NCBI GenBank assembly: GCA_021736785.1 | Contig: JAIPFF010000048.1 | Location: 1 to 42,655 of the forward strand | Length of the DNA stretch: 42,655 bases | Reading direction: 5' to 3' | Origin: Thiohalocapsa sp. | Lineage (GTDB): Bacteria; Pseudomonadota; Gammaproteobacteria; Chromatiales; Chromatiaceae | Part shown: positions 1-42,655 of the stretch, piece after piece | How positions within the stretch are numbered: the stretch's first letter is position 1 | Layout of the letters: every line of letters starts with the position of its first letter | The notes under the pieces: model-generated | What the model was told of the DNA's origin: nothing | What the model saw: the letters and a program-made list of their open reading frames with translations, nothing else | Database searches by the model: none | Position numbers and translations under genes: made by a program

Positions 1-134
1 GCAAACAGAAGGATGAGCGGGGGGCCGAGAAAGTTTAGCCAGTGCATGAGGGGACGTCTGCCTCCTGTGGGCAATCGGTGCGGGGATGAAAGGGAGGGTG
101 GTGGCGACATCGGCAGCGGCGCGCCTCCGCCGGC

Positions 135-1157
135 TCAGGGCTTGCGCTCCAAGGCTTGCTTGAGAATGCGTGCGCGCACCGGCAGTGCGATGCCGGTCCG
201 AGCGGCGATTTCCGTCAGCACCCGCGCGAAGGGGTCGGAAACCTTCGTCGACGGACGCGCGTCGAAGCATTGCTCGTAGACACTGGCGGCATGACGGACG
301 AACGCGAGCACGGCAGCCTCCTGCGCGGCCGCGGCCGCAGCCTCGCCGGAGGGCCCCCGGCCGGGTTGCTCGTCCTCGGCCGAGTGGCCGGCGGTTTTGT
401 CCGCGGACGGCGACGTTTTGCTCGGCTGCTCCGGTGCCGCTTGCGGATCGGGCTTCGATGGTTGCGCTTGCGGCGGCGTCACGGGTGCCGCGGCTGCCAG
501 GGCGACCCGCCGGGCCTCTCGCACCAGCGCCGACAGGTAGTTTTCATCATGGGCGCGATCGAAGGGGTCTGACTCATCGAGCGCCTTCCGCAGATGGTCG
601 CGCGCCGCCCGGTCCAGAGCATCCAGCACTTCTGCGAAGCGACCGGCCGCTTGTGCCAGTTCGCTTGCGGAAACTGTCGCGGCCGCCGTCTTGGCTGTCG
701 TCGACTGCGCAGCGGGTGCTTCGTCTCTCGGAGCTGGCGTGCCCGCTCGGGGCATCGACGCGCGAGCGCCGCGGTCCGCTGCCCGCGGCGCATCGCCGAC
801 GGTCGGAGACGCCGCCTGCGATGCCGATGCCGCGGCCCGGGCCTGCTGTGCGGCTTCGAGTAGAGCGAGGTCATAGGCGATGGCGCCGACGAAGATCTCG
901 CGCGCGGTGGCGTCGCCAAGCCCGTCGCGGGCGAGCGCCTTGATGATCGCGCTGCGCTGGGCATCGGTATAGGGATAAGGCTCGACGAAGCGCTTGCCTT
1001 GCTTGTCGGTGCGTGAACCGCCCGCGGAATCCTTCGTGCCCGCACCTGCGGGCGCGCCGGGTGCGGACGGCGGCTTCGCCGCCTGTCTGCGTTGCTTGGC
1101 CAGCCAAGGCCGCTGTTGCGGACCGCCGTCGCCGCGCGTCGGCGCTGACTTACGCAT
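135..1157 (-). CDS. Ala/Pro-rich hypothetical protein
   Basis: I do not recognise a family. The 340-residue protein alternates low-complexity Ala/Pro/Gln/Lys linkers with three better-ordered helical blocks: one near the N-terminal third (YPYTDAQRSAIIKALARDGL), one in the middle (LDALDRAARDHLRKAL) and a C-terminal one ending in RARILKQALERKP. There is no signal peptide or membrane segment. I chose the ATG at 1157 (MRKSAPT) because a GGAG lies six bases upstream. An in-frame ATG at 1169 and another at 1268 (adding 37 residues) are possible. The reading frame stays open over more than 1 kb with GC-rich third positions, supporting a real gene, although the composition makes false long frames common here. 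Function unknown. Confidence 0.65.
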   Translation of the reverse strand: MRKSAPTRGDGGPQQRPWLAKQRRQAAKPPSAPGAPAGAGTKDSAGGSRTDKQGKRFVEPYPYTDAQRSAIIKALARDGLGDATAREIFVGAIAYDLALLEAAQQARAAASASQAASPTVGDAPRAADRGARASMPRAGTPAPRDEAPAAQSTTAKTAAATVSASELAQAAGRFAEVLDALDRAARDHLRKALDESDPFDRAHDENYLSALVREARRVALAAAAPVTPPQAQPSKPDPQAAPEQPSKTSPSADKTAGHSAEDEQPGRGPSGEAAAAAAQEAAVLAFVRHAASVYEQCFDARPSTKVSDPFARVLTEIAARTGIALPVRARILKQALERKP

Positions 1158-1299
1158 CTCCGTCTCCATCGCCTTTGTCGCTGTCTCGGGTCGTCGGCCG
1201 AACCGATGGTATGGCAATCCGGCGTCACCGGTGCCGCGCCGAACAGGCTCTCCCTTCAAGTAAAGCATGCCGCGGGCCCCGACGCGAAGCGGACGGCGG

Positions 1300-1929
1300 C
1301 TAACGGACGAAGGGATTCGTGCGCCGTTCTTCGCCGAACGTGCCCATGGGGCCGTGGCCCGGAATGAAGCGGACGTCGTCGCCGAGGGTGAACAGTTGCT
1401 CGCGGATCGAGCGCAGTAAGTCGGCGTGGTTGCCGCGTGGGAAGTCCGTGCGTCCGATGGAGCCGCGGAAGAGCACGTCGCCGACCTGGGCCAGCGCCGA
1501 CGGGCGATGGTAGAAGATCACATGCCCCGGCGTATGGCCCGGGCAATAGCGCACTTCCAGTTCCTGACTGCCGATGGTCACGGTATCGCCGCCGTCGAGC
1601 CAGCGCCCGGGAGTGAACGCGGCATGCGGCGGAAAGCCGAACATTTGCGCCTGCTGCGCCAGGGCGTCGAGCCAGAAGGCGTCGTCGCGGTGCGGGCCGA
1701 TGATCGGGATGCCGAGCCTGGCGGCGACGTCCGGCGCGGCGCCGACGTGATCCAGGTGGCCATGCGTCAGCAGCACGGCCGCCGCACGGGCCTGGCGACG
1801 CTCGAGCGCGGCGATGATTCGGTCGGTCTCCCCGCCCGGGTCGACAATCGCTGCTTCCCCGGTCTCGGGGCAGATCAGCAGCGTGCAGTTCTGCTGAAAC
1901 GGTGTGACGGGAATAATCTCGTAGTCCAT
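1300..1929 (-). CDS. MBL-fold hydrolase, glyoxalase II-like (YcbL type)
   Basis: This is a 209-aa cytosolic metallo-beta-lactamase-fold hydrolase of the glyoxalase-II-like group (E. coli YcbL is the usual comparison). The metal-binding signature THGHLDH is present, followed by a second ligand region CPGHTPGH and the C-terminal IPGHGP histidine, so the binuclear metal site looks complete. The protein is short and lacks the C-terminal helical substrate domain of true glyoxalase II (about 250 aa), which favours the YcbL subgroup. The likely reaction is thioester hydrolysis (S-lactoylglutathione or a persulfide-type relative), but the substrate cannot be read from sequence. ETHE1-type persulfide dioxygenase is less likely because its hallmark iron-site context is not obvious. 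Confidence 0.9.
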   Translation of the reverse strand: MDYEIIPVTPFQQNCTLLICPETGEAAIVDPGGETDRIIAALERRQARAAAVLLTHGHLDHVGAAPDVAARLGIPIIGPHRDDAFWLDALAQQAQMFGFPPHAAFTPGRWLDGGDTVTIGSQELEVRYCPGHTPGHVIFYHRPSALAQVGDVLFRGSIGRTDFPRGNHADLLRSIREQLFTLGDDVRFIPGHGPMGTFGEERRTNPFVR

Positions 1930-1971
1930 ATCGGCTCGATGGGAGCGTGGGCGCCGCGCGGCAATGCGCGC

Positions 1972-2457
1972 TCAGCCTTTTTTGCGCGGCGCGGCGAGCA
2001 GGACCGGGCGTGTGCGCGAGAGGCGATCGTACCAGCTGAGTCCGTCGCGATCGAACAGGACCCAGAACAGGCCGATACCGACCGGCGCCAGTGTGATGAC
2101 GGCGAACGCCAGCCGGCGCAGGGCATCCGTCGCGGTCAGCTCGCCGCCGTCGTCGCGGACTAGAATCGTGCGCCAGGCGCGCATGCCCAGTGTTTGTCGG
2201 CCACGCATCCAGAAGTAGAGGTAGTAGTAGGCGATGACCGCCAGCAAATAGACTTGAAACAGGATTTGGATGACGCCGTCGATTTGCTGCTGACCGCTCA
2301 GCAACTGGTACGGAATAATGAAGACGGCCGCGGCTACGACCACGACACCGAACACCAGGGTCAGGTCGTAGAGCATGGTTGCCAAGCGCCGCATCAGGCC
2401 CGCGACGCGCGCACGGGCAATATCGGCCGGATCTGGTTGTCGAGCGGAGGCTTCCAT
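1972..2457 (-). CDS. RDD family membrane protein
   Basis: The protein has about 161 residues with an RDD-domain layout: an Arg in the first helix entry (GLMRRLATMLYDL), two close hydrophobic segments (FGVVVVAAAVFIIPY and FQVYLLAVIAYYYLYF), the conserved GRQTLGMRAWRTILV stretch, and a third hydrophobic segment near the C-terminus ending in a basic tail. RDD proteins are small inner-membrane proteins of mostly unknown role; some are linked to ion or compatible-solute exchange. The start is uncertain: ATG at 2457 is used here, while an in-frame GTG at 2505 would add 16 residues; neither has a strong ribosome-binding site. The gene is divergent from the sensor kinase. Confidence 0.85.
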   Translation of the reverse strand: MEASARQPDPADIARARVAGLMRRLATMLYDLTLVFGVVVVAAAVFIIPYQLLSGQQQIDGVIQILFQVYLLAVIAYYYLYFWMRGRQTLGMRAWRTILVRDDGGELTATDALRRLAFAVITLAPVGIGLFWVLFDRDGLSWYDRLSRTRPVLLAAPRKKG

Positions 2458-2640
2458 AGGGGCATTTTGCGCGAAGATGGAGCCGACGTCATTGACCTGA
2501 TGCACCGGATGCGGTGCGGCGGTTGTGGCGTGATGCGGCGTGCCGAGGGATGTCGCCCGTGCTCGGCCGCACTGCGCGCGCGTTTCTCCAAGAGGTTGTA
2601 ATCCGCTAGACTGCTGGTCTGCAAGTTTCTGAGCACATTG

Positions 2641-5265
2641 ATGAAAAGCCCTCGGATGTCGTTCTCGCCGGTGCTCTATCGGCTCCTGCGCATGCTGCCC
2701 ATGCCGTTGATCGCGATCATGATCGGCGTGCTCTCCGGTCTCGCCGTCTGGATCGTGCTGGATCAGGCCCAGAGTCGGGCGGTGAAGCGCATCTTCGACA
2801 GCGAGTTGCAGGAGCGGCTCGATCTGCGCTCGCGCGAAAGCCTGCTGCGCTTCGGCCAGTACATGACCAACTATGCGGCCACCGCCAGGCTACTCGCCAA
2901 TCACAGACGGCTTGCGCAGTACCTGGAGCCGCTGTTTTGGTTCCCGGGCGAAGAGGTCAGCCCCATTGTCTACGAAGGCTTCCGACCGTTCTGGCTGCCG
3001 GACTTCTTCGGCCGCAATGCGCTGCTGGCGCCGAGCCACGTGCTGCTGGTGGACTCGCGCTCGCGCATCCGGGAGATCTATCAGGCCGGCGACCTGAAGC
3101 TGCCGGAGGAAATGCTGGCCGACCCGCAGCAGTGGATCGGACCCGGCGACGAAGTGTACACCGTCGTCACCCGCCTGGCCGACCAGCCCTATCTGGTGGT
3201 GAGCGACAGCATCGAAGACGCCGGCGGCTACAAGATGGGGCATTTGGTGGTCGTGGTGCCCATCGATGCCGATTTCTTGAAGGCATCCGAAGGTGCGGTG
3301 TCGGCCGACAGCTCGGCAGTTGCACTACTGGATGCCGACGATCAGCGCCTGCTGGCCACCAGCGAGCCCGAGATGCTGCTGCCCGGGACCAAGCTCGAGC
3401 AATGGACCGATAACTATTTGGTTACGTCCCAGGCATTGCCCGAGTACGAAGGCTCGAACTGGAACATGCTGTTCGCGACCTTTATCCCGAATCGCAGCGT
3501 CACGCAGATGTCCGAGCGCGTCGTACGCTTCGAGCGCAATCAACGGATCATCGCCGCGTTGGTGTTCATCAGCGTCTTCACGCTGGTCATCTACCTGGTG
3601 TCGGCCAGGCTCAACAAGGTGCTCAAGCGGATGTCGCGTTTCTCCGAACGGGCACTGGATATCGCCCAACCGGGATTTCAGCGCGGCGGAAACCAGCTCC
3701 TGCTGCTCGAGGATTGGATCCAGCACTTCACCCATCTGGTGCTGAAGGCGCGCGAGGAGATGAGCCGCAAGCACGAGCACGAGATGCGCGAGACCGAGGC
3801 GCTGAAGGCGGCCATCATGGAGGCGTCGCTGGATGCGATCGTGACGCTGAGCCGCTCCGGGCATATCGTCGACTACAACGCGATGGCCGAGTCGATGCTG
3901 CGGTTCTCGGTCGACGACATTTACGGCGTCGAGTTCTCGGCCCGCTTTCTGGAGCCGGCCCAGCGCCAGGTGTTCGACGCGATGCTGCACGAATCGAGCC
4001 ATCACGAGGACGCGGGGCATCGGCCCCACGCCCGCGGCGAGCTGTGGGCATTGCGCGCCGACGGCACGCGGTTTCCGGTGGAAATCTCGATCGTGCCCAT
4101 CGAGATCGACGAGGAGCGCGTCTACACGCTTTACATCCACGACGCCACCATGCGCAAGGCCGCCGAGCGTGAGATCAAGAGCCTCGCGCGATTCGCGAGC
4201 GAGAGCCCGAATCCGATCCTGCGGGTCAGCGGCGAAGGCCTGATCGGCTATGCCAACGCCGCCAGTCATCCGCTGCTGGAGGCGTGGCGAACGGCGCCCG
4301 GAGAGTGGCTGCCGCAGGCCTGGATCGACGAGGTACGCGCCGCGCTGAGCGAGGGGCGCAACCACGAGCGCGAGGACGATCAGGGCAGTCAGATCTACTC
4401 GCTGCTGTTCGTGCCGATCCAGGACCTGGACTACGTGAACATCTATGCACGCGACATCACCGCAGTTCGCCGCGCCGAGCAGGAGTCGCGCCAGCATCAA
4501 TCGGAGTTGGTGCATGTCTGCCGGCTCAGCACCATGGGCGAAGTGGCCACCGGTATGGCGCACGAGCTGAACCAGCCATTGTCGGCAATCGTCAATTACG
4601 CCAACGGCGCCAGCCGCCGGCTGCAGAGCGGCAACACCGATAGCGATGCGCTGGTGGACGCCATGCGCCACATCTCCAGCCAGGCCCGGCGCGCCGGGGA
4701 GATCATTCGCCGTCTAAGAGCGCTGGTGGGCAAGCAGCCGCCGATCCGCTCCGCCGTGGACCTGAACTACTTGGTCCGGGAGGTTTGCGGGTTCGTCGAG
4801 TTCGAGACCGGCAAGCTCGATCTGCAGATCGCGCTGGATTTGGCCGAAGGCGAGATTCCGGTGGATGTGGATTTGGTGCAGATCGAGCAGGTGTTGCTGA
4901 ACCTGGTGCGCAACGCCCTGGACGCCCTGGAGGAGCGGCCCGTCGGCGAGCGGTCGCTGCGCATCGGTACGTCGACCGAGGGCAGTCATGCACGGGTGCA
5001 GGTGCGCGATAATGGTCCCGGCATTCCCCCGGATCGCATGATTCACTTGTTCGATCCCTTTTTCACCACCAAGGAGAGCGGTATGGGTATGGGCTTACCG
5101 ATCAGCCAGACGATTCTCGAAGGACACGGCGGGCGCATTTGGGCGGAGTCCGAGCCCGGCGCCGGCACCGTGTTCAATGTGCAGCTGCCGATCGCGGCGG
5201 TACGCGCCGATTCTCCCGGCGGGGAAGAGCAAGAGTCGCCGATGGCGGCGGGGATGAGCGGATGA
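2641..5265 (+). CDS. PAS-containing membrane sensor histidine kinase (FixL-like output)
   Basis: An 874-aa sensor kinase. One transmembrane helix lies near residues 20-42 (PLIAIMIGVLSGLAVWIVL) and another near 305-325 (ALVFISVFTLVIYLV), enclosing a roughly 260-residue periplasmic sensor region of double-Cache-like size. Two PAS domains follow (around 390-510 and 515-610), then a HisKA helix with the phospho-acceptor in AHELNQPL (His641) and an HATPase domain with N box (NLVRNALDALEE), G1 (DNGPGIPP), F box (FDPFFTTK) and G2 (GMGMGLPI). The H box and HATPase style are those of FixL/TodS/DctB-type kinases. No haem-PAS signature was evident, so I do not call it an oxygen sensor. The stop overlaps the next start (ATGA), so it is co-translated with the FixJ-like regulator. 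ATG at 2641 is preferred to the preceding TTG at 2638. Confidence 0.93.
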   Translation: MKSPRMSFSPVLYRLLRMLPMPLIAIMIGVLSGLAVWIVLDQAQSRAVKRIFDSELQERLDLRSRESLLRFGQYMTNYAATARLLANHRRLAQYLEPLFWFPGEEVSPIVYEGFRPFWLPDFFGRNALLAPSHVLLVDSRSRIREIYQAGDLKLPEEMLADPQQWIGPGDEVYTVVTRLADQPYLVVSDSIEDAGGYKMGHLVVVVPIDADFLKASEGAVSADSSAVALLDADDQRLLATSEPEMLLPGTKLEQWTDNYLVTSQALPEYEGSNWNMLFATFIPNRSVTQMSERVVRFERNQRIIAALVFISVFTLVIYLVSARLNKVLKRMSRFSERALDIAQPGFQRGGNQLLLLEDWIQHFTHLVLKAREEMSRKHEHEMRETEALKAAIMEASLDAIVTLSRSGHIVDYNAMAESMLRFSVDDIYGVEFSARFLEPAQRQVFDAMLHESSHHEDAGHRPHARGELWALRADGTRFPVEISIVPIEIDEERVYTLYIHDATMRKAAEREIKSLARFASESPNPILRVSGEGLIGYANAASHPLLEAWRTAPGEWLPQAWIDEVRAALSEGRNHEREDDQGSQIYSLLFVPIQDLDYVNIYARDITAVRRAEQESRQHQSELVHVCRLSTMGEVATGMAHELNQPLSAIVNYANGASRRLQSGNTDSDALVDAMRHISSQARRAGEIIRRLRALVGKQPPIRSAVDLNYLVREVCGFVEFETGKLDLQIALDLAEGEIPVDVDLVQIEQVLLNLVRNALDALEERPVGERSLRIGTSTEGSHARVQVRDNGPGIPPDRMIHLFDPFFTTKESGMGMGLPISQTILEGHGGRIWAESEPGAGTVFNVQLPIAAVRADSPGGEEQESPMAAGMSG

Positions 5266-5879
5266 GCCAGGAAGTGACGGTGTTCATCGTCGACGACGAT
5301 CAGGCCATGCGCAATTCGCTGCAATGGCTGATCGAGTCCGTCGGCATGCGGGTAGAGACCTACGATTCGGCACAGGCCTTCCTCGACGCCTACTATCCCG
5401 GCCGGGCCGGCTGCCTGCTGCTCGATGTGCGCATGCCGGGCATGAGCGGACTCGAACTGCAGGCCTATCTGACCCGCCGGGAGATCAGGCTGCCGGTGAT
5501 CATCATTACCGGCCACGGCGATGTCGCGATGGCGGTCAAGGCCATGAAGTCCGGCGCGGTGGACTTCATCGAGAAGCCGTTCGACGACGAGGCCCTGCTG
5601 GCGAGCATACGCAACGCGCTGCGTCACGACGAGAAGCAGCGCGCCCTGCGCGCCCAGCGCGCCGACATCGCGGCGCGCATGGCGGAGCTCACGCCGCGCG
5701 AGCACGAGGTGATGTCGATGGTCACCGACGGCCGCTCGAACAAGGAGATCGCCGCCAGCCTCGGCGTCAGCGCCAAAACCGTCGAAGTCCACCGCGCGCG
5801 GGTCATGGACAAAATGCGCGCCGACTCCCTGGCCGAGCTCGTTCGTATGGCCATGATCGCCCGCGGCGACGAAGTCTGA
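5262..5879 (+). CDS. FixJ/NarL-type response regulator
   Basis: A 205-aa response regulator and the cognate partner of the overlapping kinase gene. The receiver domain (about 1-120) has the acidic pocket VDDD at 10-13, phospho-acceptor Asp55 in LLLDVRMPG, and the conserved Lys in FIEKPFDDE. The C-terminal LuxR/GerE helix-turn-helix shows LTPREHEVM and SNKEIAASLGVSAKTVEVHR. This is the FixJ/TodT architecture. The ATG at 5262 overlaps the kinase stop, which fixes the start; an upstream in-frame extension to 5139 would lie inside the kinase gene and is rejected. Targets are unknown; the adjacent MFS gene is a possible one, but that is inference from position only. Confidence 0.95.
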   Translation: MSQEVTVFIVDDDQAMRNSLQWLIESVGMRVETYDSAQAFLDAYYPGRAGCLLLDVRMPGMSGLELQAYLTRREIRLPVIIITGHGDVAMAVKAMKSGAVDFIEKPFDDEALLASIRNALRHDEKQRALRAQRADIAARMAELTPREHEVMSMVTDGRSNKEIAASLGVSAKTVEVHRARVMDKMRADSLAELVRMAMIARGDEV

Positions 5880-5940
5880 CGCCCGGCGCGCGCAGGGGGC
5901 GGAGCACCGGCGCCTGCCCAACCCCCGGGAGCGTTGATCG

Positions 5941-7233
5941 ATGCATATCGGCAAGCCCGCACCGCGGCGTCGGACCCTGGCCTGGGCATTTTACGACTGG
6001 GCCAATTCGGCGTTCGCCACGGTCGTCATCGCCGGCTTCTTTCCGGTGTTCTTTTCGCAGTTCTGGGCGGCGGACCTCCCGGACGCGAAGAGTACCCAAT
6101 GGCTCGGCTACGCGAGTAGCGCCGCCAGCCTCATCATCGTCTGCACCGCGCCGGCACTCGGCGCCCTCGCCGATCAACTGGGCGCGAAGAAGCGCTTCCT
6201 GCTCGGCTTCACGGTGTTGGGGGTGCTCTGCACGGGCGCGCTGTACTGGGTCGGGGCAGGGCATTGGCTCGCGGCCCTGCTGCTGTATCTGCTCGGGCTG
6301 CTGGGCTTTTTCGGCGGCAATATCTTCAACGACGCGCTGATCGTCGATGTCGCCGAGCCCGAGAATTACGAGCGTGCCTCGTCGCTGGCCTATGCGCTGG
6401 GCTATCTGGGCGGCGGCTTGTTGTTTGCCCTTAATGTCGTCATGGTGCTGACGCCGTCGAGCTTCGGTTTCGCCGATAAGGGCGAGGCGGTGCAGACGGC
6501 TTTTCTGCTATGCGCAATCTGGTGGGCGCTATTCTCGCTGCCGCTCGCCTTTCTCGTGCCGGAGACCGAGGGGGTCGGCAGCAAGCGGCTCGGCCGCGCA
6601 GTCCGCGATGCCTTCGCCGAGCTCGCCGGGACCCTGCGTGCCGTCCGCCGGCTGCCGAACACCTTCCTGTTCCTGATCGCCTACTGGTTCTATATCGACG
6701 GCGTCGACACCATCGTCTTCATGGCCGTCAAGTACGGACTCGATCTCGGCTTCAGCGATTCGAGCCTGATGGTCGCCTTGTTGGTCACCCAGTTCGTCGG
6801 CTTTCCGGCGGCACTCGCCTTCGGACGCCTCGGCGAGCGTTGGGGACCGAAGCCGGCCATCCTGCTCGCGATCGGCATTTACTGCGCCGTCGTATTGGCT
6901 GCAACGCAGATGCAGCGCGTGGAGCATTTCTATGCGCTGGCGGTTGCCATCGGCCTGGTGCAGGGTGGTATCCAGGCGCTGAGCCGCTCGCTATTCGCGA
7001 GCCTGGTACCCGACGGCCAGACCGCAGAGCTGTTCGGCTTCTACAACATGGTCGGTAAGTTCGCGGCCGTGCTCGGCCCGTTTCTCGTCGGCAGCACAGC
7101 GGCTTTGACCGGTGAGCCCAGGCTGTCGTTGCTGCCGGTCCTGTTTTTGTTCGCGATCGGGGCCATGCTGCTGTGGCGTGTGGATGTGGCGGCGGGGCGG
7201 GCGGCGGCAAAGGAAGCGGGCGAGGGGCACTGA
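5941..7233 (+). CDS. MFS transporter, UMF1 (Atg22-like) family
   Basis: A 430-aa polytopic inner-membrane protein of the major facilitator superfamily with about twelve hydrophobic segments. The N-terminal AWAFYDWANSAFATVV is the hallmark of the UMF1 (unknown major facilitator 1) family related to yeast Atg22, and the second-half motif LVQGGIQALSRSLFASLVP also fits. Atg22 exports amino acids from the vacuole; the substrate of bacterial members is not established. A GGGAG lies about ten bases before the ATG at 5941. The gene follows the response regulator by 61 bases on the same strand, so it may be co-transcribed. Confidence 0.92.
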   Translation: MHIGKPAPRRRTLAWAFYDWANSAFATVVIAGFFPVFFSQFWAADLPDAKSTQWLGYASSAASLIIVCTAPALGALADQLGAKKRFLLGFTVLGVLCTGALYWVGAGHWLAALLLYLLGLLGFFGGNIFNDALIVDVAEPENYERASSLAYALGYLGGGLLFALNVVMVLTPSSFGFADKGEAVQTAFLLCAIWWALFSLPLAFLVPETEGVGSKRLGRAVRDAFAELAGTLRAVRRLPNTFLFLIAYWFYIDGVDTIVFMAVKYGLDLGFSDSSLMVALLVTQFVGFPAALAFGRLGERWGPKPAILLAIGIYCAVVLAATQMQRVEHFYALAVAIGLVQGGIQALSRSLFASLVPDGQTAELFGFYNMVGKFAAVLGPFLVGSTAALTGEPRLSLLPVLFLFAIGAMLLWRVDVAAGRAAAKEAGEGH

Positions 7234-7234
7234 C

Positions 7235-7288
7235 GGGCGGTGCGGGTGCGGCTTTGTTCCGACAGCGGTCGGACAGTGCCCGCCCTTT
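7235..7288 (+). terminator. Candidate terminator downstream of UMF1 transporter
   Basis: An inner hairpin TCCGAC-AGCG-GTCGGA (7258-7273) sits inside an outer pairing GGGCGG (7235-7240) with CCGCCC (7280-7285), followed by TTT. It begins two bases after the transporter stop and lies between convergent genes. The outer stem has a long internal loop and the T tract is short, so this is moderate evidence only. Confidence 0.4.
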
Positions 7289-7434
7289 GCTTCGGATGCC
7301 GGTCTCGTCTGCGCGGCCGGAGGTCGGTGCCGCGGAGGACTGGCCCGGCGCGCCGATGACGAAGTGGCGTGCGCCGGGGGCGAACGGGCAGCGCGGAGCC
7401 GCCCGTCAGCGCTCGGCCGCTGCGGCCGGTGTCA

Positions 7435-7923
7435 TCAGCGCACTACATCGGTGATGCGCCACTGCCAATCCTGGAGTCTCATGATGACGTGCGTATCGTT
7501 GCCCGGGACGCCAAGGCGTATGACGAACCGATTCCAGGATTCGAAGAACGCGAAGTCGATGCCGGCCATAAAATAGGCGGGGCGCTCCTCTGTTGCCCGC
7601 GCCGCCGCGTCGCGCAGAGAGCCGTGCACCCATTCCAGCGTAATGGCCTGGTCCAAGGCACTGTCGCCGAGGCGCTGAAGATTGTCCGCGAGCCAGGCAA
7701 GGACGCGCTCGCCGTCGCTGTCGCCGCGGGGCATGAAGTCGCCCACCGCGCTGTCGAGCCGGGACTTGTAGGCGGCCTGCACGGCAGGTAGATCGACAAA
7801 GGGTGCGATGGCCTTCGCCGATGGTTGCGCCAGTGCGGTATCGAGTCGAAAGATCGTGTAATAAGGCCAGATGCCGTAACCGATGACGGCAAAAGCCAAC
7901 AGGTAGACAAGGATGCGGGCCAT
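7435..7923 (-). CDS. DUF2939-type membrane-anchored protein
   Basis: A 162-aa protein with a single N-terminal hydrophobic segment (ILVYLLAFAVIGYGIWPYY) followed by a soluble domain containing PFVDLPAVQAAYKSRL and ending FFESWNRFVIRL...WRITDVVR. This pattern (YxxxxRLDxAL after a TM anchor, then D-x-xxVRxSL/KxxL) matches the DUF2939 family of small envelope proteins without a defined role. The start at 7923 (MARILVY) puts the hydrophobic anchor at the N-terminus; longer upstream frames add only Arg-rich sequence. It is downstream of the BCCT gene on the same strand but separated by a terminator-like hairpin and 276 bases. Confidence 0.75.
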   Translation of the reverse strand: MARILVYLLAFAVIGYGIWPYYTIFRLDTALAQPSAKAIAPFVDLPAVQAAYKSRLDSAVGDFMPRGDSDGERVLAWLADNLQRLGDSALDQAITLEWVHGSLRDAAARATEERPAYFMAGIDFAFFESWNRFVIRLGVPGNDTHVIMRLQDWQWRITDVVR

Positions 7924-8167
7924 GTCGGACTCTCGAGAAGGGTCGTAGGATCGCGCCACGCATCGGCCGGCGCGCCGCCTGAGGGCTAGACAAGGTCTTC
8001 CTCTGGCGGGTTGAGCAAACGCAGCCCTATGGTAACGCGTTGCCGAACCTTCCGCGGGACAGCGATGCCCGGCGAACCGGTACCGGCATCGCCGAATCGC
8101 AGCAGCGCGCGCCCTGATCAAGCGTGCGGGCCGCGGCAGTACGTTCCGCGCTGCCGCGCCCGCGCCG

Positions 8168-8192
8168 AAAACGGCCGCACGACTTGCGGCCG
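8168..8192 (-). terminator. Rho-independent terminator of the BCCT gene
   Basis: An eight-base-pair GC stem (CGGCCGCA with TGCGGCCG, loop CGACT, 8172-8192) begins eight bases after the BCCT stop. On the minus strand it is followed by GTTTTCGG (T run complementary to 8168-8171). Stem strength and placement are good; the T run is short. Confidence 0.6.
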
Positions 8193-8199
8193 GCGGGCA

Positions 8200-9801
8200 T
8201 CAGGCCGTCTTGACCGATGCCTTCGCCAATCCCGCGTCCTTACCGAGCACGTAACGCCGTTCGTGATCCAGGCCCATATACAGGGCAACGCACATCGCCA
8301 GCAGAATCAGCGTGAAGGGCAGGCCGACAGTGATCGCCGCCGCCTGCAGCGCCCCCAGCGCATCCGCGCCGCCGCCGAACAGCAGCGCGCCGGCAATGAG
8401 GCCTTCCATGGTTGCCCAGAACACGCGCTGAGGCACCGGCGCGTCGAGCTTGCCGCCGGCGGTGATGCTGTCGATGACCAGCGAGCCGGAATCCGACGAG
8501 GTGATGAAGAACACCAGCACCAGCACGATCGCCAGGCTGGAGGTCACTGTCGCCAGGGGCAGGTTCTCCAGCATCTGGAACAGGGCCAGCGACACCTCGC
8601 CGATGCCGTTGGCGAGCTCGCCGACGCCGGCCTGCATCTGGGTCAGGCCGCCGCCGCCGAAGGCGCTCATCCAGACCAGCGTCACCAGTGTCGGCACCAG
8701 CAGCACGGCGACGATGAACTGACGCACCGTCCGGCCCTTGGAGACGCGGGCGATGAACATGCCGACGAACGGCGACCAGGAGATCCACCAGGCCCAGTAG
8801 AACACCGTCCAGCCATGGTAGAAGTTGTCGTCCTCGCGGCCTATCCAGTTGCTGAGCGGGATCAGGTTTTCGCCATAGGCCATGGCGGTGCGTCCCACTT
8901 CGCTGAAGATGCCAAGGCCAGCGCCGACGGCGATCACGAACAGCAGCAGCGCCAGCGCCAATATCATGTTGATGTTGCTGAGCAGCTTTACGCCGCCGTC
9001 GAGTCCGCGCATGACCGAGATGATGGCCACCGCCGTCACGCCCACGATGATCGCGATCTGGGTGTTGATGGTGTTGGGCAGGCCGAATAGGTAGCTGAGG
9101 CCGCCCGCCGCCTGCTGCGCACCGAAGCCGAGCGACGTGGCCAAGCCGAAGATCGTCGCCATGACCGCGACGACGTCGATGACATGGCCGAACCAGCCCC
9201 AGGAGCGATCCTTCAGAAACGGAAAGAAGGCCGAGCGGATGGTCAGCGGCAGGCCCTTGTTGTATGCGAAGAAGGCGAGCGACAGGGCAACGACGGCGTA
9301 GATGGCCCAAGGATGCAGGCCCCAGTGGAACATGGTCGCGCCCATGGCCATGTCGGCGGCCTCGGCGGTGCCCGCCTCGACGTTCAGCGGCGTGCCGTAC
9401 CAGTCGCTGAAGTAGGCCGCCGGCTCGGCCACGCTCCAGAACATCAGGCCGATGCCCATACCGGCCGCGAACAGCATCGCGAACCACGACAGCAGTCCGA
9501 ACTCCGGCTTGGCGTCGACGCCGCCGAGGCGGATGCTGCCCACCGGCAGGACGACGAGCAACAGGCAGAACACCACGAAGATGTTGCCCGCCACCAGGAA
9601 GAACCAGTCGAAGTTCGCGATGGACCAGGCCTTGGAGCTGTCGAAGGCCTGCTTGGACTCGCCGGGGAAGAGCAGTGTGCCGATGACGAACACCAGCACC
9701 AGCACGCTCGAGACAACGAAGACCGGATTGTGCATGTCCATGCCCCAGGCACGGATATTGTCTTGTCCGATCTCGTAATCGGTATCGTAACGATTCGGCA
9801 T
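8200..9801 (-). CDS. BCCT family transporter, glycine-betaine type
   Basis: A 533-aa carrier of the betaine/choline/carnitine family with about twelve transmembrane segments. The family signature AWWISWSPFVGMFIARVSKG is present; its Trp residues correspond to the aromatic box that binds quaternary ammonium in BetP. The GMGIGLMFWSVAEP segment in helix 3 has the Met-Gly-Ile-Gly pattern of sodium-coupled betaine carriers rather than that of the sodium-independent CaiT. The N-terminus is short and the C-terminal tail (HERRYVLGKDAGLAKAS) is modest, so strong BetP-like osmosensing by the tail is not obvious. An AAGGAA lies eight bases before the ATG at 9801. The expected role is sodium-driven uptake of glycine betaine or a relative for osmoprotection, fitting a salt-adapted host. 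Exact substrate is inferred. Confidence 0.93.
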   Translation of the reverse strand: MPNRYDTDYEIGQDNIRAWGMDMHNPVFVVSSVLVLVFVIGTLLFPGESKQAFDSSKAWSIANFDWFFLVAGNIFVVFCLLLVVLPVGSIRLGGVDAKPEFGLLSWFAMLFAAGMGIGLMFWSVAEPAAYFSDWYGTPLNVEAGTAEAADMAMGATMFHWGLHPWAIYAVVALSLAFFAYNKGLPLTIRSAFFPFLKDRSWGWFGHVIDVVAVMATIFGLATSLGFGAQQAAGGLSYLFGLPNTINTQIAIIVGVTAVAIISVMRGLDGGVKLLSNINMILALALLLFVIAVGAGLGIFSEVGRTAMAYGENLIPLSNWIGREDDNFYHGWTVFYWAWWISWSPFVGMFIARVSKGRTVRQFIVAVLLVPTLVTLVWMSAFGGGGLTQMQAGVGELANGIGEVSLALFQMLENLPLATVTSSLAIVLVLVFFITSSDSGSLVIDSITAGGKLDAPVPQRVFWATMEGLIAGALLFGGGADALGALQAAAITVGLPFTLILLAMCVALYMGLDHERRYVLGKDAGLAKASVKTA

Positions 9802-10468
9802 GCGTCGATTCCTTCAGTTGTTGGCTTGAAGACGCTCGCAGCCCGCATCGATGAACCCAATGCGTCCACGCGCGGAGACGCCGGCGGTCCCGCGCGGTCT
9901 GTACACGAGCAGACGCTGGCTCGTGCGGGTTCATTGTCGACGGCGACCGGAAGCCTTATGGGGCCTTCGGTCTGCAGCGGGAGCAAACGGACCCCGGTGG
10001 TCCGACGCTGCCCAAAGCAAGCGCGTCCAGGCTCGAAGCCGGCAGCGTTTCGGCGTGAGGCCGGCGGGCTGCCGAGGATCGAGATGGTTGCGCACACAGA
10101 GTGCCGTTCCTGCTTCGGAACGACTGCTGATGAGCCGCTGAAAGCGACAAGCTGCGGATGCGAGAGGTTTTTTACACTCGACCTTTTTACCCTACAGCGA
10201 TCCTTTGGCGATCTCAAGTGTGGCTGTCTCGATTTCGCAACGCGCGCGGATCGGAAATCCATGGGGTCACGTGCACTTGGCGGCGCGGGGGGAGACGCCT
10301 GCGGTGGCCCGACAACGGCCGCCGCGGTAGCCCGCGCGCCGCGGCCGGTGCGGGCTCCGAATCCGCACCCGCTGCGTGGTTGCGCGGGGTGCGGGCGGAG
10401 CGCTGTCCGCAGCAAGGCCGCGCCCTCGGTATACTCTGCGCCTTGATGGTTTCAGCGAGGCCGAGCGC
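9802..10468. other. 667-base intergenic region without a supported gene
   Basis: This gap lies between the divergent BCCT and DUF4126 genes. Open frames here have no recognisable protein character. It contains small hairpins (CGGACC-CCGGT-GGTCCG at 9988-10004; CGTTCC-TGCTTC-GGAACG at 10105-10122) and a noticeably less GC-rich patch around 10165-10235 with runs of T. It probably carries the promoter of the BCCT gene and that of the DUF4126-cca pair. I cannot identify an RNA gene. Confidence 0.5.
10430..10435 (+). promoter_or_regulatory. Candidate -10 element for DUF4126-cca
   Basis: TATACT (five of six to the sigma70 -10 consensus) stands out in GC-rich sequence 34 bases before the proposed TTG start. 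No convincing -35 hexamer is found 16-18 bases upstream. Confidence 0.35.
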
Positions 10469-11224
10469 TTGGATGACCTGATACAAACCCTGGCCTTAAG
10501 TCTTGGCGCGGGCTGGGCCAGCGGCATCAATGTCTATGCCGTGGTCCTGGTGCTGGGGCTGATGGCGGCCACGGGGGCCCTCGAACTGCCCGCCGGACTC
10601 GCGATCCTCGGCGATCCGCTGGTGCTGCTGGTCGCGGCGGCCATGTTCCTGACCGAATTCGTCGCCGACAAGGTGCCCGGCGTCGACAGTGTCTGGGATG
10701 CGGTGCACACCTTCGTGCGCATCCCGGCCGGCGCGTTGCTGGCGGCCGGCGCCGCGGGCGACGCCGGTATCGGTGCCGAGCTGGCGGCGGGGCTGCTCGG
10801 CGGTGGACTCGCCGCCGCGTCCCATGCGGCGAAATCCGGCACCCGCGTGCTGATCAACACATCGCCCGAGCCCTTCAGCAACTGGGCCGCATCGGTCACC
10901 GAGGACATCGGCGTCATCGGCGGCTTGCTCATTGCCGTCGCTCACCCGGCCGTGTTTCTCGTGCTGCTGGCCTTGTTTCTGGTACTGCTGATGTGGCTGC
11001 TGCCGAAGGTCTGGCGCGGGGTCAGGGGCGTGTTTCGCGCCATCGGCCGGCTGTTCGGCCGAGCGCCGGAGCGGCCGCCCGCGGGTGCCGGCTCCGGCAG
11101 GCTCATGGCGACGGACTCCGGCATCGAGCCCGAGGCCGAGCCTGATCCGGAGCCCGATCCGGAGCCGGAGCGCAGCGCCGCGGCGCATCCGCGGAACGGC
11201 CCCGCCGGGGGCGGCGCCGCATGA
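10469..11224 (+). CDS. DUF4126 family membrane protein
   Basis: A 251-aa multi-pass protein. The N-terminus LALSLGAGWASGINVYAVV is the DUF4126 signature, and the conserved VADKVPGVDSVWDAVHTFVRIPAGALL and SHAAKSGTRVLINTSPEPFSNW segments are also present (quoted in parts: VADKVPGVDSVWD; HTFVRIPAGA; SGTRVLINTSPEP). Four to five hydrophobic helices are visible. Function of the family is unknown. No ATG fits; I chose TTG at 10469, which has GAGG eight bases upstream and places the conserved motif about ten residues from the N-terminus as in relatives. The C-terminal tail is a soluble acidic repeat rich in Asp-Pro-Glu-Pro. The stop overlaps the cca start (ATGA), indicating translational coupling. 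Confidence 0.85.
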   Translation: MDDLIQTLALSLGAGWASGINVYAVVLVLGLMAATGALELPAGLAILGDPLVLLVAAAMFLTEFVADKVPGVDSVWDAVHTFVRIPAGALLAAGAAGDAGIGAELAAGLLGGGLAAASHAAKSGTRVLINTSPEPFSNWAASVTEDIGVIGGLLIAVAHPAVFLVLLALFLVLLMWLLPKVWRGVRGVFRAIGRLFGRAPERPPAGAGSGRLMATDSGIEPEAEPDPEPDPEPERSAAAHPRNGPAGGGAA

Positions 11225-12480
11225 TCGACCCGGCGACCGACGGCCTCGACGTCTACTTGGTCGGCGGAGCAGTGCGTGACCGGCTGCTCGGCCTGCCGGT
11301 GCGCGAGCGAGATTTCGTGGTCGTCGGCAGCTCGCCGGCGACGCTGCTGGCGCGCGGATTCCGCCAGGTCGGCAAGGATTTTCCGGTGTTTCTGCATCCG
11401 GTCACGAAAGAGGAGTACGCCCTGGCCCGCACCGAGCGCAAGACGGCGCCGGGTTATTACGGCTTCACCGTGCACGCAGAGGCCGATGTGACGCTGGAGC
11501 AGGATCTGCAGCGGCGCGACCTGACGATCAATGCGCTGGCCGAGGACGCGGGCGGGCGCATCATCGATCCTTACGGGGGGTTGGCGGATCTCGAGCGTCG
11601 CCTGTTGCGGCACGTCTCCGCGGCCTTCGCCGAGGATCCCGTGCGGATTCTGCGCGCGGCGCGCTTCGCGGCGCGCTTCGCCGGGCTCGGCTTCGAGATC
11701 GCGGACGAGACAATGGCGCTGATGCGGCGGATGGTCGTCGCCGGCGAGGTGGACGCCTTGGTGGCGGAGCGCGTCTGGCAGGAGATGGTCCGGGCTCTGG
11801 GCGAGCCTCGGCCGTCGCGTTTTTTCGAGGTGCTGCGCGCGTGCGGTGCGCTGTCGCGGCTGCTGCCGGAGCTCGATCGGCTGTGGGGCGTTCCGCAGCC
11901 GCCGCAGTGGCATCCGGAGATCGATACCGGCGTCCACGTCATGATGGTTCTCGACATGGCCGCGGAGCTGACACAGTCGCCGGAGATCCGTTTCGCGGCG
12001 CTGTGCCACGACTTCGGCAAAGGCACCACGCCGCCCGACTTGCTACCCCGGCATCACGGCCACGAGCAGCGCAGTGTCGCTCTGTTGGACGAGGTCTGCC
12101 GGCGCCTGCGGGTACCTAAGCGTTTCTGCGAGCCGGCGCGCATCACCGCCCGTTATCACGGGTTGGTGCATAAAGCGGATACGCTGTCGGCGAAGACACT
12201 GCTGGACATGTTCGAGGGCTGTGATCTGTTCCGCCGCCCGGAGCGCTTCGAGCAAATGCTGATCGCCTGCGAAGCCGATTTCCGCGGCCGCGGCGGCTTC
12301 GAGCAGCGCGACTACCCCGCGGCGGCGCTGCTGCGCCGCGTCGCCGAGGCGGCGCGGGGCGTCGACGTCGGCGCCGTCGCCCGCGCCGCGCCATCGCCGA
12401 AGGCGATCCCCGAACGGATTCGAAAGGCGCGCCTCGCGGCCATTCGTGCGGCCCAGCGCGAATGTCCGCCGGGCGCTTGA
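11221..12480 (+). CDS. cca: CCA tRNA nucleotidyltransferase (multifunctional, with HD domain)
   Basis: A 419-aa class II CCA-adding enzyme that builds or repairs the 3' CCA of tRNAs without a template. The N-terminal nucleotidyltransferase shows VGGAVRDRLLGLPVRERDFV and the conserved YALARTERKTAPGYYGF and LEQDLQRRDLTINALAED blocks (RRDLTIN picks CTP/ATP). The C-terminal HD phosphohydrolase domain is present (RFAALCHDFGKGTTP, then HGHEQRS), so this is the E. coli-like gammaproteobacterial form (412 aa) with 2',3'-cyclic phosphodiesterase and phosphatase capability. The start overlaps the DUF4126 stop. Very secure call. Confidence 0.97.
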   Translation: MIDPATDGLDVYLVGGAVRDRLLGLPVRERDFVVVGSSPATLLARGFRQVGKDFPVFLHPVTKEEYALARTERKTAPGYYGFTVHAEADVTLEQDLQRRDLTINALAEDAGGRIIDPYGGLADLERRLLRHVSAAFAEDPVRILRAARFAARFAGLGFEIADETMALMRRMVVAGEVDALVAERVWQEMVRALGEPRPSRFFEVLRACGALSRLLPELDRLWGVPQPPQWHPEIDTGVHVMMVLDMAAELTQSPEIRFAALCHDFGKGTTPPDLLPRHHGHEQRSVALLDEVCRRLRVPKRFCEPARITARYHGLVHKADTLSAKTLLDMFEGCDLFRRPERFEQMLIACEADFRGRGGFEQRDYPAAALLRRVAEAARGVDVGAVARAAPSPKAIPERIRKARLAAIRAAQRECPPGA

Positions 12481-12516
12481 GCCGCGGCGCGGGGGAGCAT
12501 GCTTCCCGGGCCCTGC

Positions 12517-13854
12517 CTATTCGGCCACCAGGGCGTCGATCAGCTCGAGCACCGCGGGCTCGTCCCAAGGAATCGCGCTATTGACCGAGTAGCGCACTTG
12601 TCCGCTGCGATCGAGTATGAAGCTGCTCGGGAAGGCGAGCACGCGCCAATCTCGCGAGACCGCCCCGTCGGCGTCGATCAGCACCGGAAAGTGGACATCG
12701 ACACGCTGCATGAAGGCGTCGATGGTTTGCGGGGACTCCTGAAAATTGATCGAAACGATGCGGAAGTCCTCCGCTGCATAGCGGGCGCCCAGGCGGTTCA
12801 TGGAGGGGATTTCCTCCACGCACGGCGGGCACCAGCTTGCCCAGAAATTCACCAGCGTGACGCCGCCGAGGTAATCGTCCAGTGCGTGCGCGACGCCGCG
12901 GGTGTCGAGCAACTCGAACGCCGCCGGCGGTTGCTCGCGCACCTGCAGGCCGGTGATGCGCTCCGGGGCCGGCGGTTGCATGGCCTGCGCCGAGAGCGGC
13001 CCTGCCGGGGCGCTCGCGGCGGCCAGCAACCGCTGCGCGTTGCGCAGCCAACTCGGCAGCCTTGCCGCGGCGGCGTCTTCGGCAGGGTCTTCGCCCGGCT
13101 CGTGGAACAGGAACCAGTCGCGCACGTCCGCGATCAGCAACGCGTGGGCCGCGGACCCGTTCGCCCAAAGCTGCTCCAGCACGGGCCCGATGGACCAGCG
13201 CAGCGCGCCGCGCCGGGGCTGCAGGATCAACAGCGGCCAGTTGGTTGCGCCGACGACGGGGTCGAGTGCCGGCGCGTCGCCGGCGACGGGAGTGGGGCCG
13301 AACAGGTTCGGATACAGCAGCACCACGCCGTCGAGACGAGGGCGCTCGCCGGCGAGCTGCAGCCGATGCAGGCCGCGCAGCGCGGCGAGGCCCATACGCC
13401 CCTGGGCGACCAACACTGTCGGCATGTCGCCGCGGCGCCCGGCTTCGGCGATCAGCGCCGCCACCGACGCCCCCGATAACCGGCGTACATTGTCGTTGCT
13501 GCGCGGCAGGAAACGGGCCTCCAACGGGTCGGCCAGCCAGAGCTCGATGCCCGCCGCGGGCAGCAGCGACAGCGTCCGCTCGACCCCCGGCTGTCCGTGA
13601 CCGAGGCTGTTCGGCCACAGCACCCGCAGGTCGCCGCCGGAACCGCGAACCTCGACCGACAAGGTGTTGCCTTCGGTATCGTCCAGCTCGAACGACCACG
13701 TGGCGCCGGCGGCGGCCGGGATCAGCAGCAGCGCCGCCGCCAGCGGCGCAAGGAGGCGGCGACAGGGATTAGGGAGCGGGCAGCGGAAGAACGGCGCCCG
13801 CGCAAGCCGACAGGGGCTCGCAGGCCCGATTTCGGGCTTGGTATGGTCGTGCAT
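12517..13854 (-). CDS. DUF3530-like alpha/beta-hydrolase domain fused to TlpA-type thioredoxin
   Basis: A 445-aa exported two-domain protein. A positively charged start and hydrophobic stretch (LLAPLAAALLLIPAAAGA) form a signal peptide. Residues about 50-285 look like an alpha/beta-hydrolase fold of the DUF3530 type (LRVLWPNSLGHG; TVLVAQGRMGLAALRGL; VVLLYPNLFGP), but the nucleophile-elbow position is Arg153 in QGRMG rather than Ser. Residues about 300-445 form a TlpA/ResA-like thioredoxin domain with VNFWASWCPPC (Cys342 and Cys345), the FRIVSINFQE strand and the cis-Pro region VLAFPSSFILD. It should act in the periplasm as a thiol-disulfide reductase with a non-catalytic hydrolase-like partner domain. 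ATG at 13854 gives the signal peptide; the upstream open frame does not look coding. It is convergent with cca. Confidence 0.85.
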   Translation of the reverse strand: MHDHTKPEIGPASPCRLARAPFFRCPLPNPCRRLLAPLAAALLLIPAAAGATWSFELDDTEGNTLSVEVRGSGGDLRVLWPNSLGHGQPGVERTLSLLPAAGIELWLADPLEARFLPRSNDNVRRLSGASVAALIAEAGRRGDMPTVLVAQGRMGLAALRGLHRLQLAGERPRLDGVVLLYPNLFGPTPVAGDAPALDPVVGATNWPLLILQPRRGALRWSIGPVLEQLWANGSAAHALLIADVRDWFLFHEPGEDPAEDAAAARLPSWLRNAQRLLAAASAPAGPLSAQAMQPPAPERITGLQVREQPPAAFELLDTRGVAHALDDYLGGVTLVNFWASWCPPCVEEIPSMNRLGARYAAEDFRIVSINFQESPQTIDAFMQRVDVHFPVLIDADGAVSRDWRVLAFPSSFILDRSGQVRYSVNSAIPWDEPAVLELIDALVAE

Positions 13855-14031
13855 CGGGATACTTGGCGTTGCGTGTTTCGGCGGAGAAAGTGACGGCCGC
13901 GGAGCCTGCTGTTCCGGGGTCCGCCGCGGGAGAGGCAATCCGGGCGCGGGCGGGTACGACATTCTCCTGCAACTTCGATACTGGTACCATCGCGGCGGTT
14001 TTCCCCTACCGCCGCCGAGGAGTTGATGTCG

Positions 14032-14523
14032 ATGTCCAAGCTGTTGTACGAGGCCAATCCGTCCGTCTGGCGAACCCATCCTTTCGGTACCCTGGTGGCG
14101 CTGCTGCTCGTGCTGGCAGGGGCGTATGTGGCGCTCACGGCGCAGATTCCCTACCTCTCGGCGCTGCTCGAAGGCGTGTCGCTGCCGGTCTGGCTCGATA
14201 TTCGCTACGTCGGATACGCGCTGATCGCGTTCGGTTTGCTGCGCCTGCTCGGTTGGTGGCTGGCGGCGCGCTTCGACCAACTGCAGATCCACGAGCACGA
14301 GATCGTTTGGACGCACGGTTTTCTGAACAAGCATTACACCGAGACCAACATGTCCTCGATCCGCACCGTGCGCATCCACCAGTCGCTGCTGCAGCGCATT
14401 CTCAATGCCGGCGACTTGGTCATCTTCACCACCGGCGACGAGCCCGAGCTCGCCATCAAGGGGCTACCCCGGCCCAACGAGATCCGCGAGCATATCAAGC
14501 GCCAGAGCGCCGGGGAGGCTTGA
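14032..14523 (+). CDS. Bacterial PH-domain membrane protein
   Basis: A 163-aa protein with two hydrophobic helices (TLVALLLVLAGAYVAL and YVGYALIAFGLLRLLGWWL) followed by a bacterial PH (bPH_2/YdbS-like) domain: LQIHEHEIVWTHGFLNKH, then NMSSIRTVRIHQSLLQRIL and a GDLVIFTTG strand. These proteins are membrane-attached with no firmly known ligand. ATG at 14032 is preferred because GAGGAG ends nine bases upstream; the ATG at 14026 is only three bases from that site. It is followed after two bases by the solute-binding protein gene, so the two are co-transcribed. Confidence 0.85.
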   Translation: MSKLLYEANPSVWRTHPFGTLVALLLVLAGAYVALTAQIPYLSALLEGVSLPVWLDIRYVGYALIAFGLLRLLGWWLAARFDQLQIHEHEIVWTHGFLNKHYTETNMSSIRTVRIHQSLLQRILNAGDLVIFTTGDEPELAIKGLPRPNEIREHIKRQSAGEA

Positions 14524-14525
14524 GC

Positions 14526-15413
14526 ATGGTAAGGGGTATCAGCCTGCACGGCCGACGGTCGCCGCTTGTTGTACTCGCCGCTTTGGCGGGCTTGCTGCTG
14601 CAGCCTGCCGCGGTGGTCGCCGACAGCGGGGCCCTGGACCGCATCAAGGCGTCGAAAACCATCACGGTCGCTTACGCGCCGAACGCTTATCCGATTTCTT
14701 TCAAGGATGCGGACGGGACACCGCGGGGCTACTCGGTGGATCTTTGCCGGCGCATCGTCGCCACTGTTCAGCGTGACCTCGAGCTGGATGCGCTGGAGGT
14801 GGCCTGGATCGAAGGCAATACGCCGCGGCGTGTTGCGGCGGTGGCCAACGGCGAGGCGGACATCGAGTGCGGGACGACCACGATGACATTGGCCCGGCAG
14901 CGCGAAGTCGACTTTTCCAATGTCGTCTTCGTCGAATCCGGCGGTATTCTGGTGAAGTCCGACGCGGGCATTCGCGCGCTGGCGGACCTGGGCGGCAAAA
15001 AGGTCGGTGTCGTCGCGGAAACAACGACGGAGCGGCGCTTGCGCCCGGTGCTCGAGGAGCGGCTCATCAATGCGCAGGTGGTACCCATTCGCGACGTGCG
15101 CGATGGCCGCGAGCAACTCCAGTCCGGCGCGCTCGACGCCGTCGCCAGCGATCGCCTGCTGCTGATCGGCCAGGTTGCCGAAGTCGGCAACGCCGAAGAC
15201 TTCGCCATCCTGGACGCGGACTTCTCCGTCGAGCCCTATGCCTTCGCCGTGCCCCGCAACGATGCCGACTTCCGCCTGGTGGTCAACCACGGCCTGGCGC
15301 AGGTCTATCGCACCGGCGAAGTGGACCGGATCTTCGAGCGCTGGTTCGGCGAGGATTCCGAGCCGACCGCGTTACTGGAGACGGTGTTCTTCATTTACGG
15401 CTTCGCCGACTGA
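14526..15413 (+). CDS. Family 3 extracellular solute-binding protein (amino-acid type)
   Basis: A 295-aa periplasmic binding protein. The signal peptide is visible (RSPLVVLAALAGLLLQPAAVVA). The mature part starts IKASKTITVAYAPNAYPISF, then GYSVDLCRRIVATV, ECGTTTMTLARQREVDFSN and a C-terminal VYRTGEVDRIFERWFGE, all typical of the SBP_bac_3 (GltI/AatJ-like) amino-acid group. No permease or ATPase gene of an importer follows; the next gene is an exporter on the opposite strand. It therefore either serves a distant ABC importer or acts as a stand-alone receptor. Ligand likely an acidic or polar amino acid, by family resemblance to GltI only. Confidence 0.9.
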   Translation: MVRGISLHGRRSPLVVLAALAGLLLQPAAVVADSGALDRIKASKTITVAYAPNAYPISFKDADGTPRGYSVDLCRRIVATVQRDLELDALEVAWIEGNTPRRVAAVANGEADIECGTTTMTLARQREVDFSNVVFVESGGILVKSDAGIRALADLGGKKVGVVAETTTERRLRPVLEERLINAQVVPIRDVRDGREQLQSGALDAVASDRLLLIGQVAEVGNAEDFAILDADFSVEPYAFAVPRNDADFRLVVNHGLAQVYRTGEVDRIFERWFGEDSEPTALLETVFFIYGFAD

Positions 15414-15435
15414 GCGTGGCGGGATCTTAGCCGAC

Positions 15436-15510
15436 GCGGCGCCGGCCGGAGGCAAGAGCGGGTGCAAGTTCGCGGGCAAGACGCGGCGGCGGCCGGCTTG
15501 CCGGCGCCGC
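15436..15510. repeat. 11-bp perfect inverted repeat
   Basis: GCGGCGCCGGC at 15436-15446 is the exact reverse complement of GCCGGCGCCGC at 15500-15510, separated by 53 bases, just after the solute-binding protein stop. It could fold at the 3' end of that transcript. In such GC-rich DNA chance is a serious alternative. Confidence 0.3.
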
Positions 15511-15627
15511 ATCGATAGCGTTCTCGGCACCGCCGCAACGGGCTCCGCCCAGACGCATCGTTCGCCGTCCCGTCCCGAAGCAGCCTAAAGAGAGCAGCGT
15601 AACCGGAGCGGCTTCACGTGACAGGCT

Positions 15628-17466
15628 TCAGATGATGCCCGCCGGCGCCTTTGCTTGCATGGGCTGCTCGGGTACGGCTGCATCCTGAAACTGCAGCGCC
15701 GCGAGTCTTGCATAAAGACCGCCGCGGGCGAACAACTCCTCGTGGCGCCCGCTCGCGACGATACGTCCGCGATCCATGACCAGAATGCGGTCGGCCTCTC
15801 GGACCGTGGCCAGCCGGTGGGCGATGACGATGCTGGTGCGCTCGCGCATCAGGTGCTCGAGCGCGTCCTGGACCAAGCGCTCGCTCTCTGCGTCCAGGGC
15901 GCTGGTGGCCTCGTCGAGCAGCAGCAGGGCAGGGTTGCGCAGGATCGCCCGTGCCACGGCGATGCGCTGGCGCTCGCCGCCCGACAGGCGCACGCCGCGC
16001 TCGCCGAGAAAGGTGTCGTAACCGTCCGGCAGCCGCTCGATAAAGTCGTGCGCGTGGGCTGCTTTCGCCGCCGCGCGCACGGCGTCGTCGTCGGCGTCCT
16101 CCAGACCGTAACGGATATTTTCCCAGGCGTCGGCACCGAAGATCACCGGATCCTGGGGAACGATGGCGATGTGCCGGCGCAGTTCGGCGGGATCGAGATC
16201 CCGCAGCGGAACACCGTCGAGCGCGAGCTCACCGTGCTGCGGATCGTAGAAGCGCAGCAGCAGATGAAACAGCGTCGACTTGCCGGCCCCGGAAGGCCCC
16301 ACCAATGCGACGCGCTCGCCGGCACGCACGTCCAGATCCAGCGCTTCCAAGGCCGGCGTGCCGGCGCGCGCGGGATAGCAGAAGCTCACGCCCTTTGCCG
16401 CGACGCGCCCCTTGACCGGGCTCGGCAGAGATTTCGGGTCGGCGGGCGGGTCGATGGCCGGCTCCACCTGCAGCAATTCCATCAGCCGTTCACTGGCGCC
16501 GGCGCCGCGCAGCAGCTGGCCCGCGATCTCGCTCAGCGATCCGGCGGAGCCCGCCACCAGAATCGCATAGAACAGAAACGCGGACAGCTCACCGCCGCTC
16601 AAGTTGCCGTTCAGGACTTCCTTGCCGCCGAGCCAAAGCACGGTGCCGATGGCGCCGAAGGTCAGCAGCGTCACCGCGCCGCTCATCAGCGCGCTGTTGA
16701 AGGAGCGCTGCATGGCCGTCTCGAACGCATGCTCGACGCGCTCGTCGTAGCGGCGGCGATCGACCGGCTCATGGCAGAAGGCCTGCACGGTGCGGATGGC
16801 GTGCAGCGTCTCGTCCACATAGGCGCCGACTTCGCCGACTTGGTCCTGGCTGGCGCGCGAGAGCCGGCGCACACGTGCGCCGAGCAGCCATGTCGGCAGG
16901 ACGACGAACGGGACGCCGAGCAGGACCAGGCCGGTCAGCTGCGGGCTGGTGATCGCCAGCATGACGATGCCGCCGGCGGCGAGCAGCGCCGTGCGCAGGC
17001 CCATGGCCAGCGTCGAGCCGACGACGACCTGCAGCAGCGCGGTATCACTGGTCAGACGCGAGATGATCTCGCCGGTGCGACTGGTTTCGAAGAAGCCGAC
17101 GTCGAGCGCGAGGACGCGGCTGTAGACGGCGCGGCGTACGTCGGCGATGACGCGCTCCCCGATCCAGTTCAGCAAATAGCCGCGCGCCATAATCGCCGCC
17201 GACAGGACGGCCACCACCAGGAGGAAAAGCAAAAGTGCCAGATCCAGCGTCCGCGGCGAGCCGTTGGCGAGGCCGTAGTCCACCACCGCGCGGATGACTT
17301 GGCCGAAAGCCAAAAGTGCGGCGGCCGCGACGATCAGCGCAAGTAATGCCAGCGCCAAACGCCCGATGTAGGGCCGGGTGAAGCGCAGCAAGTGGATCAG
17401 CGGACGGAAGTCCCGGCCGCGGGGGCGATCTGCCCCGGCATCGCTGTCGCTGCTGTTGGAACGCAT
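15628..17466 (-). CDS. ABC exporter half-transporter (TMD-NBD), MsbA/LmrA-like
   Basis: A 612-aa half-transporter with an N-terminal six-helix ABC exporter membrane domain (about 25-330) and a C-terminal nucleotide-binding domain. Walker A is VGPSGAGKST (about 390-398), the Q loop IVPQDPVIFG, signature RLSGGERQRIAVARAI, Walker B ALLLLDEATSALD and switch IVIAHRLATV. All catalytic residues are present, so a homodimer is expected. The family exports lipids, drugs or peptides; the MsbA/Lmr-like class is clear but the substrate is not. lpxK, which often follows msbA, is absent, so I do not call it msbA. Located alone between two intergenic gaps. Confidence 0.92.
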   Translation of the reverse strand: MRSNSSDSDAGADRPRGRDFRPLIHLLRFTRPYIGRLALALLALIVAAAALLAFGQVIRAVVDYGLANGSPRTLDLALLLFLLVVAVLSAAIMARGYLLNWIGERVIADVRRAVYSRVLALDVGFFETSRTGEIISRLTSDTALLQVVVGSTLAMGLRTALLAAGGIVMLAITSPQLTGLVLLGVPFVVLPTWLLGARVRRLSRASQDQVGEVGAYVDETLHAIRTVQAFCHEPVDRRRYDERVEHAFETAMQRSFNSALMSGAVTLLTFGAIGTVLWLGGKEVLNGNLSGGELSAFLFYAILVAGSAGSLSEIAGQLLRGAGASERLMELLQVEPAIDPPADPKSLPSPVKGRVAAKGVSFCYPARAGTPALEALDLDVRAGERVALVGPSGAGKSTLFHLLLRFYDPQHGELALDGVPLRDLDPAELRRHIAIVPQDPVIFGADAWENIRYGLEDADDDAVRAAAKAAHAHDFIERLPDGYDTFLGERGVRLSGGERQRIAVARAILRNPALLLLDEATSALDAESERLVQDALEHLMRERTSIVIAHRLATVREADRILVMDRGRIVASGRHEELFARGGLYARLAALQFQDAAVPEQPMQAKAPAGII

Positions 17467-17675
17467 GGGCGGCGGAAAGCTCCGTGATTGGGTCGTGCCC
17501 TACGTGTTGCAGCAGGCGGGGCGAGGCTGCGGCTAGGTGCCGCGCGACGGGATGACGAGAGTCGGGGTGCGGGCGCGGCGCGCCCGGCGGATGCGGGTGC
17601 GCCGTGCACGAGCGGTGCCTGCGAGTACGACGGCGCGGTGCAGGCGCGCCGGGTGCAGGCCGCGAGCGCGGTGCC

Positions 17676-17912
17676 CTAAGCTTGCAGCAGCTGGTAGAGC
17701 TTGTCCTTCAGCAGCAGCCGCTCTTTCTTCAGCTCTTCGATTGTCTCGTCGGCGACCGGGGTGCCCAGTTCTTCGAGCTTTCGCACCCGGGCGTCGAGGT
17801 CATCGTACTGGTTCATCAGTCCGGCGAATTCCGCGTTGGCTTCGCGCATTGCCTCGATCTTGCCTTCGAGCTCCGGAAACTCGTGGACCAGGTCGTGTTT
17901 TTCTCCGAGCAT
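17676..17912 (-). CDS. YdcH family (DUF465) small coiled-coil protein
   Basis: A 78-aa protein with the complete DUF465 pattern: HDLVHEFPELEGKIEAMR, a central FAGLMNQYDDLDARVRKLE, and the C-terminal EELKKERLLLKDKLYQLL. It is predicted to be a helical hairpin. Members are widespread in Proteobacteria with no firm function. A GGAGG lies upstream of the ATG at 17912, a little far (about eleven bases). Confidence 0.92.
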   Translation of the reverse strand: MLGEKHDLVHEFPELEGKIEAMREANAEFAGLMNQYDDLDARVRKLEELGTPVADETIEELKKERLLLKDKLYQLLQA

Positions 17913-18126
17913 CGGGTCGTCATCCTCCGAAGCTGCGGCACCTCCGACGGGTGCCTGAGTTACTACCGTTTCGGCATGAAGTTCCGTCGTGCCGGTGGAC
18001 GGGTGGCGGACCCGCAGGATCGCCGTGCGTTATCGGCCCGCGCCCTTACCGGGATTGTAAACCAGCGTTCATTATCCGAGGAACGCGGGCGGTCTCAAAT
18101 TGCTGATCTGGGTTAGCAAACGGGGT

Positions 18127-18159
18127 AAAAAAACATTCTCGGCAAGGTTTCGCGGCCGA
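18127..18159 (-). terminator. Terminator of the OmpH-like gene
   Basis: On the minus strand a TCGGC...GCCGA stem (complement of 18155-18159 and 18139-18143) is followed by GAATG and seven T residues (complement of 18127-18133), about ten bases after the OmpH-like stop. The stem is only five pairs, but the T run is unusual for this GC-rich DNA. Confidence 0.55.
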
Positions 18160-18168
18160 TAATCGTCG

Positions 18169-18678
18169 CTATTTGCTCATCGCTTCGATGACGTCGTCGG
18201 TGATGTCCGCGCTCTCGCCGAGGTACATGAGTCCGGCCTGGCTGGCCTCGAACACGGCGCCCAGCTTTTTCTGCTTGGCGACGCTGTTGACGGCCTCGCG
18301 CGCCGGCTCCAGGATCTTCTTGCCTTCTTCCTGCTGCGCCTTGGCGAGCTCGCGCTGTATGTCCGAGAAGTCTTCCTCGAAGGCACCGATCAGTTCTTTG
18401 ATCTCGGCCTCCTTTTTGTCGAGCTGCGCCTCGCTCATCAGCGGCTTGTCGCGCTCGAGCTCGGCCTGCATGCGGCGAATGTCGCGCTCGCGCTCGGCGA
18501 ATTCCTGCTGCTTGTCGGCGAAGCGTTCTTCGAGCTTGGCCTGCGCGTCCTTGCCGGGCTTGCTCTCCTGCAGCACGCGGTCCATATCGACAAAGCCGAC
18601 GTCTTGTGCGGCCGCGGCGAAGGACATGAGAGTGCCGGCGAGGCCGACGGCGGTCAGGCAGGAGAGAAAGCGCTTCAT
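18169..18678 (-). CDS. OmpH/Skp family periplasmic chaperone-like protein
   Basis: A 169-aa protein with a signal peptide (MKRFLSCLTAVGLAGTLMSF then AAAA-Q) and the OmpH/Skp opening DVGFVDMDRVLQESKPGKDA. A long charged helical coiled coil follows (about residues 40-125, the tentacle region) and a C-terminal VNSVAKQKKLGAVFEASQAGLMYLG strand-helix (in parts: VAKQKKLGAVFE; GLMYLGESADIT). Skp holds unfolded outer-membrane proteins in the periplasm. The usual bamA-skp-lpxD context is missing here, so this may be a second paralogue. The start at 18678 places the signal peptide correctly; the longer frame to 18732 is rejected. Confidence 0.9.
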   Translation of the reverse strand: MKRFLSCLTAVGLAGTLMSFAAAAQDVGFVDMDRVLQESKPGKDAQAKLEERFADKQQEFAERERDIRRMQAELERDKPLMSEAQLDKKEAEIKELIGAFEEDFSDIQRELAKAQQEEGKKILEPAREAVNSVAKQKKLGAVFEASQAGLMYLGESADITDDVIEAMSK

Positions 18679-18996
18679 GGTGGACTCCGTGCTGTTCATC
18701 TTGTCGGTTGCGTCTCGGGTTGGGTCGAGCATGGGTTGCCGAGGCCGTGCTCGTCGAGCGCCGCGGCATCTGCATGCGGGGCCGCACGGGCAGCAGTGCC
18801 TGCGCGCCGTCGCACGGCGCGCGACGGCGCGATTCTACCGGGAGCAACCGGCGAGCGACAGCTTGCGCGCGGCCGCTGCATAAGGTTTCGCTGCGAACTG
18901 CGATGGCCAACGGGGTTACAATCGCCGCCATTCGCGGGCCGGTGCCGGCTTCGGCACCGCGACCGGCGGCAACACGACAAGGGGCGGAGAACCACG

Positions 18997-19518
18997 ATGG
19001 GTAACTCGCTGCAGGAACAATTGCTGAAAGCGGGCTTGGTCAACGAGCAGCAACTCAAGCAGACCAAGAGCAAAAAGCGTAAGCAAAAGCGCGCGGGCAG
19101 CGTGGACGACGGCGCCCGGCGCGAGGCGGCGCGCGCCGCGGCCGAGAAGCAGCAGCGCGACCGCGAGCTGAACAAAAAGCGTGAAGAGGAATCGCGGCGC
19201 AAGGCGGAACTGGTCGGCCTCTGGCAGCTGATCCGCGACAACCGCGTGCCCCGCTCGGCCGGCGATCTGGCCTATAACTTCACCGACGGCAAGGCACTGA
19301 AACGGCTGCATGTCAGTGCAGATCAGCACAAGGGCATCGTCGACGGGCGCCTGGCCATCGTCCGTCAGGACGACTTCTACGAGCTCGTCCCGGCCGATGT
19401 CGCCGAGCGGGTAGAGGCGAAGGCGGCCGCCCTGGTGTTGGTCTACAACAAGCCAGGCGAGCAGCCGGAAGACGACGAGTATGCCGAGTTCAAGGTTCCC
19501 GACGACCTGATGTGGTAG
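18997..19518 (+). CDS. DUF2058 family protein (YaiL-like)
   Basis: A 173-aa cytosolic protein. The N-terminus NSLQEQLLKAGLVNEQQLKQ, the strongly basic KSKKRKQKRA block, a charged coiled coil (about 50-85) and the C-terminal AYNFTDGKALKRLHVSA plus YELVPADVAERVEA define the DUF2058/YaiL family, which E. coli work links to nucleoprotein or polysome fractions. GGGGCGGAGA directly precedes the ATG at 18997. RNA association is plausible from the basic region but not shown by sequence. Confidence 0.92.
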   Translation: MGNSLQEQLLKAGLVNEQQLKQTKSKKRKQKRAGSVDDGARREAARAAAEKQQRDRELNKKREEESRRKAELVGLWQLIRDNRVPRSAGDLAYNFTDGKALKRLHVSADQHKGIVDGRLAIVRQDDFYELVPADVAERVEAKAAALVLVYNKPGEQPEDDEYAEFKVPDDLMW

Positions 19519-19607
19519 CCGGCGAGCCGGCGCCGCTCGAGGCGCCGCTCGCACCGGGGCAACCCTTTTCCAATCCCGACCTTTCCCGATCCCATAGGTA
19601 ACGGCCC

Positions 19608-20357
19608 ATGGCAAAGGACCGCGACGAGCGCCTGGCGGTGCTCATCGACGCCGACAATGCGCAATCTTCGGTGGTGGACGGCCTGCTCGAAGAGGTGGCC
19701 AATTACGGCACCGCGCAAGTCAAGCGCATCTACGGCGACTGGACGCGCCCGAATCTATCGGGCTGGAAGGACGTGCTGCTGCGCCACTCGATCCAGCCGC
19801 GTCAGCAGTTTGCCTATACCAAGGGCAAGAACGCGACCGATGCGGCGATGGTCATCGATGCGATGGACCTGCTGCACAGCGGACGCTTCGACGGCTTCTG
19901 CCTGGTCTCCAGCGACAGCGACTTCACGCCGCTGGCGGCCCGTATCCGCGAGTCCGGCCTCAAAGTTTACGGCTTCGGTGAGCAGAAGACGCCGGATGCG
20001 TTCGTCGCCGCCTGCGACAAATTCATCTTTACCGAGTTGCTGAAGGACGAGGCGCCGGGTGCTCTGCCGCCGGCGCGGCTCGGCACCAAGGAACTGCGCG
20101 GGGACGCGAACTTGGTAAGCCTGCTGCGCAAGGCGGCCGAGGATGCGGCCGACGACGACGGCTGGGCCGAGCTCTCCAGCGTCGGCAATACCATCAACAA
20201 GCGGGCGCCCCAGTTCGATCAGCGCAATTACGGCTATGCGAAGCTGAGCGACCTGATCAAAGCCACGAAGCTCTTCGATGTGCAGGACCGCCTGGTCGGC
20301 GACGGACCGAGCAAGCGCTTCTACGTGCGCGACAAGCGCCACGCCAGCGTCGACTGA
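19608..20357 (+). CDS. NYN-domain nuclease-like protein with LOTUS/OST-HTH domain
   Basis: A 249-aa protein. Residues 1-145 form a LabA/DUF88-type NYN (PIN-like) domain with the acidic cluster intact: RLAVLIDADN, then NATDAAMVIDAMDLL and VSSDSDFTPLAARIRESG. Such domains bind a divalent metal and are presumed ribonucleases. The C-terminal part (about 165-245) is an OST-HTH/LOTUS winged helix (LVSLLRKAAEDA...WAELSSVGNTINKRAP...YGYAKLSDLIKATKLF), an RNA-binding module. The same two-domain arrangement occurs in many proteobacterial proteins of unknown substrate. It lies 89 bases after the DUF2058 gene on the same strand. Confidence 0.92.
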   Translation: MAKDRDERLAVLIDADNAQSSVVDGLLEEVANYGTAQVKRIYGDWTRPNLSGWKDVLLRHSIQPRQQFAYTKGKNATDAAMVIDAMDLLHSGRFDGFCLVSSDSDFTPLAARIRESGLKVYGFGEQKTPDAFVAACDKFIFTELLKDEAPGALPPARLGTKELRGDANLVSLLRKAAEDAADDDGWAELSSVGNTINKRAPQFDQRNYGYAKLSDLIKATKLFDVQDRLVGDGPSKRFYVRDKRHASVD

Positions 20358-20513
20358 GCCGGTGTCCCCGCAATGTCTGTCCGCGCGTGCGCTCGCGAGC
20401 CGGCGCGCGGCGTCCGAGCGCATGCCCGCGCGGCGCGCCGGCCTACCGCGGCATCGCGTCGGCTCGGCGAGGCGCTCTCGAAAGCGGGCCCATGCCGCCC
20501 CCATCTCGCCCTC

Positions 20514-21281
20514 ATGGAGCTCATCGACACCCATTGCCATCTGGATGTCGCGGATTTCGACGACGACCGCGACCGCGTGCTCGCCAATAGCCGAGCCGCG
20601 GGTGTGGCCGCCATCGTGGTTCCGGGGATCGACGCCGCCGGATGGCCCAAGCTGCTGCGGCTGTGCGACGCGCATGCCGACCTCTATCCGGCCCTCGGGC
20701 TGCATCCGGTCTTTGTCGGGCGGCATCGGGACTCCGACCTGCAGGCACTCGAGCGGGCGCTCGCCGAGCGGCGTGCGGTTGCCGTCGGCGAGATCGGTCT
20801 CGACTACCACGACCGCGAGCGCGATCCCGAGCGCCAGCGCCGGCTGTTCGCGGCCCAGCTCGCGATCGCCCGGGACGCGGGCCTGCCCGTGCTGGTGCAC
20901 GTGCGCAAGGCCCACGAGGACGTGCTCGCCGCGCTGCGCGAGACGCCGGTGCCCGCCGGCGGCATCGCGCATGCCTTCAACGGCAGTCTGCAGCAGGCCG
21001 AGCGCTATATCGACGCGGGCTTCAAGCTCGGCTTCGGCGGCATGCTGACCTTCGAGCGCTCGTCCAAGCTGCGGCGGCTGGCCGCGGCGTTGCCGCCGGA
21101 GGCGATCGTGCTGGAGACCGACGCACCCGATCTCACCGTGGCCTCGCACCGCTATCAGCGCAACAGCCCCGAGTTCCTGCCCGAGATCCTGGCGGCGTTG
21201 GCCGAGGTCCGCGATGCGCCGCCGGCGGCGCTCGCGGCGCAGACCACCGCCACCGCCCGCGCGCTGCTCGGCTTGTCGTAG
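20514..21281 (+). CDS. TatD family metal-dependent hydrolase (YjjV-like)
   Basis: A 255-aa TIM-barrel amidohydrolase-type deoxyribonuclease family protein. Metal ligands are visible: LIDTHCHLD (HxH), AVGEIGLDYH (Glu), VLVHVRKAHED (His), IAHAFNGS (His) and LETDAPD (Asp). The NSPEFLP segment and ALGLHPVFVGRH are typical of the YjjV subgroup. TatD relatives act as 3'-5' exonucleases on DNA or as D-aminoacyl hydrolases; substrate here is open. ATG at 20514 begins immediately before the metal motif, as in relatives; the upstream in-frame extension is Ala/Arg-rich and non-homologous. The gene is 12 bases from tcdA and likely co-transcribed. Confidence 0.93.
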   Translation: MELIDTHCHLDVADFDDDRDRVLANSRAAGVAAIVVPGIDAAGWPKLLRLCDAHADLYPALGLHPVFVGRHRDSDLQALERALAERRAVAVGEIGLDYHDRERDPERQRRLFAAQLAIARDAGLPVLVHVRKAHEDVLAALRETPVPAGGIAHAFNGSLQQAERYIDAGFKLGFGGMLTFERSSKLRRLAAALPPEAIVLETDAPDLTVASHRYQRNSPEFLPEILAALAEVRDAPPAALAAQTTATARALLGLS

Positions 21282-21293
21282 CACGCAGCACCG

Positions 21294-22046
21294 ATGCAAG
21301 GCGCCGACAATCCGATCTGGGAGCGCACCGGCATTCTTGTCGGTGACGAGGGCATCGAGCGGCTGCGCGGGGCCCACGTGCTGCTCGCGGGCCTCGGCGG
21401 CGTCGGCTCGTTCGCGGCGGAGGCTTTGGCGCGGTCCGGTGTCGGCCGGCTCACCATCGCCGATTTCGACGTGGTCGCCCCGTCCAACCTGAACCGCCAG
21501 CTGTGTGCGCTCAAAAGCACGGTCGGACGGCGCAAGTCCGATGTGATCGCCGAGCGCATCGGCGACATCACTGCCCACTGCGAGCTCACCGTCATCGAGC
21601 GATTTCTGGCCGCCGACGACATGCCTGCGCTGATGGAGGAGGGATTCGATCAGGTGGTCGACGCCATCGACAGCCTGAGCAGCAAGCTGGCACTGATCGC
21701 GGCGGCCCTCGACGCGGGCATTGCGGTCGCGAGCAGCATGGGGGCGGGCGGTCGTCTCGATCCCACGGCGATCCGCGTCAGCGACTTGATGGAGACGCAG
21801 GGCTGCCCGCTGGCGCGGGAGGTTCGCCGGCGCCTGCGCCGCCGCGGCTATGCGCGCGGCGTGCTCGCGGTCTGGTCCGCCGAGTCCCCGCGCCCACCGC
21901 TTCCGCCGGAGCCGACCGGCAGGGGCCGACCGCGTGCCGTTAACGGCACCGTCAGCTATATGCCGGCGCTGTTCGGTCTGACCTTGGCCGGCTGCGTGAT
22001 CCGCCGCTTGCTGGATGACCATCCGTCCGCCCCGAACTCCGTTTGA
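21294..22046 (+). CDS. tcdA: tRNA threonylcarbamoyladenosine dehydratase
   Basis: A 250-aa E1-like (ThiF fold) enzyme that uses ATP to dehydrate t6A37 in tRNA to the cyclic form ct6A. The adenylation site is seen as VLLAGLGGVGSFAAEALARS, the Asp/Asn/Arg set as DFDVVAPSNLNRQL, then GRRKSDVIAERI and the ASSMGAGGRLDPTAIRV block; the Cys in GCPLAREVR corresponds to the conserved CsdL/TcdA region. The C-terminal GTVSYMPALFGLTLAGCVI is also typical. Length is close to E. coli TcdA (268). The sulfur-acceptor partner genes csdA/csdE are not in the window. Confidence 0.95.
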   Translation: MQGADNPIWERTGILVGDEGIERLRGAHVLLAGLGGVGSFAAEALARSGVGRLTIADFDVVAPSNLNRQLCALKSTVGRRKSDVIAERIGDITAHCELTVIERFLAADDMPALMEEGFDQVVDAIDSLSSKLALIAAALDAGIAVASSMGAGGRLDPTAIRVSDLMETQGCPLAREVRRRLRRRGYARGVLAVWSAESPRPPLPPEPTGRGRPRAVNGTVSYMPALFGLTLAGCVIRRLLDDHPSAPNSV

Positions 22047-22141
22047 TTACGGGTCGCGTTTCACGAATATCCTACGTTGGTTGTCAGTTTTTTCCGACAA
22101 TCCCGCTGGCAATCGCCGACTGCCGGTTGTGTGTACTCCTC

Positions 22142-22180
22142 GATAATATCCTTGCAATGCGTCGACTGACGGTCAGCGAC
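22142..22180 (+). promoter_or_regulatory. Candidate -10 and leader hairpin of the flavoprotein gene
   Basis: GATAAT at 22142-22147 is a five-of-six -10 match without a good -35. Fourteen bases further, 22161-22180 can pair as GTCG-(A bulge)-CTGAC with GTCAG-CGAC around a single G, nine pairs in all. This would either be an operator near the transcription start or a 5' leader hairpin of the gene starting at 22216. Confidence 0.35.
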
Positions 22181-22215
22181 GTACAGGCACCGCAAACCGG
22201 CTAGGGAGAGAGTGC

Positions 22216-23658
22216 ATGACGAAATCAGTCGCAGTCGCAGTCATCGGTGCAGGCCACGCCGGCCTGAACGCCATCAAGGAAATACGCAAGGTCACGGACG
22301 ACTGGGTACTGATCAACGGCGGTCCTCTGGGGACCACGTGCGCGAGGATCGGCTGTATGCCGTCGAAGGTCGCGATCCATCTGGCCGAAACCTTCGACAC
22401 ACGCCGGCGGTTCGGGCGTTACGGCGTCGCGGGTGCGGATGCGCTGCAGTTGGATGCGCCGGCGGCGCTGGAGCACGTCCGCGATCTCAGGGACACCTTC
22501 GTCGACTTGGTGCTGGCGAATACCACCGACGAAATGGACGACGATCACCTGATCGACGGCTACGCGCAATTCGTCGATCCGCACACGCTGCGCGTCGGCG
22601 ATCATGAGATCAAGGCGGATGCGGTCGTGGTTGCCGCGGGCGCCCGTTCGGTGGTGCCGGCCGACTGGCAGTCGGCGTTCGGCGACGGCGTGCTGACCGT
22701 GGACACGGTGTTCGAGCAGGCGCAGCTGCCCGAGTCGGTCGCCGTCATCGGGCTCGGGCCGGTCGGCCTCGAGATCGGCCAGGCGCTGCACCGCCTCGGC
22801 GTCGCCGTCACCGGCATCGACCACGGCGAGCGTGTCTGCCGGATTCAGGATCCGGCCGTCAACCGCGCCGCCATCGACATCGTGCAGCGTGAATTCCCGC
22901 TCTGGCTCGGCCGTGAGCCCGAGATCGAGCGCACCGACAGCGGTTTCCGGGTTCGCGCCGGCGATCGCGAGGTCCATGTCGAGAAGCTTTTCCTGGCGCT
23001 GGGGCGGCGGCCGAATCTCGACCGCCTTGGGCTCGATCGGCTCGGGCTGCCGGGCGATCGGCTCGGTGTGCCCCGTTACGATCCCGAGACGCTGCGGGTC
23101 GGTCGTCTGCCGGTCTACATCGCCGGCGATGCCGCCGGCGGCATCGCAAACCTGCAGCGCGCCGCCGAGCAGGGCAGGATCGCCGGCTACAATGCCGTGC
23201 ACCGGCGCAAGAAGCGCTATGCGCGGCGCACGCCGATGGCCATCGTCTTCACCGAGCCGAATATCGCCTGGGTCGGGCGCGACTGGAGTAGCTTGGACCA
23301 CGACCGGACAGTCGTCGCCGAGCAGCGCTTCGGCCCGGTGGGGCGAGCGCTGATCATGGGACAAAATCGCGGGCTGCTGCGCCTCTATGCGGACAGGCGC
23401 AGCCGGCGACTGCTCGGGGCGTCCATGACCGGGCCGCGCTGCGAGCACCTCGCGCATCTCGCGTGCTGGGCCATCGAGAGCGGCATGACCGTCGACCGGG
23501 CGCTGGACATGCCCTTCTATCATCCGGTGATCGAAGAGGCGCTGCAGGACGCGCTGATCGATCTGAAGCACGCGCTGTCACGACCCCGCCCGCGCGGACG
23601 CCTGTCTGGCTGGCTGCGTCCGACACCCGTCAAAGGCGCCTCGCACGCCGGTGCTTAG
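22216..23658 (+). CDS. Dihydrolipoamide dehydrogenase-like FAD pyridine-nucleotide disulfide oxidoreductase
   Basis: A 480-aa flavoprotein disulfide reductase. FAD binding: VAVIGAGHAGLNA at the N-terminus and YIAGDAAGG in the middle. The redox pair is CARIGC within GTTCARIGCMPSK; the NAD(P) fold is VIGLGPVGLEIGQAL; the dimerisation domain ends with FYHPVIEEAL, supplying the His-Glu catalytic dyad. It is a variant of dihydrolipoyl dehydrogenase (the usual sequence is GGTCLNxGCIPSK) and stands alone, without E1/E2 genes. It could reoxidise a lipoamide carrier or another dithiol. A strong AGGGAGAG sits just before the ATG. The C-terminus extends past the dyad with a basic Pro/Arg tail of about 30 residues. 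Confidence 0.9.
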   Translation: MTKSVAVAVIGAGHAGLNAIKEIRKVTDDWVLINGGPLGTTCARIGCMPSKVAIHLAETFDTRRRFGRYGVAGADALQLDAPAALEHVRDLRDTFVDLVLANTTDEMDDDHLIDGYAQFVDPHTLRVGDHEIKADAVVVAAGARSVVPADWQSAFGDGVLTVDTVFEQAQLPESVAVIGLGPVGLEIGQALHRLGVAVTGIDHGERVCRIQDPAVNRAAIDIVQREFPLWLGREPEIERTDSGFRVRAGDREVHVEKLFLALGRRPNLDRLGLDRLGLPGDRLGVPRYDPETLRVGRLPVYIAGDAAGGIANLQRAAEQGRIAGYNAVHRRKKRYARRTPMAIVFTEPNIAWVGRDWSSLDHDRTVVAEQRFGPVGRALIMGQNRGLLRLYADRRSRRLLGASMTGPRCEHLAHLACWAIESGMTVDRALDMPFYHPVIEEALQDALIDLKHALSRPRPRGRLSGWLRPTPVKGASHAGA

Positions 23659-23728
23659 CGTTCGCCGCGATCGCCCCTACCGGCCGAACCGCTCGCGGCC
23701 GGGCGCGGTGCGGATGCAGTGAGCGAAA

Positions 23729-23752
23729 AAAGGGCCGCTCGGGCGGCCCTTT
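23729..23752. terminator. Bidirectional rho-independent terminator
   Basis: AAAGGGCCGC (23729-23738), loop TCGG, GCGGCCCTTT (23743-23752) is a perfect ten-pair hairpin with an A run on the left and T run on the right. It lies between the convergent flavoprotein and hynL genes and can serve both. Confidence 0.85.
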
Positions 23753-23793
23753 CCAGTTCCGACGCCGGGGCGGGTAGTGCCCCGTTGCTGCCG

Positions 23794-25536
<1,743 letters not shown>

Positions 25537-25612
25537 TGTCTATAGTCTCCGTCTGGGGCCTGCTGGGCCTCGGATTCGAATCGTTGCGGGGGAGCGCCGC
25601 GGGCGCTGCGAC

Positions 25613-25636
25613 GGCCCCGCGCCGGTGCGCGGGGCC
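25613..25636 (-). promoter_or_regulatory. Perfect 10-bp hairpin between isp2 and hynL
   Basis: GGCCCCGCGC (25613-25622), loop CGGT, GCGCGGGGCC (25627-25636). It lies inside the hydrogenase operon about 77 bases upstream of hynL. On the minus strand no T run follows, so a full terminator is unlikely; an mRNA processing/stability element or attenuator that sets the hynL level is more probable. The read as regulatory is inference. Confidence 0.5.
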
Positions 25637-25657
25637 TTTCGGCGAAGGGCAGGGCGG

Positions 25658-26956
25658 TCAGCCGCCGGCCTTCGCCGCCGCGTCGTCGGGCTTGTCCCGC
25701 TCGACCAGGTGGTCGGCGATCATCTCCGTCAGTCCCACCACGGGGATGTCCATGTTGAACTCCTCGAGGCCCTCTTCGAGCTGGGTCCGGCAAGTGGCGC
25801 ACATGGTCACCATCCGCTCCGGCTCGACCTGCTCGATCTGCGCCTTCTTGCGCTTGAAGGCGGCCATCTTCAGCTCCTCGGCGCGCTCGTTGGAGCTGAC
25901 ACCGCCGCCGGCGCCGCAGCACCACTGGAATTTGCCGTGCTCTTCGAGGTCGACGAAGTTGTCGGCAACGAGGTCCATCAGGCTGCGCTGCTGCTGAATC
26001 ACGCCGCTCTTGCGCGCCAGGTTGCAGGGGTCGTGCATCGACAGGCGGTCCATCTCCTTGCCTTCCGTCTTGATGCGGCCTGCGGCGCGCAGTTGGTCCA
26101 GTACCTCGATAATGTGGAAGACCTTGAACGGATAGGCGCGCTTGATGGCGTTCGGGCCCTCCCAGCGTATCGCCGTGTAGGCGTGGCCGCACTCGGGGCT
26201 GATCACGTTCTTGACGCCGAGCGACTCGGCGGCATCGACCACCCGCTGCACCAGCGTCGCCGCGATGTCCTTCGAGCCGATCTGGATACCGGCATTGGTG
26301 GCCTCGAAGCACTGCTGGCTCAGCGTCCAGCTGACGCCGGCGTGGTCGAAGATCTTGGTAATGGCTTCCAGGTACTCCGGGAAGTTGATGATCTCCATCG
26401 ACGACAGCAGCACCAGGTAATCGGCGCCCTGCTTATCGATGGGTACCTCCAGGTCGGTCGCGGTCTCCACGTGCTTGATCTGCACGTCCAGTGTCTTCCA
26501 CTGCAGGCCCATCGGGCTGCCGGTATTGACGGCACGCACCGAGGCCGCGATCAGACCCTCCGGCGCGTGGCCGGAGGCGACCATGCCCTCGCGGGCCTTG
26601 CGGATCATGTAGTGGATGTCGTTGCCGACGGGACACACCATCGAGCAGCGCCCGCACATGGAGCAGGAGTCGTAGAGCAGCGGCTCCCATTCCTCGAGCA
26701 TCTCGTCGGTGACCTGTTTGCCCAGGCCGAGCTTCGACTTGAGCTTGCCCCACAGGGTGTATTCCTGCTCCCAGAGCAGGCGCATCGGCTCGAGCTTGTG
26801 GATCGGCGTGTATTTGGGATCGCCGGTCTCGACGTAGAACGGGCAGGCGGTGGCACAGAGTCCGCAGTGCACGCAGCTCGAGAAGAACGACGCCACCGGT
26901 GCGTCCATCTCCTCGCGCAGGGCATTGAGTCCGCGCTCCAACGAAAATTCGGTCAT
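25658..26956 (-). CDS. isp2: Isp2: HdrD-like iron-sulfur oxidoreductase of the hydrogenase
   Basis: A 432-aa protein with two [4Fe-4S] ferredoxin motifs, CVHCGLCATACP (Cys28-38) and CSMCGRCSMVCP (Cys98-108), then two cysteine-rich CCG-type domains: ISPECGHAYTAIRW in the first and HDPCNLARK, WCCGAGGG and MCATCRTQLEEG in the second. This is the heterodisulfide reductase subunit D/GlpC-like architecture known for Isp2. With cytochrome Isp1 it should carry electrons between the periplasmic HynSL dimer and a cytoplasmic or quinone partner. The start at 26956 overlaps the isp1 stop (ATGA), fixing it; the longer frame to 26998 is inside isp1. The first CCG motif is degenerate (single visible Cys), as is common. 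Confidence 0.93.
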   Translation of the reverse strand: MTEFSLERGLNALREEMDAPVASFFSSCVHCGLCATACPFYVETGDPKYTPIHKLEPMRLLWEQEYTLWGKLKSKLGLGKQVTDEMLEEWEPLLYDSCSMCGRCSMVCPVGNDIHYMIRKAREGMVASGHAPEGLIAASVRAVNTGSPMGLQWKTLDVQIKHVETATDLEVPIDKQGADYLVLLSSMEIINFPEYLEAITKIFDHAGVSWTLSQQCFEATNAGIQIGSKDIAATLVQRVVDAAESLGVKNVISPECGHAYTAIRWEGPNAIKRAYPFKVFHIIEVLDQLRAAGRIKTEGKEMDRLSMHDPCNLARKSGVIQQQRSLMDLVADNFVDLEEHGKFQWCCGAGGGVSSNERAEELKMAAFKRKKAQIEQVEPERMVTMCATCRTQLEEGLEEFNMDIPVVGLTEMIADHLVERDKPDDAAAKAGG

Positions 26957-27612
26957 GACTGTACCCCCTTGCGGCCGAAGATCGCGCCGTTGTACCAACG
27001 CGCGACGAAGGCCGTGAAAATGTGCGTCAGCTTGGTGAAGGGCAGCACGATCAGGAAGATCTCGGCGGCGAGGATGTGCAGGCCCAGCGCCAGCGGATAG
27101 GGGTTGATGAGCCGGTGATAAGCCAGGTAGCCGGTCAGTACCGGCAGGAAGGTCACCGTCCAGATCAAATAGTCCTCGGGCGTGCTGAGGAATTTCTTCA
27201 CCGGGTGCGTCAGGCGGTGAATCAGGGTCGCCAGCAGTGCGAACAGCGTGATGGCGGTGACCGCGTCGACCACCGGGTTCGGCAGTCCCGGCCAGGTGAC
27301 GCCGAACATGCTTTTGATCAGCTCGATATGCGGGATGAACAGCAGCAGCGCGACGACGAAGCCGATGTGCCAGATGATGCCGACGATGACGTCGAACGGC
27401 GCACGCTTGAAGGTGCCCGGGTCCGGATTGAAGCGCTTGTAGACCGTCTTCAGTCCGGGAATCAACTGACCGCCGCGGGCAGCGGCGTAGTTATGGGGAC
27501 GCCCGAGCGCGAAGATTTCCACCAACCGCACCAGCATGCCGAGGGCGAAGATCGCGATGGCTATCTGAAACAGCGGCCCCTTGGTGAGCAGCAGAAAATC
27601 CATCGAAGTCAT
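26953..27612 (-). CDS. isp1: Isp1: cytochrome b-type membrane subunit (NarI-like)
   Basis: A 219-aa inner-membrane protein with about five transmembrane helices (FQIAIAIFALGMLVRLVEIF; VIVGIIWHIGFVVALLLFI; AVTAITLFALLATLIHRL; YLIWTVTFLPVLTGYLAY; LGLHILAAEIFLIVLPFTKL). His residues placed in helices (IWHIGF, LIHRLTHP, GLHILAAE) are candidate axial ligands of two b haems, as in NarI/DsrM-type proteins. It anchors the hydrogenase and connects it to the quinone pool. Its ATG at 27612 overlaps the hynS stop and its stop overlaps the isp2 start, so hynS-isp1-isp2 form a tightly coupled unit. Confidence 0.92.
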   Translation of the reverse strand: MTSMDFLLLTKGPLFQIAIAIFALGMLVRLVEIFALGRPHNYAAARGGQLIPGLKTVYKRFNPDPGTFKRAPFDVIVGIIWHIGFVVALLLFIPHIELIKSMFGVTWPGLPNPVVDAVTAITLFALLATLIHRLTHPVKKFLSTPEDYLIWTVTFLPVLTGYLAYHRLINPYPLALGLHILAAEIFLIVLPFTKLTHIFTAFVARWYNGAIFGRKGVQS

Positions 27613-28721
27613 AGCTTCTGCTCCAGTTCGTCGGCGGTGACCTTTTCGTGCGAGGCCTTGGCCGCTGCGCTGTTTCGCCGACCGAGGATGCCGGCGCCCA
27701 CACCGATCGCGGCGCCGGCCACGCCGGCCGCCAGCAACACGTCGCCCGGGTCGCCGGTCGGCACCGACAACGCCTTGTAGAAACCGCCGGCGTCCCAGAA
27801 GTCGGGCTCGGAGCAGCCGAGGCACGGATGGCCGGCCTCGATGGGCCAGCTGGTACCGCCGTTCCATTTCATCGTCGCACAGGCGTTGTAGGCCATCGGC
27901 CCCTTGCAGCCTAGCCGGTACAGGCACCAGCCCTTTTTCGCGCCCTCGTCGTCGAAGGTCTCGGCGAACAGGCCCTTGTCGTAAAACGGCCGGCGGTAGC
28001 AGCGGTCGTGGATGGATTGGCCGAAGAACGCCAGCGGGCGGTTGTACTCGTCGAGCTCCGGCAGCGAGCCGAAGGTCAAGTACTGGGCCAGCACGCCGGT
28101 GATGACCATGGGCACCGGCGGGCAGCCGGAGACGTTGATGACCGGCTTGTCCTTGACGATGTCGGTGACGGCCACGGCGCCGGACGGGTTCGGGTCTGCC
28201 TTGGGCAGGCCGCCGAAGGCCGCGCAGGTACCGACGGCGACGATGGCCGCGGCGCCGGCGATGGTCTCCTCGAGCATCTGCAGGTTGCTGAAGCCGGCGA
28301 TGGTCGAATAGCCGGGATTCGCGTTCGGTCCGGGCAGCGAGCCGTCGACGACGACCAGGTACTCGCCTTCGTTGTCATGCATGGCCTGCTCGCGGGCGTG
28401 CTCCGCGGCATCGCCGGCGGCGGCCTGCAAGGTGTGATGGTAGTCGAGTGATATCACGTCCAGGATCAAGTTCTCGACCGTGGGCGAGAAACTGCGTGTC
28501 AGCGATTCGGTACAGCCGGTACATTCCTGGAACGACAGCCAGATCACCGAAGGCCTTCGCGCCTTCTCGAGTGCCGCCGCGATCGCCGGCGCCATGCTCG
28601 GGGGCAGGGCCATCATCGATGCGGTGGCGGCACAGAATTTCAGGAAACCGCGGCGCGAGACCCCGTTCTTGCGAAGGCTTTCGCCCAGGGTCTGCGGCAC
28701 GGGGGCGCTGGAATCGGCCAT
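27609..28721 (-). CDS. hynS: [NiFe] hydrogenase small subunit, Isp-type, Tat-exported
   Basis: The 370-aa electron-transfer subunit. A twin-arginine signal (VSRRGFLKF, residues 21-29) and hydrophobic region direct the folded HynSL dimer across the membrane. Proximal-cluster cysteines appear in QECTGCTES (Cys67, Cys70), VGTCAAFGG and SGCPPVP. The medial/distal cluster ligands are HDRCYRRPF, GWCLYRLGCKGP, ACATMKWN and HPCLGCSEPDFWD. A C-terminal helix (VLLAAGVAGAAIGVGAGIL) anchors it. The first motif is the standard four-Cys type, without the additional Cys pair of oxygen-tolerant group 1d enzymes. AGGAGG lies five bases before ATG 28721, eleven bases after the HupH-like stop. Confidence 0.96.
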   Translation of the reverse strand: MADSSAPVPQTLGESLRKNGVSRRGFLKFCAATASMMALPPSMAPAIAAALEKARRPSVIWLSFQECTGCTESLTRSFSPTVENLILDVISLDYHHTLQAAAGDAAEHAREQAMHDNEGEYLVVVDGSLPGPNANPGYSTIAGFSNLQMLEETIAGAAAIVAVGTCAAFGGLPKADPNPSGAVAVTDIVKDKPVINVSGCPPVPMVITGVLAQYLTFGSLPELDEYNRPLAFFGQSIHDRCYRRPFYDKGLFAETFDDEGAKKGWCLYRLGCKGPMAYNACATMKWNGGTSWPIEAGHPCLGCSEPDFWDAGGFYKALSVPTGDPGDVLLAAGVAGAAIGVGAGILGRRNSAAAKASHEKVTADELEQKL

Positions 28722-28732
28722 CGTTCCTCCTG

Positions 28733-29194
28733 TTAGTGCTCGGAAGTGCCAAAAATCGATTTCGAGACGGCGCCGGATGCCGCGTCCGCGAGACGCTCAT
28801 CGAGCGCCTTGATCGCGTCGGCGATATCGGCGTGCTGGGTGCGCAGAATTTGCGGGACCACGTCCACCTCGATCTGCAGCGCGACGCGCTGCGCGTCGGC
28901 GTTGGCGTAGTCCACGACCCAGACTCCGGAAAAACGGGTTTCCCAGACCTGCGTCGGCCCGAGGGCATCGACGGTGGCTTCCACCTCGCCGCGGCCGAGC
29001 AATTCCAGCAGCCGGGCTTCGTCGCCGGGGCCGAAAGGGATTGCCGCAAGGTCGATCTGCGATGGCTCGCCGGTCTCGTTGAGTCTGCCTAGCGCGTGGC
29101 GTATCTCGTTCAGGATCGGCAGCGCGTTGCCGAAGTCGGCACCGGTCTGCGGAGGGGACTCGACACGGATCGGAATATCGTCTAGCGAAGGCAT
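28733..29194 (-). CDS. HupH/HyaF C-terminal-domain protein (hydrogenase expression/formation)
   Basis: A 153-aa protein resembling the C-terminal domain of HupH/HyaF: ALPILNEIRHALGRLNETGE, IDLAAIPFGPGDEARLLELLG, VEATVDALGPTQVWETRFSG and VWVVDYAN (the last blocks, WE-TxFxGVW, are the family signature). Full-length HyaF/HupH has about 280 residues, so this is a single-domain form. The family helps fit Fe-S clusters into, or mature, the small subunit. It sits eleven bases upstream of hynS in the same transcript. ATG at 29194 is used; a short upstream extension to 29221 is non-conserved. Confidence 0.85.
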   Translation of the reverse strand: MPSLDDIPIRVESPPQTGADFGNALPILNEIRHALGRLNETGEPSQIDLAAIPFGPGDEARLLELLGRGEVEATVDALGPTQVWETRFSGVWVVDYANADAQRVALQIEVDVVPQILRTQHADIADAIKALDERLADAASGAVSKSIFGTSEH

Positions 29195-29350
29195 GGTTAA
29201 CCTCGAAATCGCTGAAGACAAGTTTATGCTTATCTGATGAATTAGTTGTTGACTTGGGGCACAAACCCTTGAAAGTCGGTGACGAATGTCAATCGAACGG
29301 TGTTTTTCGCCATCCCGATCACCCCGGGGTGGCGTCGCGGAAGGGACTGC
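29195..29350 (-). promoter_or_regulatory. AT-rich intergenic region before the HupH-like/hynS genes
   Basis: This 156-base gap holds one of the most AT-rich stretches of the window (29205-29255). Read on the minus strand it has a perfect 12-bp palindrome CACCCCGGGGTG (29320-29331) and an exact TTGACA (complement of 29287-29292), but no matching -10 at 16-18 bases. A regulated promoter for the structural genes is likely; its sigma factor cannot be assigned. It may also be just a leader within a longer transcript from hynD. Confidence 0.4.
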
Positions 29351-29836
29351 TCAGGCGTCGTCTTCGGCTTGCCAGCGCCTGAGCAGCGTCGTGATCTCGG
29401 CGACCGCGCGGGGCACGGCGGCGGCCACTGCCGGGGTCAAGGTTTCGCCCCAGTCGACGCGCTCGGGCTCGATGCCGACCAGCGCGCGCTGCCGCGGCAT
29501 GCTATCGGTCAGGCGTGCGATGTCCATCAGGTCGGCTAGGCTGACTTCATGCACGCTCTTCGCGTTGCGGCTGAGCTGATCGTCCATCGCCACCCCTTCG
29601 AAGACCCGCACGGAGCCGGCTGGCTCGTCCATCACGGCAGCATCGACGACGATCAGGCGCGACGCGTCGGCGATGGGGCCGGCGAGTGTGAAGCTGAGCG
29701 TGCCGCCGTCGAGCAGCATCAGCGACGGGTCCGCGGCCGCCGTGGGCTCCAGCGCTTTCAGCACCGCGACGCCTGCGGCCTCGTCGGTGAGCAGGACATT
29801 GCCGAGGCCGAGGATCAACGTGACGGGGGCGGTCAT
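29351..29836 (-). CDS. hynD: Hydrogenase maturation endopeptidase
   Basis: A 161-aa HyaD/HybD/HupD-family protease that cleaves the C-terminal peptide of the large subunit once nickel is in place. The family opening LILGLGNVLLTDEAAGV carries the acidic metal ligand, LIVVDAAVMDEPAGSVRVF the second Asp and SVHEVSLADLM the His, matching the three Ni-sensing ligands of HybD. The likely substrate is the 15-residue tail of HynL encoded downstream. AGGAG lies about eight bases before ATG 29836. It heads the minus-strand hydrogenase gene group and is divergent from hypC. Confidence 0.94.
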   Translation of the reverse strand: MTAPVTLILGLGNVLLTDEAAGVAVLKALEPTAAADPSLMLLDGGTLSFTLAGPIADASRLIVVDAAVMDEPAGSVRVFEGVAMDDQLSRNAKSVHEVSLADLMDIARLTDSMPRQRALVGIEPERVDWGETLTPAVAAAVPRAVAEITTLLRRWQAEDDA

Positions 29837-29925
29837 CGCGCGCGCTCCTGGTGTGGCTTGCGGGTCGTGCCGTGCGCGCCGTAAGCTGCGGGCTTTACCG
29901 GCGGGCTTCTGCGGAGAACGGCGAC

Positions 29926-30204
29926 ATGTGCATGGGTATCCCGATGCGGATCACGCGGATCGACGGACTGATGGCCCGTTGCGAGGCGAAAGGCGTCGAG
30001 CGCGATGCGAGCCTGCTGATGCTCGAGCACGAACAATTGCAGGTGGGAGACTATGTCGTCGTGCATCTCGGCCATGCGATCGATCGCGTCACGCCCGAGC
30101 AGGCGGCCGATGCATGGGCCATCTACGACGAGATGCTGGCTGCGGATGCGGCGGTCGCCGCCGAATCCGGGGCAGGCCGAGGGTTCGGCGGCGGGAATGG
30201 CTGA
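29926..30204 (+). CDS. hypC: HypC/HupF family hydrogenase chaperone
   Basis: A 92-aa protein beginning MCMGIPMRI, where Cys2 is the residue through which HypC-type chaperones hold the Fe(CN)2CO unit and the large-subunit precursor. The rest (LQVGDYVVVHLGHAIDRVTP and AADAWAIYDEML) is the OB-fold HypC pattern. A Gly/Ala-rich tail of about 15 residues follows. It is alone on the plus strand, divergent from hynD by 89 bases. No hypA, B, D, E or F occurs in the window, so either those lie elsewhere or this is an enzyme-specific HupF/HybG-like chaperone. GGAG precedes the ATG by nine bases. Confidence 0.93.
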   Translation: MCMGIPMRITRIDGLMARCEAKGVERDASLLMLEHEQLQVGDYVVVHLGHAIDRVTPEQAADAWAIYDEMLAADAAVAAESGAGRGFGGGNG

Positions 30205-30236
30205 GGGCCGCGCTCGGCGCCGCCATGCCGCGGCCC
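30205..30236. terminator. Hairpin between convergent hypC and the 154-aa gene
   Basis: GGGCCGCG (30205-30212) pairs with CGCGGCCC (30229-30236) across a 16-base loop, immediately after the hypC stop and ten bases before the stop of the opposite gene. There is no T tract, so it is only a possible terminator. Confidence 0.35.
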
Positions 30237-30245
30237 CGAGCGCCA

Positions 30246-30710
30246 TTATCCGGCCGCGCTAATGAATTCGTCGGCGATCGCGTACTGGCGCTGGACCTCG
30301 TCGACGTGGGCGTCTTCGCCGTCTTCGACCAGTTCGCAGTTGTTCGCCATGCGCGCATGCATTGCCGCCTTCCAGGCCCGATTGGTGCGCTCGGCCAGCA
30401 GGTTGTCGGGTGTCAGCGCGGCGGCGGCGGCGGCCGCGACGAAGTGATCCGCCTGGGCGAGCCAGTCGGTGTCCTTGCCGCAGTCGGTGTAGGTCTTGGT
30501 GGACCAGGCCTTTGCGGCACGATAGGCGTCTTCCAACTCCGCGGCGCTCGCCTCCGGGCGCAGTGCAGTATCGATGGCGCGGTTGACGCGCTCATCCCGG
30601 CTCAGATGGATCACACTGCGGGCGAACCGTGCGCCGATGATGCGCTGCTGATCCGCCGGCAGCTTCGACAATAGTGCGCGAAGGTCCTGATCGTTGCTGA
30701 TGGTGGTCAT
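30246..30710 (-). CDS. Hypothetical protein next to hydrogenase genes
   Basis: I do not recognise a family. The 154-aa protein is soluble, mainly helical and rich in Ala, Asp and Arg: LRALLSKLPADQQRIIGARF, VIHLSRDERVNRAIDTAL, ELEDAYRAAKAWSTKTYTDCG and a C-terminal VDEVQRQYAIADEFISAAG. Two cysteines (in YTDCG and NNCELVE) and several His are scattered, with no metal motif. No signal peptide. ATG at 30710 is taken as the start since the longer frame is Arg-rich. It converges on hypC, and its position suggests, but does not prove, a hydrogenase-related role. Confidence 0.7.
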   Translation of the reverse strand: MTTISNDQDLRALLSKLPADQQRIIGARFARSVIHLSRDERVNRAIDTALRPEASAAELEDAYRAAKAWSTKTYTDCGKDTDWLAQADHFVAAAAAAALTPDNLLAERTNRAWKAAMHARMANNCELVEDGEDAHVDEVQRQYAIADEFISAAG

Positions 30711-31121
30711 GTTTTGGGGCCTCTCTGCGGGTGTAAGGACGCGATGGGGTCGCCTCGCCGCTCGGGACGCGACTGTCCCGTTCCTGTCGCGAGCGCCGGT
30801 CTGCGCTGACGGGGGAGACCGTTCGCGCCGGCACCGGTGCATGCGGATCGCAGCCGGTGCGGCGTCCATCGATCGCGTCTTCGGCGCCGCGGTGCTCGTC
30901 GACGACCGGTCCGCGGGTACTGCGGGCCTCGATCGATAACTATCGGTCTACAATGGCAACGGGCGCATTGACGTGCATCAGCGCAGGCGCACGGCGACGT
31001 CGACGGCGCTCCGCGCGGCCGCCGTGCCGCCGAAAGCCTCGCTACGAGGCGACACCGGCCCGCGACTCGCCGATCGGCAGCGATGGCCTGCATCAAGAAC
31101 CAACAGAGCATCACTTCGGCT
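30711..31121. other. 411-base intergenic region
   Basis: The gap lies between the divergent 154-aa gene and ppsR. No coding frame is convincing. TACAAT at 30949-30954 is a five-of-six -10 match on the plus strand that could serve ppsR, though no good -35 stands 17 bases upstream. Nothing else was recognised. Confidence 0.4.
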
Positions 31122-31934
31122 ATGAAGCGCACCGTCTATTTCGTGTCCGAGAGCACCGGCATTACGGCCGAGGCCTTGGGGCATAGTCTGTTGTCTCAGT
31201 TCGACACCGTCGAGTTCGAGCAGGTCTACATGCCCTACATCAACAGCGAGCTGCGCGCCGAGGCGCTGACGCAGCGCATGCAGGAGGCCTATCTGCGCGA
31301 CGGCGCGCGGCCGATCGTCTTCGCCACTATGCTGAACGAGCGCATCGGGGCGATCCTGAAATCCGGTCATTGCTTCTACATGGAGCTCTTCGAGCAGTTC
31401 GCGGAGCCGCTCGGCGCCGAGCTCGGCGTGCCGCCGAGCCGCGAGTCGGGGCGCAGTCACGCGATCACCAAACCCAGCTCCTATACCAAGCGTATCGAGG
31501 CCATCAATTTCGCGATGGCAAACGACGACGGTGTGCGACCGGACAATTTCCGCCATGCCGATGTGGTGTTGGTGGGGGTGTCGCGCTCCGGCAAGACACC
31601 GACCTGCCTCTATCTGGCCATGCATTACGGGCTGCGCTCGGCCAACTATCCGATCACGGAGGAGGACTTCGAGCGCGGCGAGCTACCGCCGGAGATCTGG
31701 TCGGACAAGGACAAGATGTTCGGTCTTACCATCGATCCGCAGCGCCTGCAGGCCATTCGCGAGGAGCGCCGCCCCGGCAGCGAGTATGCGTCCGCGGCCC
31801 GCTGCCAGGCGGACATCCGCAATGCGCACAGCATGTTCAAGCGCCTCGGGGTACCGGTTCTGAACACCACCAGCCAGTCCATCGAGGAGATCTCTTCGCA
31901 GATCCTGCGCTCGCTGAAGACGCCGGTGGTGTGA
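31122..31934 (+). CDS. ppsR: Pyruvate, water dikinase (PEP synthase) regulatory protein
   Basis: A 270-aa bifunctional regulator (DUF299/PSRP family) that inactivates PEP synthase by ADP-dependent phosphorylation of its threonine and reactivates it by phosphate-dependent dephosphorylation. Family motifs are MKRTVYFVSESTGITAEALG at the N-terminus, the P-loop VGVSRSGKTPTCLYLA, then RSANYPITEED and FGLTIDPQRLQAIREER (split blocks), ending IEEISSQIL. The length equals the family norm if the ATG at 31122 is used; an upstream in-frame ATG at 31083 adds 13 non-conserved residues. The pps gene itself is not in the window. Confidence 0.96.
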   Translation: MKRTVYFVSESTGITAEALGHSLLSQFDTVEFEQVYMPYINSELRAEALTQRMQEAYLRDGARPIVFATMLNERIGAILKSGHCFYMELFEQFAEPLGAELGVPPSRESGRSHAITKPSSYTKRIEAINFAMANDDGVRPDNFRHADVVLVGVSRSGKTPTCLYLAMHYGLRSANYPITEEDFERGELPPEIWSDKDKMFGLTIDPQRLQAIREERRPGSEYASAARCQADIRNAHSMFKRLGVPVLNTTSQSIEEISSQILRSLKTPVV

Positions 31935-32042
31935 GCCCCGTGTTCATGACAATGCCGCTCGCAACCGCCGGAGCCGAGCTTGCCGCCGCGGCGCGCGGGC
32001 GCGCCGCGCACGGATGTCCCCGAGCCCGGACCGGGAGGAGCC

Positions 32043-32192
32043 ATGAGCCGCTGTAATGCGACCGGACTGTTGTTGGCGGCAGCGGTGACCGGCTTGCTCG
32101 GCCTGCTGCTGCTGATCGCCGGCCCGCCCATCGCGGGCGCCTTGCTCGCGGCGCTTGCGTTGGTGCTGGGAGGTCTGGCGCTGCGTGTGTGA
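32043..32192 (+). CDS. 49-residue two-helix membrane protein
   Basis: A very small protein with two adjacent hydrophobic helices (TGLLLAAAVTGLLGLLLLIA and IAGALLAALALVLGGLAL) separated by a Gly-Pro-Pro turn. A strong GGGAGGAG is placed two bases before the ATG core spacing (GGAG ends 32040, ATG 32043), so initiation looks deliberate although the spacing is tight; the frame is also open upstream to 31980. No homologue is recognised. It lies 138 bases before the kinase/RNase Z fusion gene on the same strand. Confidence 0.5.
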   Translation: MSRCNATGLLLAAAVTGLLGLLLLIAGPPIAGALLAALALVLGGLALRV

Positions 32193-32330
32193 TACCGGCC
32201 ATGTCGGTATGGCTTCGGGTGCGCGCGCCACGGACGTGCGCCGTGAACGGCATCGGCAGCGTTATGCGGTCGCTTCTCGGCAGGGAGGGTGGCGGCCAGG
32301 CCGGCAGGCAGGTCGGCGAGGCGGGGCGAC

Positions 32331-34295
32331 ATGAAGCCTCTGCATGCACCGCCGTGCGAAGGCCGGTTTCTGCCCATGGATCCGTCTTGGGTCGCGGATG
32401 GGCCGCTGCGGCAGCATCGCCGCGTGCTGCTGCTCGGCCCGCCCGGCAGCGGCAAGACCACGCTGGCTCGCCGGCTGGCCGCCCTGCTCGGCGCCGCTGG
32501 CCGCTCGGTATGGGGCATCGGCGCCGATCCGGGGCAGCCCGGCTTCGGCGTGCCGGGTGCCGTGTGCTTGGCTGAGTGGCGCGATGACGGCTGGTCGCTT
32601 GCGGCGCTGCAGGCCCTTTGCACGCTCGATGCGGCGCGATTTCGATTGCCGCTGTCCTCGGCGGTGGCCGCTCTGTCGGCGCGCGCCGGCGAAGGCGTGC
32701 TGCTGCTCGACGCGCCGGGCGTCGTGCGCGGCGTGGCCGGCGCCGAGCTGCTGGACGCGTTGGTTGCTGCCGGCGCGATCGACTTGATCCTGGTGCTGGC
32801 CGACCGGGAACAACCGCCGCGTTTGGCGGCGGAGCTTGCCGCTAGCGCTGCCGAAGTCATTTGCCTGCAGCGCGCACCGCAGGCGCGCCGTCCGGGCAAG
32901 CCGGCCCGGGCCCGCCGGCGCACGCTGCTGTGGGATGCGTATCTGGCGCAGAGCGCCGTGCACCGCCTCGCGCTGTCGGATCTCCATCTGACCGGCACCC
33001 CGCCGCGCCTGGCTGCCGAGGCCTGGTCTGGCAAGCAGGTGGCGTTTCCGGATGGCGGGCAGACGCTTTCCATGGGCGAGATCGTCGGCCTCGAAGGCGA
33101 CTATCTCGATGTGCGCCTGCCGGTCGGGGCGAGACCCGGGCCAACCCTGCTGGTGCGCGACGCCTGCCGCGACGCGAGCGGTCTGCTCGGCACATCACCG
33201 GGATTCGCGGCCGAGCACGTGCACTACGTACCTCCGGCGGATCTGCTGATCGCCGCCGGCGATGCCCCGGAACCCGGCCCGCGGCCAGTGGTGCGCGTCG
33301 GTGACGTTGCCGCCGCTCTCGTCAACGGTGTCTTCGGAGACCCCTTGTTGCATCTGCGCCTCAGCCATCGGCGGCGCAGCCTTTTGTTCGATCTCGGTGA
33401 TGGCGCCCGGCTGCCGACGCGCGTGATCCATCAGGTCACGGACGTCTTCATCACCCATGCCCATGCGGACCATATCGCCGGTTTTCTGTGGCTGCTGCGC
33501 TCGCGCATCGGCGAGCCCGGCGTCTGCCGATTTTACGGACCGCCGGGGCTGGCGGCGAATATCGCCGGCCTGGTTGCCGGCATCCTGTGGGATCGGATCG
33601 GCGACCGAGGTCCGCTGTTCGAGGTGGCCGAGGTGCACGGTGCGCTGCTGCGCCGGTTCGAGGTTCGCGGCGGCGGCGGTGCTCCGAAGCCGCTGCAGAC
33701 AAGGCAGGCGGCCGACGGGGTACTGTTGGCCGAGTCGGACTTTCGCGTGCGCTGCGTCGGACTGGATCACGGCGGCACGCCGGTGCTTGCCTTCGCTTAC
33801 GAGCCGGGGCGGCGGGTGAGGGTGCGAAAAGAACGCTTGAGCGCGCTCGGTCTGCCGCCCGGGCCCTGGCTGACCGACCTCAAACAGCGGATCCTGCGCG
33901 GCGAGCAGGACACCCTCGTCGATCTACCCGACGGCACGCGACGGCGCGTTGCGGCGCTGGCGGACGCACTCACATTGACCGAGCCCGGCCGCACGCTGGT
34001 GTACGCCACCGACTTCGGCGACAGCGCGGACAACCGTGCCCGATTGATGGCACTGGCAGCAGGAGCGGACACGCTCTTCTGCGAGGCCTGCTTTATGCAG
34101 GGCGACCGCGAGCAGGCACTGCGCACCGGCCACCTGACGACCGGCGCCTGCGGCGAGATCGCCACTGCCGCCGGAGTCCGTTTTCTGATTCCGTTCCATT
34201 TCTCGCGCCGCTACGAGCGGATACCGGAGCGCGTCTACGCGGAGATCGGTGCCGTTTGCCCGCAAGTCGTGGTGCCGAAAGCCGGGCCGCAGTAA
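32331..34295 (+). CDS. Fusion of Clp1/Grc3-like polynucleotide kinase domain and RNase Z-like MBL nuclease
   Basis: A 654-aa fusion. Residues about 25-200 form a P-loop domain: Walker A GPPGSGKTT (36-44), then GADPGQPGFGVPGAVCLAE (Asp66), the pattern that follows the P-loop in Clp1/Grc3/NOL9 5'-OH polynucleotide kinases, and a Walker-B-like VLLLDAPGVV. Residues about 200-320 are beta-rich (SMGEIVGLEGDYLDVRLPVG), resembling the C-terminal part of Clp1 proteins. Residues about 320-654 are an RNase Z-like metallo-beta-lactamase: HAHADH (376-381), LDHGGTP (His480), ATDFGD (Asp561), GHLTTG (His601) and FHFSRRY (His623), so all seven metal ligands of RNase Z have equivalents. Expected cytosolic, acting on RNA: cleavage plus 5'-end phosphorylation. 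I infer both activities; neither is proven. ATG 32331 is chosen over GTG 32289 for spacing. Confidence 0.85.
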   Translation: MKPLHAPPCEGRFLPMDPSWVADGPLRQHRRVLLLGPPGSGKTTLARRLAALLGAAGRSVWGIGADPGQPGFGVPGAVCLAEWRDDGWSLAALQALCTLDAARFRLPLSSAVAALSARAGEGVLLLDAPGVVRGVAGAELLDALVAAGAIDLILVLADREQPPRLAAELAASAAEVICLQRAPQARRPGKPARARRRTLLWDAYLAQSAVHRLALSDLHLTGTPPRLAAEAWSGKQVAFPDGGQTLSMGEIVGLEGDYLDVRLPVGARPGPTLLVRDACRDASGLLGTSPGFAAEHVHYVPPADLLIAAGDAPEPGPRPVVRVGDVAAALVNGVFGDPLLHLRLSHRRRSLLFDLGDGARLPTRVIHQVTDVFITHAHADHIAGFLWLLRSRIGEPGVCRFYGPPGLAANIAGLVAGILWDRIGDRGPLFEVAEVHGALLRRFEVRGGGGAPKPLQTRQAADGVLLAESDFRVRCVGLDHGGTPVLAFAYEPGRRVRVRKERLSALGLPPGPWLTDLKQRILRGEQDTLVDLPDGTRRRVAALADALTLTEPGRTLVYATDFGDSADNRARLMALAAGADTLFCEACFMQGDREQALRTGHLTTGACGEIATAAGVRFLIPFHFSRRYERIPERVYAEIGAVCPQVVVPKAGPQ

Positions 34296-34371
34296 GGCGA
34301 GCTCGCCGCTCGGTGCCGCCGGCAGCGGCTTTGCGCGGGCGGCGCGTGCGCGATAGGCACGGCCGCGGGCG

Positions 34372-34803
34372 TTAGCGGTAGATCGGCAGATAGACGTAGG
34401 CCCTCGGCACTCCGGCGCCGACGATCTCGATCGCCTGGGGCTCGTAGAAATCGCCGAGATTGACTGTCTTGCCCGCGGGATAGCTGCCGAAGTCGATTTG
34501 ATTGCCGGTCACGCGGTACTCGCCATCGCCCGGGGGCATCTCGAGGAAGATCCGGCACGGAGCGATGGCGCAGGTCCCGGTCTCGCCGGGCGCGACAGTG
34601 ACGGACAGCGCGCCCGACGGCGAGCGCTTGATCTCGCCGCAGCCGGCGATGGCGAGCGCCGCCGCCAGTGCGCACACCTGCGAGATGATCGATAGGCGGT
34701 TGTTCCGAAGGCGCGAGCGTAACGGGGCCGAGCACCGAGGCGAGTGGATTCTTCCCGCGTCCGACGCGGCGGTCTCGGCAGAAAAGACATAGAAGATGCG
34801 CAT
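34372..34803 (-). CDS. Putative small lipoprotein
   Basis: A 143-aa protein with a lipobox-like ALAAALAIAGC ending at a Cys near residue 55, followed by a roughly 90-residue beta-rich domain (ALSVTVAPGETGTCAIAPCR; EYRVTGNQIDFGSYPAGKTV; AIEIVGAGVPRAYVYLPIY). If it is a lipoprotein, the N-region before the hydrophobic core is abnormally long. The ATG at 34803 has GGAG nine bases upstream, yet no better internal start is seen except a GTG at the edge of the hydrophobic core. The mature domain is not recognised. It converges on the kinase/RNase Z fusion. Confidence 0.6.
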   Translation of the reverse strand: MRIFYVFSAETAASDAGRIHSPRCSAPLRSRLRNNRLSIISQVCALAAALAIAGCGEIKRSPSGALSVTVAPGETGTCAIAPCRIFLEMPPGDGEYRVTGNQIDFGSYPAGKTVNLGDFYEPQAIEIVGAGVPRAYVYLPIYR

Positions 34804-34980
34804 TGCCGGAATCTCCGGGTGGGGCCGACGCGGCGATTACCGCGGCCGGCGGTCAGGGTCCGATCATTATCGATCCCTCCGGCAGGCGCAACGCCCGCCG
34901 AGCGGGTATCGCATTGCCGAGCAGCTTCCGCGCCGCCCGCTCGTCGGGCCGCTTTGCCCGGTATCGTCTATCATGGGGTC

Positions 34981-34997
34981 GGAGTCGATTCGACTCC
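34981..34997 (+). promoter_or_regulatory. Inverted repeat before the lipase-like gene
   Basis: GGAGTCGA-T-TCGACTCC is a perfect 8-bp inverted repeat with a one-base centre, directly upstream of the GGGGGAGG ribosome-binding site. Such compact symmetry suggests an operator for a dimeric regulator; chance remains possible. Confidence 0.35.
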
Positions 34998-35011
34998 GGG
35001 GGAGGCCGGCC

Positions 35012-35584
35012 ATGCGCGTCGCCATGATTCACGGCATTCTCGATACAGGCCGGAAGTTTCGCGTCCTGCGCCGTTTTCTCGAGGCGCGCGGTCATCGCTG
35101 CTTGGCGCCGTCGCTGCGCCCGAGCGACGGGCGTTACGGGCTCGAGCCGCTGGCGCGGCAGTTTGCCGCCGACATCGACGCCGCCTGGGGCCCGCGGGCG
35201 CCCTTCGCGCTGATCGGGTTCAGTATGGGCGGACTGATCGCGCGGCTCTATCTCCAAGAGTTGAGCGGATACCGGCGGGTCGACCGGTTCTTCGCCGTGG
35301 CGGCGCCGATGCGGGGCACTTGGCTGGCCTCGGCCTTTCCCGGGGAAGGCGCCCGGCAGATGCGACCCGGCAGCGCGTTGCTGGCGCGTCTCGATGCCGG
35401 TGCCGGTTCGCTGGCGGGCGTTGCGCTGCATAGTTATTGGACGCCGTTGGATGCGGTCATCGTGCCGCCGACAAGCTCGGTCTGGACGCCGGCGCGCAAT
35501 ACCCGGTTCCTCGCGCTGTGCCATCCTTGTCTGCTTCGCCACCGTCCGTTGCTCGAGGACATCGCCCGGCATCTCGATGGGTGA
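35012..35584 (+). CDS. Small alpha/beta hydrolase, lipase-like
   Basis: A 190-aa alpha/beta hydrolase without signal peptide. The oxyanion region is VAMIHGILDTG, the nucleophile elbow LIGFSMGGLIARLYLQ and the Asp-bearing strand LDAVIVPPTSS; the catalytic His may be the one in LCHPCLL. It resembles the compact triacylglycerol lipase/esterase-like proteins (about 200 aa, PGAP1/LipA-like core). The GGAGG seven bases before ATG 35012 supports this start over the long upstream frame. Confidence 0.85.
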   Translation: MRVAMIHGILDTGRKFRVLRRFLEARGHRCLAPSLRPSDGRYGLEPLARQFAADIDAAWGPRAPFALIGFSMGGLIARLYLQELSGYRRVDRFFAVAAPMRGTWLASAFPGEGARQMRPGSALLARLDAGAGSLAGVALHSYWTPLDAVIVPPTSSVWTPARNTRFLALCHPCLLRHRPLLEDIARHLDG

Positions 35585-35693
35585 AAACGAAACCGTTGCC
35601 GCTCGCGCTCGTATGGCGTCTCTTCGACCGAGCCGGCCGAGCGCCTGCGCCGGGCGGATGGCCTCTTGCCGGTGCCGCGGGGGCCGGCGTCCC

Positions 35694-35722
35694 TTGAGAT
35701 CGCGGTTTCGAGCATTGATAAT
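35694..35722 (+). promoter_or_regulatory. Sigma70-type promoter of the pnt operon
   Basis: TTGAGA (35694-35699), 17-base spacer, GATAAT (35717-35722): both hexamers match five of six. Transcription would start near 35729, leaving a leader of about 70 bases before pntAA. Confidence 0.65.
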
Positions 35723-35799
35723 GCCGACCACCTCAAGCCGCCGCTCACCAGCGGTTCCCGGCCGGGCGGCGCGATAACAACGATAGAAGCGAATCCATA

Positions 35800-36891
35800 A
35801 TGAAGCTCGGAATCCCGAAAGAGACACTCGGCGGGGAGCGACGTGTCGCGACCACGCCGGAGGTGGCGAAGAAGCTCGTCGGCAAGGGCTTCGAAGTGCT
35901 GCTGGAACCCGGTGCCGGCGTCGCCGCACACTACACCGACGACGACTATGCCGCGGTCGGTGTGCAGCTCGCCGAGCGCGCCGCCTGCTTCGAGGCGGAT
36001 ATCGTGCTGAAGGTGCGCCGGCCCGGCGACGACGAGGCCGCGGCCCTGCGCGCCGGAGCGATCTACATCAGCCTGCTCGAGAGCTGCGGCGATGACCCCT
36101 TGGTGGCGCGCATGCTGGAGAAGGGGGTGCGTGTCATGGGCATGGAGCGCATGCCGCGCATCTCCCGTGCGCAGTCCATGGATGCCTTGTCCTCGCAGAG
36201 CAATATCGCCGGCTATCGCGCCGTGATCGAGGCCGCGTCGCAGTACGGGCGCTTTTTCCCGATGATGATGACCTCGGCCGGATCGGCCAAGCCGGCTCGC
36301 TTGGTCGTGCTCGGTGCCGGCGTCGCGGGTCTGCAGGCAATCGCCACGGCCCGGCGTCTCGGTGCCGACGTCTATGCCTACGACGTGCGCCCCGAGACCA
36401 AGGAGCAGATCCAATCCCTTGGCGCCAAGCCCATCGAGCTCGACCTGGGCGAGAGCGGTGCCGGCGAAGGGGGCTACGCCAAAGAGCTCTCGGACGAGGC
36501 CAAAGCCCGTCAGCAGGAGCTGCTGGCCAAAGAATTGGCCAAGGCCCACGTCATCATCACGACGGCATTGATCCCTTGCCGGCCCGCGCCGGAGCTGATC
36601 ACTGCCGACGTCGTGCAGCGCATGCGGGAGGGCTCTGTAATCGTCGACCTGGCCGCGGCCAACGGCGGCAACTGCAAGCTGACCCGGCCGGACCAGGTCG
36701 TCGTCGAGCACGGCGTGACCATCGTCGGCCACACCAACTATCCGTCTATGGTGCCGGCGGATGCGAGCGCGTTCTACGCCAAGAACCTGTCCAACCTGCT
36801 CGAGATCATGGTGGACCAGACCGAGGCCGGACCTGTCCTGAAGGATCTGGCAGAGGACGAGATCACCAAGGCGATGCTGGTTCAGGCCTGA
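35800..36891 (+). CDS. pntAA: NAD(P) transhydrogenase subunit alpha, part 1 (NAD domain)
   Basis: A 363-aa domain I protein of the proton-translocating transhydrogenase, which binds NAD(H) on the cytoplasmic side. Conserved blocks are [20 protein letters not shown], the mobile loop region, [20 protein letters not shown] (Rossmann fold) and the terminal [14 protein letters not shown]. The alpha subunit is split (separate membrane part), as in Rhodospirillum rubrum and many Proteobacteria, unlike the fused E. coli PntA (510 aa). First gene of pntAA-pntAB-pntB. Confidence 0.97.
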
Positions 36892-36980
36892 GTGCATCCA
36901 GCCCGACCGGGGTGGACCGGCGGCGGCGCCGGACTTTTCCCGACAGATCAACGAATCGACTCATCACGGGGGCGCTCCCG

Positions 36981-37265
36981 ATGTCCGAATCCATCCTCGC
37001 ACTCTATGTCTTCGTACTGGCCTGCTTTATCGGCTACTACGTCATTTGGGGCGTTACGCCGTCCCTGCACACGCCGCTGGTGGCCTTGACCAACGCCATT
37101 TCGGGTATCGTGCTGGTCGGTGCGCTGCTGGTCACCGGCCTCGAGGAAGCCGGCTTCCTGGCCTCGGGCATGGGCTTTTTGGCGGTGCTGCTGGCCAGCA
37201 TCAACGTCTTCGGCGGCTTTCTGGTCACGCACCGGATGCTGTCGATGTTCAAGAAGAAGAAATAA
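36981..37265 (+). CDS. pntAB: NAD(P) transhydrogenase subunit alpha, part 2 (membrane)
   Basis: A 94-aa membrane protein with three hydrophobic helices ([51 protein letters not shown]) and the conserved [12 protein letters not shown] and [12 protein letters not shown] ends. It contributes to the proton-conducting dII part. It lies 89 bases after pntAA and 12 bases before pntB, in the same operon. Confidence 0.96.
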
Positions 37266-37277
37266 GGACCGCGCTCC

Positions 37278-38684
<1,407 letters not shown>

Positions 38685-38732
38685 TCCGGCGGCGTCTTCC
38701 CGCAACCAGACGAGCCGCGAGGTCGAGGATAC

Positions 38733-39749
38733 TCAGCCCTGTTTCTCGACTGTCCCTGGGCTGGGGGTATGGATGCGGCTGCGCTGGAACAGCCGCTCGA
38801 TGCCGCGATCGTAAGCCGTCTGGATGGCGTAAGCGATCAGGATGGTCGCGGGCATCACGATCAGCAGCAGATACCAGACTTGGTTCCAAGGCGCATCCGG
38901 GAAGTAGGCGGCGATCGCGAGCTTGAAGGTCACGCGGTGGAGCAGGTAGAGGCCGAAGCCCGCGTAGGCGAGGAACAGAACCGTCGGCGCGTGCAGCGGT
39001 CGGGCCAGGGTCGGGGCGTAGATGAACAGTACCAGGGTCCCGACCAGCGCGATCGGGAAGCCCCGGGCGACGCCCGACAGGGACCATTCGTTGGATCCTT
39101 GGGCGAGCCAAAGCACCACCGGCAGCAGCGCGACCAGCCAGAGCGCATGACGCGTGAGCCAGTCGCGCAGGGCGTCGTTTCGCCGATATAGGATCGCGAA
39201 CACGAAGATCGGCCAGTACAGCAGCAGCCGGGGGTCGATCTGCTTGACCCACAGATGGACCGCCACCAGCGCGCCGATGACGGCAGCCGTGCTCAGCGTT
39301 GTCGGAAGCGGGCTATCCGCGATGCGGATCACGAACGGGGCGATCAGATAGAACAGCATGATCATCGTGATGAACCACATCGTCGGTAGCGTCGGCGGGT
39401 CGAACATCGAGGTCAGCAGGATGCCGTCGACGAGTTGACCCGTCGGCGCCAGGTCTGCAGCCCAGAACAGCGCTATTGCCGAAAGGTACAGCGGGTAGAT
39501 GCGAAGCAGCCGACGCGCGTAGAAGCCCCGCAGACCGGCCGCGTCGAGCGGCACCGATTGGCGCGCCAACAGGAAGCCTGAGCAAAAGACAAAGGTGGCG
39601 AGGGTGATGTATTTCAGCGCGGTCGTATAGAGGTTCGCGTAGCCCGGCAGCGCCTCGGTGTAAGGTATCAGGTGCCAGTAGCCGACGATGTACAGGATGC
39701 ACGCGGCGCGAAGGAAGTCGACGCCGATGTCGCGCTTCGTGGTGGGCAT
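38733..39749 (-). CDS. Acyltransferase 3 family membrane protein
   Basis: A 338-aa integral membrane protein with about ten hydrophobic segments. The N-terminal RDIGVDFLRAACILYIVGYWH has the Arg and His pattern of the acyltransferase-3 (OafA/NodX/WecH-like) family, whose members transfer acyl groups to sugars of LPS, peptidoglycan or small molecules. The FYARRLLRIYPLYL block (R-R-xx-R-I-x-P) is also a family mark. Sugar target unknown; no glycan genes adjoin. Isolated gene, convergent with pntB, with its own promoter candidate. Confidence 0.9.
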   Translation of the reverse strand: MPTTKRDIGVDFLRAACILYIVGYWHLIPYTEALPGYANLYTTALKYITLATFVFCSGFLLARQSVPLDAAGLRGFYARRLLRIYPLYLSAIALFWAADLAPTGQLVDGILLTSMFDPPTLPTMWFITMIMLFYLIAPFVIRIADSPLPTTLSTAAVIGALVAVHLWVKQIDPRLLLYWPIFVFAILYRRNDALRDWLTRHALWLVALLPVVLWLAQGSNEWSLSGVARGFPIALVGTLVLFIYAPTLARPLHAPTVLFLAYAGFGLYLLHRVTFKLAIAAYFPDAPWNQVWYLLLIVMPATILIAYAIQTAYDRGIERLFQRSRIHTPSPGTVEKQG

Positions 39750-39847
39750 GATCTTTTCCCGGTAGTTGGATCAGACGCACGCTCGTTTGCGCCCGCGGGC
39801 GCGATGGCAAAACGAGGTGGCGCGATAAATTCCATAATAATGCCATG

Positions 39848-39878
39848 GTTATACGGCGCAATCGGGAGGCGGCGTCAA
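39848..39878 (-). promoter_or_regulatory. Promoter candidate of the acyltransferase gene
   Basis: On the minus strand TTGACG (complement of 39873-39878), a 19-base spacer and TATAAC (complement of 39848-39853): both hexamers match five of six. The spacer is two bases longer than ideal. Confidence 0.45.
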
Positions 39879-40095
39879 TGCGCCGGCACGGTTTGCGGCG
39901 GCGACGATTGATCTCCGCGGCGCACGAATAGTCGTGGATCGGGGGATTGCAGTCGCCCGACTGCCGGCACCTCCGGGGCACCCGGGCGTTCGGCGGCGGG
40001 AGGACGGCCGCGCGCTGTTTCGGCGATCTCGGCCCATGGCCGGCGCGGCGGCGCCCATGTCCGAGGCATTGCGGGTGAGCGCCGATTCCGAATCA

Positions 40096-40139
40096 GGGGC
40101 CGATCCGGGGCCGATCCGGGGCCGATCCGGGGCCGGACC
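40096..40139. repeat. Four-copy 11-bp tandem repeat
   Basis: Three exact copies of GGGGCCGATCC (40096-40106, 40107-40117, 40118-40128) and a fourth imperfect copy (GGGGCCGGACC, 40129-40139). The unit is not a multiple of three and lies between genes. Confidence 0.9.
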
Positions 40140-40154
40140 CGATGCGAAGGGGAG

Positions 40155-40183
40155 CCGACCGGTCCCCGATTGGACCCGGTCGG
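40155..40183 (-). terminator. Hairpin downstream of the 77-aa gene
   Basis: CCGACCGGTCC (40155-40165) pairs with GGACCCGGTCGG (40172-40183) with one bulge and loop CCGATT, about 30 bases beyond the stop of the minus-strand gene ending at 40215. Strong stem, no T tract. Confidence 0.4.
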
Positions 40184-40214
40184 AGCCGGACAGTCCCGGC
40201 CGACCCCCGCGGCG

Positions 40215-40448
40215 TTATTCCGCCGGCTTCTCTCCCTCGGGGGCGGTCGCCTCTTCGGCAGTTGCGGCCTCGGCTTCCGGCTCGGGCGCGGCTGCCTTCG
40301 GCTGCGGCGCCTTGACCAGCCCCTGAGCACTCAGCACGGCGAGCTTGTCGTCGCCGCGCACCCAGCGCTTCTGCTTGTCCTTGACGGCGTAGCGTCCGGA
40401 ACGCTTTTCGTAGATCGTGTGCTCATCGGTTTTTGCGACGCGCTTCAT
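40215..40448 (-). CDS. Small conserved-looking protein of unknown function
   Basis: A 77-aa protein: an N-terminal 45-residue ordered part (KRVAKTDEHTIYEKRSGRYA, VKDKQKRWVRGDDKLAVLSA) and a disordered tail of Ala/Pro/Glu. The alternating charged/aromatic pattern suggests a small beta domain. I have no firm family name. GAGGA lies nine bases before the ATG at 40448. Confidence 0.7.
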   Translation of the reverse strand: MKRVAKTDEHTIYEKRSGRYAVKDKQKRWVRGDDKLAVLSAQGLVKAPQPKAAAPEPEAEAATAEEATAPEGEKPAE

Positions 40449-40667
40449 CGTCGGGATTCCTCTAAGTTCGGGAGTGGGTGACAAAAGATTGCGCAGACGG
40501 CCGTGCGCCGGAGTGCCCGCCGGCCATGCAGCGCGGATCGGAAAAAAATCGATTCATGGGCTATGTCGGCCGCAAACCGACGCGGAGATCGAAAACGGGG
40601 TTTCCGAAGTCCATTTTGCGGGCCGCGCCCATGGCAAAGCATCCTGCTCCGGCGCCGTAGCCTTGCA

Positions 40668-41057
40668 TCATTCGGCCTTTGCGGATGGCTGCAAGACCGC
40701 CGCCATGTCCGCCTCGGCAACCGGCAGGACCAATACCGCGTGCAACCGAAAGCGTTCTGCGAGACGCTCCACGTAGCGGTGCTGGTCTTTACTCACGAGA
40801 ACGATCACCTTCGCCGCGGGCGAGAATTTTTGCAGGCTCGCCAGCAGGACGTCCAGGTTGCTGATGTTGGCGCCCGCGTAATTGTTGCCGAATCCGTAAA
40901 TGAATTCGGCGACGACCCAATCGGGCGGCGTGGTCTTCAGTGCCTTCAGCGCCTTACGCTGACCAGGCAACCGAATCTCGTCGATGCCGAGACGGCGATA
41001 AAGAGGCCCGAGGTCCGGATAGGCCGGTGATTCGACGATCGAGAACAGTGTCGGCAC
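40668..41057 (-). CDS. Hypothetical protein, receiver-like fold
   Basis: A 129-aa soluble protein with alternating strands and helices (TLFSIVES; DWVVAEFIYGFGNNY; AKVIVLVSKDQHRYVERLAE; HAVLVLPVAEADMAAVL). Spacing is like a response-regulator receiver with the strand-4 Lys (VLVSK), but the acidic pocket is missing. The fold guess is inference. The only start is GTG at 41057, with GAGAG about nine bases upstream. It follows the DUF4342 gene by 28 bases and is likely co-transcribed. Confidence 0.65.
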   Translation of the reverse strand: MPTLFSIVESPAYPDLGPLYRRLGIDEIRLPGQRKALKALKTTPPDWVVAEFIYGFGNNYAGANISNLDVLLASLQKFSPAAKVIVLVSKDQHRYVERLAERFRLHAVLVLPVAEADMAAVLQPSAKAE

Positions 41058-41085
41058 GCGCGGACGCTCTCTGCCGTGTGTCGCG

Positions 41086-41388
41086 TCAGACGAAGTGATC
41101 GTAGTCGTCGTTGTTTTTGTCGATACGCTCGATGTCGACCTCGACCTTCGCCACCAGCGCCGCGATGGCGGCCAAGGCCGCGATCACCGGCGCCAGCAGC
41201 GTGACAGCGCCGCCGACGGCGACGCCGGCCGTGAGCGGTACTTCCAGCATCGGGTCGCCGCTCGGCTTGCGAATGATCAGCCGCCGCACATTGCCGTCGG
41301 CGATCAGACCCTTGACGAAATCCACCAGCTCGCTGCCTGCCATGGTGACTCGTTCAGTGATGCGATTGCCTTCTTTGCCGTCGCTCAT
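41086..41388 (-). CDS. DUF4342 family protein
   Basis: A 100-aa protein. VAGSELVDFVKGLIADGNVRRL in part (ELVDFVKGLIADGNVRRLII) and RKPSGDPMLEVPLTAGVAVG are the DUF4342 signature. The C-terminal half has one long hydrophobic segment (AVTLLAPVIAALAAIAALVA) and ends with an acidic VEVDIERIDKNNDDYDHFV. The family is small and of unknown role. ATG 41388 with AGGG just upstream. Confidence 0.85.
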   Translation of the reverse strand: MSDGKEGNRITERVTMAGSELVDFVKGLIADGNVRRLIIRKPSGDPMLEVPLTAGVAVGGAVTLLAPVIAALAAIAALVAKVEVDIERIDKNNDDYDHFV

Positions 41389-41485
41389 AGGACCCTGTTG
41401 TTCCGTTTCTAGCAGAGAGCAATATACAGCGACCGACCCCCGCGGCGCCATCGGTGCGGCCCGTGGCGTCGGCTGTGTTTGCCGG

Positions 41486-42601
41486 TCAGCGGCGATCGGA
41501 ATCGCGCGTTCCGCAAAGCTCGATCACTCGCTCGGCGCCCGGGCGGGTCTCTTCTCCGGACGGTAGCGGCGCCTCCGGATTCCGCAGCCAAGCGGCGATA
41601 TCGGTGCGCACCCGCGCGCCTTGGCGGTCGCGCGTGAGCATGTGCCAACCGTGCCGGTAGAGCACCAGACGCATGTCCGGTCTATCCGGCAGCCGCCGCA
41701 GCAAGCGGCAGAAGGCCGTTTTCGGGATGATGTCGTCGCGTTCGCCGTACAGCAGCAGTACCGGCCCGCTCAGTCGCGCGGAGGCGTCCATCGCCCGGTC
41801 CATCAAGTTGGTCACGCCGTAGAGCGCATCGACGCGCGTGGATTTGATGATCAACGGGTCAGCCGACATGGCGCGCAGCATGGCCAGGTTGTCCGTGGGG
41901 TGAATCGCTACCCCGTCGCCGGTCAGTCGCATGCCGGGCGCGAGCCGAGCGAGTGCGTCGAGGAGCACGCGTTGCGGCCCGGGCATCGTGTCGCGTGACC
42001 AGACCGCCGGCGCGATCAGCACGGCGCCGTCCACATGCGCCCGCGTGCGCGATGTCTCGGGCACCGCCATCCCGGCCCGTCTCCCGGAGCCGGCATCGGC
42101 GCCCGGGGCGGCGAGGACGTTGATGGCGACCGCGGCGCCCATGCTGTCGCCGACCAGATAGATGCGCGCTCGGGGGTGTCGCTCGCGCAGCAGCGCCGCC
42201 ATCATGCGGGCATCGTCGATCAAGCGCTCGCTGCCGTGCCAGCGCCGGCGCAGCGCGGAGGCGCCGAACCCGCGTTGGTCGAGTGCATAGGTCTTGATGC
42301 CTTCGGCGGCCAGGTGGCGCGCGAGCCGCTCGAAGGCCGCGGCATAGTCATTGAAGCCATGCAGGGCGAGCACGACGATTTCGTCGTCGCCCGACGTGCC
42401 CGACACGCCGGCCGGCGTCGGCCAGGTTCGCACGGGCAGCCAGTAGCCATCCGGCATGCGGGCGGCAGTGCGATAGAGCCCCGGCTCGGCGTCGGCCGAG
42501 GGCGCCTCGACGATGCGCGGACCGGTGCAGCCTGCGCCGAGCGCCAGGATTGCCGCGAGCGCCCCGCACGCGGCGATGCGCACGCAGCGGCGACGGGGCA
42601 T
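41486..42601 (-). CDS. Lysophospholipase-like alpha/beta hydrolase lipoprotein
   Basis: A 371-aa exported hydrolase. The N-terminus RRRCVRIAACGALAAILALG ends in the lipobox GAGC, so it should be lipidated. The fold core shows VVLALHGFNDYAAAFERLAR, TYALDQRGFGAS, the nucleophile YLVGDSMGAAVAINVL and an Asp/His pair (LLLYGERDDIIP; YRHGWHMLTRD), matching monoglyceride lipase/lysophospholipase (Hydrolase_4, PldB-like). It likely cleaves lysophospholipids or monoacylglycerols in the envelope. No Shine-Dalgarno is clear before ATG 42601. Upstream, 54 bases to the window end hold nothing identifiable. Confidence 0.92.
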   Translation of the reverse strand: MPRRRCVRIAACGALAAILALGAGCTGPRIVEAPSADAEPGLYRTAARMPDGYWLPVRTWPTPAGVSGTSGDDEIVVLALHGFNDYAAAFERLARHLAAEGIKTYALDQRGFGASALRRRWHGSERLIDDARMMAALLRERHPRARIYLVGDSMGAAVAINVLAAPGADAGSGRRAGMAVPETSRTRAHVDGAVLIAPAVWSRDTMPGPQRVLLDALARLAPGMRLTGDGVAIHPTDNLAMLRAMSADPLIIKSTRVDALYGVTNLMDRAMDASARLSGPVLLLYGERDDIIPKTAFCRLLRRLPDRPDMRLVLYRHGWHMLTRDRQGARVRTDIAAWLRNPEAPLPSGEETRPGAERVIELCGTRDSDRR

Positions 42602-42655
42602 GACCGCGGCCGCCGCGCCCCGCCTGCGCGCCGCCGGGGCGCACGCGCCGGGGCG

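Follow-up and report, generated by a model that had tools for sequence, protein, structure and literature searches.

In eukaryotes, the Las1-Grc3 and TSEN-CLP1 systems let a Clp1/Grc3-type domain work with an RNA nuclease, and in this they resemble the protein described here. Their nuclease is, however, a separate subunit that leaves a 5´-OH, whereas ours is of the RNase Z type, sits in the same chain and would leave a 5´-phosphate; Las1 and the TSEN nucleases have other folds (HEPN or TSEN) than RNase Z. A further likeness, drawn from general knowledge, is to mRNA 3´ processing, in which Clp1 is paired with CPSF73, a nuclease of the metallo-beta-lactamase fold. CPSF73 belongs to the beta-CASP enzymes and works within a large complex, and yeast Clp1 acts in the mRNA cleavage complex.

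To our knowledge, no role has been established for Clp1 proteins in bacteria. According to the accessible part of a survey (PMC6777427), the family occurs in 0.9% of complete bacterial genomes and its bacterial members measure 333 +/- 74 aa. The same part of this source describes Clp1 from Thermus scotoductus (Saito 2019, PMC6777427), like our protein a bacterial CLP1_P protein with a Walker A motif, a catalytic Asp and a lid-type Arg; it has no extra N- or C-terminal domain and a conserved clasp, whereas the fusion lacks the clasp Trp and continues into an RNase Z domain. On the nuclease side, the nearest relatives found are standalone members of PRK02126 (NF002558), which have the same metal ligands and GP arm. 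The fusions, however, score below the cut-off of this family and make up a clade of their own, on a long stem.

The gene analysed here lies on contig JAIPFF010000048.1 of Thiohalocapsa sp. (GCA_021736785.1). All positions are those of its forward strand, 1 to 42,655, and this whole stretch is called the window. The encoded protein is a conserved fusion of two domains in one chain. No description of a Clp1-RNase Z fusion was found in the literature searched, which was covered mostly by title and beginning of abstract and left most subscription papers outside; the accessible part of the main text of PMC6777427 contains none of the words lactamase, ribonuclease and fused. The parts belong to known families, and it is the combination, its conservation and its association with RtcB that appear to be new. 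The fusion suggests that bacteria handle RNA ends in a way not yet described and parallels, in minimal form and within one chain, the partnership of Clp1/Grc3 with nucleases in eukaryotes. Taken together with a clp1-rnz pair of separate genes and the company of RtcB and archease, the fusion with a putative tRNA nuclease provides a testable clue to the function of bacterial Clp1.

Domains and motifs of the fusion protein

An earlier note on this DNA, made from the letters alone, had proposed a kinase and an RNase Z-like nuclease in a single reading frame, and this frame is present with both domains in it (Table 1). The start follows that note (ATG 32331); an in-frame GTG upstream, at 32289, is a possible alternative.

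Table 1. Positions of the fusion gene and of its features in the window
Feature	Residues	Position	Strand	Basis or remark
Fusion gene, Clp1-like/RNase Z	654 aa	32331..34295	+	open reading frame, Pfam and NCBIfam matches
Walker A, GPPGSGKT	36-43	32436..32459	+	G36, G41, K42 in 29/30 rows, gap in 1
Walker B-type block, DPGQ	66-69	32526..32537	+	Asp66, Gly68 30/30; Gln69 window copy only
CTLDAARFRLPL	97-108	32619..32654	+	fusion-specific, in the place of SPxGHxLP of separate Clp1
Clasp equivalent, APGV	128-131	32712..32723	+	[T/S/L]xGW in known Clp1
Lid equivalent, R193..R197-T-..-W201		32907..32933	+	invariant, 30/30 fusion rows
Linker	292-319	33204..33287	+	pLDDT < 50
RNase Z-like metallo-beta-lactamase domain	~327-650	33309..34280	+	1y44 alignment, NCBIfam, Foldseek
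Metal-binding motif, HAHADH	376-381	33456..33473	+	aligned with 1y44; conserved
His480, metal ligand	480	33768..33770	+	aligned with 1y44; conserved
GP motif region, LPPGPW		33852..33869	+	aligned with NIPPGPV of 1y44
Asp561, metal ligand	561	34011..34013	+	aligned with 1y44; conserved
His601	601	34131..34133	+	equivalent of His in HST block of 1y44
HFSRRY including His623		34197..34214	+	aligned with 1y44; conserved

Both domain identities are supported. The first half of the window protein matches CLP1_P of Pfam with 58.5 bits (cut-off 26.6), and a profile of 12 rows, three of them separate Clp1 proteins, matches Clp1, Grc3 and NOL9 chains. The note had named a general GTPase or ATPase such as CobW or ArsA as the identity that would speak against a Clp1/Grc3 domain. 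Most other P-loop families match the Walker A strip alone (about residues 26-70), mostly below cut-off, with MeaB reaching residue 128; since Clp1 is matched over much of the N-terminal domain, we rejected a generic P-loop identity. A defence system was also considered and dropped, PADLOC giving three weak P-loop strip matches. The second half matches Lactamase_B_2 (Pfam), and the RNase Z models of NCBIfam match strongly though below their cut-offs: NF002558, the PRK02126 subfamily, with 270 bits (cut-off 315) over residues 327-647, nearly the whole model, and the equivalog TIGR02651 with 97 bits (cut-off 293). Because both scores are below cut-off, this half is classed as RNase Z-like and as a member of neither family. 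The best solved relative by sequence is RNase Z of B. subtilis (1y44, E 7e-15).

A structure was predicted with AlphaFold2 from the window protein and 15 relatives. The model has a mean pLDDT of 79.4 and a pTM of 0.53, so that the orientation of the two domains to each other is not fixed by it. In line with the domain assignment, Foldseek placed an RNase Z-tRNA complex first (2fk6, E 1.1e-18, target TM 0.79), followed by human CLP1 (8hmy_E, E 1.9e-13), C. elegans Clp1 with RNA (4oi0, E 2.1e-12) and Grc3 from a Las1-Grc3 structure (8puw, E 4.8e-10).

All seven metal ligands that had been proposed (His376, His378, Asp380, His381, His480, Asp561 and His623) align with the same residues of 1y44, and the proposed HFSxRY motif is found as HFSRRY. 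These seven residues and His601 are kept in 31/31 fusion rows and in 20/20 rows of RNase Z standing alone, 18 of which are truly separate, the other two being the fusion clade members L017 and L018. The GP motif, which we take to be part of the tRNA-binding arm of RNase Z, is retained as well, with Gly511 in all 31 fusion rows and Pro512 in 30. The ligands of the C-terminal half are thus intact, and its nuclease activity is predicted.

The N-terminal half is less regular. Counts for this domain refer to 30 rows including the window copy; L012, L013, L017, L018 and L140 are outside this set, and L011 is without the Walker A part. Walker A is present as the note had it. The DPGQ block, which it had regarded as typical of Clp1/Grc3 kinases, exists in the window copy, but position 69 is Gln in this copy alone and Ser in 22 of the 30 rows; DPGQ is therefore no feature of the family. 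Measured against the Walker B definition [D/E]hhQ (PMC6777427, accessible part), the fusions keep Asp66 (30/30) and have Gln69 once (1/30). The consensus CTLDAxRFRLPL stands where separate Clp1 proteins have SPxGHxLP. In the lid, R193xxxR197 is found in 30/30 rows, one residue shorter than RxxxxR of Clp1 kinases, and in the alignment this stretch falls on the lid region of the Clp1 proteins of human and worm.

The clasp, defined as [T/S/L]xGW in the accessible part of PMC6777427, has Gly130 in all 30 rows, but Trp at position 131 in none of them and Val in 25. Thus, we file the protein as a CLP1_P-domain protein rather than as a canonical Clp1/Grc3 kinase. In eukaryotic Clp1, inactive members tend to differ especially in the clasp (PMC10598085, accessible part), which counts against a kinase in the fusion. 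The separate Clp1 proteins of Gammaproteobacteria have TxGL here (3/3), so that a missing Trp alone is no proof of inactivity. The fusions thus seem to have an intact ATP site and a remodelled acceptor site. Of the proposed RNA kinase, the Clp1-type domain with its ATP site has held; its activity is less certain with the clasp Trp lost and a substrate-facing segment rewritten, and 5´-OH RNA kinase activity is no more than plausible.

Spread of the fusion and of its separate counterparts

A scan of genome contigs gave 17 related loci, with both halves in one open frame in 15 of them. L012 and L013 stop at contig edges; in L011, the Walker A part is missing from the open frame. Matches were obtained in 16 of 93 close genomes: seven with the fusion (our own included), three with the RNase Z half only and six with short strips only. 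The fusion was found in nine of 274 genomes of the class. From 398 genomes of the phylum 13 matched; four have the fusion in one frame (our own, G697, G375 and G464, the last two from another class), in G404 it is split over two contigs, and eight have the RNase Z half only. Two loci are from outside, L011 from a Desulfobacteraceae MAG and L014 from the delta proteobacterium NaphS2. The searches scored some first-look candidates per genome (at most 3 in the phylum; 7 and 11 in the class) and many genomes are drafts, so absences are soft.

Altogether, 31 distinct copies, including that of the window, have both halves in one frame. In a tree of 51 RNase Z domains, built with a quick method, these 31 fusions and L017 and L018 form one clade (SH-aLRT 100), which sits beside the separate PRK02126 enzymes on a long stem. 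For three pairs of relatives, dN/dS was 0.16-0.27 in the N-terminal and 0.10-0.34 in the C-terminal half; both halves are under purifying selection. The earlier note had reasoned that halves occurring only as separate genes in close relatives would indicate a sequencing error or a chance fusion. L017, which begins at a contig edge, and L018, with a frame change between its halves, are indeed not intact; however, with many relatives carrying both halves in one frame and forming a single clade, sequencing error, assembly join or chance fusion is refuted and retains practically no probability. A mobile element was considered too, but the matches in 17 of 72,556 plasmid and two of 50,697 phage records were in the RNase Z half only. 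The 1060-aa frame of L005 was not counted as protein, since the additional stretch at its upstream end lies antisense to a PGA_cap gene. In L024/L034 (genome G030), about 50 residues are inserted between the matched parts of the RNase Z half of the fusion.

The two halves also exist as separate genes. In G228, clp1 (L157 6153-7091 +) is followed after 79 bases by a PRK02126-type rnz (7171-8226 +), and the pair is flanked by opposite-strand genes on both sides. A convincing separate Clp1 was found in three genomes of the class (G228, G178 and G292), and all three have a separate PRK02126 RNase Z, which is present in 12 of 263 class genomes (the sample minus the nine fusion genomes and two with RNase Z fragments; p 7e-5); G178 and G292 are from the same genus, so there are only two independent cases, and their clp1 and rnz are on different contigs. 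Weak CLP1_P matches in G188 and G310 amount to short P-loop strips and were left out of the count. A separate PRK02126 RNase Z without Clp1 match was seen in nine class genomes. The phylum sample of 398, in which no separate Clp1 was found, contains six genomes where a separate RNase Z likewise comes without Clp1 match.

Computed, like all RtcB statistics here, without a species tree, RtcB was present in 20 of the 23 PRK02126-positive class genomes, fused or not and including two with fragments only (G119 and G195), versus 74 of the 251 others (p 8e-8). For fusions alone, the numbers are 8/9 versus 86/265 (p 0.001). The large RtcB type (above 540 bits in 57 class genomes) was counted by eye in 19/23 versus 38/251. 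A hand-picked set of 17 genomes had been searched first, with RtcB found in all of them, and the baseline of 274 was run afterwards; in G124, a fusion genome outside the 17, no RtcB was found, and G404 is outside the RtcB-searched set. Same-family contrasts are few: in family f1, RtcB is present in 6/6 fusion genomes versus 27/52 others (p 0.027), these others including G023, which has its RNase Z as a separate gene and is without RtcB; within one genus, G240 has fusion, RtcB and archease and G100 none of the three; within one family, G228 has the clp1-rnz pair, RtcB and archease and G083 none. Genomes that have a separate RNase Z and gave no Clp1 match at all show the RtcB link as well, and the link between RtcB and PRK02126 may reflect shared ancestry.

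Archease was found in 23 of 30 genomes (13/18 with fusions, 10/12 with separate RNase Z) versus 8 of 50 controls, two of the eight being fragments and the controls being low-numbered class genomes without PRK02126 match, chosen and not random. No archease match was obtained in the fusion genomes G016, G027, G033, G124 and G404; the RtcB of G016 and G027 is of the smaller type. The fusion and RtcB share a contig in one of 16 fusion genomes with RtcB, namely G109, in which a THUMP-RtcA-archease-RtcB row (L164 13597-17657 +) lies 8-12 kb from the fusion. Our own genome has an archease-RtcB gene pair (L163 5172-7247 -) on another contig than the fusion; near this pair, on the other strand, is a gene for a sigma-54-interacting PAS regulator.

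Possible roles in RNA end processing

An RNase Z cut leaves a 3´-OH on the tRNA and a 5´-phosphate on the trailer. The product of the nuclease half would thus already have a 5´-phosphate, and a kinase is not needed for it; if active, the kinase would have to use ends that other enzymes produce. RtcB seals ends in which a 5´-OH faces a 2´,3´-cyclic phosphate. We tentatively favour, with slightly less than an even chance, the view that this enzyme works on RNA ends and that its kinase half competes for 5´-OH ends with RtcB. The C-terminal half would be an RNase Z-type nuclease cutting next to tRNA-like acceptor stems, and the N-terminal half a divergent ATP-binding domain of the Clp1 family. Its most likely activity is to phosphorylate 5´-OH ends on tRNA or RNA pieces which other nucleases, and not the cut of the fusion itself, have made. 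Being fused would hold the N-terminal half near the same RNA as the nuclease. The protein would act on the same pool of 5´-OH and cyclic-phosphate ends that RtcB, often with archease, seals, and would tip RNA pieces from sealing towards trimming or decay.

The domain and fold matches, the intact metal ligands, the residues of the ATP site, the single clade, the dN/dS values, the gene pair of G228, the company of separate Clp1 and separate PRK02126 RNase Z in three class genomes and the co-occurrence with RtcB and archease speak for this reading. It is weakened by the loss of the clasp Trp (30/30) and of the Walker B Gln (29/30), the failure to find a conserved operon, the single genome of 16 with RtcB on the contig of the fusion, the fusion genomes in which RtcB or archease gave no match, the separate RNase Z and the RtcB link in genomes without Clp1 match and the domain orientation left unfixed by the model (pTM 0.53). 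In metazoa, phosphorylation by CLP1 takes away the substrate of RTCB, and in insect cells ligation rose when CLP1 was silenced (both from the accessible part of PMC13247085); on this ground we prefer an RNA-end enzyme that draws pieces away from sealing. In this reading, nuclease and kinase activity, the substrate and the competition with RtcB are all inferred.

The main rival is a non-kinase N-terminal half that binds ATP and RNA and serves as scaffold or switch for the RNase Z half, like yeast Clp1, which we regard as possible but rather unlikely. The clasp Trp is lost in 30/30 and the Walker B Gln in 29/30 rows while the Walker A Lys, Asp66 and the lid Arg remain, and inactive Clp1 proteins with clasp changes (PMC10598085) and a Sc-Clp1 without kinase activity (PMC6777427) have been described in the accessible parts of these sources. 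However, Asp66 and both lid arginines are invariant (30/30), and with TxGL in the separate gammaproteobacterial proteins the Trp may be dispensable in bacteria. It is improbable that the fusion is simply the tRNA 3´-maturation RNase Z of its lineage with an accessory N-terminal half. A separate rnz had been suggested as something to look for, and in its own genome the fusion is the one protein that matches the RNase Z model at its two ends, and the remaining matches are short; in addition, the GP motif of the tRNA arm is kept. Yet all 42 tRNA genes found in this genome encode CCA, so maturing CCA-less tRNA is not its role, and the N-terminal half is under purifying selection. The mechanism of the earlier note, in which the kinase phosphorylates ends cut by the nuclease of the same protein and thereby unites cut and 5´-phosphate addition, is in keeping with the fusion of both domains in one chain but fails on RNase Z chemistry, which gives a 5´-phosphate and a 3´-OH and makes no 5´-OH available; we consider it very improbable.

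Returning to competition with RtcB, a wider version of it is speculative and rather doubtful: in many Gammaproteobacteria, RtcB-archease sealing might be opposed by a one-chain Clp1-type kinase-RNase Z on broken or nicked tRNAs, with 5´-phosphorylation and acceptor-end trimming deciding between repair and destruction. If true, the handling of RNA ends in many Gammaproteobacteria would follow a pathway like that of archaea and eukaryotes.

Own genome and gene neighbourhood

As a possible second RNase Z of the genome (G000), a 328-aa frame on contig C66 was rejected; it has a signal-peptide-like start, matches RNase Z positions 2-90 only and was judged by eye to be a secreted hydrolase. Among the 42 tRNA genes no tRNA-Ile or tRNA-Trp was found, which we put down to the assembly in 96 contigs. 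A tRNA-Tyr/Gly/Thr cluster is located near the end of contig C72.

Clustering of open reading frames from 15 loci and the window, with the fusion gene and its shadow frames set aside, revealed no conserved operon, the groups comprising two or three loci at most. A PGA_cap-type gene is near the fusion in L002, L005 and L009 (the L005 copy alone was run against Pfam), and nitroreductases adjoin it in L004 and L011. EamA transporters are shared by L016 and L158, the fusions of which are close relatives. Pfam gave matches for 15 of 20 neighbour genes and none for five.

In the window, a kinase/pyrophosphorylase gene (PF03618, PpsR type; 31083-31934) lies upstream of the fusion on the same strand; in the clustering, none of the 15 other loci yielded a homologue of it. 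Hydrogenase maturation genes identified with Pfam are also nearby, HupH-like (28733-29221 -), HycI-type protease (29351-29836 -) and HypC-like (29851-30204 +), and genes for the alpha and beta subunits of NAD(P) transhydrogenase are located at 35800-38684.
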